In this document: positions 1 through 54,965 of the stretch, piece after piece
Numbering within the stretch: position 1 is the stretch's first letter
How the letters are laid out: each line of letters begins with the position of its first letter
From: a bacterium
GTDB lineage: Bacteria > SZUA-79 > Acidulodesulfobacterales > Acidulodesulfobacteraceae
Length of the DNA: 54,965 nt
Direction of reading: 5' to 3'
Assembly: GCA_003232385.1 (NCBI GenBank)
Contig: QIJE01000027.1
Span: forward strand, 1 to 54,965
Position numbers and translations under genes: made by a program
The notes under the pieces: generated by a model
What the model was told of the DNA's origin: nothing
Seen by the model: the letters and a program-made list of their open reading frames with translations, nothing else
Databases searched by the model: none

Positions 1-220
1 CATCCGCAGGGGTTCCGTTTGTATTCGGAAGCCTGAATCCGTTTCTCCAAAATGCCCTGCCGAACGGGTTTAAGTTTGGAAATACCGTGTGGCAAACTGC
101 ACATGAAAAATGGTACTTTTGAGCAAAAGCAGGAACTGCGTTCGCTTGTTTCGGTGCCGCTGCGAAAGAAAACGTCAGAATAAACAACGCAATTACAGTT
201 ACTATTAATTTTTTCTTCAT
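1..220 (-). CDS. c-type cytochrome-like secreted protein (partial)
   Basis: The gene starts at an ATG at 220 and runs off the left edge, so only 73 N-terminal residues are visible. A strong ribosome binding site (GAGAGGGG) lies 7-8 bases upstream. The protein opens with a signal peptide (MKKK, then a hydrophobic stretch and an Ala-rich cleavage region near residues 19-27). One CxxCH haem motif (CAVCH) follows soon after, then a 'FPNLNPFGRAFW' segment. A single CxxCH followed by an NxFG segment just after the signal peptide is typical of a group of periplasmic or outer-membrane proteins in metal- and sulfur-respiring bacteria; that likeness is from memory. Further haem motifs or a barrel domain could lie outside the window. 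The haem attachment site is certain from sequence; the function is not. Confidence 0.75.
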   Translation of the reverse strand, partial: MKKKLIVTVIALFILTFSFAAAPKQANAVPAFAQKYHFSCAVCHTVFPNLNPFGRAFWRNGFRLPNTNGTPAD

Positions 221-800
221 AACTTTCCCCTCTCTTAAAGTTAAAACTAATGTTAAAAAATAATAAAATAAACCTGAAAAACTAATGAATATTGCCCCGA
301 GTCTAACGAATCGGGAAAAATAAGTTTTGATTCCTTTCCTTTTTCACCTCCTTGATATTATTTTAAAATTTCATACCGCCCAATGCGTAGAATATATTAT
401 ATATTTAAATCATATTTCGTTAAAACTTGCAATACTATTATTATTTTTTATCACTATAATACAATATCGGTTACTCGATACTTGTCCTAATTATAATACC
501 TGTTTATATAGCATGTCAATATTTTTTTTATGTTGTTTTAACTATTAAAATAACTATAATAAAATAAATTTAATTTCACCTATTGTTCAGCAAGAAAATG
601 CGATAAATCGTGTCAAATTATTCCGTCGGGGATAAGCAGATACAAAGACATTAAAAGCTTTGAATATAGCGATGATAGATCTGAATTGTCCTAAAGCTGA
701 AAATATATCGGCACACTTCGAGAAGATTGTTGAAGGCATTTCGGAATCCCGAGATTAAAGAACCGGGATGAAGATATGAATGTTAAGGCAATATCTTTAC
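221..800. other. 580-base intergenic region, possible gene relic
   Basis: No intact gene is supported here. The stretch 400-570 is extremely AT-rich. From about 558 to 758 two short, overlapping plus-strand frames look protein-like. One, ending at a TAA at 692-694, contains several cysteines (YCSARKCDKSC). The other, ending at a TAA at 756-758, contains NCPKAENISAHFEKIVEG. Together they could be a frame-shifted gene remnant, but I cannot name a family. Small inverted repeats occur at 296-300/311-315 and 746-751/764-769. The first lies in the likely leader of the cytochrome gene at the left edge. Neither is followed by a clear T-run. Confidence 0.35.
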
Positions 801-1034
801 TTATTTTTTTACGTAAACTATATATTCCGGGGAATTTACTTCGTAAGACAAAAATTCATGCCCCATTTTTCTACAGTAGCTTTTTAAGTCTTCGATAATA
901 CCCTCATCTGAGGATATAACCTTAAGGACGGAGGCATCGGGTATATTTTTAAACTCCTCCGTAACTTTTACAATAGGCATCGGGCAGGACAGTCCGAAAG
1001 TGTCGAGCTCATAATCATACTTGGTATCATTCAT
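801..1034 (-). CDS. tusA: TusA/SirA-family sulfur carrier protein
   Basis: A 77-residue protein of the TusA family, small carriers that pass a persulfide sulfur from a desulfurase or a DsrE-type protein to an acceptor. The diagnostic motif is visible near the N-terminus: GLSCPMPIVK, with Cys17 the expected sulfur-carrying residue. A second cysteine, Cys54, lies at the usual variable site. It is the last gene of the minus-strand series iscS-iscU-tusA, 63 bases after iscU, so joint expression and sulfur exchange with those proteins are likely but inferred. The ribosome binding site is a run of eight G preceded by eight A, 8 bases before the ATG, which is unusual and could be slippage-prone. A second TusA paralogue lies at 49014-49247. 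In sulfur-metabolising bacteria such proteins may also serve respiratory sulfur transfer. Confidence 0.88.
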   Translation of the reverse strand: MNDTKYDYELDTFGLSCPMPIVKVTEEFKNIPDASVLKVISSDEGIIEDLKSYCRKMGHEFLSYEVNSPEYIVYVKK

Positions 1035-1042
1035 AGATACAA

Positions 1043-1058
1043 CCCCCCCCTTTTTTTT
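1043..1058 (-). promoter_or_regulatory. A8-G8 homopolymer tract acting as tusA ribosome binding site
   Basis: On the coding strand eight A are followed by eight G, ending 8 bases before the tusA ATG at 1034. The G-run is at the Shine-Dalgarno distance and is probably the ribosome binding site. Runs of this length can change by slippage, which would alter spacing and so translation. Confidence 0.5.
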
Positions 1059-1097
1059 AATGATTGACCACCCATTTGCAATAATATCGAAAATACG

Positions 1098-1544
1098 TTA
1101 GGCATGTTCCGATAAATCATGTCCATCTTCGTCGTGTTCCGGCGTTTCCACCTTACCTATCGGTCCCTTACCCGCCTTCCTTGCCCTATAATCCTCTATG
1201 GCAAGATGAAGCGCATCGGCGGCAAGATTAGAGCAGTGCATCTTAACCGGGGGCAATCCGTCTAAGGCCTCTGCTACGGCCGCATTAGACACCATTTCGG
1301 CATCTTCGAGTGTCTTCCCTTTGACGAGTTCCGTTACCATAGAGCTGGTCGCTATAGCGGCTCCACAACCAAATGTTTTAAACTTAACGTCATCTATTTT
1401 ATCGTCTTTAACCTTGATATATATTTTCATTATGTCGCCGCAGGTCGGGTTTCCCAGCTCTCCTACGCCGTCGGCGCCTTCAATCTCTCCCACATTTCTT
1501 GGATTTTGAAAATGCTCCATAACTTTTTCTGAATATACTGGCAT
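1098..1544 (-). CDS. iscU: IscU-type iron-sulfur cluster scaffold
   Basis: A 148-residue IscU/NifU-N protein, the scaffold on which [2Fe-2S] and [4Fe-4S] clusters are assembled. All ligand residues are present: Cys35 and Asp37 in NPTCGD, Cys60 in FKTFGCGAA, and His103-Cys104 in KMHCSNLA. The LPPVKMHC segment, which overlaps the chaperone-recognition site of IscU, is conserved. The family is normally about 125-130 residues; here a roughly 20-residue C-terminal tail (EHDEDGHDLSEHA at the end) adds histidines and acids that could bind metal. It sits directly downstream of iscS with an 79-base gap that holds half of an IscR-like site. HscA, HscB, IscA and ferredoxin genes are not nearby, so this is a reduced isc unit. 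The start is an ATG with a G6 Shine-Dalgarno sequence. Confidence 0.95.
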   Translation of the reverse strand: MPVYSEKVMEHFQNPRNVGEIEGADGVGELGNPTCGDIMKIYIKVKDDKIDDVKFKTFGCGAAIATSSMVTELVKGKTLEDAEMVSNAAVAEALDGLPPVKMHCSNLAADALHLAIEDYRARKAGKGPIGKVETPEHDEDGHDLSEHA

Positions 1545-1596
1545 AATATTTTACCCCCCGGATTCTTTTATTTGTTATTTCTGTATAAAATCATAC

Positions 1597-1621
1597 GTAT
1601 TATGCTAAATTAGTCGAGTAT
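1597..1621. promoter_or_regulatory. second IscR-like half-site between iscS and iscU
   Basis: The right half (TAGTCGAGTAT) fits the E. coli IscR type-1 consensus exactly, and the centre CTAAAT matches; the left half is degenerate. It shares 11 consecutive bases (CTAAATTAGTC) with the full site at 2889-2913. Its position in the leader of iscU supports a regulatory role, but binding by a half-site is uncertain. Confidence 0.4.
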
Positions 1622-1623
1622 TA

Positions 1624-2793
1624 TCAACTATTTGCATTATATAACGGTGACATCTGTCTCAATTTTTTAACTATCGGAGGCAGCTCTTTAACAAAATATT
1701 CGGCATCTTCGAGTGTATTGTCCTCACCCAAGGATATGAGCAGCGAGCCTTGCGCAAGCGCCGGGTCAACCCCTATAGCATTCAGCACGTGAGACGATTT
1801 TAGAATCTTGGACGTGCAGGCGGAACCGCTTGCCGTCATAATTCCGTTGTTATTAAGCCACATGAGCATGGACTCTCCCTCAATATATTTAACTACGAAG
1901 TTTAAATTATTCGGAAGCCTATGCTCCGGATGACCGTTTAAATATACCTCGTCAAGGCTGCCGAGCACTCCGTCTTTAATTGCTTTTTGAATGGGCAGAA
2001 GATGTGCCGTTCTGTCTTTAAGCTCTTTTTTTGCAAGCTCGCATGCAACGCCTACTCCGGCTATGGCGGGGATGTTCTCCGTACCCGCTCTTCTCCCGAA
2101 CTCCTGAATACCGCCGTCTATCAGGGGCATTATACGAATGCCTTTTTTAAGGTAAAAAAGCCCTGTCCCTTTCGGTCCGTAAAACCTGTGCGGTGAAGCG
2201 GAAAGCATATCCGCTCCCATGTCTTTTACGTCCGTTTCTATAAAGCCGCAGGAGGTGTTGGCATCAACATGCATGTATGCGGCAGAATTCTCGTGAACTA
2301 TTTTAGAAATTTCTTTAATATCTTGAATAGTACCGATTTCGTTTGAGGCGTGCGTTATGCTGACAAGTATCGTATCTTTTCTCAGCGCATTTTTTACATC
2401 CCCCGGATCAACCGAACCGTATTTATCGACGGCAATTTCACTAAATTCGAAACCGAGCCTTGATAGGGATTTAATGGCGTTTAAAACACTAAAATGTTCT
2501 ATTTTAGAAACGATCATATGTTTGCCCTTATCCATTCTGGCAAAAGCCGTTCCTTTAATCGCTAAATTATTAGACTCCGAACCGCTTCCGGTAAATATTA
2601 CCTCGTTAAGAGCCGCGTTCAAAAGCTCCGCGGACTGATTTCTCGCCTTGCCGAGCGCCTCCCTCGGCTCGTCTCCGAGCGTATGTATACTCTGAGGATT
2701 GCCGTATTCGTCAATAAAAAACGACTCCATAGCCTCTTTAACTTCCGGCCTCATCCTTGTTGCCGCAAAATGGTCGAAATTTCTTATTTTCAC
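1624..2793 (-). CDS. iscS: IscS/NifS-like protein lacking the PLP lysine
   Basis: A 389-residue class V aminotransferase-fold protein of the cysteine desulfurase family. The fold is clear: GSESNNLAIKG (substrate and phosphate loop, ~70-81), His100, SNEIGTIQ (~150-157), VDA with Asp177, GRRAGTEN (~233-240), and the sulfur-accepting Cys326 in ASGSACTS. But the Schiff-base lysine is replaced: the usual SxHK reads SPHRFYGPKG, with Arg203 at the lysine position, and the conserved Gln after VDA is Thr180. Normal PLP catalysis should therefore be impaired. From memory, Archaeoglobus fulgidus IscS also lacks this lysine and works with IscU in a sulfide-rich cell; this protein shares its C-terminal style (LRQMSPLY). 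It probably binds IscU at the dimer and may use sulfide or an external sulfur donor. Start is GTG with GGGAGG five bases upstream. Confidence 0.88.
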   Translation of the reverse strand: MKIRNFDHFAATRMRPEVKEAMESFFIDEYGNPQSIHTLGDEPREALGKARNQSAELLNAALNEVIFTGSGSESNNLAIKGTAFARMDKGKHMIVSKIEHFSVLNAIKSLSRLGFEFSEIAVDKYGSVDPGDVKNALRKDTILVSITHASNEIGTIQDIKEISKIVHENSAAYMHVDANTSCGFIETDVKDMGADMLSASPHRFYGPKGTGLFYLKKGIRIMPLIDGGIQEFGRRAGTENIPAIAGVGVACELAKKELKDRTAHLLPIQKAIKDGVLGSLDEVYLNGHPEHRLPNNLNFVVKYIEGESMLMWLNNNGIMTASGSACTSKILKSSHVLNAIGVDPALAQGSLLISLGEDNTLEDAEYFVKELPPIVKKLRQMSPLYNANS

Positions 2794-2888
2794 ATTTGCC
2801 TCCCGATCTAAAATATAAATATACTAAAGCTTATTATCCCTTCTTAATTTTTACTATTATCACGCTGCGTTATATAGTAAAGTAAAAC

Positions 2889-2913
2889 ATACTTTACTAA
2901 ATTAGTCAAGTAT
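2889..2913. promoter_or_regulatory. IscR type-1-like operator upstream of iscS
   Basis: A 25-base palindromic site fits the E. coli IscR type-1 consensus (ATASYYGACT, RWWW, YAGTCRRSTAT) at 24 of 25 positions as I align it; only the G of GACT is T. On the minus strand it contains TTGACT (2909-2904), a good -35 box, with TTTACT 17 bases downstream as a modest -10 box. A regulator bound here would block RNA polymerase, as IscR does at its own isc promoter. No Rrf2/IscR gene is in the window. The match is directly visible; the regulator identity is inferred. Confidence 0.7.
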
Positions 2914-2954
2914 TATTGGAAAAAATTTTACGTGAAAATTCATTGCGCAATATA

Positions 2955-3032
2955 AAAAATATCCGATTAATTTTCCGCATGGCAACCATGAACAGATCGC
3001 CTTATGCCGCGGAAAAAAATCGGATATTTTTA
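2955..3032 (-). terminator. long hairpin after the cytochrome c gene
   Basis: Inverted arms at 2955-2978 and 3009-3032 share AAATATCCGATT and TTTTCCGC blocks, separated by about 30 bases that contain a small nested ATGGcaaCCAT repeat. On the minus strand the second arm ends in a T-run, and the hairpin begins about 19 bases past the cytochrome stop at 3051. This fits a Rho-independent terminator that separates the cytochrome from the isc unit. T-rich flanks on both sides could allow two-way function. Confidence 0.7.
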
Positions 3033-3050
3033 TATTTTTCTTTTAAATTA

Positions 3051-3440
3051 TTACTTTAACGAATTTAAATAAGACGCAAGATATAATAATTCTTTTTTAG
3101 AAAGCATTTTGTGGTCCGGCATAATCGCCATATATGATTTACCGTTAACCTTTACTATGGAACCCGGTTTAAAATGCTTTGAAGGTGTTGCAATCTGAAC
3201 TTCAAGCCACTTAATAGAGTGATTCGCCAAACCTTCTTTGGAAAGATTAGGACCTATGTTGCCGCCCTTTTTCCCTATGGCATGACATGCAAAGCAATCA
3301 ATGCCCGCTTTATGCGAATAAATGAGCTCGTTGCCCAGTTGCGCTGCGGACAGCTTAACCGGAGCCGTAACGGCATGAACGGTAATATAACCCAAAACTA
3401 TAACAAGAACGATAAAAATAACTATAAATCCTGTTTTCAT
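3051..3440 (-). CDS. monohaem class I c-type cytochrome
   Basis: A 129-residue protein with an N-terminal hydrophobic segment (residues ~4-22) that is a signal anchor or uncleaved signal peptide, so it likely sits in the periplasm tethered to the inner membrane. One CxxCH motif (CFACH, Cys49-Cys52-His53) binds a haem. A methionine in the C-terminal part (AIMPDH, Met107) is a candidate sixth ligand. The IGPNLS segment after the haem motif and the final LASYLNSL helix are typical of small class I cytochromes. Such proteins shuttle electrons to or from respiratory complexes. It appears to be a single-gene unit: a strong GAGGGGGG ribosome binding site precedes the ATG and a hairpin terminator follows. 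The partner enzyme is not in the window. Confidence 0.88.
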   Translation of the reverse strand: MKTGFIVIFIVLVIVLGYITVHAVTAPVKLSAAQLGNELIYSHKAGIDCFACHAIGKKGGNIGPNLSKEGLANHSIKWLEVQIATPSKHFKPGSIVKVNGKSYMAIMPDHKMLSKKELLYLASYLNSLK

Positions 3441-3520
3441 AATCCCCCCTCTTAAATTAATTTAAATTTACTTAATAATTATCGGTTTAGGTATTAACTT
3501 ATAATATGCGGTTAATTATA

Positions 3521-4048
3521 TTAATAATCAAATTTCAGCAAAGAATTAATGCCGTACGGCTTTAACTTTTCTCTGCCTTTTAAAAACGATAGTTCCGCCA
3601 AAAAAACGGTGTCCACAACCTCTGCGCCAAATTCCGTTATGAGATTAATAGTAGCAAGGGCCGTCCCTCCGGTTGCAAGAACATCGTCCGCTATTATAAC
3701 CCTATCGCCTTTTTTTAATGCATCTTTGTGAATTTCGAGGGTTGCGCTACCGTATTCAAGGTCATAGCTGGAAGAACTGCACTCATAAGGGAGCTTTCCC
3801 GGTTTTCTGACCATTATCACTCCGGCGCCGAGTCTATAGGCAAGCGCGGTTCCTATTACGAACCCCCTGGCCTCTATGCAGACGACATAATCGATATTTT
3901 CACCCATGTAACCGTTGACTAAACCGTCCACGGCAAACGCGAAAGCCTTCGGATTCGCGAGAAGCGGGGTTATATCCTTAAAATTAATTCCTTTTTTAGG
4001 AAAATCCGGAATTTCCCTTATAAACTCTTTTAAGTCAGATATCGTCAT
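3521..4048 (-). CDS. apt: adenine phosphoribosyltransferase
   Basis: A 175-residue type I phosphoribosyltransferase that makes AMP from adenine and PRPP in purine salvage. The PRPP-binding loop [14 protein letters not shown] (residues ~117-130) is intact, and the N-terminal [19 protein letters not shown] block and the EARGF motif (~59-63) are specific to Apt. Length matches the family. It begins with ATG after GGAGG. It lies between a glycosyltransferase and a cytochrome, with short AT-rich gaps on both sides, and no functional link to these neighbours is apparent. Identification is firm. Confidence 0.96.
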
Positions 4049-4134
4049 ATTATCGCAGCCTCCATATTTCTTTGATTTTTTTTGCTTAATTGTAAATTAT
4101 AAAATAGTTGTTATTTTATGTCAATAATACATCT

Positions 4135-4926
4135 CTATGAAAACCGTTTATAAAGCCCCAGCCTCAGCTTGATTACTCCGAAAAATGCCTCAAAAATAAT
4201 ACCGTTAGACATTTTAGATTTGCCCATAGTCCTTTCGTAAAATATTATAGGGTATTCGGTAAAACTACAACCTGCTCCCCTTATAATTCTATATTTCATT
4301 TCTATCTGAAAAGCATAACCCCTTGAGTGTATGCCGTTTAAATTGATCTTTTTAAGGCAGTTTACGTCGTACATATTAAAACCGCCGGTTAAATCGTCTA
4401 TTTTAACACCGGTAACAAACGAGGCATAAATATTTGCAAAATATGAGATTAAAAGCCTCTTTATACTCCAATTTATTATCCTTATCCCCCCCTTATACCT
4501 CGAGCCTACTATCATTCCGCACTTCTCGGTGTTCATAAGCCTTATAAAACCGATAATCTCCGCAGGGTCGTGAGAAAAGTCGCAATCCATCGTAATCACG
4601 TAATCGAAACCCTTAGATATGGCAAACCCGAATGCCGCAACATAAGCGGTTCCGAGCCCCATCTTCCCCTTCCGTTCAATAAGAGACAGACTTTGTCGAT
4701 ACTCCGGCAACAATGCTTCGCCGGTCATTCCGTCGTTTTTTTCGTTCATAAATTCCCTGACTATCTCGCGCGTCCCGTCCGGCGAGTTGTCGTCTATTAT
4801 GACGAGGTTTATCTTTATGCCGAATTTTTTTACGGTCTCGTCATTGTTCAAGCGTAAAACCGATTTTATCATTCTTTCAATATTATCTCTTTCATTATAT
4901 GTGGGAATAGCTATAAGTATTTTCAT
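4135..4926 (-). CDS. GT2 polyprenyl-phosphate sugar transferase (DPM1-like)
   Basis: A 263-residue family 2 glycosyltransferase that resembles dolichol/polyprenyl-phosphate mannosyltransferase. The nucleotide-sugar-binding motifs are in place: IPTYNERDNI near the start, DDNSPDGT, and the metal-binding DCDFSHDP. There is no C-terminal membrane domain, so it is the short soluble DPM1 type. Enzymes like this move a sugar from GDP- or UDP-sugar onto a lipid carrier. The gene just upstream is a GT39-type membrane transferase that uses such lipid-linked sugars, and the two overlap as TGATG, so the pair probably forms a donor-and-acceptor glycosylation module. I use the ATG at 4926 over the in-frame TTG one codon upstream because it overlaps the previous stop. 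The sugar is unknown. Confidence 0.88.
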   Translation of the reverse strand: MKILIAIPTYNERDNIERMIKSVLRLNNDETVKKFGIKINLVIIDDNSPDGTREIVREFMNEKNDGMTGEALLPEYRQSLSLIERKGKMGLGTAYVAAFGFAISKGFDYVITMDCDFSHDPAEIIGFIRLMNTEKCGMIVGSRYKGGIRIINWSIKRLLISYFANIYASFVTGVKIDDLTGGFNMYDVNCLKKINLNGIHSRGYAFQIEMKYRIIRGAGCSFTEYPIIFYERTMGKSKMSNGIIFEAFFGVIKLRLGLYKRFS

Positions 4927-6659
4927 CAATATGTTCTACTCTCAGACGTTAATTGTTCAATGCTTTTTTTCGCATTAAAATCCTTCATTAAATACAGATA
5001 ATAAACCCTTATCAGCCTGAGATTGATGTAAATATCAAGTCTCCCTATTTTCTTTATGGATTTAAAGTCTTTTTCGTAAACACCTGACGGATTTATCATA
5101 TATTTGTTATCCATTATGAAAATAGCATTTTCTCCATTGATTTTATTCAAATTCTGCCATAAATCATATTGATTTAAAAAATCGGATATATTGTAAATAT
5201 TTACTGCCGGCTTATAATCTCCGTAATACACGAGTTCATCGGCAATAGCATAATGATGAGTCAAAATAAAGAGCGGACCGTACTTTGTTTTATAACCCTT
5301 ATAAACCATGTTCAAATATTTGGCGCTCTTTTTCCATCCGAATAGGTCGTTCGTTATATTCGCAGTTTTGGGTTTTCCGGGAATATGCGGTATCAGCGCA
5401 AATACTCCGCCCTTTTTAAGCTGCTTTTCCTTATCTATGTATTTTATGATTTTTCCAACGGGTATAGAATTGTAATATATCTGATTATATAAAACGAAAA
5501 ATAGAAAAAAACCAAAAAATATCGAAAAATATACATAATATTTCAGCAAAAAGTTTTTCTTTTTAATAAGTAAATCCGCCGTATATCCCATAATGGGAAA
5601 TGCCGCCAGATAGCCGATATCCGGCCAGTGAACAAGCGTCCTGTGGGAATAACCGTTTGCGATAAAAAATAATAAAATCGGCAAAGATAAAGAAACGGAA
5701 TATAAAAAACCTTCACGTATATCTTGAAAATTAGCGGAAAAAGAGGAGTTGGAATCAAATTTACGCCTTTTTTTGCCCAGAATAAGCCTTAACGAATATG
5801 CGAATACCCCTATTAAAAATATATATATAAACGGTGTAATTACTAAAAACTGTCCCGCCCACCCATCAATAAACAGTGGAAAACCCGGATTAGGATGTGA
5901 AAAACCGTGAAAAAGTTGAAATTTAAACGATATAAAGTTATGCGTAAAATTCCAATATATTACGGGAGAAAAAACAAGCAGGGCAATGCCGAGAGTCGCA
6001 TAAGGATAAAACGTTTTTAATAAACCCCTGTGTTTTTTAGAAAAGATCAAATACAATAAAACGGAAACAGGGATCAAAGCGGCGGTATATTTACTTAAAA
6101 ACGCAAGACCGAGAAACAGACCCGAAAGTATCCAGAACAGATTAAATCCCGACCCCTTCTTATACTCGACTGCTTTATAAAACGATATTAAAAAACATAA
6201 GTAGAAAAATAAGAGAGAGGCATCCGGCAATATCATGACTGACAAGACCGAATTAAATATCAGTGCCGATAAGAAGAACAAAAAAGCGAAAAAAGATGCC
6301 CTTTTGCTTTTAAAAAGTACCTGCGACAGGTAATATATCAAAAAACCGTCGAAGAAAGACATGACAACGGCTCCGAGTCTGACGCTAAGTTCGCTTTTTC
6401 CGAAAACTCCGGTAAAAATATAAATAATATAGCTTACCAACGGCGCATCGTCAAGATAACCGAGAGACTGCTTCAGCGACCATACGTAATAGTGTGCCTC
6501 GTCGTTTCCGAAATTAAGAGTAGATGCAAGATGAACGTGAACTATAAAGACAAGTACAGATAATACGGCAACATAAATCTCATATTTATATTTGCCGTAT
6601 ATATCCCCGTAAACAGATCCGATATTATCGGTTATATTATTATTTATTATATGCTTCAA
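4926..6659 (-). CDS. GT39/ArnT-like membrane glycosyltransferase
   Basis: A 577-residue polytopic membrane protein with about ten or more hydrophobic segments, of the dolichyl-phosphate-mannose protein mannosyltransferase / ArnT superfamily. The first periplasmic loop carries the acidic catalytic motif (NDEAHYYVW), followed by LDDAPLVSYI and SVRLGAVV, the classic order in this family. The C-terminal part is a periplasmic domain. These enzymes transfer a sugar from a polyprenyl-phosphate donor to protein or lipid A on the outer face of the inner membrane. Start appears to be TTG with AAGGG upstream; it overlaps the preceding kinase-like gene by 20 bases and the following GT2 gene by one base. 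The acceptor (protein, lipid A or pilin) cannot be told from sequence. Confidence 0.88.
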   Translation of the reverse strand: MKHIINNNITDNIGSVYGDIYGKYKYEIYVAVLSVLVFIVHVHLASTLNFGNDEAHYYVWSLKQSLGYLDDAPLVSYIIYIFTGVFGKSELSVRLGAVVMSFFDGFLIYYLSQVLFKSKRASFFAFLFFLSALIFNSVLSVMILPDASLLFFYLCFLISFYKAVEYKKGSGFNLFWILSGLFLGLAFLSKYTAALIPVSVLLYLIFSKKHRGLLKTFYPYATLGIALLVFSPVIYWNFTHNFISFKFQLFHGFSHPNPGFPLFIDGWAGQFLVITPFIYIFLIGVFAYSLRLILGKKRRKFDSNSSFSANFQDIREGFLYSVSLSLPILLFFIANGYSHRTLVHWPDIGYLAAFPIMGYTADLLIKKKNFLLKYYVYFSIFFGFFLFFVLYNQIYYNSIPVGKIIKYIDKEKQLKKGGVFALIPHIPGKPKTANITNDLFGWKKSAKYLNMVYKGYKTKYGPLFILTHHYAIADELVYYGDYKPAVNIYNISDFLNQYDLWQNLNKINGENAIFIMDNKYMINPSGVYEKDFKSIKKIGRLDIYINLRLIRVYYLYLMKDFNAKKSIEQLTSESRTY

Positions 6660-8352
6660 TTATACCCTTCATTACCGCATTAAATCTTTCTCTAAGCTCA
6701 AGCGACGCGTCTACGGTTATCAACAAGGAACGGCCAATTGTTTCGCTTATAGACTCTGCCGCCTCACTTTTAGCCCTATATATTTCACACTCACTATTTA
6801 AAGGTTCCTCTAAAATTCTCTTTTGATTAAGATAAATACGGACGTCAGCCTCTGAATAATCTTTTTTCGTCGTAGTATTATCCGGCTTAAACCTACTTAC
6901 TAGCCTATTTAATATGATTTTCTCTTTGTCATTGTATATTTTAGAATATACGAATATAAAAATACAGTCTTTTTTTTCGAAACTTTTTATTATTTTTTCT
7001 CTGTGCACCCGCTTTAAAAACGTCGCATCGAATATAATGCTTTTTCCGGACTCGAACCGTCTCAAGCCTTCTTCAATCATAGACCGATAAACGTGTTCGC
7101 TCGCGTGTCTGCCGTATTTGAATATATTATCCGTAAAACCGTAAATATTGCACCTCATCTCATCGGACGATAGAACCTGTGCGTAAAAATAGCGCGAAAG
7201 AAGGCTTGAAAGCGAAGATTTGCCGCTGCCGGAAAGACCGCAGTTTAGTATTACCGTCGGTTTTTTTAAAAGCTCACAATAAAACCCGGCCAAATCAAAA
7301 TGCTTTAAGGCATCACTTGATTTATCGGATAAAAGGGCTGTTTTCGTCCTGACTATGGCCCTGTAAGCCTTAAAAAACGGGATAACCGTCGGTTCGTACA
7401 CTTCATAACCGGCTATAAGCCTGTTGTAATTAAAACATTTTTTATAATGGTTTAAAAAAACCGAAGATTCGTAAAAAAAACCATTGTTTTCAAAATCCAT
7501 AAGCAAAAAGGCAATATCTAAATATAAATCCTGATTCCTATACCGTTCGTCAAATTCTACGCAGTCCATTAAACATATGCCGTTGACTCTTCCTGCATCT
7601 ATTACGGCAACATGCTCCATCCTTAAATCGCCGTGAACGTCTCTTATAAAACCGTTTTCTATCCTCGATTTAATAAATTCGCCGAACATTTTACTCTGCA
7701 AGAAACCGTTACAAATAGATTTTATACCGTCTAATTTGCGAATAAAGACACCGGCTTTAACTAATCCTTCCAATGCTCTAAAATTATCGTCCCAGTTTTC
7801 TTTATAAACCTCAATACTGCCGAAACCGGAAATTCTTTTCGACGTTACCGCGCTTTTATGAAACAGATATATTCTTCTCGCAACCTTTTTAAGGATGCCG
7901 TCTATTTTATCGGCAGTCAAACCTTCATTTTTTACGATATTACTCAAAAAATTCTTCGAATTTACCAGATTCATTCTTACAAAAACATCTTTCAATACTC
8001 CGCCCTTAAAACCGATAAAAAACTTACCCTTTTTTTGTCTCAACTCTTGTAAGTCTAAATAAACGCCGGAACATGCCCTTCTATTCAGGGAAAGCTCCTT
8101 TCTTGCGTAAAAAATTCTCTTCTTGAGCGAGGTATAATCGACAAAACCGTAATCCACCGGTTTTTTTTGTTTGTAAGCAAATTTTGAGGTTAAAAAAACT
8201 CGGGATATATGAGTTTCTATTATACTGACGGTATCCGGCGGAACATATTCATTTATAGACCCTATATTCCCGTTCTCACCGGAATGAATCAAGGTTTCTG
8301 TTTTGTCGTCTTCACCGGATCGACGGGAAGAGACATAGTGGCGGTTATGCAT
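6640..8352 (-). CDS. aminoglycoside phosphotransferase-like / P-loop ATPase fusion
   Basis: A 570-residue two-domain protein. Residues ~40-345 form a protein-kinase-like aminoglycoside phosphotransferase fold with the catalytic motif HGDLRMEHV (His240-Asp242) and metal-binding MDCVEFDERYRNQD (Asp263). Residues ~365-570 are a small kinase-type P-loop domain with a Walker A GLSGSGKS (372-379). This matches the known family annotated as 'bifunctional aminoglycoside phosphotransferase/ATP-binding protein' (COG2187 plus COG0645), whose substrate is unknown. Length is close to, slightly above, the family norm. It begins 4 bases after the sigma factor stop with a GGAGGG site, so it is probably co-transcribed with surE-pcm-rpoS upstream and two glycosyltransferases downstream. 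There is no reason to call it a resistance gene. Confidence 0.85.
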   Translation of the reverse strand: MHNRHYVSSRRSGEDDKTETLIHSGENGNIGSINEYVPPDTVSIIETHISRVFLTSKFAYKQKKPVDYGFVDYTSLKKRIFYARKELSLNRRACSGVYLDLQELRQKKGKFFIGFKGGVLKDVFVRMNLVNSKNFLSNIVKNEGLTADKIDGILKKVARRIYLFHKSAVTSKRISGFGSIEVYKENWDDNFRALEGLVKAGVFIRKLDGIKSICNGFLQSKMFGEFIKSRIENGFIRDVHGDLRMEHVAVIDAGRVNGICLMDCVEFDERYRNQDLYLDIAFLLMDFENNGFFYESSVFLNHYKKCFNYNRLIAGYEVYEPTVIPFFKAYRAIVRTKTALLSDKSSDALKHFDLAGFYCELLKKPTVILNCGLSGSGKSSLSSLLSRYFYAQVLSSDEMRCNIYGFTDNIFKYGRHASEHVYRSMIEEGLRRFESGKSIIFDATFLKRVHREKIIKSFEKKDCIFIFVYSKIYNDKEKIILNRLVSRFKPDNTTTKKDYSEADVRIYLNQKRILEEPLNSECEIYRAKSEAAESISETIGRSLLITVDASLELRERFNAVMKGIIEAYNK

Positions 8353-8356
8353 TAGT

Positions 8357-9289
8357 CTATCCCTCCATGCCGGCTTCCTCTGCCATTTCCCTAAGCTTTT
8401 TCAACGACTTAACCTCTATCTGTCTAATACGTTCCTTGGTGAGACCGAAAATAATCCCTATCTCGTTAAGCGTCCTCGGTTTTTCGTAATTAAGCCCGTA
8501 TCTAAGTATTATAACCTTTCGCTCTATATCGCCGAGATTTAAAAGCCACCCGTTAATAAGGCTTAACGTTTCGACACGGTCGAGTATATCAAATGCAGAA
8601 GTATTCTTCTCGTCATCCTTAATAACATTGGAAAGTATCAAATTTTGCTCGTCTCCGTTTTGATTCTGTATGTAAGGAAAATCCAACGAGCAAATGCTAC
8701 CCACAAAACCTAAGATCTTTTCTAATTTTTTTTCCTTAATACCCATGTGTTTCGCTATTTCGCCGATACTAGGTTCTCTTTGAAGTTCTCCCGTGACATC
8801 TTTGATTGCCCTGGAATATCTAAAAAGATTTTCCGATATATGAATAGGTAGCCTTATGAGTCTGCCGGAATTCAATATTCCCCTTTCGATAGTCTGTCTT
8901 ATCCACCATATTGCATACGTGGAAAATCTGAATCCTTTTTTAGGCTTAAACCTGTCTATTGCCTTCATCAACCCTATGTTTCCCTCCATAATCAGGTCAT
9001 CGAAAGAAAGCCCTCTGCCGAGAAACTTCTTTGCCACACTGATTACGAGTCCGAGATTAGATTTAACCATCAAATCCCTTGCGTCGACATCGCCCTCATG
9101 AATTTTAAGCGCAAGTTCATATTCTTGCTCTCTAGTCAATAGCGGATATTTTTTGATATATTTCAGATAATAGCCTGAAATGGCATTATCTTCGGATTTA
9201 AAATATTCGTTAGCATTCTTTGTCCCCACGTATGTTCCGATAGAATCAGAAACAGACGCTCCTGAATCGTCACATTTTTTGCGTTTCAT
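8357..9289 (-). CDS. rpoS: RNA polymerase sigma-70 factor, RpoS-like
   Basis: A 310-residue group 1/2 sigma factor. Region 1.2 (LTREQEYELALKIHEGD), region 2 with NLGLVISVAKKF and FSTYAIWWIRQTIERG, region 3 with LPIHISENL, and region 4 with LRYGL and GLTKERIRQIE are all in order. It lacks the long region 1.1 of RpoD, and its length is near that of RpoS. The gene order surE-pcm-rpoS is the same as the conserved order in proteobacteria (where nlpD often sits between), which supports the RpoS assignment: a sigma factor for stationary-phase or stress genes. It overlaps pcm by 20 bases, which suggests translational coupling. Absence of an RpoD-type region 1.1 makes the housekeeping role unlikely. 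Confidence 0.88.
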   Translation of the reverse strand: MKRKKCDDSGASVSDSIGTYVGTKNANEYFKSEDNAISGYYLKYIKKYPLLTREQEYELALKIHEGDVDARDLMVKSNLGLVISVAKKFLGRGLSFDDLIMEGNIGLMKAIDRFKPKKGFRFSTYAIWWIRQTIERGILNSGRLIRLPIHISENLFRYSRAIKDVTGELQREPSIGEIAKHMGIKEKKLEKILGFVGSICSLDFPYIQNQNGDEQNLILSNVIKDDEKNTSAFDILDRVETLSLINGWLLNLGDIERKVIILRYGLNYEKPRTLNEIGIIFGLTKERIRQIEVKSLKKLREMAEEAGMEG

Positions 9290-9911
9290 ATCCGTTTTTA
9301 CCTATAAGTTTAACAAAATTAGCGGGAGCAATATTTTTAGAATGCATTCCTCCGTTTCTCTTTTCTATCACGGAAATATTTTGCAAACCACTCTTTTCTA
9401 CGGGCATGACCATTATTCCGCCTTCGATTAATTGATTGAATAGCGACATGGGAACATTAGGGGAGCAAGCGGTTATGATTATCCTGTCATAGGGGGCGTA
9501 TTCACTAAAGCCTATAGTTCCATCGCCTACGATAAAGGTTATATTGCGTATGTTTAACGATTCAATAACGACTCTTGCCTTAGACGACAAATCCCTTATC
9601 CGCTCTACTGTAAAAACAGATGCGGAAAGAGCGGCAAGAACCGCCGCCTGATATCCGGAACCGGTTCCTACTTCTAAAACCTTATGCTCTTTGTCTAAAC
9701 TAAGCGCCTGGGTCATTAACGCAACGACATAAACGCTTGAAATAGTCTGGCCGTGACCTATGGGTAGAGGTATATCGTCATAACACAATTCTCTTAACGG
9801 CTGCTCGACGAATTTCTCTCTCGGAATCTTTCTTATAGCACCCAATACGTTTTCGTCGTTAACATCTTTAGAGGCAAAACCGTCTATTAATTTATCGACG
9901 CGACTTTTCAT
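9270..9911 (-). CDS. pcm: protein-L-isoaspartate O-methyltransferase
   Basis: A 213-residue SAM-dependent methyltransferase that repairs isoaspartyl residues in aged proteins. Motif I VLEVGTGSGYQAAVLA (SAM binding), the preceding LPIGHGQTIS block that is specific to Pcm, and the C-terminal region are all present. Length matches the family. It overlaps surE upstream and rpoS downstream by 20 bases each, forming a tightly coupled stress-survival unit. The ATG start is inside the 3' end of surE, as is common in this gene pair. Confidence 0.95.
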   Translation of the reverse strand: MKSRVDKLIDGFASKDVNDENVLGAIRKIPREKFVEQPLRELCYDDIPLPIGHGQTISSVYVVALMTQALSLDKEHKVLEVGTGSGYQAAVLAALSASVFTVERIRDLSSKARVVIESLNIRNITFIVGDGTIGFSEYAPYDRIIITACSPNVPMSLFNQLIEGGIMVMPVEKSGLQNISVIEKRNGGMHSKNIAPANFVKLIGKNGYETQKM

Positions 9912-10707
9912 AAGAAGTGAAATCTATATTTTTTAATTTGTCTAAGGCATTATAGTTTGTCATATCCATGTGTATCGGAGTAATAGATATAATTCCGCTA
10001 TGAACGGCTTCGTAATCACTTCCGGATATATCATCGAATTTGATATTTTTACCCCATATCCAGTAGTATTTTCTTCCCCTCGGGTCTATCTCCTCGACGA
10101 TAAAATCCTCAAAATAACGTTTGCCCTGTTTGGTAATTTTATATTCGAAAACATTTTCTTTGTCTATTATGGTTTGAGGTATATTTATATTTAGAAGGGT
10201 ATATTTGGAAAAATCGCTTTTATTGAAAACGAGAGCAAGGTTAGAAACAAACTGTGCCGCTTTTCTAAAGGAAAGTTCTATGTTTTCCTCCAACGACTGG
10301 TCTTTCGGCAGATATCCTCCGCCCTTATTGACTACTAATGAAACAGCCAAGGACTTAATTCCCATAACCGCCCCTTCCATTGCGGCAGAAACGGTACCGG
10401 AATAAATAACATCGTCGCAAATATTGCCGCCGTAATTTATTCCGGATATTACGATATCCGGTTTGGTTTTTAATAAAGAATGAACCGCAATGTTAACAGC
10501 ATCGGTCGGAGTACCGTCGACCGAATATATATTCGGCTTAATTTCGTTAACCCTCAACGGCCTGTCTATCGTCAAAGAATGAGAACTTGCACTTCTTTCT
10601 CTGTCGGGAGCAACTATAACGACATCGGCGACCTTACTGAGCTCTTCAAATAGAATATTTATGCCCGTCGCATAAACACCGTCATCGTTCGAAAGAAGGA
10701 TATTCAC
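9892..10707 (-). CDS. surE: 5'/3'-nucleotidase SurE
   Basis: A 271-residue stationary-phase survival phosphatase that removes phosphate from nucleoside monophosphates and short polyphosphates, using a divalent metal. The N-terminal metal motif NILLSNDDG (Asp8-Asp9) and the SGINYGGNICDDVIYSGTVSAA segment carry the known ligands. Length is typical. The start is GTG and overlaps the MerR stop (GTGA), so the gene is coupled to the ihfA-merR genes upstream and to pcm downstream. The identification is firm. Confidence 0.96.
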   Translation of the reverse strand: MNILLSNDDGVYATGINILFEELSKVADVVIVAPDRERSASSHSLTIDRPLRVNEIKPNIYSVDGTPTDAVNIAVHSLLKTKPDIVISGINYGGNICDDVIYSGTVSAAMEGAVMGIKSLAVSLVVNKGGGYLPKDQSLEENIELSFRKAAQFVSNLALVFNKSDFSKYTLLNINIPQTIIDKENVFEYKITKQGKRYFEDFIVEEIDPRGRKYYWIWGKNIKFDDISGSDYEAVHSGIISITPIHMDMTNYNALDKLKNIDFTSYEKSRR

Positions 10708-11048
10708 CTAGGCTTTCCTATTTTTTTTGACAACAAAAGGGACTTAATGGAATTAAGCTCAGCCTGAACATTCCTTAACAGCATAATATTACTGTTTTTT
10801 TCGGACGATTTTGCTCTTATTGCCTTGTTTGCCCCTTCTATCGTAAATTTTTTGTTATATAAATAATCTTTTATTATTAAAAGCTTCTCAATATCGGTTT
10901 TTGAGTAGAGCCTATGAGAACCCTTAGATTTATACGGTTTCAAAAAGGAAAATTCGGTTTCCCAATACCTTATAACGTACGGCTCTATATCTACCTTCTT
11001 TGCAACTTCCCCAATTTTATAATAAAGTCTCTCATCTATCGGGTCCAT
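10704..11048 (-). CDS. MerR-family transcriptional regulator
   Basis: A 114-residue protein with the MerR winged-helix DNA-binding domain at residues ~8-75: YYKIGEVAKKVDIEPYVIRYWE followed by the wing KGSHRLYSKTDIEKL. A short helical tail follows and there is no effector-binding domain or conserved cysteine set. A small MerR-type gene right after ihfA is a recurring arrangement in delta-type proteobacteria; its target is unknown. It overlaps ihfA by 17 bases and surE by 4, so it is part of a long operon. It could regulate this operon, but no repeated operator is evident near the infC promoter. Confidence 0.88.
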   Translation of the reverse strand: MDPIDERLYYKIGEVAKKVDIEPYVIRYWETEFSFLKPYKSKGSHRLYSKTDIEKLLIIKDYLYNKKFTIEGANKAIRAKSSEKNSNIMLLRNVQAELNSIKSLLLSKKIGKPR

Positions 11049-11337
11049 TTTTATATTTCTTATTCACTTCTGATTTTAAAATGACAGAGGGCTTAAATTT
11101 CAGCACCTTTCTTTCACTTATAATAATTGATTCACCCGTCTGCGGATTTCTTCCCTTTCTAGCCTTCTTTTCTTTGACCGTAAAACTTCCGAATCCGTTA
11201 AACTTTATAGTTATTTCCTCCTCAACCTCCGATTTAACAAAGTCGAAAAATAAATTAGCATAAGCCATGGAGCCGGTGGCGGATAGTCCGACCTTCGAGC
11301 GAATCTTACTTGCCAAGTCTGCCTTAGTCAATGCCAT
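11032..11337 (-). CDS. ihfA: integration host factor alpha / HU-family DNA-binding protein
   Basis: A 101-residue HU/IHF-family protein that bends DNA. The N-terminal helix region (LTKADLASKIRSKVGLS) and the beta arm with the family signature GFGSFTVKEKKARKGRNPQTGE are intact. Placement just behind rplT matches ihfA in many proteobacteria and supports the alpha subunit over HU. The start codon overlaps the rplT stop (TAATG). A full IHF would need a beta subunit encoded elsewhere. Confidence in the family is high; confidence in IHF versus HU is moderate. Confidence 0.88.
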   Translation of the reverse strand: MALTKADLASKIRSKVGLSATGSMAYANLFFDFVKSEVEEEITIKFNGFGSFTVKEKKARKGRNPQTGESIIISERKVLKFKPSVILKSEVNKKYKNGPDR

Positions 11338-11720
11338 TATCCCTCTACCCCCGTACTTAACGAGCCGCCGGATACGACAAGCAATTCTTTTACTATGCGT
11401 GAAAACGAAGCGGGATCTGAAAGCGCTATTTCTGATAATACCTTTCTGTTCAGACCTATATCTTTCTGATTCAGTAAATTAATGAACTTAGAATAGGCAA
11501 TTCCGTTTTCACGGCAAGCAGCATTGATTCTAACAATCCATAATCTCCTAAACTGCCTTTTCTTTACCTTTCTATCCCTATATGCATAGCTCAAACCCTT
11601 CATTACGGCTTCCTGTGCCGTTTTAAAAAGCCTGCTCCTTGCGCCGTAATAACCCTTCGCCTGCTTTAAGACCCTTTTATGTCTTTTTTTTGTTAATACA
11701 CCTCTTTTAACTCTCGGCAT
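11337..11720 (-). CDS. rplT: 50S ribosomal protein L20
   Basis: A 127-residue ribosomal protein of the large subunit, important in early 50S assembly. The N-terminal basic extension (MPRVKRGVLTKKRHKRVLKQAKGYYGARSR begins it) and the DRKVKKRQFRRLWIVRINAA block are diagnostic. It lies in the standard infC-rpmI-rplT order, 55 bases after rpmI. In well-studied bacteria L20 represses this operon by binding its leader mRNA; the same is possible here but no structure was worked out. It is slightly longer than the usual ~118 residues because of the C-terminal extension (SLSTGVEG). Confidence 0.97.
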   Translation of the reverse strand: MPRVKRGVLTKKRHKRVLKQAKGYYGARSRLFKTAQEAVMKGLSYAYRDRKVKKRQFRRLWIVRINAACRENGIAYSKFINLLNQKDIGLNRKVLSEIALSDPASFSRIVKELLVVSGGSLSTGVEG

Positions 11721-11775
11721 TGCAAATACCCCTTTTATCTAAATTGTTAATTAACCCTTTTTAATCCATATCCGT

Positions 11776-11979
11776 TTACAAATACGGCAGAAGCCTTTTT
11801 ATATTCATAGAATCGGCAGAACTTACGGCAGCGACTTTTTTTAGCCTATTCTTTCTCTTCCTATTCTTAGAGGTCAATATATGACTTTTGTTTGCCTTAC
11901 GATGCATGACCAATCCGCTTTTAGTAATTTTAAACCTCTTTTTAGCCCCTCTGTTTGTCTTGATTTTTATCTTCGCCAT
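11776..11979 (-). CDS. rpmI: 50S ribosomal protein L35
   Basis: A 67-residue, very basic protein. The sequence opens with the L35 signature (KIKTNRGAKKRFKITKSGL) and continues with HILTSKNRKRKNRLKK. Length fits the family. It sits between infC and rplT, as in nearly all bacteria, and is transcribed with them. Confidence 0.97.
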   Translation of the reverse strand: MAKIKIKTNRGAKKRFKITKSGLVMHRKANKSHILTSKNRKRKNRLKKVAAVSSADSMNIKRLLPYL

Positions 11980-12036
11980 CTTTATCTGCTCCTCAATATA
12001 TAACTCCCACGCTATATATCACTTGTTTTATTTTTT

Positions 12037-12615
12037 TTAAGCCTCACGGCTTTTTATCATTGTCGTTTTTGACGCCGGCTTTTCAATCTGTTTTTTTATT
12101 TTTACCGGAACTATTATCGTGCTGAATGTTCTTCTAACATCAGGCTTAATCGGAAACTCCGGAATGCCGAACTCTTTGATATCCTCGATAACCCTTAATA
12201 TAACATTAATTCCTAATTGCGTATGCGCAAGCTCCCTGCCCTTAAAGGTAACGGTCAATTTTACCTTGTTACCTTCCTTAAGAAACGAAATTGCGTTTTT
12301 TAATTTAAACCCGTAGTCGTGACTATCGGTATTGGGTCTAAATTTAACCTCTTTTACGCGTATCAGCACCTGCTTTTTTTTTGCCTCCTGCGCTTTTTTA
12401 TTCTGCTCGTATTTAAACTTTCCGTAGTCCATTATCTTACAAACAGGAGGATTCGCTTCCTTAGAGACCTCGACAAGATCCAACACCCTTTCCTTCGCAA
12501 GCTCAAGAGCATCATGTAAGGGCATTATGCCTACCTGCCCTCCTTCATCGTCGATAACTCTTACTTCTTTTGCTCTGATACCTTCGTTCAAATGCGTTTT
12601 ATTATTTTTTTGTAT
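12037..12615 (-). CDS. infC: translation initiation factor IF-3, probable AUA start
   Basis: IF-3 binds the 30S subunit, keeps it free of 50S and checks start-codon pairing. The N-domain (NEGIRAKEVRVI, GIMPLHDALELA, ANPPVCKIMDYGKFKYEQ) and C-domain (VKLTVTFKGRELAH) are complete. A TTG at 12591 could be the start but has no ribosome binding site and would drop the usual residues before NEGIRA. A strong AAGGAG (12629-12624) lies 8 bases before an in-frame ATA at 12615-12613, which adds I/M-QKNNKTHL and gives 192 residues. In E. coli infC starts with the rare AUU, which lets IF-3 repress its own synthesis; an AUA start would serve the same purpose. I take the ATA start. The gene has its own promoter upstream. 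Confidence 0.93.
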   Translation of the reverse strand: MQKNNKTHLNEGIRAKEVRVIDDEGGQVGIMPLHDALELAKERVLDLVEVSKEANPPVCKIMDYGKFKYEQNKKAQEAKKKQVLIRVKEVKFRPNTDSHDYGFKLKNAISFLKEGNKVKLTVTFKGRELAHTQLGINVILRVIEDIKEFGIPEFPIKPDVRRTFSTIIVPVKIKKQIEKPASKTTMIKSREA

Positions 12616-12623
12616 ACTGATTT

Positions 12624-12629
12624 CTCCTT
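12624..12629 (-). promoter_or_regulatory. ribosome binding site that sets the infC start
   Basis: AAGGAG on the minus strand, 8 bases before the in-frame ATA at 12615-12613. No comparable site precedes the alternative TTG at 12591, so this site decides the start in favour of ATA. Confidence 0.7.
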
Positions 12630-12665
12630 ACTATAAAATTTTATGAAAATTAATTTAGTTTTAGA

Positions 12666-12694
12666 ATTATTACATAATTTGCGCTTACTGTCAA
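12666..12694 (-). promoter_or_regulatory. sigma-70 promoter of infC operon
   Basis: Minus strand: a perfect -35 TTGACA (12694-12689), a 17-base spacer and -10 AATAAT (12671-12666). It starts just past the bamD stop at 12707 and gives a leader of about 45 bases before the infC start. This makes infC-rpmI-rplT-ihfA-merR-surE-pcm-rpoS a likely transcription unit. Confidence 0.75.
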
Positions 12695-12706
12695 GAAAAT
12701 TTAGCC

Positions 12707-13444
12707 TTATTCCACATATTTGCTATGCGGATATTTTTCCTTAAGAAGTCTCAAATAATGGTTTTCAGCCTTTTTATCCTTAACGTTTTTATAACATATT
12801 GTCAAATAATGCAACGTTTTAGGAATAACGGGCAGGCCGGGGTATTGCTTAAGGACAACTTTAAACATATATATAGCCGGTTTCCACATGCTTGCATTGT
12901 AGTAATAAAGACCCGTAAAGAAAGTATTCTCCGATAAATATATATTTATTTTTTTTATGTATTCCATCACCTTTTTCGAGCGCTCGAAGTGCGGATAGTC
13001 ATTAATAAGTTTTTCAAATACGATTTTTGCTTTCCTCAGAGAACTTTGCGTTCTTCCGACCGATTGCTTTCTTTTATAAAAAGACATAGCCTCGTAAAAC
13101 ATTGCAAAGGGAACATACTTTGAACGCGGATGAAGGGTAATAAAATCGGAATAGGCGCCTTGAGCCTCTATGTATTTTCCGTTCAAATAATAAGCGTCTC
13201 CAAGTTTAAGCTCCGCCTTTACAGTGTTGTGATATGCGGGATAATTTTCTATCAAGCTTTTAAAATCTTTCGCCGCTCCTACATAATTATGATTATGCGC
13301 TTCATTTAACGCCTTTTTATAATAAACCCCCGGCGGCAATATATTGTTCTTAACGTTTTTGCCACACGCAGTTAAAAAAAACGAAAGCATTGAAACTGCC
13401 GCCGTTAAAAGTAAAATCAATACCAACAACCTGCTATTTTTCAT
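12707..13444 (-). CDS. bamD: BamD-like outer membrane assembly lipoprotein
   Basis: A 245-residue lipoprotein: signal peptide with lipobox FLTAC (Cys27) and then tetratricopeptide-like helical repeats throughout (for example YYKKALNEAHNHNYVGAAKDF, KLGDAYYLNGKYIEAQGAY). This is the architecture of BamD/ComL, the essential partner of BamA that folds beta-barrel proteins into the outer membrane. Length is typical. It lies downstream of alaS and a LolB-like lipoprotein, with only 30 bases between the lipoproteins, so both may be co-transcribed for envelope biogenesis. A general TPR lipoprotein is the alternative. Confidence 0.82.
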   Translation of the reverse strand: MKNSRLLVLILLLTAAVSMLSFFLTACGKNVKNNILPPGVYYKKALNEAHNHNYVGAAKDFKSLIENYPAYHNTVKAELKLGDAYYLNGKYIEAQGAYSDFITLHPRSKYVPFAMFYEAMSFYKRKQSVGRTQSSLRKAKIVFEKLINDYPHFERSKKVMEYIKKINIYLSENTFFTGLYYYNASMWKPAIYMFKVVLKQYPGLPVIPKTLHYLTICYKNVKDKKAENHYLRLLKEKYPHSKYVE

Positions 13445-13474
13445 AATCTGTTAATATCCCTTCTATTATTAATT

Positions 13475-14248
13475 TTATCGAATTATAACGCTTCCCTTTG
13501 AAATGCCCACCTTTATTTTAACATTATAGAGATAATCGTCAACATATATTTTCAAAGGAACCATGCTTCCATCCTTCAATATATAATTCTTAAAGTATAC
13601 GGTTTCGATCATTTTTTCATGCCTTGCGATCGTTATTCTGTTTATGAGATAATTTTTGCTTACGTATATATAATAAGTATTATCTTTTTCATTATTATCG
13701 CGGCTATGATATTCAAAGAAAAACCCCCCGTAAGTATTATAAAATACATCGGCTTTTCTGATTTTATCAAGACTGTCTAAATTTAAGAAAATTTCAAGTA
13801 CCCCGAATAATCGTTCGTAAAACAGTATTTTGCCCCGATATTTTTTATTAAGGTTTAGAATTTTAAGCTTTTTGCTTTTCGGATTCAAAAAAACAACCCT
13901 ATCGTCGCCTTGAAATAATTTTACGTAAAAAAGAATGTTACCGTATATATTTAAAATGATAAACTTTACGTATTTTCCTTTTATGTATTTATAAAGCCCC
14001 GATTCTTCAAAGGAAAAACCCTTGCCGGTTGCCGTCATAGTGAATCTGCCGGACATGCCTTTAAAATGCCCGTAATTTTTTGCAAGACCTTTCAAAACCT
14101 CGTTTCTGCTCTTATATATTACATTCCCGGATTTTAAGGGTACCGGCGCCTTTTTTACATAGTATGCGCAACCGCTTAGACTAAACAACAGAAATATAAT
14201 AAAAACAAACGGTGATAAAATTTTAATTTTGTTTTTACGCCCTTGCAA
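13475..14248 (-). CDS. LolB-like outer membrane lipoprotein
   Basis: A lipoprotein with a signal peptide and lipobox (FSLSGCAYY), followed by a beta-rich domain (GMSGRFTMTATGKGFSFEESGLYKYIKG) that resembles LolB / DUF4292 lipid-binding folds, which take up lipoproteins at the outer membrane. LolB itself cannot be proved from sequence alone. The open frame reaches 14260, but the TTG at 14248 has GAGGG 5 bases upstream and is my choice (257 residues); both starts lie inside the 3' end of alaS, which indicates translational coupling. The next gene downstream is bamD, which also belongs to the outer membrane. Confidence 0.65.
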   Translation of the reverse strand: MQGRKNKIKILSPFVFIIFLLFSLSGCAYYVKKAPVPLKSGNVIYKSRNEVLKGLAKNYGHFKGMSGRFTMTATGKGFSFEESGLYKYIKGKYVKFIILNIYGNILFYVKLFQGDDRVVFLNPKSKKLKILNLNKKYRGKILFYERLFGVLEIFLNLDSLDKIRKADVFYNTYGGFFFEYHSRDNNEKDNTYYIYVSKNYLINRITIARHEKMIETVYFKNYILKDGSMVPLKIYVDDYLYNVKIKVGISKGSVIIR

Positions 14249-16877
14249 ACAAACCCTCAACTATATTTTCTATATTATCGATTTTCTCTACAAAAGAAGA
14301 GCCGCCTTGGGAAAAATCCCTTTTACCGCCGCCCTTTCCGCCAACCTCGACATTTATAAGCTTTATTATTTTAGACGCATCTATCGAACCACCGGTAGAA
14401 ACTATATATATGAATTTTTCATCATTAATTAACGATGAAAATATAACCGCGCTATCCCCCTTCGGGAAATCATGCCTTGATTTAAGGGCATTAATAAGAT
14501 CCTTAATGCCGTCTGCGGAAATATTTTTAAATTTGTATATCAGATACTTAACATTTCCGACGCTCTTAAATAATTTAATAAGCCTTTCCGCTTCTAAATC
14601 GCTTAATTTAGATCTAAGCTCTTCATTATTTTTCTCCGAATATTCATGACTGTAAAACAGTTTAATTATTTTATTATATATGTCCGACTTAGAGGAGTCT
14701 AACAGTGTTATTATGTTATTCATGTTATCTTCTTCGATATATAAAAAATTAAGATAATTAAAACCGGTTACCGCTTCAATCCTTCTAATGCCGGAAGCAA
14801 CCGAAGACTCCCCCGTAATCTTAAAAAAACCTATTTCGCCTACTCTAGAAACGTGAGTCCCCCCGCAAAACTCTTTAGAATAATCCCCCATAGAAACAAC
14901 CCTGACTTTTCCTTCGTATTTTTCGTCAAAAAAATGAAGCGCTCCCGAATCCATAGCCGCACTCGTATCAAGTTCTTCGGTTTTTACCTCTACATCCGAA
15001 AAGATATACTCATTCACAAGCATCTCTATTCGACGAATTTCACTGTCGGTAAGGGATTTGCCGTGCGAAAAATCAAACCTCAATCTCTCCGGATCAACGT
15101 AAGAACCTTGCTGTGAAACATGTTCTCCGACTATTTTTCTTAATGAAGCCTGCAGAAGGTGAACCGCGCTATGGTTAGAGGCCGTATTCTTCCTTATTTT
15201 TTTATCCACACAAAATTCTGCCTTCATTGGAAAACATTTTCGGACCGTACCGTTATCTTTTAAAATCCTGCCGTAATGAAGTATCACTCCGTTTTTAGTT
15301 TTATACGTATTAGTAACCGAGACACTGCCGCCGGCCCATTCGATAACACCTTTATCCCCCGACTGTCCGCCGCCTTCCGGATAAAACGGGGTAGAATCGG
15401 CAATAACGTAATAAAAATTTCCGCTTTCCGCCAATGTTACAAACTCGCCTTTTTCATCTAATATCCCCGTGATATTGCCGCTGCCCTTTAATGTTTCGTA
15501 TCCGTAGAAATCGGTTACCGAAAAATCCGGATTAACGTCTAAAATACCCCGCTTTTCCTTTTTTCGCCTTGAACCCCTTTTTTGAATTCCCATAAGCTCG
15601 TCGAATTTTTTTAAGTCTAAGGTTAAACCGTTTTCAGATGCTATATCCGCCGTCATATCGACCGGAAAACCTTTGGCGTCGTAAAGCTTAAAGATAAAAT
15701 CTCCCGGTATAATTTTTTTATTTCCACTCTTTAACTCCGATATTTTCTCCTCCAAAAGCTTCAATCCCTGACCTATCGTATCGGAAAACTTATTATATTC
15801 CTCGGAGATTATTTTTTCGAAAACGGCAAACCCATCTCTTGCCTCCGGATAGAACCCGCCCATAACTATTACAACCGTATTTCCCAGGTAGATTAAATTT
15901 TCCAAGCTTATGCCCAATTTTAAAGAATATCTTATAAGTCTCCTTAATATCCTCCTAAATACATACCCCCTACCTTCATTGGACGGAAAAACGGATTCCG
16001 ACGATAAGAAGATGGAAGTTCTTACATGGTCGCTTATCACCCTGGCGGCTACATCATAATTCTCGCCGCTTTTACCGTAAGATTTTCCGGTTATGGAGTC
16101 TATTTCGCTTATGTAAGGCTTAAAAACATCGGTGTCGTAATTGGATTTTACATTCTGCAGAACCCTCAATATCCGCTCCAAACCCATACCGGTATCTATG
16201 GACGGTTTTGGAAGCATAGAGACGGCGCCGTCGATACTTCTATTGAATTCCATAAAAACAAGATTCCATATTTCGAGATATCTTCCGCAATCACAATCCA
16301 CGCTGCATTCCTTATGCCCCAACTCGGAATATTCGGTATCGAAAAAAATCTCGCTCGAATAACCGCACGGACCGGTTTCTCCCATTTGCCAAAAATTAGT
16401 TTCGTCCCCGAGTCTAAAAATCCTTTCTTCGCTCACCCCTGCAACGTCTCTCCAAATAGAATATCCTTCCTCGTCCTTACTGTTAACGGTAATATATAAC
16501 TTATCCGAATCCAACCCGAGAACGTCCCTTAAGAACTCGTATGCAAATAAAACAGCGTCTTTTTTAAAATAATCGCCGAACGAAAAATTGCCGAGCATTT
16601 CGAAAAATGTGTGATGACGGGATGTTTTGCCGACATTTTCAAGATCGTTGTGTTTCCCTCCGGCTCTCATGCATTTTTGAACGCTTACCGCTCTTAAAAA
16701 AGGCGGTTTGGCTACACCGGTAAAATAATCCTTAAACTGCACCATTCCGGCATTAGTAAACATGATGGAGTCGTCTCCGGCGGGAATCAAAGAAGAACCG
16801 GAAACAAAATCATGGTCTTTCTTCGTAAAATAATCGACAAACAGTTCTCTCAATTCGTTAGATAATAAACTTTTCAT
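14235..16877 (-). CDS. alaS: alanyl-tRNA synthetase
   Basis: An 880-residue class II synthetase that charges tRNA-Ala. The catalytic domain shows motif 1/2 features (FTNAGMVQFKDYFTG, RKxRAGGKHNDLENVGKTSRHHTFFEMLGNFSFGDYF region), the editing domain has NHSAVHLLQ and CGGTHVSR zinc/active-site motifs, and the C-terminal glycine-rich C-Ala domain has GGKGGGKRDFSQGG. Full length. In many proteobacteria alaS follows recA-recX, as here, 18 bases past recX. The typical C-Ala motif GGRPDMAQAGG reads GGKRDFSQGG here, a mild divergence. Confidence 0.97.
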   Translation of the reverse strand: MKSLLSNELRELFVDYFTKKDHDFVSGSSLIPAGDDSIMFTNAGMVQFKDYFTGVAKPPFLRAVSVQKCMRAGGKHNDLENVGKTSRHHTFFEMLGNFSFGDYFKKDAVLFAYEFLRDVLGLDSDKLYITVNSKDEEGYSIWRDVAGVSEERIFRLGDETNFWQMGETGPCGYSSEIFFDTEYSELGHKECSVDCDCGRYLEIWNLVFMEFNRSIDGAVSMLPKPSIDTGMGLERILRVLQNVKSNYDTDVFKPYISEIDSITGKSYGKSGENYDVAARVISDHVRTSIFLSSESVFPSNEGRGYVFRRILRRLIRYSLKLGISLENLIYLGNTVVIVMGGFYPEARDGFAVFEKIISEEYNKFSDTIGQGLKLLEEKISELKSGNKKIIPGDFIFKLYDAKGFPVDMTADIASENGLTLDLKKFDELMGIQKRGSRRKKEKRGILDVNPDFSVTDFYGYETLKGSGNITGILDEKGEFVTLAESGNFYYVIADSTPFYPEGGGQSGDKGVIEWAGGSVSVTNTYKTKNGVILHYGRILKDNGTVRKCFPMKAEFCVDKKIRKNTASNHSAVHLLQASLRKIVGEHVSQQGSYVDPERLRFDFSHGKSLTDSEIRRIEMLVNEYIFSDVEVKTEELDTSAAMDSGALHFFDEKYEGKVRVVSMGDYSKEFCGGTHVSRVGEIGFFKITGESSVASGIRRIEAVTGFNYLNFLYIEEDNMNNIITLLDSSKSDIYNKIIKLFYSHEYSEKNNEELRSKLSDLEAERLIKLFKSVGNVKYLIYKFKNISADGIKDLINALKSRHDFPKGDSAVIFSSLINDEKFIYIVSTGGSIDASKIIKLINVEVGGKGGGKRDFSQGGSSFVEKIDNIENIVEGLFARA

Positions 16878-16895
16878 ATTTATATAATATAATGT

Positions 16896-17393
16896 TTATA
16901 ATGCACTGTTTAAGATATCTTCGATAATGTTAGAAGAAAATCCCCTGCCCTGCAAAAAATTATATAACTTCTTCTTAAACATTAATTTATTCTCTCTGTA
17001 TTTTATTAACGAAACCTTTTTTTTGTCCATTGCCTTAATGGCTATATCGTGTTCTTCATCTTCGGTATAAAACATTTCTGATACTTTATCTATAAGACTT
17101 TTATTGAGTCCCTTTTTGTATAACTCATAACTTAATTTTATTCTTCCGATAAGTTTTCTTTTACCGTTTTCTATAAAACGTTTGGCAAACGATTCGTCGT
17201 TTATATAGTCGTATTCTTTTAATTTTTTGACGGTTTTACCGATATCCTCGGTAGAAAACCCTTTTTTAATGAGCTTTTCCGCAATCTGCTTTTCAGAATA
17301 AGACCTGGCGGAAATAAGCTTAAGCGAATAGTTCAATGCCGATACCGGGGCTTTAAATCTTCTTTTGGATAAATCTTTCTGCGATACCTTCAA
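16896..17393 (-). CDS. recX: RecX regulatory protein
   Basis: RecX caps and inhibits RecA filaments. The protein has the three-helix repeats of the family: ALNYSLKLISARSYSEKQIAEKLIKKGFS and VKKLKEYDYINDESFAKRFIE. The frame is open back to 17522 inside pilT, but the TTG at 17393 lies one base after the pilT stop and has GGAG 8 bases upstream, and it gives 165 residues, the normal RecX length. I choose that start; the pilT stop and recX start then read TGAGTTG. It sits two genes after recA with pilT in between, so it is probably transcribed with them. Confidence 0.9.
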   Translation of the reverse strand: MKVSQKDLSKRRFKAPVSALNYSLKLISARSYSEKQIAEKLIKKGFSTEDIGKTVKKLKEYDYINDESFAKRFIENGKRKLIGRIKLSYELYKKGLNKSLIDKVSEMFYTEDEEHDIAIKAMDKKKVSLIKYRENKLMFKKKLYNFLQGRGFSSNIIEDILNSAL

Positions 17394-17394
17394 C

Positions 17395-18615
17395 TCAACT
17401 GCTCCAAAACGAACCGGATTTGCCGGAGACGGCATCAGGGTTCGCCAGGGTATCGTTCTCCGAGGACCGGAGGTTTTCGGGTCCTGCAAATGAAGATACG
17501 TTTGAGTCCTTGCTGGAGGCATTTACGCCGGATATTAACAATGCAAGGTCGTTAGGGGACGTGGATTCGGAGAGGGCATCTTTATAGGTTATTAAACCGG
17601 CTTTATAGAAATTATAAAGAGACTGATCAAACGTCTGCATTCCGTATTGAATATTGCCGCTTTTAATATAATCCCTTATGCTCGCCGTTTTATCCTCGTC
17701 GGCAATACATTCCTTTATCATCTCCGTCCCTATCATTATTTCTACGGAAGGCAGTCTGCCGGTCTTATCCGCTTTAACTATGAGCCTCTGAGATATTATC
17801 GCAGAAATCACGGAGGAAAGTTGCACCCTTATCTGCTTTTGTTGATAAGGCGGAAAAACCGCAATAATTCTATTGACGGTCTCTTGAACATCAAGGGTAT
17901 GAAGCGTACTCATAACGAGATGACCTGTTTCCGCCGCTATCATTGCCGTCTCTATGGTTTCCAAGTCTCTCATCTCACCGACGAGGATAACGTCCGGATC
18001 CTGCCTTAAGGCTTCTCTTAAACCGTGAGAAAAAGAATAAATATCCATACCGAATTCACGCTGATTTATCACGGCTTTTATATCTTTATGCAAATATTCT
18101 ATGGGGTCTTCGATGGTAATAACGTTAACCGGCCTAGTATGATTTATATAATCTATCATGGATGCCAGCGTCGTAGATTTTCCGCTTCCGGTCACGCCGG
18201 TTACTAAAATAAGCCCTCTTTTACGCAACGATATAGATTTTATAATTTGAGGCAAATTTAGCGAATCAAACGGGGGTATTTCGAACGGTACATATCTCAT
18301 AGCTATGCTTATAGAGTTTCTCTGCGAAAATATATTAACCCTAAATCTGCCGACGCCTTCAAGGCTATACGCCAAATCTACATCTCTATTTTCCTGAAAT
18401 ACCTTGAGCTGATGCTTATCCATCATGCTTCCGGCAACCTTTTCGATTATATCTTTCGAAAGTATCTTTAAATTTTCCTGCCTATAAATATCGCCGTTTA
18501 TTCTAAAAATAGGATAAGAATTTACCTTGAGATGAATATCGGATGCATTCATGTCCACGGCAATCTTTAAAAGTATTTCTATAAAAGACGGCTTTTCAGC
18601 CGGTTGTCCCGCCAT
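17395..18615 (-). CDS. pilT: type IV pilus retraction ATPase PilT
   Basis: A 406-residue secretion-type ATPase that powers pilus retraction in twitching motility. N-terminal domain (DMNASDIHLKVNSYPIFRING), Walker A GVTGSGKS (140-147), Asp box VITIEDPIEYLH, Walker B VILVGEMRD (209-217) and His box (STLHTLD) are intact. PilT usually has ~345-370 residues; here about 50 C-terminal residues, rich in Ser and Asn, are added and look disordered. It lies between recA and recX, an unusual place for a pilus gene; the pilMNOPQ genes are ~26 kb away. The stop overlaps the recX ribosome binding site. PilU is the alternative, but the AIRE-like C-terminal segment was not examined closely. Confidence 0.93.
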   Translation of the reverse strand: MAGQPAEKPSFIEILLKIAVDMNASDIHLKVNSYPIFRINGDIYRQENLKILSKDIIEKVAGSMMDKHQLKVFQENRDVDLAYSLEGVGRFRVNIFSQRNSISIAMRYVPFEIPPFDSLNLPQIIKSISLRKRGLILVTGVTGSGKSTTLASMIDYINHTRPVNVITIEDPIEYLHKDIKAVINQREFGMDIYSFSHGLREALRQDPDVILVGEMRDLETIETAMIAAETGHLVMSTLHTLDVQETVNRIIAVFPPYQQKQIRVQLSSVISAIISQRLIVKADKTGRLPSVEIMIGTEMIKECIADEDKTASIRDYIKSGNIQYGMQTFDQSLYNFYKAGLITYKDALSESTSPNDLALLISGVNASSKDSNVSSFAGPENLRSSENDTLANPDAVSGKSGSFWSS

Positions 18616-18671
18616 TATCTTATTCTACCCCTCTCCATTACGTATTATTCGACGCTAAAACGTCGAGGCAT

Positions 18672-19724
18672 TTATACCTTAATATTAGATTTTTCTAAAA
18701 TTTTGGAGTGTATCTCGTCCCGCAATACCGTATTGTTTCTGAGAGTTTCCTTGGCTGCTTCACGCCCCTGACCCAGCCTTTCCTTGCCGCAACTAAACCA
18801 CGTTCCCGATTTTTCTATTATACCGTAATCCGTACCCAGATCGACTATATCCCCCTCCAGCGATATCCCGCTATCGTAAATTATGTCAAACTCGGTCCCT
18901 TTAAACGGTGGGGCTACTTTATTTTTGACTATCCTGGCTTTAGTGCGAGAACCGATTATTTCATCGCCTCTTTTAATGGAGCCTATCCTCCTGATGTCTA
19001 TTCTAACGGAAGAATAAAATTTAAGGGCATTGCCTCCGGTAGTGGTTTCGGGAGAACCGAACATAACGCCTATTTTCATTCTAATCTGATTAATAAATAT
19101 AACCGCCGTATTCGACTTATCTATAGCCGACGTAAGTTTTCTCAATGCCTGAGACATGAGTCTTGCCTGAAGCCCCATGTGTGTGTCTCCCATATCCCCT
19201 TCTATTTCCGCCCTTGGAACGAGAGCCGCAACCGAATCTATGGCTAAAACATCAAGAGAACCGGACCTCACAAGAGAGTCGGCAATCTCTAAAGCCTCTT
19301 CGCCGGTGCTCGGCTGAGAAACTAAAAGCTCATCGACGTTCACGCCTATTTTTTTAGCATAATTTAAATCTAAGGCATGCTCCGCATCAATAAATGCCGC
19401 AATCCCTCCTTTTTTTTGAGCCTGAGCAATAATTTGAAGGGTAAGCGTGGTTTTGCCGGAAGACTCCGGGCCGAATATTTCTATAACCCTGCCCCTAGGT
19501 ATGCCGCCTATGCCCAGCGCTATATCTAACGAGATCGAACCGGTGGGGATAACCTGAATGTTTTTCATTACCGGCCTCCCGCCGAGCTTCATAACCGCTC
19601 CGACTCCAAACTGTTTTTCTATTTGGGCAATAGCGATGTCCAACGCCTTAATCTTTTGTTCCTGAACCGGCGCCTTGGTTTTAACTTCCTTGTTTTCTTT
19701 ACTATTAGTCGATTTTAAAGACAT
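18672..19724 (-). CDS. recA: recombinase RecA
   Basis: A 350-residue DNA-dependent ATPase for homologous recombination and SOS induction. Walker [17 protein letters not shown] motif [14 protein letters not shown], Walker [25 protein letters not shown] and the L2 region ([23 protein letters not shown]) are intact. N-terminal extension of about 20 charged residues ([14 protein letters not shown]) is modest. A strong promoter lies 45-75 bases upstream. Start ATG has AGGGG upstream. Confidence 0.98.
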
Positions 19725-19768
19725 TTCCGTTACCCCTATTTATTCGCTTAATTTATTCATATTTAAAA

Positions 19769-19797
19769 GTTATATCTCAAAAAAGAAATATTATCAA
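19769..19797 (-). promoter_or_regulatory. promoter of recA
   Basis: Minus strand: -35 TTGATA (19797-19792), 17-base spacer, -10 TATAAC (19774-19769), about 45 bases before the recA ATG. I see no E. coli-type or Bacillus-type LexA box overlapping it, so SOS control, if any, uses another motif. Confidence 0.7.
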
Positions 19798-19870
19798 GTT
19801 AAATCCATTAAAACTACATTATAATATTATCAACCGTCTTTTAACGCTTATCAGGTAATATATACCCCAT

Positions 19871-21106
19871 CTACAACATTCCGCTAAGAAGCCTGTATAC
19901 CCAGAAAAGCGCCATTTTTGCAGTATAAGCCTTAATATCCATACGCGTACCGGAAAAGGCATATTTCCTTACCTCTTTCAGCTTAGAGCCGAAAAGGGCT
20001 ATAAAAACCGTACCTACCGGATAATTATCGCTCGGAGTTTCCGGTCCCGCAAAACCGGTTACGGCAAGTCCGATATCGCAAGATGCTTTTTCTTTCACTG
20101 CCTCCGCCATTGATAACGCACATCTTTCGGAAACGGCTCCGTCTTTTTCTATAATAGCATTATCTATTCCGAGGATATCCGTCTTTGCATAATCGGAATA
20201 TACTACGCCGCCGTATATAAAATAATCCGACGCTCCCGGCAGATCGGTAAGTTTGTCGGAAATATACCCCCCGGTAAGCGATTCTGCGACCGCAATCTTA
20301 ACACCGGTCTCCTTGAGAAGATAAGAACAAACGATATTGAGTTCGTCATCGTCGTAGCCGTAAAGGTAATCCTTAAATATTTCGCCGACTCCGTCGTCTA
20401 CCGATTTAATGTTTTCATTAAGTTTTTGAGTTGAAATACCGCTGACCGTTGTTGATAATACGAACTCCCCATATGAAAATTCATAATTAAAACTGTATTT
20501 ATAATTTTTTTTAAGCCTTTCAAGGAGGTTCTCGAATTCCCTTTCTTTTAGACCGAACAGCTTGTATTTTCTCAATCTTACGGAATAATTAACCCCCATC
20601 TTTCCCAATACCTTTCCGAGTATATGATTTTTAAACATATTTACCGCATTTTCGGATTCAAGGGGTATGGCGGCAAAAAATATGGGTTCGGTCAAATAAA
20701 AACCGGAAATGCCGGAATTTTGATTCGGAATGATAAAGGAATTTTCCGGAAAATAACATATTTTTTCACCATAGGGAGTCAACTCTTTCTTGCCGGATTC
20801 ATGAACAAGCCTCATTAAATCTGCGGCGTCTTTGTTCCTGACAAGCTCTTTCCCGAATATCTCCGATGCCATATTCTGAGTAATGCATCTGCTTTCGTTT
20901 ATGCCGCCGCACGTTATAACTAACGAATCCCCCGACGCCATATAGGACATGACCTTATATATACCGTCTTTCTGGTCTCTCGGCATAATGACGGCTTCTT
21001 TAAATCCGAGGCTGTAATTCGAAAGCACGGCGGAAATATCCTTTATTATCCTCCCTGCTTCCACAAAATTATTATCTTCTGCTATAACAAGTATCTTAAT
21101 ATCCAT
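19871..21106 (-). CDS. cinA: CinA-family protein (nicotinamide nucleotide amidohydrolase domain)
   Basis: A 411-residue protein with CinA layout. The C-terminal domain (~250-411) is a PncC-type NMN amidohydrolase with the catalytic ESLTGG motif, GGVVYSDYAKTDILG and AVTGFAGP; it recycles NMN to nicotinic acid mononucleotide. The N-terminal MoCF domain (~1-170) is degenerate: the conserved GGLGPTxDDLT motif reads CGGINESRCIT, and the usual pyrophosphatase site seems lost, although FGKELVRNKDA and TPYGEK still fit the fold. The gene lies upstream of recA with a promoter between, a common pairing linked to transformation and repair in some bacteria. Confidence 0.85.
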   Translation of the reverse strand: MDIKILVIAEDNNFVEAGRIIKDISAVLSNYSLGFKEAVIMPRDQKDGIYKVMSYMASGDSLVITCGGINESRCITQNMASEIFGKELVRNKDAADLMRLVHESGKKELTPYGEKICYFPENSFIIPNQNSGISGFYLTEPIFFAAIPLESENAVNMFKNHILGKVLGKMGVNYSVRLRKYKLFGLKEREFENLLERLKKNYKYSFNYEFSYGEFVLSTTVSGISTQKLNENIKSVDDGVGEIFKDYLYGYDDDELNIVCSYLLKETGVKIAVAESLTGGYISDKLTDLPGASDYFIYGGVVYSDYAKTDILGIDNAIIEKDGAVSERCALSMAEAVKEKASCDIGLAVTGFAGPETPSDNYPVGTVFIALFGSKLKEVRKYAFSGTRMDIKAYTAKMALFWVYRLLSGML

Positions 21107-21128
21107 AAATTCTATAAGCCTTTTATAT

Positions 21129-21614
21129 TTATATATGCGCCGTTAAAATAATTATAAATCTTAAAACTATGATAGAAAAAAGAGCTGCAACGATATCGTC
21201 AAGCATAACCCCTAATCCCCCTTCCACGTTTTTGTCTATATATCTAACGGGAAACGGCTTCAATATATCGAAAAACCTAAATAATATGAATCCTAAAACG
21301 GCATAAAGAATTGAAAACGGGAACCACAGAACCCCTATCATAACCGTAAGATATCCCGCCGTTTCGTCTATTACTACGAAGGAAGGGTCTTTTATTCCGG
21401 ATATTTTCTCTGCACCGGACGAAAAATAAACCCCCAGAATAAATATAGACACACATAATGCAATGTAATAATAAGGGTTCAAAAATCTCAATATCGATAT
21501 ATATAACAAAAAAGCCGCTACCGAACCTGCCGTTCCCGGAGCATAAGGAAAAAACCCCGTATAAAAAAACGAAGAGATAAATATAGAAATATTAAAACCC
21601 TTTTGCTTTGCCAT
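21129..21614 (-). CDS. pgpA: phosphatidylglycerophosphatase A
   Basis: A 161-residue inner-membrane phosphatase that makes phosphatidylglycerol. The motifs TGFFPYAPGTAGSVAA, DPSFVVIDETAG and RFFDILKPFPV are specific for PgpA, with the acidic VIDE site in place. Three to four hydrophobic segments are visible. It lies directly before cinA (22 bases), an arrangement common across proteobacteria. Full length for the family. Confidence 0.95.
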   Translation of the reverse strand: MAKQKGFNISIFISSFFYTGFFPYAPGTAGSVAAFLLYISILRFLNPYYYIALCVSIFILGVYFSSGAEKISGIKDPSFVVIDETAGYLTVMIGVLWFPFSILYAVLGFILFRFFDILKPFPVRYIDKNVEGGLGVMLDDIVAALFSIIVLRFIIILTAHI

Positions 21615-21673
21615 ATTTCGATTTCATCCCAACCCGCACGAGCGGGTATCTAGTAATTATCATAATTAATCCG

Positions 21674-22786
21674 CTAAGATTGAAACTTGTACCTTCTCAT
21701 AGCAATATTAAGCAGTATGGCTACGGCGGACATATCTACCAGCAAAGACGTTCCTCCATAACTGAAAAAAGGAAGCGGTACGCCGACGGCAGGCAGTAAC
21801 CCCACGGTCATAAACATATTGACTATCGTATGAAACGTGATTATACTAAGGGCACCCCCGCCGAGCAGAAACCCTTGCAATTTTTTTGTTCTGTAAACGA
21901 TATTATATCCTCTCACTATGAGTATAAAATATAATCCGATAAGAATCAACCCGCCCAGAAAACCAAATTGCTGCATAAACGTGGAGAAGATGAAATCGGT
22001 ATGTTTAGCCGGTAAAAAATTAAGGGTACTTTGAGAGCCTTTTCCAAATCCGTTTCCGAAAAACCTGCCTGCTCCAACTGCAATCTCTGATTGCATCATA
22101 TTATAACCCGCTCCAAGATAATCTTTAGCGGGATGTAAAAATATAAGTATTCTGCTTTTTTGATAAGGCTTCAGCCTAAACCATAAGAGCGGACCTGCGA
22201 ACAGGGCGATTCCGGTCAAAATTATCATAGCGTTTCTTTTAATGCCGGCAATAAAAACCATAGTAATGCCTATAAAAAATACTATCAAAGCCGTTCCCAA
22301 ATCCGGTTCCTTCGCTATTAGAATCGCCGGCAGAATAATCATTGCAAACGGAATCAATAGCTCTTTTATGGAATAGCTGTTTTTATCCTTACGAAAAGTG
22401 AAATATCTGACAAGGGCTAATATCAAGGCTATTTTCATAAATTCCGAAGGCTGAAACGAAAACATTCCGAAAGAAATCCATCTTGACGCTCCGTGTGTAA
22501 TCTTGCCTTCCAACAGTACGGCTGCAATCAGTATAAAAATAAAACCATATATATAATAGGCTATTTCTATAAATATGTTGTAATCTATGGTAATAATAAT
22601 AAACATTACGATAAACGCTATCAAAAACCATATGATCTGTTTTACGATGTAGGGGTCAAAAAAATCTTTGTGATTTATGCTTAACGAACCGTAAAGATTT
22701 GCAATGCCTATAACGAAAATCAAAATAACGGTGAAAAACATCACGAAATCAAAATTTTTCGCATATTTATTATTTAATATTCTCAT
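21674..22786 (-). CDS. rodA: rod-shape peptidoglycan polymerase RodA
   Basis: A 370-residue SEDS-family glycosyltransferase with ~10 membrane segments that polymerises glycan strands for side-wall growth with PBP2. The family motifs GARSWIxxG-type (HGASRWISFGMFSFQPSEFMKIALILALVRYF), KEPDLGTALI and GVPLPFFSYGGTSLL are intact. It follows mrdA (PBP2) by 32 bases, and mreBCD lie further upstream, so the elongasome set is nearly contiguous. Confidence 0.95.
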   Translation of the reverse strand: MRILNNKYAKNFDFVMFFTVILIFVIGIANLYGSLSINHKDFFDPYIVKQIIWFLIAFIVMFIIITIDYNIFIEIAYYIYGFIFILIAAVLLEGKITHGASRWISFGMFSFQPSEFMKIALILALVRYFTFRKDKNSYSIKELLIPFAMIILPAILIAKEPDLGTALIVFFIGITMVFIAGIKRNAMIILTGIALFAGPLLWFRLKPYQKSRILIFLHPAKDYLGAGYNMMQSEIAVGAGRFFGNGFGKGSQSTLNFLPAKHTDFIFSTFMQQFGFLGGLILIGLYFILIVRGYNIVYRTKKLQGFLLGGGALSIITFHTIVNMFMTVGLLPAVGVPLPFFSYGGTSLLVDMSAVAILLNIAMRRYKFQS

Positions 22787-22817
22787 GCGTATCCTTTCTT
22801 AAATCTGCTTATATATT

Positions 22818-24725
22818 CTAAAAATCACTATAAATAAAATTCGGCAGTTTGCTTTTACCGGTTTTCTTGTTTTTCGCTTTACCGTTGACCGGCGGTTTCC
22901 ATAAACCCTTTTGTTCTAAATATTTCTCCACTATTTTTTTAGCTATAACCGCGGCGTTCACTCCCAGCAATTTGGCGTGCATATCTAATACCACCACAGC
23001 AATTTTTGGATTTTTTAGAGGGGCAAATCCTACAAACCATGCATTATCCCTGTATTTTCTGAGTATATGTTTTATATCGTAAATAGAGTATGTTGTAGAC
23101 GTAATCTGAGCCGTCCCCGTTTTTCCGCAAAAAGTTATACCATTTATTTTGCCGTTAAAAGCCGTCCCGTAATCTTTGTTTACCACATCGCAAAGACCTT
23201 TTTTAACCGCGTCTAAATAGCTTTTTTTAATGCCTATATGCTTTACAAGCATAGGCCTCATCTCTTTTAATACCTTTCCGTTCCAGGATACGATCTTTTT
23301 TACTATAAAGGGCCTGTAAAGGCTACCCCCGTTAGCAATCGCACTGTATGCCATCACAAGTTGTAAGGGAGAAACCAGAACATAGCTTTGCCCTATAATT
23401 GCCGAAAGCGTAGAGCCCTTATACCAGTGCCTGTGATACCTTTCGTAAACAAGCTTTTTCGTGGGTATAAAACCGGGATTCTCGTCCGGCAGGTCTATTC
23501 CGGTTTTTTCTCCAAACCCAAGCTTATGTGCATAATTCGCCAGCTCGTCTATATTCATTTTAATGCCGAGAGAATAAAAATACGTATCTACGGATTCCGC
23601 TAAAGCCCTGTATAAATTTATTTTAGAGTGCTGATTAGGATTCCAGTTGTAAAAAACGGCGTTGCCTAATTTGAAAACCGGCCCGGCATAAATTTTTTCC
23701 TCCGGGGTGATTAAATGCAAAGACAACGCCGCTAAAGCGCCTGCGATCTTAAAAGTGGAGCCGGGCGCCAGGGCATTTTGTATAGCCTTGTTTTCTAAGG
23801 GATGTTCATTGTTATGAATAATTTTATACCATTGCCTTTCGCTGATACCTTCAGAAAAATAAAAGGGATTGAAAGACGGAGTAGACACCATAGCAAGAAT
23901 CCTTCCGTTTTGCGGGTTAACGGCAATTAGAGCGCCCTCTCTTTTTTTCATGAGCTTATAGGCGAGTTTCTCTAAGGAAAAATCCAGCGTAGTGTACAAG
24001 TTTGCACCCATCGTGGGTTTTTTGACGACTATATTGCCTATAGGTTCGCCTTTGGAATTAACGATTATCCTTTTTTCCCCGTCCTTTCCGTGCAAATACT
24101 TTTGATAGTAATATTCTATGCCTGTTTCGCCGATGATATCGGCGAAATTGAGGTAGGCGTATTTTTTATTTTCAAACTGCTTTCGGGAGACCGGACCGAC
24201 GTAACCGAAAATCTGAGCGCCCATTTTTTTGTACGGATAATGTCTTATGGGAATAATATCTATAAAAAACCCTTTCAAAAACAATTTATTGGCTTCAAAC
24301 TTAGATAATGTTTTAACAGAGATGTTTCGCATTAAGATAATAGGCTCGTAGGGAGGCAAAAATTCCTTTTTTTCGGCCTTTGCTAAAAGTTTTTTATAAC
24401 TTTTATCCATCAAACCGGCAAGAAATTTAAGTTTAGTTTTTAAATTTTTTACTCTTGATACGGTAAAGGTGATATTAAAAGAAGATTCGTTATCCAAGAA
24501 TATTTTTCCGCTATTCGATAATATATCTCCGCGCGGCGCCGTAAGATATATTATCCGCGTAGCATTGTCTTTTGCTAATTTATAATAATAATTACCCCTT
24601 ACAATCTGTAAGTAAAAAAGCCTGAGAATCAGGATAAAAAAGAGTATAGCGACAATTGCCATCAATAAATTAATCCTGTTTTGCTGTCCCCTCAGTATTC
24701 TATTTTCATTATATGAAGATGACAT
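22818..24725 (-). CDS. mrdA: penicillin-binding protein 2
   Basis: A 635-residue class B penicillin-binding transpeptidase, partner of RodA. It has an N-terminal anchor (~20-40), a pedestal domain, and a transpeptidase domain with SxxK (APGSTFKI), SxN-like (SVDTYF) and KTGT (CGKTGTAQ) motifs. Length is normal. The ATG at 24725 overlaps the stop of the suhB-like gene (TGATG); an in-frame GTG sits one codon earlier. The position two genes after LarE, not directly after mreD, is not the common order. Confidence 0.95.
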   Translation of the reverse strand: MSSSYNENRILRGQQNRINLLMAIVAILFFILILRLFYLQIVRGNYYYKLAKDNATRIIYLTAPRGDILSNSGKIFLDNESSFNITFTVSRVKNLKTKLKFLAGLMDKSYKKLLAKAEKKEFLPPYEPIILMRNISVKTLSKFEANKLFLKGFFIDIIPIRHYPYKKMGAQIFGYVGPVSRKQFENKKYAYLNFADIIGETGIEYYYQKYLHGKDGEKRIIVNSKGEPIGNIVVKKPTMGANLYTTLDFSLEKLAYKLMKKREGALIAVNPQNGRILAMVSTPSFNPFYFSEGISERQWYKIIHNNEHPLENKAIQNALAPGSTFKIAGALAALSLHLITPEEKIYAGPVFKLGNAVFYNWNPNQHSKINLYRALAESVDTYFYSLGIKMNIDELANYAHKLGFGEKTGIDLPDENPGFIPTKKLVYERYHRHWYKGSTLSAIIGQSYVLVSPLQLVMAYSAIANGGSLYRPFIVKKIVSWNGKVLKEMRPMLVKHIGIKKSYLDAVKKGLCDVVNKDYGTAFNGKINGITFCGKTGTAQITSTTYSIYDIKHILRKYRDNAWFVGFAPLKNPKIAVVVLDMHAKLLGVNAAVIAKKIVEKYLEQKGLWKPPVNGKAKNKKTGKSKLPNFIYSDF

Positions 24726-25540
24726 CACTGATTTTTAGCTATGCATAAAATTCTCGACAGCTCGTCGTGAATAAGTCCGTTGGAAGCCAATATTCTTCTG
24801 TTATAAATATCTAAAGGCATTTTACAAAAATCGGTAACCTCCCCTCCGGCCTCTTTAATCATCAAGCTTCCGAAGGCCATATCCCACGAATTTAGATTTA
24901 GCTCCCAGTATCCGTCAAGAAAGCCGGATGCGGTATAGCACAAATCCAAGACGGCAGAGCCCAGCCGCCTTATGCCCCTCGCATTTATTGAGATATCCCT
25001 GAAATGATCGAAATTATTATCCGGATTGCTTTTTTTATCGTACGGAAAGCCGGTAGCCAGCAAGCTTCTTTCAAATATGGTTGTTTTAGAAACTCGGACT
25101 CTCTTGCCGTTAAAATATGCCCCTCCGCCCTCGGTAGCAAAAAACAACTCTTTTGTAATGGGGTTGTATGCACAACCCATTACTATCGTGGAATTTACCT
25201 CAAGCGCTGCCGAAAAACAAAAAATGGGAATACCGTGGGCATAATTGGTCGTTCCGTCTAGGGGGTCTATTATCCATTTGAACTTAGACCCTTTATGGAT
25301 ATTAAGACCATCTTCTTCCGCGAGAATAGAGTGATCGGGAAACGCCTTTTTAACGGCGTTAACGGCATAATCCTGAGAAGCGACATCTACCTCCGTAACG
25401 ATATCGACAATGCCTTTATACTTAACGAAATGAGATTTTCTGAACGATTTCGACATAATTTTGCCGCAATCCTTAGCGAGAGCTACCGCAAAATCAAGGT
25501 AATTTTGTAAATCCTGATTGTCAAAACCTCTATCGTTCAT
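24725..25540 (-). CDS. suhB: inositol monophosphatase family protein (SuhB-like)
   Basis: A 271-residue Mg-dependent phosphatase. Metal-binding motifs are visible: ILAEEDG (Glu-Glu-Asp), WIIDPLDGTTNYAHGIP, and WDMAFGSLMIKEAGGEVTDF. Members hydrolyse inositol phosphate, fructose-1,6-bisphosphate or NADP(H); SuhB also affects rRNA transcription in E. coli. The exact substrate is not readable. It overlaps mrdA by one base, so its mRNA is shared with cell-wall genes. Function within that unit is unknown. Confidence 0.9.
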   Translation of the reverse strand: MNDRGFDNQDLQNYLDFAVALAKDCGKIMSKSFRKSHFVKYKGIVDIVTEVDVASQDYAVNAVKKAFPDHSILAEEDGLNIHKGSKFKWIIDPLDGTTNYAHGIPIFCFSAALEVNSTIVMGCAYNPITKELFFATEGGGAYFNGKRVRVSKTTIFERSLLATGFPYDKKSNPDNNFDHFRDISINARGIRRLGSAVLDLCYTASGFLDGYWELNLNSWDMAFGSLMIKEAGGEVTDFCKMPLDIYNRRILASNGLIHDELSRILCIAKNQ

Positions 25541-25603
25541 CAGCTGTTAATTATTTTTAGATGTTGACTTAATTCTATGTCAATATTTCCGAATAGGAGC
25601 AAC

Positions 25604-26383
25604 TCAAATTTGCACCAAATCCACTGCCGTATACTTAAAACCTATATTTTTCATTCCTTTGATAATTTCATTTCTGAAAACCGGGTTTGCAAAAGATATG
25701 GCAAAATATTCATCCGCCTCTATTTTTGCAAGTTTTCCGTAATGATAAACACGGCAGTCTTTAACGCCCATTTTTTCTAAAAAATCCTCCGCATCTTCCA
25801 CCATCCTAATCTTATCCCTCGTAATTATGCTGCCTGCGGGGATTCTCTCGGACATGCAAACGGCATGCAATTTTCCGTCGATATTTATATCGTAAAGCCC
25901 CGCCGCCTGAGATATGTCTTTTTTTGAAAAATATAACTCCCTCAACGGTGAATATACGTTAAATTCCTTCTCCGCAAACATTTCCGGCCTGTCGCTACCG
26001 GAAATATTCTCCGCATCGGACCCGGTCAGCATGAGATACGATTTCGGAATATAGGACGACATAGTTTTAAATAACAAAATTTTACAGAAATAACACCTCA
26101 TCCTATCATTTATGATATAGGATTCTTCCATAAATTCGTTAGTTTTAGCCGATATGTGCTTTACGTTCAGTTTTTTCGTCCACGCCCCGCAAAATTCAAG
26201 GTTTTTTTTATACACGGAGAATGAATTGCCGGTAAAAGCAACAACGTTTTCTTCACCGAGTATTTTTTTGGCAAAACAAAGCAAAAAGGCTGAATTTAAC
26301 CCGCCGTTAAAAGCTATTGCAACCTTTTTATAGTTTTTTACCGTCTTTTCGAGTTCATTTAATTTATGCTCTACCGTTTTCAT
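25604..26383 (-). CDS. larE: LarE-like sulfur transferase with degenerate PP-loop
   Basis: A 259-residue protein of the LarE family, which adenylates and adds sulfur to the nickel-pincer cofactor precursor. The set of family motifs is there: RCYFCK (Cys97, Cys100), GSDAENISGSDRPEM, VYSPLREL and VCMSERIPAG (Cys176). Three cysteines suggest the [4Fe-4S]-cluster type, where a cluster carries the sulfur. The ATP-pyrophosphatase loop, usually SGGxDS, reads FNGGLNS (Asn26, Asn30), so the catalytic Asp is missing. larB, larC and a lactate racemase are absent nearby. It may have lost ATP chemistry or serve another sulfur-transfer role. It follows the PpiD-like gene by 12 bases. Confidence 0.78.
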   Translation of the reverse strand: MKTVEHKLNELEKTVKNYKKVAIAFNGGLNSAFLLCFAKKILGEENVVAFTGNSFSVYKKNLEFCGAWTKKLNVKHISAKTNEFMEESYIINDRMRCYFCKILLFKTMSSYIPKSYLMLTGSDAENISGSDRPEMFAEKEFNVYSPLRELYFSKKDISQAAGLYDINIDGKLHAVCMSERIPAGSIITRDKIRMVEDAEDFLEKMGVKDCRVYHYGKLAKIEADEYFAISFANPVFRNEIIKGMKNIGFKYTAVDLVQI

Positions 26384-26395
26384 AAATTAATATCG

Positions 26396-27430
26396 TCAAT
26401 ACGGGTGAAACGACGAAAGAACACTTTTATTCACTTTAACATCGACTTTAGATTCTAAATAGTCGACATAATGATCAAGAAACTCCTGCCTCTTTTCTAA
26501 ACGATAAAGCTCTTTTTGCTTTGCCGCTGAATCCTTGCCGTCTTTATTTGTTACTTCCGGAAAATAAACCCTTAAAATTTTAATTACGGCAAAGCCCGAT
26601 CTAACCGAAAAAACCCTGCCGGCCTCCGTGTTTGCGGGTACCGAGAATATTGCTTTCAATATGCTTCCGCTCTGCATATATTTTCTAAAATAATCGGATT
26701 TTATCAGATTAACCTCTGAGAAAAGAGGAACTTTTTTGGTCATTCCGCCGAAACTTTTTGCCTGCCCGGTAAATTTACCGCCGTACAGAATAATCTTTTT
26801 CAGGAAACCGGCGGCGGCTTTTTTAGATTTAAAAATTGCTATTTCAAAAGAAACGGATTTATTTTTTATCATATAATCATTTAAAAATTGCCTATTTATC
26901 ATGGTAAAAGACTCCGATATAATCCTTTTTATGTACGACCTTGCAATCTCGGACTTATAGTTTTTTTCAAATTTCGCAGGGGTCAGATGATTGCTCGTCA
27001 AGACGCTGACAAACAACTTATTATTGAAACTCCCGTTTTTTTGAAACACTGAAAAGGACGCTATGTTTCTCGCTATAAACCCGTTTGAGACGTGAACCCC
27101 GAATGCATCTTTTTTGGATTCCAAGACACTGTCTGCAATCAAAGAAGACAACGCCGAACCGGTCAAATCAAGCTTCTTAAGCTCGCCGTTCGTCAGTTTG
27201 TTGCCGTATAGTCGTTCATATTCACTTTCAAGTTTTCCGTAATAATTACTCAAATCGTTCAGGGATATGCCTTTCCCGTTTACCGTAGCTACGTCGTTAG
27301 AGGGAATCCCACCCCCCACGCCCATTAGATACGGAAGAAAACTGAACCCTATGATGAATAATGCCCCTATGATTATGGTGATGATTTTTCCTGCCGTGTG
27401 AGAGTAAAATCTTCTTAAAAATTCAAGCAT
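26396..27430 (-). CDS. SurA/PpiD-like periplasmic folding factor
   Basis: A 344-residue membrane-anchored protein. An N-terminal membrane segment (~13-37) places it in the inner membrane facing the periplasm, as in PpiD. Residues ~45-200 look like a SurA_N chaperone domain (VATVNGKGISLNDLSNYY then LIADSVLESKKDAFGVHVSNGFI). A recognisable parvulin core is not apparent; only a final fragment typical of PPIC domains (FSVRSGFAVIKILRVYFPE) is left. So it is likely a chaperone without isomerase activity. PpiD is normally ~620 residues, so this is about half length. It lies between mreD and larE and may assist folding of envelope proteins, but that is inferred. Confidence 0.7.
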   Translation of the reverse strand: MLEFLRRFYSHTAGKIITIIIGALFIIGFSFLPYLMGVGGGIPSNDVATVNGKGISLNDLSNYYGKLESEYERLYGNKLTNGELKKLDLTGSALSSLIADSVLESKKDAFGVHVSNGFIARNIASFSVFQKNGSFNNKLFVSVLTSNHLTPAKFEKNYKSEIARSYIKRIISESFTMINRQFLNDYMIKNKSVSFEIAIFKSKKAAAGFLKKIILYGGKFTGQAKSFGGMTKKVPLFSEVNLIKSDYFRKYMQSGSILKAIFSVPANTEAGRVFSVRSGFAVIKILRVYFPEVTNKDGKDSAAKQKELYRLEKRQEFLDHYVDYLESKVDVKVNKSVLSSFHPY

Positions 27431-27529
27431 GATAGTTTAATACCCCTTAGAGAATTAGAATCTATATTTAATTATCGTATTATCGATCTTATTTTATACG
27501 CCAAATCAATTTTATGCAAATATTTTCCG

Positions 27530-28072
27530 CTAATCCAAGATCGCTTGATTTCTTTTTAAGAAATTTTTATAGCCTATCTTTTTGAAAAATAGAAATATTG
27601 CCGGTGAAATTAATGCGGCGGCTATAGAAGCGGGCAACCCATAAGAAAATATGAAGTTCAAATATATGAAATGAATACCAAGCCGATAGTAAACGATTAG
27701 AAAAAGTACGAGGTAGTAACCCGAGGCCGAAAAAAAAGTGATCAAAATCTCGCTTAAAAAGTTATCCGACGAAATTTTACGCCAAAGAATATATGAAATT
27801 GCATAGGAAACAACCCCTATAAAACCGAAAAGGGTTGGATCTAAAGGCGTCATTGAACCATATATGTAAAATAAAATATAAGACATTATCCCCCCGGAAT
27901 ATACGTCTAAATACGCAGAAATATATACTATACCGGCTATAACGAGGTTGGGGAAAACAAAAAAATGGCCGAAATGAGAATCATTATTAAACATGAGGGA
28001 TATTATCATCAAAAACAAAAATGAACATACTATATAAATGTATTTATAAATATCATTTCTCGACAAGGACAT
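27530..28072 (-). CDS. mreD: rod shape-determining protein MreD
   Basis: A 180-residue protein with about five membrane segments, overlapping mreC by 20 bases. Primary sequence of MreD is poorly conserved, so the call rests on position after mreBC, hydrophobic profile and length (~160-180). MreD belongs to the elongasome with MreC, RodA and PBP2. The gap of 99 bases to the next gene may hold a new start of transcription, but no clear promoter was found. Confidence 0.85.
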   Translation of the reverse strand: MSLSRNDIYKYIYIVCSFLFLMIISLMFNNDSHFGHFFVFPNLVIAGIVYISAYLDVYSGGIMSYILFYIYGSMTPLDPTLFGFIGVVSYAISYILWRKISSDNFLSEILITFFSASGYYLVLFLIVYYRLGIHFIYLNFIFSYGLPASIAAALISPAIFLFFKKIGYKNFLKRNQAILD

Positions 28073-28865
28073 ATTTACCGTTAAATAAGTTTTTATATGG
28101 AGTTACGGTTATCTTTTGAAATATATCGTAGTTTTTTTTCGTTACCGCCGTCACCTTGCCTACATTTATCCCCGGCGTAAAAACGCCGCCGAGCCCGGAC
28201 GTCAAAATCGTATCTCCCTTATGGACCTGCTGCGAATTAAATACAAATCTCATTTTCATATAACCGTCGCCGAACCCCTGTGCGATACCCATAGTCCCCG
28301 TATCCGCATCTATCACGGAAAAAACACATTTAGGATCGGTGATAGGAATAACCCTCGAATAACGTTCACCCGCATGAATAACCCTTCCCACGACTCCGTC
28401 ATAAGAAATTACTCCGTCTCCGGCTTTAATCCCGCTCTTTGCTCCTTTATTTATATAAAGACTGTGAAACCATCCTTCTATACCGTGCAGTACAACGGCA
28501 GCCGGCACGGTTTTATTCCCTACGGAATTTTTTAGAATTAAAAGCGTTTTTAATTTTCTGTTTTCTATCTTATATTCTCTATATTTATCCAGTTTATAGC
28601 TTATTATCTTCAATTTAGATTTAAGCACATTGTTTTCCGCCTTAACCGACAGAAGATCGATATAATTACCGTAAATCTTTTCGGAAATGTCGACCGGATA
28701 ATCTACTACGGTATAAACTTCATATACCGAATAGCTTATAAAATCCGAAAAAAAACTGCCTATTTTAATTCCATTCAAAGAAAGTATGTAAATAGATGCA
28801 GATATAATGATAATTATAAAAAGGAATACGGCATCTCTATACTTTTTAAAATTTAATCTCCTCAA
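28053..28865 (-). CDS. mreC: rod shape-determining protein MreC
   Basis: A 270-residue bitopic protein: one N-terminal membrane helix (~14-32), a coiled-coil region (~75-110, SVKAENNVLKSKLKIISYKLDKYREYK), and a beta-barrel periplasmic domain with VIPITDPKCVFSVIDADTGTMGIAQG. It links MreB to PBP2 and RodA. Start is TTG at 28865 with weak upstream ribosome binding; a later start is possible. It directly follows mreB (15 bases) and overlaps mreD. Confidence 0.93.
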   Translation of the reverse strand: MRRLNFKKYRDAVFLFIIIIISASIYILSLNGIKIGSFFSDFISYSVYEVYTVVDYPVDISEKIYGNYIDLLSVKAENNVLKSKLKIISYKLDKYREYKIENRKLKTLLILKNSVGNKTVPAAVVLHGIEGWFHSLYINKGAKSGIKAGDGVISYDGVVGRVIHAGERYSRVIPITDPKCVFSVIDADTGTMGIAQGFGDGYMKMRFVFNSQQVHKGDTILTSGLGGVFTPGINVGKVTAVTKKNYDIFQKITVTPYKNLFNGKYVLVEK

Positions 28866-28880
28866 TGGATTTACCCGTAA

Positions 28881-29918
28881 CTAATTCTCAAGCATTATAT
28901 CTTTTAATGTGTTTATTTCGTTTAACGCCTTCCCCGCGCCTCTCACGACGCATGTAAGAGGATCGTCCGCTATAATAACGGGAAGTTCCGTATGCTCTCT
29001 TATTAAGACGTCCATATTTTTTAAAAGCGCTCCGCCACCGGCAAGAACTATCCCGCTATCTACGATATCCGACGAAAGTTCCGGCGGAATCTTCTCTAAT
29101 GTCGTTTTTATTGCATCTATTATCTGGTTTGCGGGTTCGAATATCGCTTCTAAAACTTCTGACGATGTTATTTCTATAATCTTCGGTATACCGCTTACAA
29201 TATCTCTCCCCTTGATATTCATCTTGGATTCTTCTTCCACCGGGTAAACAGTTCCGATAGTCATCTTAACAAGTTCCGCCGTTCTATCCCCTATAAGCAG
29301 ACTAAACTTTTTCTTTATGTATTGGATTATGGCATCATCTATCTTATCACCGCCAACCCTCAACGATTTGGCAAAAACTATACCGGACATGGAAATCACT
29401 GCGACCTCGGTAGTCCCGCCGCCTATATCGACAATCATATTTCCGGCGGCTTCGGTAATAGGCAATCCGGCGCCTATTGCGGCGGCAATCGGTTCTTCTA
29501 TCAGGTAAACCATCCTTGCCCCGGCGGCTTCGGCGGATTCTCTCACCGCCCTTCTTTCAACGGCCGTAATACCGGAAGGGATAGCAATGATAACACGCGG
29601 TCTTATCATGGTTTTTCTGTTATGAATTTTCCGAATAAAATATTTGAGCATTGCTTCTACTACTTCGAAGTCGGCAATAACGCCATCCTTCATGGGTCTT
29701 ATCGCCGATATGTTTCCGGGCGTTCTTCCAAGCATCTTCTTGGCGTCCCTTCCTACGGCAAGAATTTTTTTATCTCCCCGCGAATCCATATGAACCGCCA
29801 CTACCGAAGGCTCGTTCGAAACTATACCCTTATCCTTAACGTAGATAAGAGTATTTGCGGTTCCTAAATCAACCGCAAGATCATTACTGAATAAACCGAT
29901 TAGACTATCCGCAAACAT
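28881..29918 (-). CDS. mreB: actin-like cell shape protein MreB
   Basis: A 345-residue bacterial actin. The ATP-binding motifs are intact: LAVDLGTANTLIY (phosphate 1), MIVDIGGGTTEVAVIS (phosphate 2) and the GIVLAGGGALLKNMD adenosine motif. It begins the long minus-strand run with ATG and GGGAGAGGG. Presence of mreB with mrdA and rodA implies a rod-shaped cell. Confidence 0.98.
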   Translation of the reverse strand: MFADSLIGLFSNDLAVDLGTANTLIYVKDKGIVSNEPSVVAVHMDSRGDKKILAVGRDAKKMLGRTPGNISAIRPMKDGVIADFEVVEAMLKYFIRKIHNRKTMIRPRVIIAIPSGITAVERRAVRESAEAAGARMVYLIEEPIAAAIGAGLPITEAAGNMIVDIGGGTTEVAVISMSGIVFAKSLRVGGDKIDDAIIQYIKKKFSLLIGDRTAELVKMTIGTVYPVEEESKMNIKGRDIVSGIPKIIEITSSEVLEAIFEPANQIIDAIKTTLEKIPPELSSDIVDSGIVLAGGGALLKNMDVLIREHTELPVIIADDPLTCVVRGAGKALNEINTLKDIMLEN

Positions 29919-30010
29919 AATAGAATTACCCTCTCCCTTACATTAATATTAAATATCTAATATTTTTCATAGCTTTATTTACGCGACTTATTATTAATTT
30001 ATTTTATAAA

Positions 30011-30019
30011 TGTTATAAT
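30011..30019 (+). promoter_or_regulatory. extended -10 promoter of yhaM-like gene
   Basis: TGTTATAAT: a perfect -10 TATAAT at 30014-30019 with an upstream TG at 30011-30012. The -35 region (TTATTA, 29991-29996) is weak, which an extended -10 can offset. It lies in the 154-base region divergent from mreB. Confidence 0.55.
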
Positions 30020-30111
30020 ATATCATTTATTTTAGCAACAAAAAATTTTTAACAATTCATTCACTTTTTACTTTGATTTTTATTAAGAGTTTTGTTAGTA
30101 TAAATATAACG

Positions 30112-31182
30112 ATGGAAAAAATTTTAGTTATAGACATAAAAGAAAGCCGAAAAATTGAGTCAATATTTCTTGTCAAAAACAAGTCTCAGGCTATCGGAAA
30201 AACCGGAAAACCTTATATATTTCTTAAATTGTCCGATAAAACCGGGGAAATTAAAGGATATATTTGGGATAACGTCGAAAAATTTGCCGGTACGTTTGAA
30301 ATAGGCGACTTGATCAAGGTAAAATCAAAATCCTCCTCGTTTCAAAACGAGCTTCAGCTTGGAATTTTCGACGTGGAAAAGATTGAGTACGATAAGGCGG
30401 ATGCCGTTTTTCTCGGACTTTTTATTAAATCAACGAAATACGACATAGACACTATGTTCTCAGAGCTCATATCAATATTGAAAAAAAATTTAACAAACGA
30501 ATATATCATAAAGCTGACCGATTATTTTTTATCCGACGAAAATTACGTAAAACAGTTGAAGATGTTGCCTGCCGCAAAATCTATTCATCATGCTTATTTA
30601 GGCGGATTACTTGAACATACGCTAAGCATGATGAAAATAGGCATATTTCTTTCCGAACATTATGGAAAATATGTAATAAAAGATATCCTTATCGCGTCAA
30701 TACTGCTTCACGACGTTGGAAAGACGGAAGAATTATGTCTGAGAAATAACGTAACGGAATATTCCGATGAAGGGAGGCTGCTCGGACACATAGTTTTAGG
30801 TACTTGCACTATAGATGAAAAAATCGGCAAGATACCCGGATTTCCCAAAAAATTAAGGTTGCTGTTGTTGCATTCCATAATATCACACCACGGAGAGTTA
30901 GGATTCGGTTCTCCAAAGAGGCCTAAAACGATTGAAGCCTTTTTGCTTCACTATATCGATAACATGGACTCCAAATCAAATCAATTAATAGATTTTATGG
31001 ATAGCGGCAATACACAATGGAGCCAATATTCAAGGCAATTAGACCGATACCTGCTTAATTCCAAAACATTTTTTGCAGAAGACGATACCGAGCAAGATAA
31101 CGTAAATCACGATACGAGCAATAACACTCCCCCCGACTCCGCTATGGAAAGCGGGTTATTCGGCGGCGGGTTATTCGAATAA
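30112..31182 (+). CDS. YhaM-like 3'-5' exoribonuclease (OB-fold and HD domain)
   Basis: A 356-residue protein with an N-terminal OB-fold nucleic-acid-binding domain (residues ~15-90: GKPYIFLKLSDKTGEIKGYIWDN) and an HD-domain phosphohydrolase (~150-300: HHAYLGGLLEHTLSM, LHDVGKTEEL, HIVLG, SIISHHGELGFGSPKRPKTIEA). This order is that of YhaM/CBF1, an exoribonuclease of 3'-5' direction known mainly from Firmicutes and some other bacteria. A longer frame from a TTG at 30073 exists, but the ATG at 30112 fits the family N-terminus (ILVIDIKES). It is a single gene between mreB and the tatD fusion. Confidence 0.88.
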   Translation: MEKILVIDIKESRKIESIFLVKNKSQAIGKTGKPYIFLKLSDKTGEIKGYIWDNVEKFAGTFEIGDLIKVKSKSSSFQNELQLGIFDVEKIEYDKADAVFLGLFIKSTKYDIDTMFSELISILKKNLTNEYIIKLTDYFLSDENYVKQLKMLPAAKSIHHAYLGGLLEHTLSMMKIGIFLSEHYGKYVIKDILIASILLHDVGKTEELCLRNNVTEYSDEGRLLGHIVLGTCTIDEKIGKIPGFPKKLRLLLLHSIISHHGELGFGSPKRPKTIEAFLLHYIDNMDSKSNQLIDFMDSGNTQWSQYSRQLDRYLLNSKTFFAEDDTEQDNVNHDTSNNTPPDSAMESGLFGGGLFE

Positions 31183-31246
31183 AACCGAAAAACCGCATCG
31201 TTATATCCTGCCCTTGCACCGATTCTAAATAAAGAACAGACTTGAA

Positions 31247-32698
31247 TTAACCTACTTTGTTATATTTTCTATGCCTAAAATTGACTCCCGATTTTTTTGC
31301 AATATTTGCAATATAGGGTATGTCTATTCCCGGCAAATCTACCGCCGTGACGGTCACTTCCTTGACATACTTTTTAGATTCTCCGATAAAATCCAGAACG
31401 GAGGCATATGCTTTGACCCCTTTTTTTAAAATTTGAGGATTGCAAATCCTATCGTAATGCTCGCTGTTTTGGGCGTTAAGACTTATGCTTACGCTGTCTA
31501 TAATCTCCCCTAACTCCGGAACCGTATTCCTTTCGTAAACGGCATTTGCGAGTCCGTCCGTATCAAGCCTTATTTTTAAACCGCCGCAGCCATACCTGTC
31601 CGCATAAATCTTTTTTAAAGTTTTTGCGGCGTCCTTAAGGGTTTCTATCCTTAAAGTCGGTTCTCCGAATCCGCAAAAAACAACTTCTTTAAAATCGTAA
31701 TACCTAAAAACTGAAGAGACGACCTCGTCAACAGTAGGCTCTTTGTCTAATTTAAGATTATATCCGCGTACGTTAAAATTACTTTTACCGTTTTGATATT
31801 TTGGGCAAAATGTACAACGGTTAGTGCATTTATTCGTAAGGTTGACGTAAACGGAATTTCCGATCCTATATGCTACAGAGGGATAAAAACCGGAAATACC
31901 GCTCAAAGAAAACAGGTTTACCGTATTTTGAACGGTCAAAGCATCTAATTTGCCCCTCTCCGTCCCTTTTAATTTGGCAACAGTATCCAAAACTAAACTA
32001 ACACGTGAAGGCTCGTTTCGTTTACCCCTAAACGGCACGGGGGCAAGATAAGGGCTGTCGGTCTCTATTAAAATCTTTTCGTCCGGAATATTTTTAACCG
32101 CCGCCCTTAGTCCTTCATTCTTTTTATACGTGATATTCCCGGAAAATGAGATAAAAAAGCCCATTTTTATAAATTCCTCTGCTATGGCCGGGTCATCTGA
32201 AGAAAAACAGTGAATAACACCGCCGAAAAAACCGTCAGGCGATTTTACGTAATCTTTTAAAATATCTATCGCATCCTCGTAGGCGTCTCTTATATGTACT
32301 ATGATCGGAAGCCTATCGGTTGCGGCAAGCCCTATTTGAAATTTAAACAGCTCTTTCTGCTTTGTTTTAACTTCTCCCGAATTTTCCTTAAGCATAAAAT
32401 AATCCAATCCTATTTCTCCCACCGCAACAACCTTCTTTTTATTTACCGAATAGTAATGCTCGAATAATTTGGATATATCCGGCAAATCATTATATAAACT
32501 TTTGGGATGAACCCCGAGGGCGGTAAAAATAAAATCGTAAGAATTTATTATCTCTACGGTTTTTTCTATCCTTTCGTTTTGAGCTAAAGAGCCTATGGAA
32601 ATGGCGTGAGTTATGCCGCTATCAGACATTCTGATTAAGACGTCGGAAAAATCAGCCTCAAACTCCGCCATCTCAAGATGGCAATGAGAATCTATCAT
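31247..32698 (-). CDS. tatD: TatD nuclease fused to a radical SAM domain
   Basis: A 483-residue fusion. Residues 1-~265 are a TatD-type metal-dependent DNase (MIDSHCHLE, VAVGEIGLDY, HIRDAY, HCFSS, ETDSPYLAPVPFRGKRNEP). Residues ~275-483 are a radical SAM domain with the [4Fe-4S] site CTNRCTFC (Cys291, Cys295, Cys298), the FCGFGEPTLR glycine motif and a shortened barrel. A radical SAM partner for TatD (TIGR04038 type) is known as a separate or linked protein in delta-type bacteria; here they are one chain. Role unknown, perhaps tRNA or nucleotide modification. It starts 1 base after the RicT-MetRS gene. The radical SAM barrel ends early, as in TIGR04038 members. Confidence 0.9.
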   Translation of the reverse strand: MIDSHCHLEMAEFEADFSDVLIRMSDSGITHAISIGSLAQNERIEKTVEIINSYDFIFTALGVHPKSLYNDLPDISKLFEHYYSVNKKKVVAVGEIGLDYFMLKENSGEVKTKQKELFKFQIGLAATDRLPIIVHIRDAYEDAIDILKDYVKSPDGFFGGVIHCFSSDDPAIAEEFIKMGFFISFSGNITYKKNEGLRAAVKNIPDEKILIETDSPYLAPVPFRGKRNEPSRVSLVLDTVAKLKGTERGKLDALTVQNTVNLFSLSGISGFYPSVAYRIGNSVYVNLTNKCTNRCTFCPKYQNGKSNFNVRGYNLKLDKEPTVDEVVSSVFRYYDFKEVVFCGFGEPTLRIETLKDAAKTLKKIYADRYGCGGLKIRLDTDGLANAVYERNTVPELGEIIDSVSISLNAQNSEHYDRICNPQILKKGVKAYASVLDFIGESKKYVKEVTVTAVDLPGIDIPYIANIAKKSGVNFRHRKYNKVG

Positions 32699-32699
32699 T

Positions 32700-34949
32700 T
32701 TATTTTATTCTGGGAAATAGAATATCTGCGCTATCGGATATTTTATGCCCCTCTTTAAAACGCTGCCGGCAATTTTTAACTAAATCATCCGGGGTAAGCG
32801 GGGATTTGAACAAATCGAACGGCTCTGTATTTAGTATAGCGTTAATTTTTTTAGACGTAACAGGCATAAAGGGATATATCAAGTAGGATATACAATATAT
32901 AGATATGAGCGATGTCCTTAAAATTCTAAATAATTTCTTTTTATCCTCTTCGACGGCGACGTTAAGCTTCCAAGGGGTGCCGTCGTTTACATATTTATTT
33001 ACCGTATTTATAAATTTAAAGGTATCGTTTATGATTTTTACAAAATCATAATTGTCATATCTGTCGTTTAAACCGGTCAATATATCCGAAACCTTCTTTA
33101 CGATACCGTCGTCTATATCGGCGTCCGAACCCGGAACCTTGCCGCCCGTGTATTTTTTCAGCATCGCGATAACCCTCGAAACCAAGTTTCCAAGGTCATT
33201 TGCAAGCCCGGAGTTATATCTTAAGATAAAATTATCCATATTAAAATCGCCGTCTAATCCCAGTGTTATTTCATTTAAAAGATAAAATCTTACGGCATCC
33301 GCGCCAAACTTATCTATCAAAGAATCGGGGTCTATCGCGTTACCTAGGGACTTAGACATCTTTTTGCCGCCCGTAAGCCACCAGCCGTGTGCCAGTATTG
33401 TTTTGGGAAGATTAATATCTAAAGCGAAGAGCATGATGGGCCAGTAAACTCCGTGAAATTTAACGATATCTTTGCCGACTATATGATTGGCGGTTCTAAA
33501 AAATTTATCAAAATCAGGATTTTTGCCGTTTAGGAAGTCTTCGTATCCTAAGCCCGTTAAATAATTTAAGAGCGCATCGAACCAGACATATATAACATGT
33601 TTATCATTGCCGGGAACAGAAATGCCGCATTTAAAAGACGTCCTGGATATGCTTAAATCTTTTAAGCCTTCCCGTATAAACGATATAACCTCATTCCTTC
33701 TAAAATCGGGCTTAATAAACCCGGGATTATTTTCTATGTATTCCAGGAGTCTTTTTTCGTATTTATCTAACTTTAAAAAATAGCTTTTTTCTTTAACTTT
33801 AGACACCGGCCTCCCGCATTGAGGGCAGTTTCCGGCGTCAAGCAACCTTTCCGTCAGAAAGGTTTCGCAGGGGGTGCAGTACCAACCTTCATATTCAGAT
33901 AAGTATATATCACCCTTTTTGAATAATTTTTTAAATACGGTCTTTACCGTTTTTATATGGTCGGCATCGGTCGTTCTTATAAACCTGTCATATGATATAT
34001 TAAGGCTTCCGAAAAGTTCTTTAAATTTCTTATGTACGGAATCCGCAAGCTCTTTAGGGCTTATACCCCTCGCTTCCGCTTCTTTTTCTATTTTTAATCC
34101 GTGTTCGTCCGTTCCGGTCATAAAAAAAACTTTGTAGCCGGAAAGCCTCTTGAATCTTGCCGCAGAATCCGCGATTACCGTAGAATACGCATGCCCGATA
34201 TGCGGTTTATCGTTGGCATAATAAATAGGTGTCGTAACGTAAAAATAATCCTCGCTATACGAACCGGCACAGTCTTTACGAGATACCCCGGGTGTGTTAT
34301 TTTCGTTTTCGCAAATATCCTCGTCAACCCCGAGAGAATCAAAAGAAAGGCAGCATAGAAGCCTGCCGCAGTACCCTACGTATTTGCTTGTGCTTTGGCA
34401 TTGAATCTTTGTAGTCGCGGAAGTTATGGCATTCATCTCCGAAACGACGGTGCCGCAACAGCATACCCTTCCGCAAATGCCTATTCCACCCAAAATTCTG
34501 CACTCGTCCCGGATATTGATCTGACGCATTTCTATCCTTAGGTGAAACTTAGATGCAAGTATCTTTACGAGCTCCCTAAAATCAACCCTCTCTTCGGCGC
34601 TATAATAAAAAACGAGCTTATTCTCGACAGGCAAAAATTTAATCAGTAAAAGTTTCATCGACAGCTTAAGGCTTTCGATATTCTTTTTGCAAAAGCCGAA
34701 ACTTTCGGTTTCGATCGGATAACGTACAAATTTCTCTCCGGTTTCAAAAGCAAAAAGCTTCCTTATAACCTTGGCCTTATTCGGGAGGGTGCTGCCTTGA
34801 ACGACTTTTACTTCTCCCAAAACCATTCCCGTATAAATAATTTTATCTTTCTCTACGAGCACTCTGTCGTCCTGCAAAAGCTGCAACGCCTTTACGTCGC
34901 ACTCTAAGCTGTAATCCATCTCCCGTATTTCTACATCGACTATTCTCAT
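32700..34949 (-). CDS. metG: RicT/PSP1 domain fused to methionyl-tRNA synthetase
   Basis: A 749-residue fusion. Residues 1-~205 are a RicT (PSP1, YaaT) domain with the Cys-rich Fe-S motifs GGIGICGRVCCCG (~155-166) and YCGRLLCC (193-200). It breaks off just after this last motif, where RicT normally continues. A linker of about 35 residues (202-235) leads to methionyl-tRNA synthetase: HIGH at 250-253, zinc knuckles CTPC (358-361) and CPQC (375-378), and KMSKS at 530-534. The synthetase lacks the C-terminal dimer/tRNA-binding extension. No in-frame ATG, GTG or TTG lies at the junction, so a separate MetRS start is not supported. In other bacteria ricT and metG are neighbours in tmk-holB-ricT-metG-tatD. 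Whether RicT activity persists is unknown. Confidence 0.93.
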   Translation of the reverse strand: MRIVDVEIREMDYSLECDVKALQLLQDDRVLVEKDKIIYTGMVLGEVKVVQGSTLPNKAKVIRKLFAFETGEKFVRYPIETESFGFCKKNIESLKLSMKLLLIKFLPVENKLVFYYSAEERVDFRELVKILASKFHLRIEMRQINIRDECRILGGIGICGRVCCCGTVVSEMNAITSATTKIQCQSTSKYVGYCGRLLCCLSFDSLGVDEDICENENNTPGVSRKDCAGSYSEDYFYVTTPIYYANDKPHIGHAYSTVIADSAARFKRLSGYKVFFMTGTDEHGLKIEKEAEARGISPKELADSVHKKFKELFGSLNISYDRFIRTTDADHIKTVKTVFKKLFKKGDIYLSEYEGWYCTPCETFLTERLLDAGNCPQCGRPVSKVKEKSYFLKLDKYEKRLLEYIENNPGFIKPDFRRNEVISFIREGLKDLSISRTSFKCGISVPGNDKHVIYVWFDALLNYLTGLGYEDFLNGKNPDFDKFFRTANHIVGKDIVKFHGVYWPIMLFALDINLPKTILAHGWWLTGGKKMSKSLGNAIDPDSLIDKFGADAVRFYLLNEITLGLDGDFNMDNFILRYNSGLANDLGNLVSRVIAMLKKYTGGKVPGSDADIDDGIVKKVSDILTGLNDRYDNYDFVKIINDTFKFINTVNKYVNDGTPWKLNVAVEEDKKKLFRILRTSLISIYCISYLIYPFMPVTSKKINAILNTEPFDLFKSPLTPDDLVKNCRQRFKEGHKISDSADILFPRIK

Positions 34950-34957
34950 TTATTATA

Positions 34958-36088
34958 TTATACCCGCCCCTTTAAATATAAAAGACCGGAAAAATACGAA
35001 TCAAGCGCAATTGTTTTATTTAAATTATAACTTTTCATTTTTTCCATATGGTTAACGGTCAAATTTATCATATATACAAGGTCTTTTCGAGTGACACCGA
35101 AATTTTCAAGACCCTCGGCTATTTCCCTTATTTCTTCTGCAATGTCTTCATTATATAATAATTTTACACTTTTTGTCATATAATAAATATAAACATCACG
35201 CAGAATAAATAAAATCATCTCAAAATTAGCCGCTTTCTTTCCGTTTTCTCCGCCTTTTCCCACACCGCTAAGAAAATTATTAGACATATCGTACGGATTT
35301 ATACTCGAACGGCTATAGGCTAATTCTTTAAATACGGTATCGATTAATAAATTTCTTTTTTCTAAGTAATCGCCTCTAATAAGCCCGTAAAAATCGGAAT
35401 AGCTGCCCATTGCAATCTTGGAATAGAGTCTCAGAACATCCTCTTTCATATCCGGAAATTCAGACCTGAAGGCGTCCATTAAAACCTTATCGCCAACGGG
35501 ACCAAACTTGAGCAGCAAACATCTTGAAATAACGGTCGGCAAAAGTATACTTAAATTGTGGACGATAAGGATGAATACGGTTTTTGCCGAAGGCTCTTCG
35601 AGCATCTTTAAAAGGGCATTAGCGGCGGCGGTGGTCATTGTCGATGCTTCGTCTATAATGATAAACCTATATCCCTGATAGTACGGCGTTAAACTTAAAA
35701 ACGAACCTATTTTATGAATATTATCTATTTTTATTGAGCTTCCGGACGGCTCTACGAGCATAAGATTTTGACTCGTACCGTTTAATACGCCGATGCACGA
35801 CGGACATTTTCCGCAAAAATTCAGTCCCCCTCCTACAGCATCCGCATGGTCGTCCGAGCTTGAGAATGCTGCATCGCTCCGACGTTCATAAAGCGCATAG
35901 TCTTCACATAAAACCGAAGCCGCAAATGCCGTAGCAACAAATCTTTTTCCTATATTATGCCGTCCGTGAAACAGAAGTCCTGACGGCATCCTACCTCTGT
36001 GAAACGAATTCTTCAAAAATTCTACGGGCTTTTCATGCCCCGTGACATTTAAAATATTGTAATCGCAAATTTTACGTTCGTTACCCAT
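34958..36088 (-). CDS. holB: DNA polymerase III subunit delta prime
   Basis: A 376-residue clamp-loader subunit of AAA+ fold. It has LLFHGRHNIGKRFVATAFA as a degenerate Walker A, a zinc-type cysteine cluster (NFCGKCPSC), IIDEASTMTTAAANALLKMLEEP and ISRCLLLKF, all typical of delta prime/gamma families. The altered P-loop suggests it does not hydrolyse ATP. Position between tmk and ricT-metG is typical. Confidence 0.92.
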   Translation of the reverse strand: MGNERKICDYNILNVTGHEKPVEFLKNSFHRGRMPSGLLFHGRHNIGKRFVATAFAASVLCEDYALYERRSDAAFSSSDDHADAVGGGLNFCGKCPSCIGVLNGTSQNLMLVEPSGSSIKIDNIHKIGSFLSLTPYYQGYRFIIIDEASTMTTAAANALLKMLEEPSAKTVFILIVHNLSILLPTVISRCLLLKFGPVGDKVLMDAFRSEFPDMKEDVLRLYSKIAMGSYSDFYGLIRGDYLEKRNLLIDTVFKELAYSRSSINPYDMSNNFLSGVGKGGENGKKAANFEMILFILRDVYIYYMTKSVKLLYNEDIAEEIREIAEGLENFGVTRKDLVYMINLTVNHMEKMKSYNLNKTIALDSYFSGLLYLKGRV

Positions 36089-36096
36089 ACGTATTT

Positions 36097-36789
36097 TTAT
36101 TCGTTAGTCGACGCTATTTTTTCGTCAACCAATCCCTTTAAATCCTTCAGGATTTCCATTACTATATTCTCAGAGGGACCGGAAGCATCTATAATTTTGA
36201 TTCTATCTTTATGCCTTACAGATAGGTACAGATAACCTTCCCTCACGGCATTAAAAAAATCCGGTGACCTGCCGTCGAAACCGTCAAACCCATGAACCCT
36301 TCCGCTCAATCTGCTTAGCGCGACTTTCGGCTCTAAGTCAAGAAGATAAGTCCTGGCAATATTGAAGCTTCTTCGATTGAGAATAAACTCGTTTATCGTA
36401 AGTATAAACTCCTTTAAATCGCGAGTACCTTCGGCATCATCCGAGTTGGCAGTTTGATAAGCATAAGTCGAATCTATAAACCTGTCGCATATTATAATAT
36501 CAAAACTGTCCAACTTTGCGATAATTTCATCTACGTGTGCGGTTCTATCGGCGGAGAAAAGAAATAGTGCGGCTAACGCAGATGTTTTTATATCCATTGA
36601 TTTCATAAAAGAAGCATCGCCTCCCGTACCGAGAACCGTATTTCTTATAAATTTTCCTAGCAATGTTTCAGTAGGTTCCTTTGTCTGAAGGACCCTATAT
36701 CCGTCCTTGGCCAAATCGCTGCAAAGCAGCTTTAATGCCGTGGTCTTACCTGAACCGTCGATACCCTCAAGCGTTATAAAAATACCCAT
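36097..36789 (-). CDS. tmk: thymidylate kinase
   Basis: A 230-residue kinase that makes dTDP from dTMP. The P-loop FITLEGIDGSGKTTALK near the start and DRFIDSTYAYQ (DRx motif) are diagnostic; LID region SRLSGRVHGFDGFDGR follows. The open frame reaches back to 36945 but the extra 52 residues do not resemble the family, and the ATG at 36789 gives the canonical N-terminus; I use it. It is the first gene of the tmk-holB-metG-tatD unit, divergent from queA. Confidence 0.95.
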   Translation of the reverse strand: MGIFITLEGIDGSGKTTALKLLCSDLAKDGYRVLQTKEPTETLLGKFIRNTVLGTGGDASFMKSMDIKTSALAALFLFSADRTAHVDEIIAKLDSFDIIICDRFIDSTYAYQTANSDDAEGTRDLKEFILTINEFILNRRSFNIARTYLLDLEPKVALSRLSGRVHGFDGFDGRSPDFFNAVREGYLYLSVRHKDRIKIIDASGPSENIVMEILKDLKGLVDEKIASTNE

Positions 36790-36846
36790 AATAACCCGAT
36801 AAATTAATTTAAAATTTAGAAACCTATTTATTTTTTTCTCAGAATA

Positions 36847-36855
36847 TGTTATAAT
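36847..36855 (+). promoter_or_regulatory. extended -10 promoter of queA
   Basis: TGTTATAAT with -10 TATAAT at 36850-36855 and TG at 36847-36848, about 83 bases before the queA ATG. No clear -35 box. The inverted repeat 36878-36903 would be in the leader. Confidence 0.55.
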
Positions 36856-36877
36856 GAAAATTTTAACAAAGATATAT

Positions 36878-36903
36878 GTATGCGGCAATGTAGCAACGCA
36901 TAC
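36878..36903. repeat. inverted repeat between tmk and queA
   Basis: GTATGCG (36878-36884) and CGCATAC (36897-36903) form a 7-base perfect repeat with a 12-base loop, between the divergent tmk and queA starts. It could be a regulator site or leader hairpin. It does not look like a preQ1 riboswitch. Confidence 0.45.
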
Positions 36904-36937
36904 CGTATTTAATATAATAACATAATGACAGTCCCAT

Positions 36938-38029
36938 ATGAACATAGATTTATTTGATTACGGATTCGACAGCGAAAAGATTGCTAAATACCCCGTAAAT
37001 AACCGCGACGAAGCAAAGCTGCTCGTCTTGGATGTAAAAAATTTTAAAATAGAGCATAAAAGATTTTTTGAAATAACGGATTATATCAATAAAAATGATA
37101 TTGTAGCAGTTAATAATTCATTTGTTAAAAAAGCAAGAATATTCGGCAAAAGATTTTCAGGCGGCAGGGTCGAGGTATTTATTACGGAATTTCCCGTAAA
37201 TATTACTTTTCCGCTAAAATTAAACGCCCTTCTGAAATCCCATAAAACTATTAAGGAAAACGAAGAGATCGACATTCTCGAAACGGGCTTTAATTCCGAT
37301 AGCATATCCAAAGATAAGCCGGGGATTAAGATCACGGCGTTGCGAAACTTGGGGAAGGGAAATTATGAAATTGCAATAAAAAGCAGGGGTGATTACGATT
37401 ACATATTCGATAAATGCGCGCAAATACCTCTTCCGCCTTACCTTAAACGCAGCCCCGACGCTTTGGACGACGGATATTATCAGACCGTTTATGCAGACGA
37501 TTCATGCGGTTTTTCCGTTGCGGCACCCACTGCAGGGCTTCACTTCACCGACGATATGATAAGTAAAATTAAAGCCAAGGGCGGGATTTTCACCACTGTA
37601 TCCCTAAATATAGGGTTGGGGACGTTTCTTCCCATAAGAACGGAAGATATAACGAAACATGAAATCCACAAAGAAACATATTCCGTCTCCAAAGAAACGG
37701 CGGATATTATCAACAAAGGAATAAAGGCTGAAAATAATATCATGATCATCGGAACGTCTACCGTCAGGTGCTTAGAGTCTTCAGCTACCGACGGGGGCGG
37801 GATAATCGGGAAAAACGGCGTAGAGACGTCTCTGTATATTTATCCGGGTTATAAATTTAAAATAACAAAAAGTCTCGTTACAAATTTTCATCAACCCAAA
37901 TCGTCTCTTTTTATAATGATTTGTGCCTTGATAGGAATAGAAAGAACAAAAGCCGTTTACGAAGAAGCCATGAGAAATGACTACTCGCTTTTTAGTTACG
38001 GCGATGCCATGTATCTATATAACATATAA
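36938..38029 (+). CDS. queA: S-adenosylmethionine:tRNA ribosyltransferase-isomerase
   Basis: A 363-residue enzyme that adds the epoxycyclopentanediol part of queuosine to tRNA. Characteristic blocks: FDYGFDSEKIAKYPVNNRDEAKLLVLD at the start, GRVEVFITE, PPYLKR, YQTVYA, FSVAAPTAGLHFTDDM, and TNFHQPKSSLFIM. Length is typical. It is followed at 3 bases by tgt, its pathway partner. No strong ribosome binding site. Confidence 0.96.
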   Translation: MNIDLFDYGFDSEKIAKYPVNNRDEAKLLVLDVKNFKIEHKRFFEITDYINKNDIVAVNNSFVKKARIFGKRFSGGRVEVFITEFPVNITFPLKLNALLKSHKTIKENEEIDILETGFNSDSISKDKPGIKITALRNLGKGNYEIAIKSRGDYDYIFDKCAQIPLPPYLKRSPDALDDGYYQTVYADDSCGFSVAAPTAGLHFTDDMISKIKAKGGIFTTVSLNIGLGTFLPIRTEDITKHEIHKETYSVSKETADIINKGIKAENNIMIIGTSTVRCLESSATDGGGIIGKNGVETSLYIYPGYKFKITKSLVTNFHQPKSSLFIMICALIGIERTKAVYEEAMRNDYSLFSYGDAMYLYNI

Positions 38030-38032
38030 TTT

Positions 38033-39124
38033 ATGTTTAAAATAATTAAGAGAGACGAACGCACGAGCGCGAGGATCGGTGAGCTTTTTACTAAAAACGG
38101 AATAATAGAAACCCCCGTTTTTATGCCGGTCGGAACGATAGGTACGGTAAAATCTTTATCTCCGTCCGAAATATACGATGAGGGTTTTAAGATTATGCTG
38201 TCCAATACCTATCATCTTTTTTTAAGACCGGGCATCGACGTTATAAAAAAATTCGGCTCTCTGAGAAACTTTACAAAATATAAAGGCGCCGTTTTAACGG
38301 ATTCGGGTGGATTTCAAATATTCAGCCTTGCAAAACTGGCAAAAATAAGTGGGGACGGCGTTTCATTCATGTCTCACATAGACGGAGAAACACACTTTTT
38401 TACTCCGGAACGCGTAATAGAAATACAAGAAACGCTGGACTCGGATATTATGATGCAATTAGACGTTTTTTCCGGACACGATGCCTCTAAAGAAACGGCG
38501 GAAAGGGATTTAAACACTACCATAAACTGGGCAAAGAGGTCGATTTCGGCAAAAAAATCGAATAATCTTCTTTTTCTTATATCACAGGGCAATTTTTTCG
38601 AGGATTTAAGGAAAAAATCTGCCGAGATAATGTCCGAATTGGATGCGGACGGCTATGCCGTCGGCGGATTAGCGGTGGGAGAATCTAAGGAGACGATGTT
38701 TAGAATGTTAAATGTTTCCGTGTCTAACCTGCCGAAAAACAAACCGAGGTATCTTATGGGCGTCGGAACGCCTGCCGACATAATAAACGCAGTATCTATG
38801 GGCGTTGATATGTTTGATTGCGTGATGCCCACGAGAAACGCAAGGAACGGCTTTATTTTTACGTCGGACGGAACGGTTAATATAAAAAATTCTTCTTATA
38901 AAACCCGCACATTACCCGTAGATTCGAAATGCGACTGTTTTTGCTGTAAGAATTTTAGCGCCGCATACGTAAGGCATGCATTTATGACAAAAGAGATATT
39001 TTCGCAGAGACTTTTAACTATCCACAATTTACATTTTTATCAAAATTTTCTTTTACTGATAAGGCAATCTATATTAGACGGCAGTTTTCATGATTTTTTG
39101 CAAAATTATTACAAAAAATATTAA
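38033..39124 (+). CDS. tgt: queuine/preQ1 tRNA-guanine transglycosylase
   Basis: A 363-residue TIM-barrel enzyme that swaps guanine-34 for preQ1. Conserved blocks: LTDSGGFQIFSL, YAVGGLAVGE, RYLMGVGTPADI, FDCVMPTRNARNG (catalytic Asp) and zinc site CDCFCC with a later His. The usual DECTP (guanine-recognising) reads QLDVFSG, so Asp is kept but the next residues, including the Cys position, are changed. QGGVYEDLR reads QGNFFEDLR. These changes are modest and the protein is likely active. It follows queA in one operon. Confidence 0.95.
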   Translation: MFKIIKRDERTSARIGELFTKNGIIETPVFMPVGTIGTVKSLSPSEIYDEGFKIMLSNTYHLFLRPGIDVIKKFGSLRNFTKYKGAVLTDSGGFQIFSLAKLAKISGDGVSFMSHIDGETHFFTPERVIEIQETLDSDIMMQLDVFSGHDASKETAERDLNTTINWAKRSISAKKSNNLLFLISQGNFFEDLRKKSAEIMSELDADGYAVGGLAVGESKETMFRMLNVSVSNLPKNKPRYLMGVGTPADIINAVSMGVDMFDCVMPTRNARNGFIFTSDGTVNIKNSSYKTRTLPVDSKCDCFCCKNFSAAYVRHAFMTKEIFSQRLLTIHNLHFYQNFLLLIRQSILDGSFHDFLQNYYKKY

Positions 39125-39132
39125 TCTTTACT

Positions 39133-39160
39133 TTGACTTTATTTCAATTATAAATATAAT
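39133..39160 (+). promoter_or_regulatory. promoter of yajC-secD-secF
   Basis: -35 TTGACT (39133-39138), 16-base spacer, and a perfect -10 TATAAT (39155-39160), in the 83-base gap after tgt and about 48 bases before the yajC ATG. Confidence 0.7.
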
Positions 39161-39207
39161 ATATTTAATTAAAATTCATAAATTAAAATTAATAAAAAGG
39201 AGTTAGT

Positions 39208-39564
39208 ATGAAAATCTTATCGGGATTATTAAATTTAACCAATCAGTTTACCGTCAAAAGCGCTTTTGCCGCATCATCGTCCGGACACGGCGGGGGCTTC
39301 GAGGGAACGCTGATAAGTTTTGCGCCGCTAATAGCTATCGTGGTCATCTTTTACCTTTTGGTAATCCTGCCTCAACAAAAAAGGACGAAAGACCACAAAA
39401 AAATGATAGGAACATTAAAGGTAGGCGATGAAGTCCTCACTAACGGCGGCATGTTCGGCGTTATAACCGGTATAGCCGACCAAGTTTTCACCTTAGAAAT
39501 AGCAAAGGACGTTAAGATCAAGATTACTAAAAATACTATTGCGACAAAAACATCGAAACAATAA
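39208..39564 (+). CDS. yajC: preprotein translocase subunit YajC
   Basis: A 118-residue single-span membrane protein, accessory to SecDF-YidC. The membrane helix (~32-50, LIAIVVIFYLLVILPQQKR) and the following KMIGTLKVGDEVLTNGGMFGVI are diagnostic. It has a strong AAGGAG site. The N-terminal part before the membrane segment (Gly/His-rich, HGGGFEG) is a bit long. First gene of yajC-secD-secF. Confidence 0.96.
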   Translation: MKILSGLLNLTNQFTVKSAFAASSSGHGGGFEGTLISFAPLIAIVVIFYLLVILPQQKRTKDHKKMIGTLKVGDEVLTNGGMFGVITGIADQVFTLEIAKDVKIKITKNTIATKTSKQ

Positions 39565-39640
39565 ATACGAAAAACAGTGAAATTTTTGGCACCGGTATGT
39601 TATATTCTCTAAAAATATTTTAACTTAATGGTAAAACTTG

Positions 39641-41218
39641 ATGAAACCAGTTAAAACCCGCGTAATATTGATACTTACTTTAATAGTAATATCCTTTTTT
39701 TCGATTATCCCATCAATATATCCAAACACACCGGGCTGGTGGAAGTCCGTCATCGGCAATGCGCAGATGCACCTCGGGCTGGATCTTCAAGGGGGTGTTT
39801 ATCTTGTAGAAAGAGTTGAAGTAAACAAGGCTATAAAAGAAAAATTTTACAGCGATTATTCCGATATTAAATCATTCTTGAAGAGCAAAGATATAGGAAA
39901 CGAAAAATATTTAAAATTAGAGAACAACAGTATAATTTTGAGCAAGAGCTTTTTGAAAAATACACCGGCCGTCAGCACCCTTAAAAATTACATAAAAAAT
40001 CATCATTCTTATTTGCGGCTCTCCGGAAATAAGATTAACTTTATACCGGCTGAAGCCGCAAAATATAAAGAGGAAGCCGTCAACGGGGCGGTAGAGGTCA
40101 TGAGAAACAGGATAGACCAGTTCGGGCTTATTTCTCCAAAAATAGCGAGGCAGGGAAAGAATCTGATAGTCATAGAAATGCCTGGGGTGAAAGACGTCAA
40201 ACAGGCAATAAAACTTATCGGAAAAACCGCCAGGCTGACCTTTAAACTCGTAGACGATAAACACGATATCTTAAAGGCGATTAAGGGAAAAGTCCCGGGG
40301 GGCGATGCGATTCTTTATCATGTTTCATACGATAAATACACTCATAAAACGACAAAAAGGCCTTATCTTATCGAGAAGCCGATCTTAATGAGCGGAGCTG
40401 ATATTTCAAGCGCAAGCGTTCAAATCAATCGTTATAATCAGCCCACCGTGAGCGTTTCCCTTAACTCCGAAGGGACAAAGCAATTTGCAGATATCACGAC
40501 CAGATTTACGGGTAAAAGGCTTGCCATTATCCTTGACGGCAACGTGATTTCCGCACCGGTAATAGAAGAACCCATATTGGGTGGAAATGCCTCTATCTCC
40601 GGAAGATTTACCATGGCGCAGGCAAATGATCTTGCAATTGCCCTTAGGTCCGGGGCTTTGCCCGCACCGGTGAAAATAATACAGAATAATACGGTAGGAC
40701 CGACGCTTGGAACGGATTCAATACACGACGGCATACTTGCATCCATAATAGGAACTATACTTGTTATAGGATTTATGATATTTTATTATAGATTGTCCGG
40801 CTTAATCGCCGATTTCGCCTTATTGGAAAACGTGCTGTTTCTTATTGCGGCGCTTTCCCTTTTCGGAGCGACTTTGACGCTTCCGGGTATTGCAGGTATC
40901 ATTTTAACCATAGGAATGTCGGTTGATGCCAATGTTCTTATCTTTGAAAGGATAAGAGAAGAACTCAGAGAAGATAAGCCTATCGTTATCGCTATAGAAA
41001 ACGGATACAACAAAGCATTTTTTACTATTTTGGACTCTCACGTCACGGCGCTTATTACAGCAGCGGTTCTCTTTTATTTCGGAGCAGGTCCGATAAAGGG
41101 TTTTGCCGTAACTTTATCTCTCGGCATTATGATAAATTTATTTACATCTTTAGTTGGAACGAAGGTAATTTTCGATATTATATCTAACAAAAAGAAACTT
41201 CATAAATTGAGCATATAA
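39641..41218 (+). CDS. secD: protein translocase subunit SecD
   Basis: A 525-residue RND-family membrane protein that uses proton motive force to pull proteins out of the Sec channel. N-terminal D1 motif LGLDLQGGVYLV, P1 domain, and the membrane domain with GTILVIGFMIFYY and GMSVDANVLIFERIREE are intact. It starts with ATG; one TTG is in frame just before. Shorter than the E. coli protein (615), similar to delta-type SecD. Followed by secF. Confidence 0.97.
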   Translation: MKPVKTRVILILTLIVISFFSIIPSIYPNTPGWWKSVIGNAQMHLGLDLQGGVYLVERVEVNKAIKEKFYSDYSDIKSFLKSKDIGNEKYLKLENNSIILSKSFLKNTPAVSTLKNYIKNHHSYLRLSGNKINFIPAEAAKYKEEAVNGAVEVMRNRIDQFGLISPKIARQGKNLIVIEMPGVKDVKQAIKLIGKTARLTFKLVDDKHDILKAIKGKVPGGDAILYHVSYDKYTHKTTKRPYLIEKPILMSGADISSASVQINRYNQPTVSVSLNSEGTKQFADITTRFTGKRLAIILDGNVISAPVIEEPILGGNASISGRFTMAQANDLAIALRSGALPAPVKIIQNNTVGPTLGTDSIHDGILASIIGTILVIGFMIFYYRLSGLIADFALLENVLFLIAALSLFGATLTLPGIAGIILTIGMSVDANVLIFERIREELREDKPIVIAIENGYNKAFFTILDSHVTALITAAVLFYFGAGPIKGFAVTLSLGIMINLFTSLVGTKVIFDIISNKKKLHKLSI

Positions 41219-41259
41219 CAACATATTAACTAAAATTCATATATTCTGGAGTCGGTCGA

Positions 41260-42174
41260 GTGGAATTTATTAAAGATACTCATTATAATTTTATTGGAAA
41301 AAAGAAGTATTCATTCGTTTTATCGGCTATTTTCGTAATATTCGGCTTGATAGAACTCATCACGATGATAATCGGTACGGCTCGAATAGGAATAGATTTT
41401 ACGGGCGGGCTTTCCATGGAGCTTGCCTTTAAACATAAAATATCTACGGCTTCCGTAAGAAAAGCGCTTCTGCCCGCAGGTTTTAAAGACCTGAAAATAG
41501 TTAAAATAAGGGGTAAAAACAACATTATATTACAGACAAAAGCGGTTGCAAAAGACTTAAATAAATATACGGCAAGAATCAAAAAAACTATTAAGGAAGC
41601 CTATAAAAAGAATCCGCCGGAGGTAATAAATAGTGAAATGATAGGGCCGTCCGTCGGCAAAAGTCTCTCCGAAGATGCCGTCGTTGCAGTCATTATAGCC
41701 ATTATAGCAATAATATTGTATATTACGTGGAGGTTCGAATTCAGGTTCGGCCTTGCCGCTGCAATAGGTCTTACCCATGACGTGCTTGTCCTGCTCGGTT
41801 TTATTTTTATTTTTCAAAAAGAGATAACGCTTTTAGTCATTACCGCCATTTTAACCGTTGCCGGATACTCCCTTACCGATAAGGTCGTTGTTTTTGATAG
41901 AATCAGGGAAAACTTAAAAAAAATAGAGCCCGAAAAGAAGAAACAAATCGACCTGACAAATCTCGTCAACGAAAGCATAAACGAAGTTCTGACAAGAACC
42001 GTGGTTACATCCCTTACCGTGGTACTTGCGGTTTTGTCCCTGTTTTTTCTCGGAGGCATAGTTCTGCATAATTTCGCCTTTATATTGTTATGCGGCATTT
42101 TAATAGGAACTTATTCATCGATCTTTATTGCAAGTCCCGTAATGGTCATTTTAAATGAGAAGCATTATTCTTAG
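41260..42174 (+). CDS. secF: protein translocase subunit SecF
   Basis: A 304-residue partner of SecD with six membrane segments. Family motifs GIDFTGGLSMEL, GPSVGKSLSEDA and KVVVFDRIREN are present. Start is GTG with TGGAG 8 bases upstream. Confidence 0.97.
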   Translation: MEFIKDTHYNFIGKKKYSFVLSAIFVIFGLIELITMIIGTARIGIDFTGGLSMELAFKHKISTASVRKALLPAGFKDLKIVKIRGKNNIILQTKAVAKDLNKYTARIKKTIKEAYKKNPPEVINSEMIGPSVGKSLSEDAVVAVIIAIIAIILYITWRFEFRFGLAAAIGLTHDVLVLLGFIFIFQKEITLLVITAILTVAGYSLTDKVVVFDRIRENLKKIEPEKKKQIDLTNLVNESINEVLTRTVVTSLTVVLAVLSLFFLGGIVLHNFAFILLCGILIGTYSSIFIASPVMVILNEKHYS

Positions 42175-42222
42175 CGCAATAATAAATTATGTGCGCGGTA
42201 AATATGAATTATCAATCAAGAT

Positions 42223-44145
42223 ATGGAAAAAGAATATGTTTATGAATACTTAAAAGGGTGTTTATTTTCGTCTCTCGACAATAATACTGCCGCATCTTTA
42301 ATTCTTAAACGAATCGTCTCTCAATTGGATTTTGATCCGTTCTTCTCCGATATATTTAGTAAAAATCACCCGGTTTACGGTCATGCGGATAGTTTTTTGT
42401 CCTGTTTTATAGACAATTACATAAATCCGTCCTTAAAATTTTTAAACGACCCCTTCCTTATAATGGATATGGATAAGGCGGTCATCCGTATAACCAAGGC
42501 AATTTTAGAAGACGAAGCCGTCTGTATTTATGGAGATTATGACGTAGACGGCATAACCGCCACATCTTTCCTTGTCTCCTTTCTGAGGGAATTAAAAAAA
42601 CTTATAAGTCCGGATAAATATGACCGCTCTATTTTCTTTAAATTGCCGGATAGGATAAAGGACGGCTACGGACTAAGTACGGAACCCATAGATGAAATTT
42701 GCGATTCCATAAAAAAAAACACCGATAAGTCTTTATCCTTACTAATAACGGTAGATTTAGGAATAACGGATACAAGGGAGGTTCTCTACGCCAATTCTAA
42801 GAATATCGACGTAATAATATGCGACCACCATGAGGTCCCCATTAGCGAGGGAAAAGAAATTTTGCCGGAAAGTGTCGCCGTGCTGAATCCCAAACGTAAG
42901 GGCGATAAATTTCCGTTTAAGTTTTTACCCGGAGTAGGCATAGCGTTTAATCTCGGTATTGCTTTAAGAAAGCATCTGGTAAAAGAAGGTTTATTGACCT
43001 CCTATCCAAACCTTAAAGACTACTTGGACATCGTGTGTCTCGGCATTATAGCCGACATAGTTCCGATGTACGGAGACAATAGAACACTCACCTATTATGG
43101 ACTAAAAATACTTAACGGCAGCGACAGGCCGGGGATAAAAGAACTGAAAAGAATCTGCGGGATCTATTTCGACAATATAAATGAATCCGACGTAGCATGG
43201 AAAATAACCCCGAAAATTAATGCCGCCGGAAGGGTGGGAGACCCCAAGGTCGCGGTCGAGCTTTTGACTCAAAGAGACCCTGAAGTCGCCTATGACCTTG
43301 CACAAGAATTAGAATCGTTTAATAAAAAGAGACACGTGCTTGAAGATAACTGCTTCAACGAAACGCTGACTATGTTATCCGGAAAAGAGAACGAGGAAAA
43401 AACCGGACAGCTTCTTGTCTTGGAAGGCACATCATGGCACCCCGGAGTCATAGGAATAGTTTCGTCAAAATTAGCCGAATACCTGCAAAGACCGGTTCTG
43501 CTTCTTACCGGGTATAAAGACTCGGTTTATATCGGCTCTGCAAGGTCCTGCGGAAATATAGATATTTATGCCTTGCTTAAAAATTACGAGCGTTTCTTTT
43601 TAAAATTCGGCGGACACAAAATGGCTTGCGGATTGACTTTGGAAAAGGGCGAAAGCCTGCATTGCTTTGTCGCCGCCGTCAAAAAAGACCGTCCTTCAAA
43701 TTCTTCCGACATAAACGATAAAAAGAGTTGTGTACCCTATAGCATACCGTCTAAGGCGGACTACGACGAAGAAATAACCCTGCGGCTGCTCTCCGATAAT
43801 AAACTCTCACACATGATAAAATCGATGTCTCCTTACGGACCGCTCAACGAACAACCCAAATTCTTAATTAGAAACATCACTCTTTTAGATATAAACAGAC
43901 GGGAATTTAAAAACAGGAAATCAAAAAAAAACAACTTTTCCAATTGCTATTTTACGCTTAATATTAAAGAATCTTATAAGGATAATGCCATGAAACACAA
44001 GGCAATGATGTTTAACAAGCACAAATCGACCGAAAATATTTTGGGATTTAATGACTGCAATAAGGTTTCGGCAAATAAGGTGGCTGTTGACGGCATTATA
44101 TTTGAATTTTTTAACGGGTATATAAAAATACTGAATTTTATATAA
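42223..44145 (+). CDS. recJ: single-strand-specific exonuclease RecJ
   Basis: A 640-residue DHH-family 5'-3' exonuclease for recombination and repair. Motifs: YGDYDVDGITATSFL (DHH I), ITVDLGITDTREV, ICDHHEVP (DHH III) and LNPKRKGDKFPFK, then DHHA1 with GTSWHPGVIGIVSSKLAEYLQRP and FGGHKMACGLTLE, then an OB-like C-terminal domain. Length slightly over the usual 570-600. It is followed at 11 bases by pilM, with which it may share an mRNA. Confidence 0.95.
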   Translation: MEKEYVYEYLKGCLFSSLDNNTAASLILKRIVSQLDFDPFFSDIFSKNHPVYGHADSFLSCFIDNYINPSLKFLNDPFLIMDMDKAVIRITKAILEDEAVCIYGDYDVDGITATSFLVSFLRELKKLISPDKYDRSIFFKLPDRIKDGYGLSTEPIDEICDSIKKNTDKSLSLLITVDLGITDTREVLYANSKNIDVIICDHHEVPISEGKEILPESVAVLNPKRKGDKFPFKFLPGVGIAFNLGIALRKHLVKEGLLTSYPNLKDYLDIVCLGIIADIVPMYGDNRTLTYYGLKILNGSDRPGIKELKRICGIYFDNINESDVAWKITPKINAAGRVGDPKVAVELLTQRDPEVAYDLAQELESFNKKRHVLEDNCFNETLTMLSGKENEEKTGQLLVLEGTSWHPGVIGIVSSKLAEYLQRPVLLLTGYKDSVYIGSARSCGNIDIYALLKNYERFFLKFGGHKMACGLTLEKGESLHCFVAAVKKDRPSNSSDINDKKSCVPYSIPSKADYDEEITLRLLSDNKLSHMIKSMSPYGPLNEQPKFLIRNITLLDINRREFKNRKSKKNNFSNCYFTLNIKESYKDNAMKHKAMMFNKHKSTENILGFNDCNKVSANKVAVDGIIFEFFNGYIKILNFI

Positions 44146-44156
44146 CTTCCTGTGAT

Positions 44157-45113
44157 ATGAAAATTTATACCGCAATAGAAATAGATTATAATCAGTTTAA
44201 AATATTAGAGGTTTATAAAAAAAGAAACGGCTATTTTTTAAATAACTTCATAAACACAACTATATCGGAAATAGATTACCGCGATGCCGATTCGGTATCC
44301 GTCAACCTCAAGAAAATCATTAACGAAAACGGAATAAGTAAAAAAAACGTGCTGACGTCTATTGACGGGAACATGATCCGCAGCTTCAATTTTACCTTAC
44401 CGGATATGCCGCCTTCCGACCTCAAGATTGCCATAAAATACGAATTAAAAAAACTTCTCCCGTTTCCTTTGTCTCAAAGCATATTTGATTATATTTACTC
44501 CGGAAAAACGGATGAAACCGGCAACTCTGTTCTCAATATAACGGCATTTGCCGTAAATGAAGAAGATATAAATAATTTTACTAAAATATTTACTGCGGCA
44601 GGCATAAGAATCAGATCCATTGAGTGCAAGACCGTTTCTATTTACAACGGCATAAGATATTTAAGCAATAATAATATTACCCACCTTTTGTTCTGCGACA
44701 TAGGATATAAAACCGTAAAAATCGTCATATTTTTTAACGATACGATAAATTTGGAGAGAACGATAGACGGGATGGATTTTAGAAATATGTCATACGGAGA
44801 CTCCTTAAATTTTATAGCCGAGGAATTAAAAAGAACTGCAGATTTTTATTTTGCGGGAAAATCGCTGCCGCAAATAGAGGAAATTATCCTTACGGGCATT
44901 TTTTTCGGCAAAAAAGACCTTGGCGCAAAAATATCTGAGGCGGTAAATCTAAAAACCGACTCCATCTCTCTGATAAACCTCTTGAAATCCCAAAAATATC
45001 CGTTTTATTTATCGAAAAAGCTTACAAAAAGACATGATATCGAAAGCGATTATGAATTTTTTAAGCCCTTGGGAGAAATGTGGACTACATTCGGCATAAT
45101 AATAAACAGGTAA
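44157..45113 (+). CDS. pilM: type IV pilus inner-membrane platform protein PilM
   Basis: A 318-residue actin-like protein at the cytoplasmic face of the pilus machine; PilM forms a complex with PilN-PilO. The N-terminal YTAIEIDYNQFKI and the block VLTSIDGNMIRSFNFTLPDMP, KYELKKLLPFP are diagnostic. It lacks the strong N-terminal helix that binds PilN as an obvious motif. It heads pilMNO here. Confidence 0.9.
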   Translation: MKIYTAIEIDYNQFKILEVYKKRNGYFLNNFINTTISEIDYRDADSVSVNLKKIINENGISKKNVLTSIDGNMIRSFNFTLPDMPPSDLKIAIKYELKKLLPFPLSQSIFDYIYSGKTDETGNSVLNITAFAVNEEDINNFTKIFTAAGIRIRSIECKTVSIYNGIRYLSNNNITHLLFCDIGYKTVKIVIFFNDTINLERTIDGMDFRNMSYGDSLNFIAEELKRTADFYFAGKSLPQIEEIILTGIFFGKKDLGAKISEAVNLKTDSISLINLLKSQKYPFYLSKKLTKRHDIESDYEFFKPLGEMWTTFGIIINR

Positions 45114-45119
45114 TATCTT

Positions 45120-45710
45120 ATGAAAGATAAAAGGCGGGGAAAGACAAGAATTAATTTATTATCGACTAAGGATAAGGAACTCATCGCAAAAAACAGAAAA
45201 AGGCTTGCGGTTCTTTCTTTGATTATTGCATATATAATATTTATTTTTTTGATAGACATAGCGTCCATTATTAAAAATAACAACAAAAGAAATTATGTAT
45301 TACAACTAAACCGCCAATTATCCTTAATAAAAACTAAAAATATGCTAAATGAGACGCTTGAATCCGCGATAAACAAAAGAAAAACGCTTTTAACCTCTAT
45401 TCGAAAAAAGATTGTAATCATAGACAGCTTTAAAGGGCTCAGGACGGCATGGAATGAAAAAATAGGCAATATGGTCAAGGCTTCCCCCGAAGGCGTCTGG
45501 ATGAACGAACTGCTCCTCCAAAACGGCGCTGTAGCGATAAACGGAAACAGCATTTCTTTGAACGACATATCTGTTTATATAGACCGGCTTAAAAAAACCG
45601 GATTATTCGTAAAAATCAGTTTAAATGCCGTAAACCGAAAAATCGTAGAGGGAAATACATTTTATTCTTTCAATTTAAGGGGCGCTTTAGACCTATCTAA
45701 AAATAAGTGA
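45120..45710 (+). CDS. pilN: type IV pilus assembly protein PilN
   Basis: A 196-residue bitopic protein with cytoplasmic INLLSTKDKE (the PilM-binding INLLP-like motif), one membrane helix (~32-50) and a periplasmic part. PilN and PilO form the inner alignment complex. It lies 6 bases after pilM and 4 before pilO. Confidence 0.9.
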   Translation: MKDKRRGKTRINLLSTKDKELIAKNRKRLAVLSLIIAYIIFIFLIDIASIIKNNNKRNYVLQLNRQLSLIKTKNMLNETLESAINKRKTLLTSIRKKIVIIDSFKGLRTAWNEKIGNMVKASPEGVWMNELLLQNGAVAINGNSISLNDISVYIDRLKKTGLFVKISLNAVNRKIVEGNTFYSFNLRGALDLSKNK

Positions 45711-45714
45711 AACC

Positions 45715-46308
45715 ATGAAAATAATAGAATATTTAAAAAAAATATACTTATACTTAAAAACAAATAAAACGGTAGTGGTCCTACTCATGATGTTTGTATT
45801 TTTATATCTTATAAATCAGGATATATTCTACAATAAGATAGGTAAAAATCTCAAATCCAACAATGCCGCAATATTAAAATTAAAGGGTGAAATGAATAGG
45901 TTAAAAAACACGACCGGTTCCCTCTCAAACGAAAAAAATGCCCTTTTAAACCTTGAAACCCAAATCTCAGATTTAAAATCGCAATTAAAAAACGAGGAGG
46001 TAATGCTCCCTAAAACATTCGAGATTGCCGATTTTATCAAAGATATATCCGTAAGTCGACCGGCGAATAATTTTATCATAGAAAAAATAATCTTTGGGAA
46101 ACCGACTAAATATAAAAAAAATATAACGGCACTGCCGGTAAACATTTCAATAGTAGGCGGTTTTAACAAGTCTATAACATTCATTAAAAATATAGATATT
46201 ATGAAAAGGATTTTCGTAATAGACTATGTTTCGATCAAGGTGAGCAAAAAATCATTTCCGGATATTAAATCTAACATAAAGGGATTCGTTTTCTCCATGA
46301 ACAGGTGA
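45715..46308 (+). CDS. pilO: type IV pilus assembly protein PilO
   Basis: A 197-residue protein with one membrane helix (~19-37), a coiled coil (~47-97) with LPKTFEIADFIKDIS, and a periplasmic ferredoxin-like region (ALPVNISIVGGF). This fits PilO. It ends 2 bases from the convergent tatC stop. The gene pilP, usually next, is absent at this site. Confidence 0.88.
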   Translation: MKIIEYLKKIYLYLKTNKTVVVLLMMFVFLYLINQDIFYNKIGKNLKSNNAAILKLKGEMNRLKNTTGSLSNEKNALLNLETQISDLKSQLKNEEVMLPKTFEIADFIKDISVSRPANNFIIEKIIFGKPTKYKKNITALPVNISIVGGFNKSITFIKNIDIMKRIFVIDYVSIKVSKKSFPDIKSNIKGFVFSMNR

Positions 46309-46310
46309 GG

Positions 46311-47207
46311 TCATGCCTTAGAAGCGGAGGGCTTGGCAGTGTCGACCCGATCCTTCTTTCTCTTTTTAAATCCCCATATAATCGAGGATATCAAGATACT
46401 AAGCTCGTACATAGAGTACAGGGGAACAGCTATGAAAAACATCGTTACTATGTCTGCATGAAAAGCGGCGATAATAAGGCTGATTACAAGGGCATATTTC
46501 CTATTTTTCTTTAAAAATCCCGGCTTCAGTATTCCTGCAAAAGAAAGAAGGGCGGAGACCAGAGGCAGTTCGAATATCACGCCGAATATCAAGGAAAGTC
46601 TTAGCGCAAAATCTATATAAGAAGTCAGGTTTATTAGCGGTGATAGGTCTGCGCTCTGATAACTCAGAGAAAAATTAATAACGGCGGGCCATATATATAA
46701 AATCATAAATGACATTCCCAAAATAAAAAACGTTGTGCCGAAGAGCATAAACGGCAATACGTAAATTCTTTCCTTTTTTAAGAGGCCCGGTTTTAAAAAT
46801 TGCCATATATGAAACAATATGAACGGAAGCGCTATCATAAACCCGAGAATCAGAGACACCGTTACTTGAATAAAAAAAGGCTCTAAGGGTTTGGAATAGT
46901 GTAAAATATGCCTTACGAATTTTTTAGGGGCTTTGTTCAAACCTAATGCATAATAAACTTCCGGAATATCTTTTTTTATCATTGCCTTTGCGTATCCGGA
47001 AAAATAGGTAACGTAAGTAGGTTTTTTTAACGGAAGTTCAATGAAATTTATAGCGGTATAGGAAAGATGCCATGAAAAGCCGGTACAAATAATAAGCGCA
47101 ATAAATACATATACAAATCTCTTCCTGAGTTCGGAAAAGTGATCTAAAAAAGGCATCCTGCTCTCGCCTTTTTTCACACCGGCATTATTATCTTTTTTAT
47201 CTTTCAT
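46311..47207 (-). CDS. tatC: twin-arginine translocase subunit TatC
   Basis: A 298-residue six-span membrane protein, the receptor for Tat substrates. The N-terminal block FLDHFSELRKRF and the FELPLVSALLSFAG motif are conserved. Its start is directly next to the pilQ stop (TAAATG); an internal ATG (MPFLDHF) with a GAGAGCAGG site is an alternative. tatA/B are not in the window. Its place behind pilQ is odd. Confidence 0.95.
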   Translation of the reverse strand: MKDKKDNNAGVKKGESRMPFLDHFSELRKRFVYVFIALIICTGFSWHLSYTAINFIELPLKKPTYVTYFSGYAKAMIKKDIPEVYYALGLNKAPKKFVRHILHYSKPLEPFFIQVTVSLILGFMIALPFILFHIWQFLKPGLLKKERIYVLPFMLFGTTFFILGMSFMILYIWPAVINFSLSYQSADLSPLINLTSYIDFALRLSLIFGVIFELPLVSALLSFAGILKPGFLKKNRKYALVISLIIAAFHADIVTMFFIAVPLYSMYELSILISSIIWGFKKRKKDRVDTAKPSASKA

Positions 47208-48530
47208 TTAATTTATTATTTTAGGGGATATAAACACCATTAATTGTTCTTTTGAAACACTCTTCTGCCTTGAAGAAAATAAATAACCCAAGATAGGTAT
47301 TTGAGATAAAATCGGAATTCCGTTATTACCGTGAGACTTCTCCATGGATAAGATACCGCCGATCACTAAGGTAGAATTATTTTTAACAGAAACTACAGTA
47401 GTAACACTTTTATTGTTGACTGCCGGAAACCCGTTTATACCCTGAGCGCTCGACGGCGAAGAATAGATTAGGGTTATATTAAGCAATATATTTTTCTTAC
47501 TCTCGACTATAGGCGTTACCTTTAGCGTAATGCCTATAGTTATAGTCCGAAGCGTAGATGTCACGGGTTCCTGAGCTATCACCGTCGTACCGCCGGAAGA
47601 AGACGGAGTGGTCTTGGAACTTGAACCGGACGAGGTGTATGCCACATAATATTTTAAAAGGCTTGAGTTTATCGTTGCCGGCTGCCCGCTGGCAACGGCA
47701 ACACTCGGTGAATCTATCACCTTATCCCAACCTAACTGCTGTCCTAGAGAAAGCTGGGCGGATATAGCTCCGAAGTTCTGCCACGGCGCTAATATCCCTA
47801 CATTCAGATAATTCCTCCCGGACTGTAAATCGGTTACACCGGTAAAATTAGTTGCAAATGCCGCATTGTCGGTAATCGTATTATTGGCATTAGGAGAAAA
47901 AGTCCAGGCAATACCGATATTACGGCTAAAACTATCCGACACGTCGACAATCTTTGCGCTTAAAAGGACGACTCTTTTTTTGACGTCCATGCTTTTTATT
48001 ATTCGTTTTATTTTTTTGATATTTGAAGGAATATCGTAAGCTAATATGAAATTTCCATGCGGGGACGCATAAATCTTCGCCCCTGACGGTAAAATAGGCG
48101 TTATGTCCGGGATAATATTCTTCGCTTGAATATATTTTAAATTTATTTTGTAATCTACATAGCCGTTTTTAAGCGAAGATATAGTGCCTATAAATAAAAC
48201 CCCGTTATCGACGCTATAACTCAAATCCCCGGCCATTAGAATGATAGACAGGGCTTTCGGCAAAGGAACGCGCTTTATATGTAACGTTACGTACCCTTTT
48301 ACGGAGTTACTTAAAACGTAATTAAGATTAAATTCACGCGCAATCCCTATTATCAACGGCCTCAGCGGAATATCGTTACCTTCCACGGTAATCTTATCGT
48401 TGGGCAGTTTAACCCCGCTTACGGCACTAAAACCGGAGCCTGCGTAAGCCCTTATCGGAATAAAAACCGAAACAGACATAAGCGATAAAAGAATACCTGC
48501 GATAATGAGACGTCTATACTTAAAAGGCAT
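47208..48530 (-). CDS. pilQ: type IV pilus secretin PilQ
   Basis: A 440-residue secretin, the outer-membrane pore for the pilus. It has a signal peptide, an STN/N0-like part (ITVEGNDIPLRPLIIGIAREFNLNYVLS), N1 (SPHGNFILAYDIPSNIKKIKRIIKSMDVKKRVVLL) and the secretin core ending in GIPILSQIPILGYLFSS and MVFISPKII. It lacks AMIN domains and is shorter than the usual ~700 residues. The ATG at 48530 is used; a TTG at 48557 inside pilP is the alternative. Serine- and Thr-rich loop (SSGSSSKTTPSSSGG) in the core is visible. Confidence 0.9.
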   Translation of the reverse strand: MPFKYRRLIIAGILLSLMSVSVFIPIRAYAGSGFSAVSGVKLPNDKITVEGNDIPLRPLIIGIAREFNLNYVLSNSVKGYVTLHIKRVPLPKALSIILMAGDLSYSVDNGVLFIGTISSLKNGYVDYKINLKYIQAKNIIPDITPILPSGAKIYASPHGNFILAYDIPSNIKKIKRIIKSMDVKKRVVLLSAKIVDVSDSFSRNIGIAWTFSPNANNTITDNAAFATNFTGVTDLQSGRNYLNVGILAPWQNFGAISAQLSLGQQLGWDKVIDSPSVAVASGQPATINSSLLKYYVAYTSSGSSSKTTPSSSGGTTVIAQEPVTSTLRTITIGITLKVTPIVESKKNILLNITLIYSSPSSAQGINGFPAVNNKSVTTVVSVKNNSTLVIGGILSMEKSHGNNGIPILSQIPILGYLFSSRQKSVSKEQLMVFISPKIIN

Positions 48531-48537
48531 GCAATTG

Positions 48538-48897
48538 TTATTTTTTAAATCTTTCAAATTTAGGTAATATAAGTTTTACTATTTTCCCGTTTCTAAGTTT
48601 TATTATGACTGCCTCCGGCTTAATATTGACGACGATTCTTCCCTTAATCTCAGAACCGATGTAATAAGGCTTACCGTTAATGATTGCGACGTTCTTATCC
48701 GCATCGGAACTGCTCACTATTGCCTGTAGGTTAAGACCGTTTAACGGGTTTTCCTCAATGTTTTTATATTGTTTTACTTTGAAGGGAGATATAAAAGGAT
48801 TCTTTAGCCCGAAAGATACGTTCACATCTAACACTGCGGGCAAAACAACAGTAAAAAATACGATAAAAATAACTATACAGGAAAATTTATTTTTCAT
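48538..48897 (-). CDS. pilP: PilP-like pilus lipoprotein or periplasmic protein
   Basis: A 119-residue protein with an N-terminal hydrophobic signal (~4-26), then PFISPFKVKQYK and GLNLQAIVSSSDADKNVAIINGKPYYIGSEI, resembling the beta domain of PilP that docks PilQ to PilNO. There is no lipobox Cys, so it may not be lipidated. It overlaps the upstream TTG start of pilQ. Short for PilP (~175). The context before pilQ supports the name. Confidence 0.8.
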   Translation of the reverse strand: MKNKFSCIVIFIVFFTVVLPAVLDVNVSFGLKNPFISPFKVKQYKNIEENPLNGLNLQAIVSSSDADKNVAIINGKPYYIGSEIKGRIVVNIKPEAVIIKLRNGKIVKLILPKFERFKK

Positions 48898-48919
48898 TCT
48901 CTAATCGGCACTTTCTTAT

Positions 48920-48949
48920 AACGGGGACAGATTAACACCTATCCCCGTT
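48920..48949. repeat. inverted repeat between tusA2 and pilP
   Basis: AACGGGGA (48920-48927) and TCCCCGTT (48942-48949) form an 8-base stem with a 14-base loop in the gap between tusA and pilP. It lacks a T-run on the minus side, so it is not a standard terminator. Role unknown. Confidence 0.4.
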
Positions 48950-49013
48950 GTCTTTAGCCTTACTATCTAAGCTCGAACCGGATGCCATATTTCTGCTTAC
49001 CGGTTGCCTGAAA

Positions 49014-49247
49014 TCATGATTTTTGAATATAAAATTTAAACTTTCCACCCTCTTCAACAGAATCTAAAAGTTTATTGCCGGTCCTGTTGCACCATGCTAC
49101 CATATCGTTTTTAGAACCCGGATCCGTAGAAATAACTTCTAAAATCTCCTCCGAATTCATAGTATCAATTTCCTTCTTAGTTTTAACAATAGGTAGCGGA
49201 CATGATAATCCGCTTGCATCAAACGTCCTGTTAGGGGTTACTGCCAT
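49014..49247 (-). CDS. tusA: TusA-family sulfur carrier protein (second copy)
   Basis: A 77-residue TusA-fold protein with FDASGLSCPLPIVKTKK; Cys16 is the expected persulfide carrier and Cys53 an extra one (AWCNRTG). It is as long as the copy at 801-1034 but clearly different in sequence, so the two are probably not recent duplicates. It has a near-ideal ribosome site (AAGGAGGT) and its own promoter. It stands alone on the minus strand between pilP and a transporter-like gene, so partner proteins are unknown. Confidence 0.9.
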   Translation of the reverse strand: MAVTPNRTFDASGLSCPLPIVKTKKEIDTMNSEEILEVISTDPGSKNDMVAWCNRTGNKLLDSVEEGGKFKFYIQKS

Positions 49248-49299
49248 AATGTTACCTCCTTAAGAATAGCACTATAAATTTGATTGTTTAATTTACTTT

Positions 49300-49328
49300 A
49301 GCTTATTACTTAATATTCAAAAAGTCAA
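49300..49328 (-). promoter_or_regulatory. promoter of second tusA
   Basis: Minus strand: -35 TTGACT (49328-49323), 17-base spacer, -10 TAAGCT (49305-49300), roughly 53 bases before the ATG. The -10 match is weak. Confidence 0.45.
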
Positions 49329-49350
49329 TACCTTTCTATCCCTTTTTTTA

Positions 49351-49380
49351 TTGTTTTTCGCAATTGGAATCTGATATAAT
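49351..49380 (+). promoter_or_regulatory. promoter of the transporter-like gene; probable leaderless start
   Basis: -35 TTGTTT (49351-49356), 18-base spacer, perfect -10 TATAAT (49375-49380) with an upstream TG. Transcription should start at about 49387, at or one base before the ATG at 49388, so the mRNA would lack a leader. Confidence 0.6.
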
Positions 49381-49387
49381 TACGAAC

Positions 49388-50131
49388 ATGAATTTTAACA
49401 TTCTTATATTTACTACGGTATTTTTAATTGCGATCGTAGAGTTGAGCGAAGTAGCCGCCATAGTCTTCGTCGTCGGGGAAGATACCGGGCTATCAAGTGC
49501 CCTTGCCGGAGGATCAATCGGATTTATAGGAACCCTGTCGGTCCTGTTTATCGGAGGCATGACTCTCATAAAAACCGTTCCAATATTTACCGTAAAGTTA
49601 ATAATGGCCGCCGTACTGATATCCGCGGGGCTTTATTTTTCCTATAAACTCATCAATTTTGCATTTTATCTTACCCCTTTTTCCGAGAAAATAGGCGAAA
49701 AACCGCTTTTTAAAAAAGCGGAAACAGCCGCTGTAGTACACCGAAGATATTCCTTTAAATTCTTTATCGTTGCCTTAAACGCCGTAATAATAGAGGCTTT
49801 TGAAGTAGCCGTGGTGGCCGTTCCGCTTGCAGTTACCGAAAATCAGTGGTTTTCGGTAATTTCCGCCCTTATCATAAGTTCGATAATAATTTTAATATTA
49901 TCGATTCATTTGAGAAAATATTTCAAACGGATCCCGTCGCACTGGATTAAGGCGACTGCATCCGTTTTGCTACTAAGTTTTGGGATATACTGGGGAATTC
50001 AGGGTCTTAAGATTAACATAAAAGACGATGATTTAATTTTAATCATTCCGACGTTGGGATTTATTTTGTTAATCGTTTCCTTAATTTTCGACAAAATAGG
50101 ATACGGAATTAAAAAAAAGAAAAAGGCCTAA
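49388..50131 (+). CDS. polytopic membrane protein, possible LysE/GDT1-like or COG4280-like transporter
   Basis: A 247-residue protein with about six membrane segments. It has two half-repeats with acidic motifs in helices (VELSEVAAIVFVVGED near residue 14 and IEAFEVAVVAVPLA near 140), like transporter families of the LysE/GDT1 superfamily; I think COG4280 is the closest, from memory. The substrate is unknown. It is convergent with a RodZ-like gene and their stops overlap. A longer frame from a TTG at 49364 lies partly in the promoter, so I use the ATG at 49388. Confidence 0.6.
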   Translation: MNFNILIFTTVFLIAIVELSEVAAIVFVVGEDTGLSSALAGGSIGFIGTLSVLFIGGMTLIKTVPIFTVKLIMAAVLISAGLYFSYKLINFAFYLTPFSEKIGEKPLFKKAETAAVVHRRYSFKFFIVALNAVIIEAFEVAVVAVPLAVTENQWFSVISALIISSIIILILSIHLRKYFKRIPSHWIKATASVLLLSFGIYWGIQGLKINIKDDDLILIIPTLGFILLIVSLIFDKIGYGIKKKKKA

Positions 50132-50883
50132 GGCTTGTGTTTAGACGGAAAATCCAATGTTACAACCTGTTTTTCGGTGCCGGGTTTTCCGAGATTTTTT
50201 CCGTTATAACTCATAATGATACCGCCGGCATTGCCTATTTTGATCCTCAATCTTTTTTGAGCCCTCCAAACCTCCGTACTGCCCGGATACAACATGGAAG
50301 TTTTAGATTTTCCGCCGTCTATTTTAAATGCAACCCATGTTTTTTTGATTACCTTACCCTTTAACACTACGGCGTAATGCACTGTTTTTGTGCCGTTATG
50401 CGGTTTGCGCTCCGACGAATATTTTACGGTTCGACTGACAGATTGAAACGGAAACGTTATATGTCCCGTAACGGCAAATTTATGAACCCTAAGAATTAAG
50501 TACGACAACGTTATTACGGATATTCCCGCAAGCGTAATAATAAAGACCCTTTTTTTAAATATTTCGGCTCTGCGCCTTTCCTCTTTAAATCTTGAGCCGA
50601 CTATATCTTCCGTGTATCTTCCGTCAAAACTTTTCTTCATCTCAGGCTCAAGCAAGCCAAGTACCTTCTTGTCGTCTATCTCGAGAGCCTTAGCAATTAA
50701 CTTAACATACCCCTTTAAAAGTTGAGGTGAAGAAAACAGGGACGAATCATTGTTCTCAATAGCCTCTATATACCGCAGTCCGATTTTAGTAATTCCAGAA
50801 ATTCTCTTACGCGTAAATCCCAAAGCCTCTCTCTCGGATTTAAGGTATTCTCCCGCAGTTTTTACCGCCGTTTCCGTTTTCAT
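50128..50883 (-). CDS. RodZ-like helix-turn-helix membrane protein
   Basis: A 251-residue bitopic protein. Residues ~10-75 form a Cro/C1-type helix-turn-helix with TAGEYLKSEREALGFTRKRISGITKIGLRYIEAIE, then a linker, a membrane helix (~112-128) and a periplasmic domain with RodZ_C / DUF4115 features (VKGKVIKKTWVAFKIDG region, YPGSTEVWRA, IGNAGGIIMSYNGKNLG). In E. coli RodZ links MreB to the cell wall machinery. It lies upstream of a TPR lipoprotein's 3' end and may be transcribed with it (8-base gap). Stop codons overlap with the convergent transporter gene. Confidence 0.82.
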   Translation of the reverse strand: MKTETAVKTAGEYLKSEREALGFTRKRISGITKIGLRYIEAIENNDSSLFSSPQLLKGYVKLIAKALEIDDKKVLGLLEPEMKKSFDGRYTEDIVGSRFKEERRRAEIFKKRVFIITLAGISVITLSYLILRVHKFAVTGHITFPFQSVSRTVKYSSERKPHNGTKTVHYAVVLKGKVIKKTWVAFKIDGGKSKTSMLYPGSTEVWRAQKRLRIKIGNAGGIIMSYNGKNLGKPGTEKQVVTLDFPSKHKP

Positions 50884-50891
50884 AAAACCTT

Positions 50892-51698
50892 CTATTTGTT
50901 CGTATATAATATTATTTTTTTCAAATAATCGAATGATTTTATCCCGTATTCGCCCAATTTATTTTTATTATAGATCGAAATGAATATTTTCTTTGCCTTA
51001 TCGTATTTTTTTTGTTTAAAATATACAATTCCTTCCTTATATTTAGCCGGAATAAAAAATGCATTAAGGCTCAAGACTTTTCTGAAATTATTCATGCTTT
51101 CGTCTAATTTTCTCTTTGCAAGGTAATAATTGCCTAAGTAATAATAAGTAAGAAAATATCTTTTATCCATCAATTTGGAGATAGTCAGTATTTTTTTTGC
51201 CTTTTTAAATTCTTTTTCCGCAATATAAATTTTTCCCAATTCCGTATAGCTTTCAAAGGGACGGTCATAAAAAGGATTTTTTAGCGCCTTTTTTAAATAA
51301 ATCTTCGCCTGTTTATAATTTTTTTTCTTAATATAAATTATTGCTAAATTATAATAAGAATCGGAAAACAGGGGATTTATCTTTATGGCTTTCTTAAAAT
51401 TAAGTATCGCCTTATTTTCTCTGTCGGTCTCCATATAGACCATCCCTATCGCATTGTAATTTTTTGCCGAATTTGGATTTAACGCCTCGGCCCTAATGAA
51501 TTCCTGCATTGATTTAATAAAATTTCCGTTCCGGTAGAAACCTGCCCCCAGACCGTAATAAAGATTGGATTTAAGCTGATCTTTTTTGGAAACCTGCGCT
51601 ATGCCGCATCCTGATAATGCCGCGAAAACGCCGACCGCAATAATAAATAAGTAAAAAAATCTAAATCGTTTGATTAATCCGTTCGTTTTTTTAAGCAT
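50892..51698 (-). CDS. tetratricopeptide lipoprotein, PilW/PilF-like
   Basis: A 268-residue protein with a signal peptide and lipobox (ALSGCG), then about five to six TPR units (YYGLGAGFYRNGNFIKSMQEF, NYNAIGMVYMETDRENKAILNF, SYYNLAIIYIKKKNYKQAKIY, and so on). This matches PilF/PilW, the pilotin that helps PilQ reach the outer membrane. A general TPR lipoprotein is the alternative. It precedes the RodZ-like gene. The pilQ gene lies 2.3 kb away on the same strand. Confidence 0.72.
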   Translation of the reverse strand: MLKKTNGLIKRFRFFYLFIIAVGVFAALSGCGIAQVSKKDQLKSNLYYGLGAGFYRNGNFIKSMQEFIRAEALNPNSAKNYNAIGMVYMETDRENKAILNFKKAIKINPLFSDSYYNLAIIYIKKKNYKQAKIYLKKALKNPFYDRPFESYTELGKIYIAEKEFKKAKKILTISKLMDKRYFLTYYYLGNYYLAKRKLDESMNNFRKVLSLNAFFIPAKYKEGIVYFKQKKYDKAKKIFISIYNKNKLGEYGIKSFDYLKKIILYTNK

Positions 51699-51739
51699 AA
51701 TTAAACACCGTTAAATTAACACAACCACATAAACATTAG

Positions 51740-52660
51740 CTACTGCCGTATCGGCAACAGCTCCTCAAAATAGGTCATTTCCCTGAATTTTTTGAACCTG
51801 TCTTCTATTTCGTCGGTTTTTATTGCCGCAAATCTATTTACCGAAAAATCCTCCACGGCAAAAGAAGCCATAATATTACCGAAAACAAGCGCCTTTTTAA
51901 GATTTTCAAATGTCATATCTCCCGTGCTGTCAATGTATCCCAGAAAACCTCCGGCAAAAGAATCCCCTGCCCCGGTGGGGTCTATAACGTTCTCTAACGG
52001 ATACGCCGGAACCATAAAAAATTTATTTTCAAAAAACATCGTGGCTCCGTAAGCGCCTCTTTTTAAAATTAATATTTTTGCTCCCAATTCAAATATAGCC
52101 TTAGCGCATAAAAATATAGAAGACTCCCCGGTCAAAAGCCTTGCTTCGGATTCGTTTATAATGAATATATCCGTTCGTCCAACCGCTTCAATAAGTTTCT
52201 CCTTCTTGCCGTCGATCCAAAAATTCATAGTATCCAATGCAACTAACCTGGGAGAGTTCGCCTGATTCAGGACGTCAAGCTGAATATCCGGATCTATGTT
52301 GGCGAGGAAAAATATATCGCCCTCACAACCGCGCTGAACATCGGGCTTAAAAGAAGCAAATACACCGAGTTCCGTAGCAATGGTTTCGGGGTCGGACATA
52401 TCGTAACCGTATCTTCCCGCCCAATGAAAAGTCTTTCCGTCTTCGGTCTTTATGCCCGTAATATCAATCTGTCTATCCTTAAAAATATTTAAATGATCTC
52501 GGTCGAAATCACTGCCTACAACCCCTATTATTTTGACATCGGTTAAAAATGAAGAAGATAGAGAAAAAAAGGACGCCGACCCTCCGAGAACATCGCCGGT
52601 TTTATTAAAAGGAGTTTCCACATTATCGATCGCAATAGAGCCTACAACAGTTATAGCCAC
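51740..52660 (-). CDS. PfkB-family carbohydrate or nucleoside kinase
   Basis: A 306-residue ribokinase-fold kinase. The motifs VVGSIAIDNVETPF, LGGSASFFS near the start and the anion hole DPTGAGDSFAGGFLGYI (the catalytic Asp is the one in GAGD) are present. Its NMDTMNFWIDGKKEKL region resembles adenosine/sugar kinase homologues of delta-type bacteria. The substrate is not known. The start is GTG with GAGGTG upstream. Confidence 0.88.
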   Translation of the reverse strand: MAITVVGSIAIDNVETPFNKTGDVLGGSASFFSLSSSFLTDVKIIGVVGSDFDRDHLNIFKDRQIDITGIKTEDGKTFHWAGRYGYDMSDPETIATELGVFASFKPDVQRGCEGDIFFLANIDPDIQLDVLNQANSPRLVALDTMNFWIDGKKEKLIEAVGRTDIFIINESEARLLTGESSIFLCAKAIFELGAKILILKRGAYGATMFFENKFFMVPAYPLENVIDPTGAGDSFAGGFLGYIDSTGDMTFENLKKALVFGNIMASFAVEDFSVNRFAAIKTDEIEDRFKKFREMTYFEELLPIRQ

Positions 52661-52692
52661 ATTTCACCTCGCTTAAGACATTAATATTATAT

Positions 52693-52857
52693 TTATTTTT
52701 TCTTAACCACGGGAGACTGTATTTTGTAACCCTGCTTCGCCGCGAGATACCCCGTAGCTCCGGCTAAACCGCCTACTACTAAAAGAGCGCACCCCGTTAA
52801 AAAACTAATTGCGAAAAAAATTAACAATGCCAGAACGGCAGACCTCATTTTTTTCAA
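52693..52857 (-). CDS. small lipoprotein of 54 residues
   Basis: A short gene of 54 residues: TTG start at 52857 with GAGGAG 8 bases upstream. The protein has a basic N-terminus, a hydrophobic segment, and a lipobox FLTGCALL (Cys23), then a Gly/Ala-rich segment (VVGGLAGATGYLAAKQGY) and a basic tail ending VVKKK. This fits a small lipoprotein, possibly of the DUF3568-like type. It lies 32 bases upstream of the pfkB start on the same strand. An internal ATG at codon 4 is possible, but the ribosome binding site supports the TTG. Confidence 0.72.
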   Translation of the reverse strand: MKKMRSAVLALLIFFAISFLTGCALLVVGGLAGATGYLAAKQGYKIQSPVVKKK

Positions 52858-52888
52858 TTCAACATCTCCTCAATTACATTTTAAGGTA

Positions 52889-52917
52889 TTGAAATAAATA
52901 TTTAAAATTAGTAAAAT
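52889..52917 (+). promoter_or_regulatory. promoter of purH
   Basis: -35 TTGAAA (52889-52894), 17-base spacer, -10 TAAAAT (52912-52917), in the AT-rich gap between the small lipoprotein and purH. It gives a leader of about 60 bases. I saw no purine riboswitch in it. Confidence 0.5.
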
Positions 52918-52982
52918 ATATAAAAATCTTTTGCATATTTTACTATAGATGATATTTTAAAATCAAATTAAAACTTACAATT

Positions 52983-54554
52983 ATGAATAAAACAAGATAT
53001 GCCCTTATTTCCGTTTACGACAAGACGGGAATAATAGAATTAGCGACGCATTTGGAAATTGCCGGCTATACCGTTATCTCAACCGGCAATACGTACAATT
53101 TTTTGAAATCGGCGGGTATCGTAAATCTTAAAAAAATAGATGAAATAACCGGTTTTCCTGAAATTATGGGCGGAAGGGTAAAGACTTTGCATCCCGCAAT
53201 TTTCGGCGGGATTTTATCCGTAAGAGACGATGAAAGTCATACAAACGATTTAACAAAAAACCGCATAACGCCTATCGATTTCGTAATAGTAAACCTTTAC
53301 CCGTTTAGAGAAATGAAGGATAAGGAGATATCCTTTGAAGAAAAACTTGAATTTATCGATATAGGCGGCGTTTCTTTACTCAGGGCCGCCGCAAAGAATT
53401 TTAAGGACGTAACCGTGGCAACTGACCCCTCCGGCTATGACGACGTAATCTCATTCCTTAAGAATAAACAGGTGATCCCGACAGAAATAAAAAAGATATA
53501 TGCATACGAAGTCTTTAAGCTCACCGCGGAGTACGATCGAGAGATTGCCGGCTTTCTAAATGACGATACCGACATTTTAGAAAAAAACGCCGAAGAATTA
53601 AATATCGGCCTCAAAAAAATATTTCCGCTGAGATACGGGGAAAATCCGCATCAAAAGGCATCGTTTTACAAATTTACCGAAAGTTCGGATGAATTGGAGT
53701 CATTCAAGAAACTATCCGGAAAAGACATATCCTACAACAACCTGTCGGATATAGATTCGGCTTTAGATATTATAAAAGACTTCCGCGATACGGACGACTT
53801 TTTTTCCGTAATAGTCAAGCATACTAATCCGTGCGGAGCGGCGTTAAGCAATGTATCCTTGCAAGATGCTTTCCTTAAGGCAAGAAAAACCGACGAAACA
53901 TCTTCCTACGGCGGTATTATAGCCTTTAACAAACCCGTGGACAAAGAAACTGCTGCCGAAATCAAACCCTTTTTCGTAGAAATAATTCTAGCCCCCGAAT
54001 ACGACGAAGAGGCATTAAAAATCTTAAAATCAAAAAGAAACACCATAGTGGCTTGCTACTCTAACAAATTTGTAACCGAAAAAAAATCTTTATCATTCAA
54101 AACGGCTGTAGACGGAGTTCTCGTTCAGAAAAAAGACGATATTCCGGACGACATATCCACGTTTGAAACGGTTACGAATAAAAAAATACCGCTCACCGTT
54201 TTTAACGATCTCGTATTTGCGTGGAAAATCGCAAAACACGTGAAATCGAATGCAATAGTATATGCAAAAGACGGCATCACCGTCGGAATAGGTGCGGGAC
54301 AAATGTCCAGAATAGACAGCACCGTCTTTGCCTATCAAAAAATGAAAAATGCCTACGGCGATACGATAAAAGATTTCGTAATGGCCTCAGACGGGTTTTT
54401 TCCGTTTAAAGATTCGATTGAATATGTAGGTAAAATAGGCGTGAAAAGTATAATACAACCGGGTGGCTCCATAAGGGACGACGAGGTTGTGAACGAGGCC
54501 GACAGGTTAAACATATCTATGGTATTCACCGGCATTAGACATTTTAAACATTAA
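52983..54554 (+). CDS. purH: bifunctional AICAR formyltransferase / IMP cyclohydrolase
   Basis: A 523-residue enzyme for the last two steps of IMP synthesis. The N-terminal cyclohydrolase (MGS-like) domain has SVYDKTGI, IMGGRVKTLHP and IGGVSLLRAAAKN; the C-terminal AICARFT domain has RYGENPHQ, VKHTNPCG and SNAIVYAKDG. Full length. It starts a plus-strand operon with purD. Confidence 0.97.
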   Translation: MNKTRYALISVYDKTGIIELATHLEIAGYTVISTGNTYNFLKSAGIVNLKKIDEITGFPEIMGGRVKTLHPAIFGGILSVRDDESHTNDLTKNRITPIDFVIVNLYPFREMKDKEISFEEKLEFIDIGGVSLLRAAAKNFKDVTVATDPSGYDDVISFLKNKQVIPTEIKKIYAYEVFKLTAEYDREIAGFLNDDTDILEKNAEELNIGLKKIFPLRYGENPHQKASFYKFTESSDELESFKKLSGKDISYNNLSDIDSALDIIKDFRDTDDFFSVIVKHTNPCGAALSNVSLQDAFLKARKTDETSSYGGIIAFNKPVDKETAAEIKPFFVEIILAPEYDEEALKILKSKRNTIVACYSNKFVTEKKSLSFKTAVDGVLVQKKDDIPDDISTFETVTNKKIPLTVFNDLVFAWKIAKHVKSNAIVYAKDGITVGIGAGQMSRIDSTVFAYQKMKNAYGDTIKDFVMASDGFFPFKDSIEYVGKIGVKSIIQPGGSIRDDEVVNEADRLNISMVFTGIRHFKH

Positions 54555-54598
54555 TTCATTACCGATACATTGCTTACATTTTATAACCGGAAAAACAT

Positions 54599-54965
54599 AT
54601 GAAAATACTCGTAATAGGTTCGGGCGGAAGAGAAAGTGCAATCGTTTACGCTATAAATAAATCTAAAAAAGTTACCGATGTTTACTGCGCGCCGGGGAAC
54701 GGCGGAACGGCGGATACGGCGAAAAACGTTAATATCAAACAGGATGACGTTGAAGGACTTTTATCTTTTGCATTGGAAAATAAAATAGATTTAACGGTAG
54801 TAGGTCCGGAAGTGCCCCTTTCTATGGGAATTGCCGATGAATTTAATAAGGCGGGATTAAAAATATTCGGACCAAATAAAAAGGCTTCGCTTTTAGAGTC
54901 ATCAAAAAAATACGCAAAAGACTTTTTTAAAAGAAATTCTATTAAGACCGTTGATTATGCATCTT
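54599..54965 (+). CDS. purD: phosphoribosylamine-glycine ligase (partial)
   Basis: The first ~122 residues of GAR synthetase, the second step of purine synthesis; the window ends within the gene. The dinucleotide-like start KILVIGSGGRESAIVYAI, APGNGGTA, DLTVVGPEVPLSMGIAD and IFGPNKKASLLESSKKYAKDFF fit PurD. The usual GGREHA reads GGRESA. The start is 45 bases past purH. Confidence 0.95.
   Translation, partial: MKILVIGSGGRESAIVYAINKSKKVTDVYCAPGNGGTADTAKNVNIKQDDVEGLLSFALENKIDLTVVGPEVPLSMGIADEFNKAGLKIFGPNKKASLLESSKKYAKDFFKRNSIKTVDYAS

Follow-up and report, generated by a model that had tools for sequence, protein, structure and literature searches.

A lysine-less, TusA-linked IscS homologue appears to be a widespread bacterial partner of IscU

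Our data point to a branch of IscS-type proteins, widespread in bacteria, that partner IscU without desulfurase chemistry and are tied to the sulfur carrier TusA. The representative described here, iscS*, lies on contig QIJE01000027.1 of assembly GCA_003232385.1, whose 54,965 nucleotides were analysed as a whole and are referred to as the window. The named relatives of its host, Candidatus Acididesulfobacter / Acidulodesulfobacterales, come from acid mine drainage. IscS proteins lacking the pyridoxal phosphate (PLP) lysine are already known in archaea, and the sequences compared here suggest that this archaeal oddity appears as a widespread, TusA-linked variant in bacteria.

The iscS* gene starts with a GTG codon preceded by GGGAGG and shares one strand with iscU and tusA, from which it is separated by gaps of 79 bases (iscS*-iscU) and 63 bases (iscU-tusA). 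Codons 200 to 204, TCA CCG CAC AGG TTT, encode SPHRF (Ser-Pro-His-Arg-Phe), where Escherichia coli IscS has SGHKI. The original prediction that CAC AGG places His202-Arg203 at the Schiff-base site was borne out, as was its assignment of Thr180 to the position of Gln183, which contacts PLP in E. coli IscS. A third change lay outside that prediction: Leu352 occupies the position of E. coli Arg354, which we take from established knowledge of the IscS/NifS family to bind the carboxylate of the cysteine substrate. The arginine of the SLGR motif (E. coli 359) was considered as the substrate arginine and rejected in favour of Arg354, since it is at the wrong position and varies among lysine-bearing enzymes. 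The mobile-loop cysteine is retained, as had been claimed, with Cys326 equivalent to E. coli Cys328. The PLP-stacking residues His100 and Asp177 are also present, so PLP binding by IscS* may persist.

IscS* therefore has neither the Schiff-base lysine nor the substrate-binding arginine of the NifS/IscS cysteine desulfurases, and it keeps their loop cysteine and their fold (TM 0.92-0.96 to IscS/NFS1 structures). It scores below the NCBIfam equivalog cut-offs for both NifS (TIGR03402, 436.6 of 530.75) and IscS (TIGR02006, 344.6 of 643.2). The structure model has a pLDDT of 91, and its best PDB matches are the Archaeoglobus fulgidus IscS entries 4r5f, 4hvk and 4eb5. Taken together, the three losses are strong sequence evidence against formation of the usual aldimine by IscS* and against its binding of cysteine. 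Because the PLP lysine, the glutamine contact and the substrate arginine are all lost, the protein would no longer extract sulfur from cysteine, in line with the loss of normal desulfurase chemistry that had been anticipated.

Table 1. Features of the iscS* region and related genes in the window.
Feature	Position	Strand	Evidence or remark
iscS* (IscS/NifS-fold pseudo-desulfurase), 389 aa	1624-2793	minus	Pfam Aminotran_5, 223.8 bits
Arg203, codon AGG, at the Schiff-base lysine position	2185-2187	minus	E. coli Lys206
Thr180, at the PLP-contacting glutamine position	2254-2256	minus	E. coli IscS Gln183
Leu352, at the substrate-carboxylate arginine position	1738-1740	minus	E. coli IscS Arg354
Cys326, mobile-loop persulfide/cluster-ligand cysteine, retained	1816-1818	minus	E. 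coli IscS Cys328
iscU (NifU_N scaffold)	1098-1544	minus	TIGR03419, 218.3 bits (cut-off 187.9); PF01592, 172 bits
tusA, sulfur carrier, Cys17 in CPMP	801-1034	minus	PF01206, 71.9 bits
Second TusA	49014-49247	minus	90 bits
SoxX-like small cytochrome c	3051-3440	minus	

The IscU encoded next to IscS* keeps all its ligands (Cys35, Asp37, Cys60, His103 and Cys104), which agrees with the original prediction and supports, at the level of sequence, a continued partnership of the two proteins. The predicted neighbouring TusA is also there: its product has the CPxP motif and belongs to the TusA fold family. It does not reach the TusA equivalog cut-off (51 of 78) and, by inspection, has no counterpart of a conserved residue of E. 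coli TusA, Asp45. The TusA-facing residues of E. coli IscS show no special conservation in the alignment of homologues. A better-scoring second TusA is encoded in the window at a distance from iscS*, and the genome encodes seven TusA-like proteins and three that resemble DsrE2, with one pair adjacent on contig C18. With seven TusA-like proteins, the TusA partner of IscS* is not unique. A SoxX-like small cytochrome c gene lies immediately upstream of iscS*, as it does in four relatives (L012, L017, L019 and L045), and an adenine phosphoribosyltransferase-like gene follows further upstream. A search for Rfam elements near the operon found none.

The altered site is conserved in the window's phylum. 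Arginine stands at the lysine site in 27 of the 27 phylum genomes where iscS* was found and is likewise invariant in 18 relatives, encoded by the synonymous codons AGA and AGG alone. The gene is under strong purifying selection, with a median dN/dS of 0.042 over 59 pairs; a sequencing error or a pseudogene was rejected on these grounds. The neighbouring histidine is not strictly kept, as one phylum member (L017) has SPQR instead of SPHR. At the 18 relative loci examined, tusA adjoins iscS* in every case, either upstream or downstream, and iscU does so in 16. Searches at these loci gave no match for IscA, HscA, HscB, Fdx or IscX.

The phylum appears to have no scaffold system other than the IscS*-IscU pair. 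Among 30 phylum genomes, exactly one NifU_N protein was found in 26; in one more it is split into two pieces, and in three none was found; wherever this protein and iscS* share one contig, they adjoin. The IscU of Table 1 is the only NifU_N protein found in its genome. In the SufBD survey, no genome of the phylum had a reported match (20 listed as zero, none among the positives). At one locus (L064, 4696-6504) the iscU frame ends after about 30 residues and gives way to unrelated sequence close to the end of the contig, which is probably a chimeric assembly. In a metatranscriptome of the window's group, nifU, nifS, iscS and sirA (TusA-family) were among the top transcripts, and nifS/nifU were interpreted as serving nitrogenase maturation (PMC6776010). 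Since one NifU_N protein was found per genome, these nifS/nifU transcripts may instead derive from the iscS*-iscU locus.

We then compared homologues from a sample of 386 genomes drawn from across the bacterial domain. Outside the phylum, the closest homologues are lysine-less as well and occur in at least 17 other families; the site holds Gln, Ser, Thr, Val, His, Gly, Asn or Arg, and the loop cysteine is always present. In the first sample, Arg354 is missing from all 28 lysine-less proteins and kept in 66 of the 67 lysine-bearing ones. The exception, L102, lies inside the lysine-less clade and near a tusA. Wider sampling added three more proteins that keep the lysine without Arg354 (L243, L246 and L248), and no protein with the opposite combination was found among the sampled homologues. 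The simplest reading of this asymmetry is that the loss of Arg354 preceded that of the PLP lysine. The four lysine-keeping proteins are candidate evolutionary intermediates, and three of them adjoin tusA.

In the alignment, lysine and glutamine are both kept in 82 of 82 homologues with Arg354. Among the 50 without it, the lysine is missing in 46 and the glutamine in 43, and Asn155/His205 are often lost as well; Cys328, Asp180 and His104 are kept in all 50. The residue that replaces the lysine varies widely (Q, R, S, V, H, T, N, G, D, E, I, L, M or P). This argues for lost rather than replaced chemistry, and substitution by one defined residue was rejected, as the site shows no pattern and differs between lineages. 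Every lysine-less genome checked also encodes a paralogue with both lysine and arginine, except G258, which has one homologue, and G347, whose second is only a fragment. The original prediction had suggested looking for such a lysine-bearing desulfurase elsewhere in the genome, and it was found: the only other cysteine desulfurase in the window's genome is 36% identical, keeps SGHK and the arginine, and lies beside mnmA and cysE. Selenocysteine at an in-frame TGA of this second desulfurase was rejected, the stops lying outside the coding part in the one case read (L055).

A tree was built without the lysine, arginine and glutamine columns, using quick searches and SH-aLRT support only. It places 53 of 54 Arg354-less proteins on one side of a branch with 95% support. 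A. fulgidus IscS falls outside, and one arginine-bearing PDB protein (9wep) falls inside. An AU test did not reject a single clade of all Arg354-less proteins, A. fulgidus included (p-AU 0.83), and the tree constrained to such a clade exceeded the free quick tree by 37.6 log units. A single origin that includes A. fulgidus is compatible with these results and not proven by them.

The genomic neighbourhoods, scored for same-strand genes within 3 kb, point to a link with TusA. In the first sample, TusA is found at 10 of 21 lysine-less loci outside the window's phylum versus 1 of 65 lysine-bearing ones (Fisher 1e-6), and the latter is itself Arg354-less. DsrE2 (PF13686) shows the same tendency (9 of 21 versus 0 of 65) and MnmA the reverse (0 of 21 versus 19 of 65). 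In the enlarged set, TusA adjoins 37 of 52 Arg354-less genes versus 0 of 81 Arg354-keeping ones; these counts are not population frequencies, because its members were selected for their similarity to the window protein and to L066. Six IscS* loci have no TusA within 3 kb (L071, L073, L077, L104, L106 and L128). In another large phylum, 139 of 296 sampled genomes have a match at E 1e-110, some of which are not IscS*. The 39 loci examined there, from among the closest, are all lysine-less, with tusA directly upstream in 38 and iscU directly downstream nearly always. The presence of tusA changes at least 11 times on the tree; its association with Arg354 loss is essentially the property of one clade, which leaves too few independent contrasts to test it phylogenetically. 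SufBD was found in 2 of 19 surveyed lysine-less genomes outside the phylum versus 159 of 291 overall. Four loci (L067, L068, L072 and L109) carry IscS*-DsrE2-TusA sets without an adjacent iscU, which suggests that IscS* may also serve a sulfur-carrier chain beyond IscU.

The unit resembles known systems in part. Like the minimal system MIS (MisS-MisU), it has a core of two IscS/IscU-type proteins and neither hsc genes nor fdx, and it has the pair without adjacent carriers or chaperones and a scaffold above the TIGR03419 cut-off. MIS, however, is described as including a cysteine desulfurase (PMC12192291, PMC11559095), whereas in the IscS* unit this function is, judged by sequence only, apparently lost, and TusA is linked. 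The three protein families are also those of the E. coli IscS-TusA-IscU relay, in which IscS has distinct binding sites for IscU and TusA (PMC2854127). There, IscS makes a persulfide from cysteine and passes it to TusA; IscS* appears unable to do so, and sulfur would therefore flow in the opposite direction. Among archaea, Methanosarcina acetivorans IscS1, compared here by description only, is reported to lack the catalytic lysine and to lie beside an IscU (PMC7585200).

The closest likeness is to A. fulgidus IscS2 (PDB 4eb5, 4eb7 and 4hvk), which was solved in complex with IscU. Its sequence (4eb5) was confirmed by a PDB search, which gave identity over 382 residues. It reads SSND at the lysine site (Lys to Asp) and TLLL at the Arg354 site, so that it shares with IscS* the loss of the lysine, a leucine in place of Arg354 and the retained loop cysteine; Ala replaces Gln183, and 4r5f is its D199K mutant. 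With both residues lost, the cysteine kept and an IscU partner, IscS* is of the A. fulgidus type, although the archaeal protein has Asp rather than Arg at the lysine site and its tree position is weakly resolved. The parallel drawn in the original prediction thus holds, except that the supposed likeness at the C-terminus has no diagnostic value: E. coli IscS has the MSPLY ending too, as LSPLW.

We consider it reasonably probable that IscS*, dead in PLP chemistry, docks IscU and relays sulfur from TusA as the presumed donor. IscS* would form an IscS-fold dimer that presumably still docks IscU with its flexible-loop cysteine intact. Sulfur would arrive as a TusA persulfide, in a direction that we infer to be the reverse of E. 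coli IscS to TusA, and would pass through Cys326 to IscU, the site of cluster formation. Cys326 may in addition serve as a transient ligand of the cluster, as in A. fulgidus. For its part, TusA could be loaded either by the canonical desulfurase, whose gene lies elsewhere in the genome, or with inorganic sulfur by way of DsrE2-type carriers. An A. fulgidus-like function, in which IscS* docks IscU and lends Cys326 as a ligand, free sulfide feeds the cluster and TusA serves another step or pathway, seems unlikely to us and still carries real weight. According to PMC7585200, which cites Marinoni 2012, Pagnier 2014 and Yamanaka 2013, A. fulgidus IscS has no desulfurase activity and coordinates the IscU-bound cluster through a cysteine. 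The compatible single clade and the best structural match of the model favour this function too, as do the sulfide feeding demonstrated for SMS (PMC12192291) and the plentiful free sulfide of a sulfate reducer. It leaves the recurrent TusA and DsrE2 neighbours unexplained. As to the sulfide-fed unit of the original prediction, the TusA linkage points more to a carrier-bound persulfide than to free sulfide.

The invariant His100 and Asp177, and the PLP drawn in the A. fulgidus IscS-IscU complex 4EB5 (PMC9769115), suggest that PLP may still bind, and IscS* could then be a weak cysteine desulfurase by unusual chemistry, using free PLP or another lysine. We find this very improbable, given the accompanying losses of Arg354, Gln183 and often Asn155/His205 and the variable lysine-site residue. 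The near-universal canonical paralogue might alternatively form a heterodimer with IscS* as a regulatory or adaptor subunit; we give this hardly any credence, since nothing links the two genes and the phylum's paralogue is so divergent and sits with mnmA/cysE. Returning to TusA-fed relay by IscS*, we tentatively propose a broader history that we regard as slightly more likely to be wrong than right: an ancient and large IscS branch of SUF-poor bacteria and A. fulgidus abandoned cysteine, losing Arg354 and then the lysine, and TusA (in some lineages DsrE2) became the donor, so that clusters are made from carrier-borne persulfide and not by a scaffold-bound desulfurase.

Every Fe-S assembly system except SMS is described as including a cysteine desulfurase (PMC11559095, PMC12192291). 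In the open literature that we searched, we found no description of the bacterial branch, of the Arg354 loss or of the TusA/DsrE2 linkage, which supports the view of an under-described bacterial unit; Garcia et al. 2022, in defining MIS, may have noticed it earlier. Our analysis suggests that, in bacteria with IscS*, TusA brings the sulfur for iron-sulfur cluster assembly. If so, the function given in many 'nifS/iscS' annotations would be wrong, and the source of Fe-S cluster sulfur in many bacteria would be an open and directly testable question.

Follow-up and report, generated by a model that had tools for sequence, protein, structure and literature searches.

A RicT–methionyl-tRNA synthetase open reading frame found in a single draft genome of the Acidulodesulfobacteraceae: recent gene fusion or assembly error

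Introduction

Here, we describe a single open reading frame of 749 codons, with an ATG start and without an internal stop, in which a RicT (YaaT, PSP1 family) domain is followed in frame by a methionyl-tRNA synthetase (MetRS). The frame occupies positions 32700–34949 of the minus strand of the window, that is, the whole 54,965-nucleotide stretch of DNA that was analysed (contig QIJE01000027.1, assembly GCA_003232385.1). By the sequence features tested, its predicted product belongs to both parent families, RicT and MetRS. The RicT–MetRS frame is present in one genome only, and it therefore fails as an evolutionarily maintained fusion. We lean towards regarding it as a genuine, recent, lineage-private and probably neutral fusion of two genes that adjoin in an operon; a genuine event is preferred only by a modest margin, and the weights given to the different explanations are a matter of judgement, not a computed posterior.

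Domain Composition of the Fused Frame

Both halves of the frame score above the curated cut-offs of their families, which confirms the reading of an earlier note on this DNA that RicT and MetRS share one frame. The RicT half is matched by the PSP1 model at residues 80–144 (Pfam PF04468; 76.4 bits, cut-off 27) and by the RicT_YaaT_fam model at residues 28–205 (NCBIfam NF041131; 155.7 bits, cut-off 70), and the MetRS half by the NCBIfam equivalog at residues 233–748 (667.1 bits, cut-off 598) and by the solved MetRS structure 2csx (E=2.8e-143). The Fe–S cysteine motifs that the same note had recognized are kept: Cys159/164/165 and Cys194/199/200 align with C161/166/167 and C198/203/204 of the Bacillus subtilis-type protein, and all six are invariant in an alignment with Bacillus-type and other RicT sequences. 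In B. subtilis RicT, four of the six corresponding cysteines are ligands of [4Fe-4S] cluster 1, and one is a ligand of the second cluster (PMC6751060).

The MetRS half was rightly described as a complete short-form core, since the HIGH motif (250–253), the Zn-knuckle cysteines, the KMSKS motif (530–534) and the anticodon-binding domain are all present, with H250, G252, H253, C358, C375, C378, K530–S534 and W660 falling in invariant alignment columns. It carries no C-terminal Trbp111-like domain. In these respects it resembles short-form bacterial MetRS (NF008900/TIGR00398), from which it differs by about 230 additional N-terminal residues derived from RicT. In an AlphaFold model of the fusion (25 sequences; mean pLDDT 81.5), RicT residues 1–150 and MetRS residues 233–749 are mostly well predicted and residues 154–232 are predicted to be disordered (pLDDT < 50), consistent with a flexible connection between the halves; the model contains no metal and is thus uninformative for the Fe–S region.

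The proposal that the fusion had cut RicT just after its YCGRLLCC block did not hold. Separate RicT proteins of relatives likewise lack the C-terminal domain that follows this block in Bacillus-type RicT, and their tails are short, acidic or of low complexity, some carrying a DEDIC motif as in the window. Truncation by the fusion is thereby ruled out, and loss of the C-terminal domain is, on the sequences compared, a trait of the clade that is older than the fusion. The short RicT form with its short tail is seen both in this family and in Deferribacterota-type loci (L065–L068 and L012–L058).

Table 1. Positions of the fused gene's parts and of its neighbours in the window.
Feature	Coordinates	Strand	Placement and basis
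TatD DNase and TatD-associated radical SAM domain, fused	31247..32698	-	Directly downstream; TIGR00010 and TIGR04038
MetRS core, residues 235–749 and stop	32700..34247	-	NCBIfam MetRS, 2csx, motif columns
Junction, codons 201–234, LSFDSLGVDEDICENENNTPGVSRKDCAGSYSED	34248..34349	-	End of RicT tail, in frame with MetRS N-terminus
RicT (YaaT/PSP1) domain, residues 1–205	34335..34949	-	NCBIfam, Pfam, invariant Cys columns
holB, DNA polymerase III delta' subunit	34958..36088	-	Directly upstream; Pfam DNA_pol3_delta2, holB model match below that model's curated cut-off, order in relatives
tmk, thymidylate kinase	36097..36945	-	Upstream; profile match, conserved order

Genomic Context and Copy Number

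The fused gene lies in a cluster (Table 1), tmk-holB-ricT-metG-tatD(-radical SAM), that keeps its order throughout the family and partly beyond it, in Deferribacterota and at other loci. This bears out the expectation that ricT and metG are adjacent in many genomes, and it indicates that their adjacency is old and of a housekeeping nature. The same order is known from the tmk-holB-ricT-metG-tatD cluster of many bacteria; only here do ricT and metG form one frame. The TatD and radical SAM parts, by comparison, are in one frame and adjacent family-wide, a conserved fusion unlike that of ricT and metG and one that already has a named family (TIGR04038). The gaps flanking the fused gene and its neighbours measure 8, 8 and 1 nt, in a tightly packed source genome in which 29% of co-directional gaps are ≤10 nt, against 22% in the relative G003. 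A scan of the region for promoters and terminators returned no more sites than were found in shuffled sequences.

The source genome (1.54 Mb, 40 contigs, 95.5% complete) was searched for a second ricT or metG, as the earlier note had advised, and none was found. The fused frame is the single ricT detected; other than the fused frame, no canonical metG was found, and the remaining class I synthetase matches (frames of 504–944 codons, at most 87 bits versus 208.7 for the window's best stretch) are as expected of other enzymes of that class. Both functions must therefore come from the fused frame, provided that the sequence is correct. RNase Y is encoded in the genome (PF12072, 170.9 bits), and the RicA/RicF family (Com_YlbF, PF06133) was not found there, which weakens the case for a ternary complex of the B. 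subtilis type and leaves membership of the RicT family untouched. Among 14 control genomes, the RicT and RNase Y models match the same six and the RicA/RicF model only two of those six, a distribution of model matches that suggests that RicT and RNase Y form a broader unit than the one with RicA and RicF.

Distribution Among Relatives

The fusion was sought in relatives, where two genes kept apart by a stop and a start at the junction had been named beforehand as a sign of sequencing or assembly error. Every one of the 26 other phylum genomes with detectable ricT encodes a separate metG and a RicT frame of 226–281 codons, 749 codons being reached in the source genome only; these relatives are bacterial MAGs (e.g., DAHVNW010000001.1), none of them a second species of the source genus. 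Such an error is accordingly possible, not proven. When the relatives' loci were read at the DNA level, nearly every one showed a ricT stop and a metG start of its own; the frame offset is 0, 1 or 2, and the spacing ranges from overlap to several hundred bases. At one locus, L054, the script reported no metG start because it examined only the region upstream of the aligned core. Other genomes also contain frames that seemed to be fused (e.g., 824 codons in G001, 906 in G019, 964 in G049 and 953 in G058); these were rejected, as a stop lies between the genes and the frame is merely shared. A fused ricT-metG was likewise absent from 42 further public loci with both genes in reach, in a screen of records that include Deferribacterota, Aquificota and Bacillota loci; family searches for genomes of other phyla yielded few (9, 1 and 1).

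The junction itself is compact: the distance from LLCC to YFYV is 34 codons, against 28 in the most compact relative (G018, locus L047), where ricT and metG are separate genes that share a frame. The metG start, as picked by script, is ATG in 37 of 39 related loci. In several close relatives (L055, L056, L057, L016 and L045), the metG start lies within the ricT tail and in the +1 frame, an overlap that is possibly translationally coupled. Given this arrangement, loss of one base, whether real or artefactual, would be a natural route to the fused frame.

The Junction and the Case for Assembly Error

The main alternative to a genuine fusion is that two abutting or overlapping genes were joined artificially in the assembly or consensus, through the omission of one base or of a short segment; we hold this to be a substantial possibility, though the less probable of the two. 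The separate genes of all the phylum relatives speak for it, as do the +1 overlaps at L055, L056, L057 and L016, where one lost base gives exactly the fused picture, and surveys in which frame transitions found as singletons often turn out to be errors or recent indels (PMC3711429). The scan of the junction cuts both ways. As the earlier note had stated, codons 201–234 contain no in-frame ATG, GTG or TTG, and no ATG occurs there in any frame. An internal MetRS start was rejected on these grounds, an in-frame ATT being present with nothing else to back it, and one extra base as the error fits a two-gene arrangement at 0 positions. One missing base, in contrast, is compatible with a ricT stop and a metG start at 95 of the 109 junction positions scanned. 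With ATG absent from all frames of the junction, the metG start would be TTG or GTG at nearly all of these, whereas ATG is the relatives' choice; a simple one-base error thus requires a non-ATG metG start, which counts in favour of a genuine fusion. Nor could any single substitution create a stop together with a start in the shared frame.

The quality of the assembly bears on the same question and was checked by comparing 820 kb of the source genome with 800 kb of the relative G003. Three of 393 conserved genes in the source genome are broken by indels: gyrB lacks one base in mid-gene (contig C3, about 143060–143100, L154), topA has a 4-base tandem duplication near its 3' end that shifts the frame (contig C3, about 127930, L153), and gpmI has a frame-shifting 10-base tandem duplication (contig C8, about 37080, L226), the three names having been assigned by reading the sequences rather than by family search. 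These frameshifts are probably assembly or consensus errors, or else strain variants, and the break in gyrB, at least, hardly lends itself to a biological reading. Two more of the flagged cases appear to be spurious frames. In G003, the reverse check gave no convincing case apart from the ricT-metG pair itself, and none there was judged real. A missing base at the junction is, in view of the breaks in gyrB, topA and gpmI, a live alternative; set against it, three indels in about 375 kb of conserved coding sequence, or roughly one every 125 kb, put the chance of a hit in a given 100-nt target at the order of 1e-3.

Occurrence in a single genome and the indel frameshifts elsewhere both count against a genuine fusion, as the frames of this assembly are not fully trustworthy. 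The ricT-metG pair is also the only fusion private to the source genome in a comparison of 383 conserved genes; the rarity of genuine fusions here, too, counts against one. On the other side, the single open frame with both domains complete, the compact junction and the tight packing of the genome speak for a genuine fusion.

Possible Function of a RicT–MetRS Chain

If the fusion is genuine, as we modestly favour, the ricT stop and the metG start would have been lost in a compact genome, yielding one polypeptide of about 85 kDa. Its MetRS half, with complete motifs and a confidently predicted fold, would charge tRNA-Met as usual. The RicT half, whose Fe–S ligand cysteines are intact, would most likely still serve as an RNase Y cofactor; in B. 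subtilis, RicT and RNase Y form a stable complex (PMC10470536). Joined by a linker predicted to be disordered, the two halves would probably act independently. At most, the chain might tether some MetRS to the membrane-associated RNase Y complex and fix the ratio of the two halves at 1:1. That a real RicT–MetRS chain ties an Fe–S RNA-processing cofactor to the supplier of initiator Met-tRNA, makes MetRS a member of the RNase Y complex and has consequences for function seems to us improbable.

Least probable of all is a selected regulatory fusion in which the RicT Fe–S cluster or its association with RNase Y senses redox state or RNA processing, modulates MetRS and couples it to initiation: the intact Fe–S ligands, the binding of RNase Y by B. 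subtilis RicT and the ribosomal proteins pulled down with YaaT (PMC13230545) would suit it, but the fusion is conserved in no relative, the RicA/RicF family that supplies the second-cluster ligands in B. subtilis was not found in the genome, the linker is predicted to be disordered, and the adjacency reflects an old housekeeping cluster with tmk, holB and tatD. Nothing was found in support of the earlier suggestion of a RicT/Fe–S redox sensor on MetRS, and redox coupling of MetRS is unsupported.

Relation to Known Systems and Significance

Compared to B. subtilis RicT, the RicT half shares the PSP1 core, the two cluster-1 cysteine motifs and a genome that encodes RNase Y. The B. subtilis protein, by contrast, is a separate polypeptide with an extra C-terminal domain that works with RicA and RicF, whereas here that domain is missing (the clade trait noted above), RicA and RicF were not found, and the frame continues into MetRS. 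Aminoacyl-tRNA synthetase fusions have been described as common (PMC13215547). A comparable case is the MetRS fusion of Mycoplasma penetrans, in which unrelated full domains also stand at the N-terminus of a bacterial MetRS (PMC13215547); its partners are an NTase-like domain and an aminotransferase, and its structure has been solved, whereas the partner here is RicT and the fusion is known from one draft assembly. A literature search found no published RicT–MetRS fusion.

Should the fusion be real, RicT would be a new partner for aminoacyl-tRNA synthetase fusions, and the case would show that RicT and MetRS can be made 1:1 on one chain. Should it be an error, it cautions that a fusion seen in one genome only, where the draft assembly has frameshifts in essential genes, is to be checked against the reads before it is interpreted. 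Either way, the conserved neighbourhood of ricT and metG outside Firmicutes, with a short form of RicT and with RNase Y in a genome where RicA and RicF were not found, is useful for the biology of RicT.
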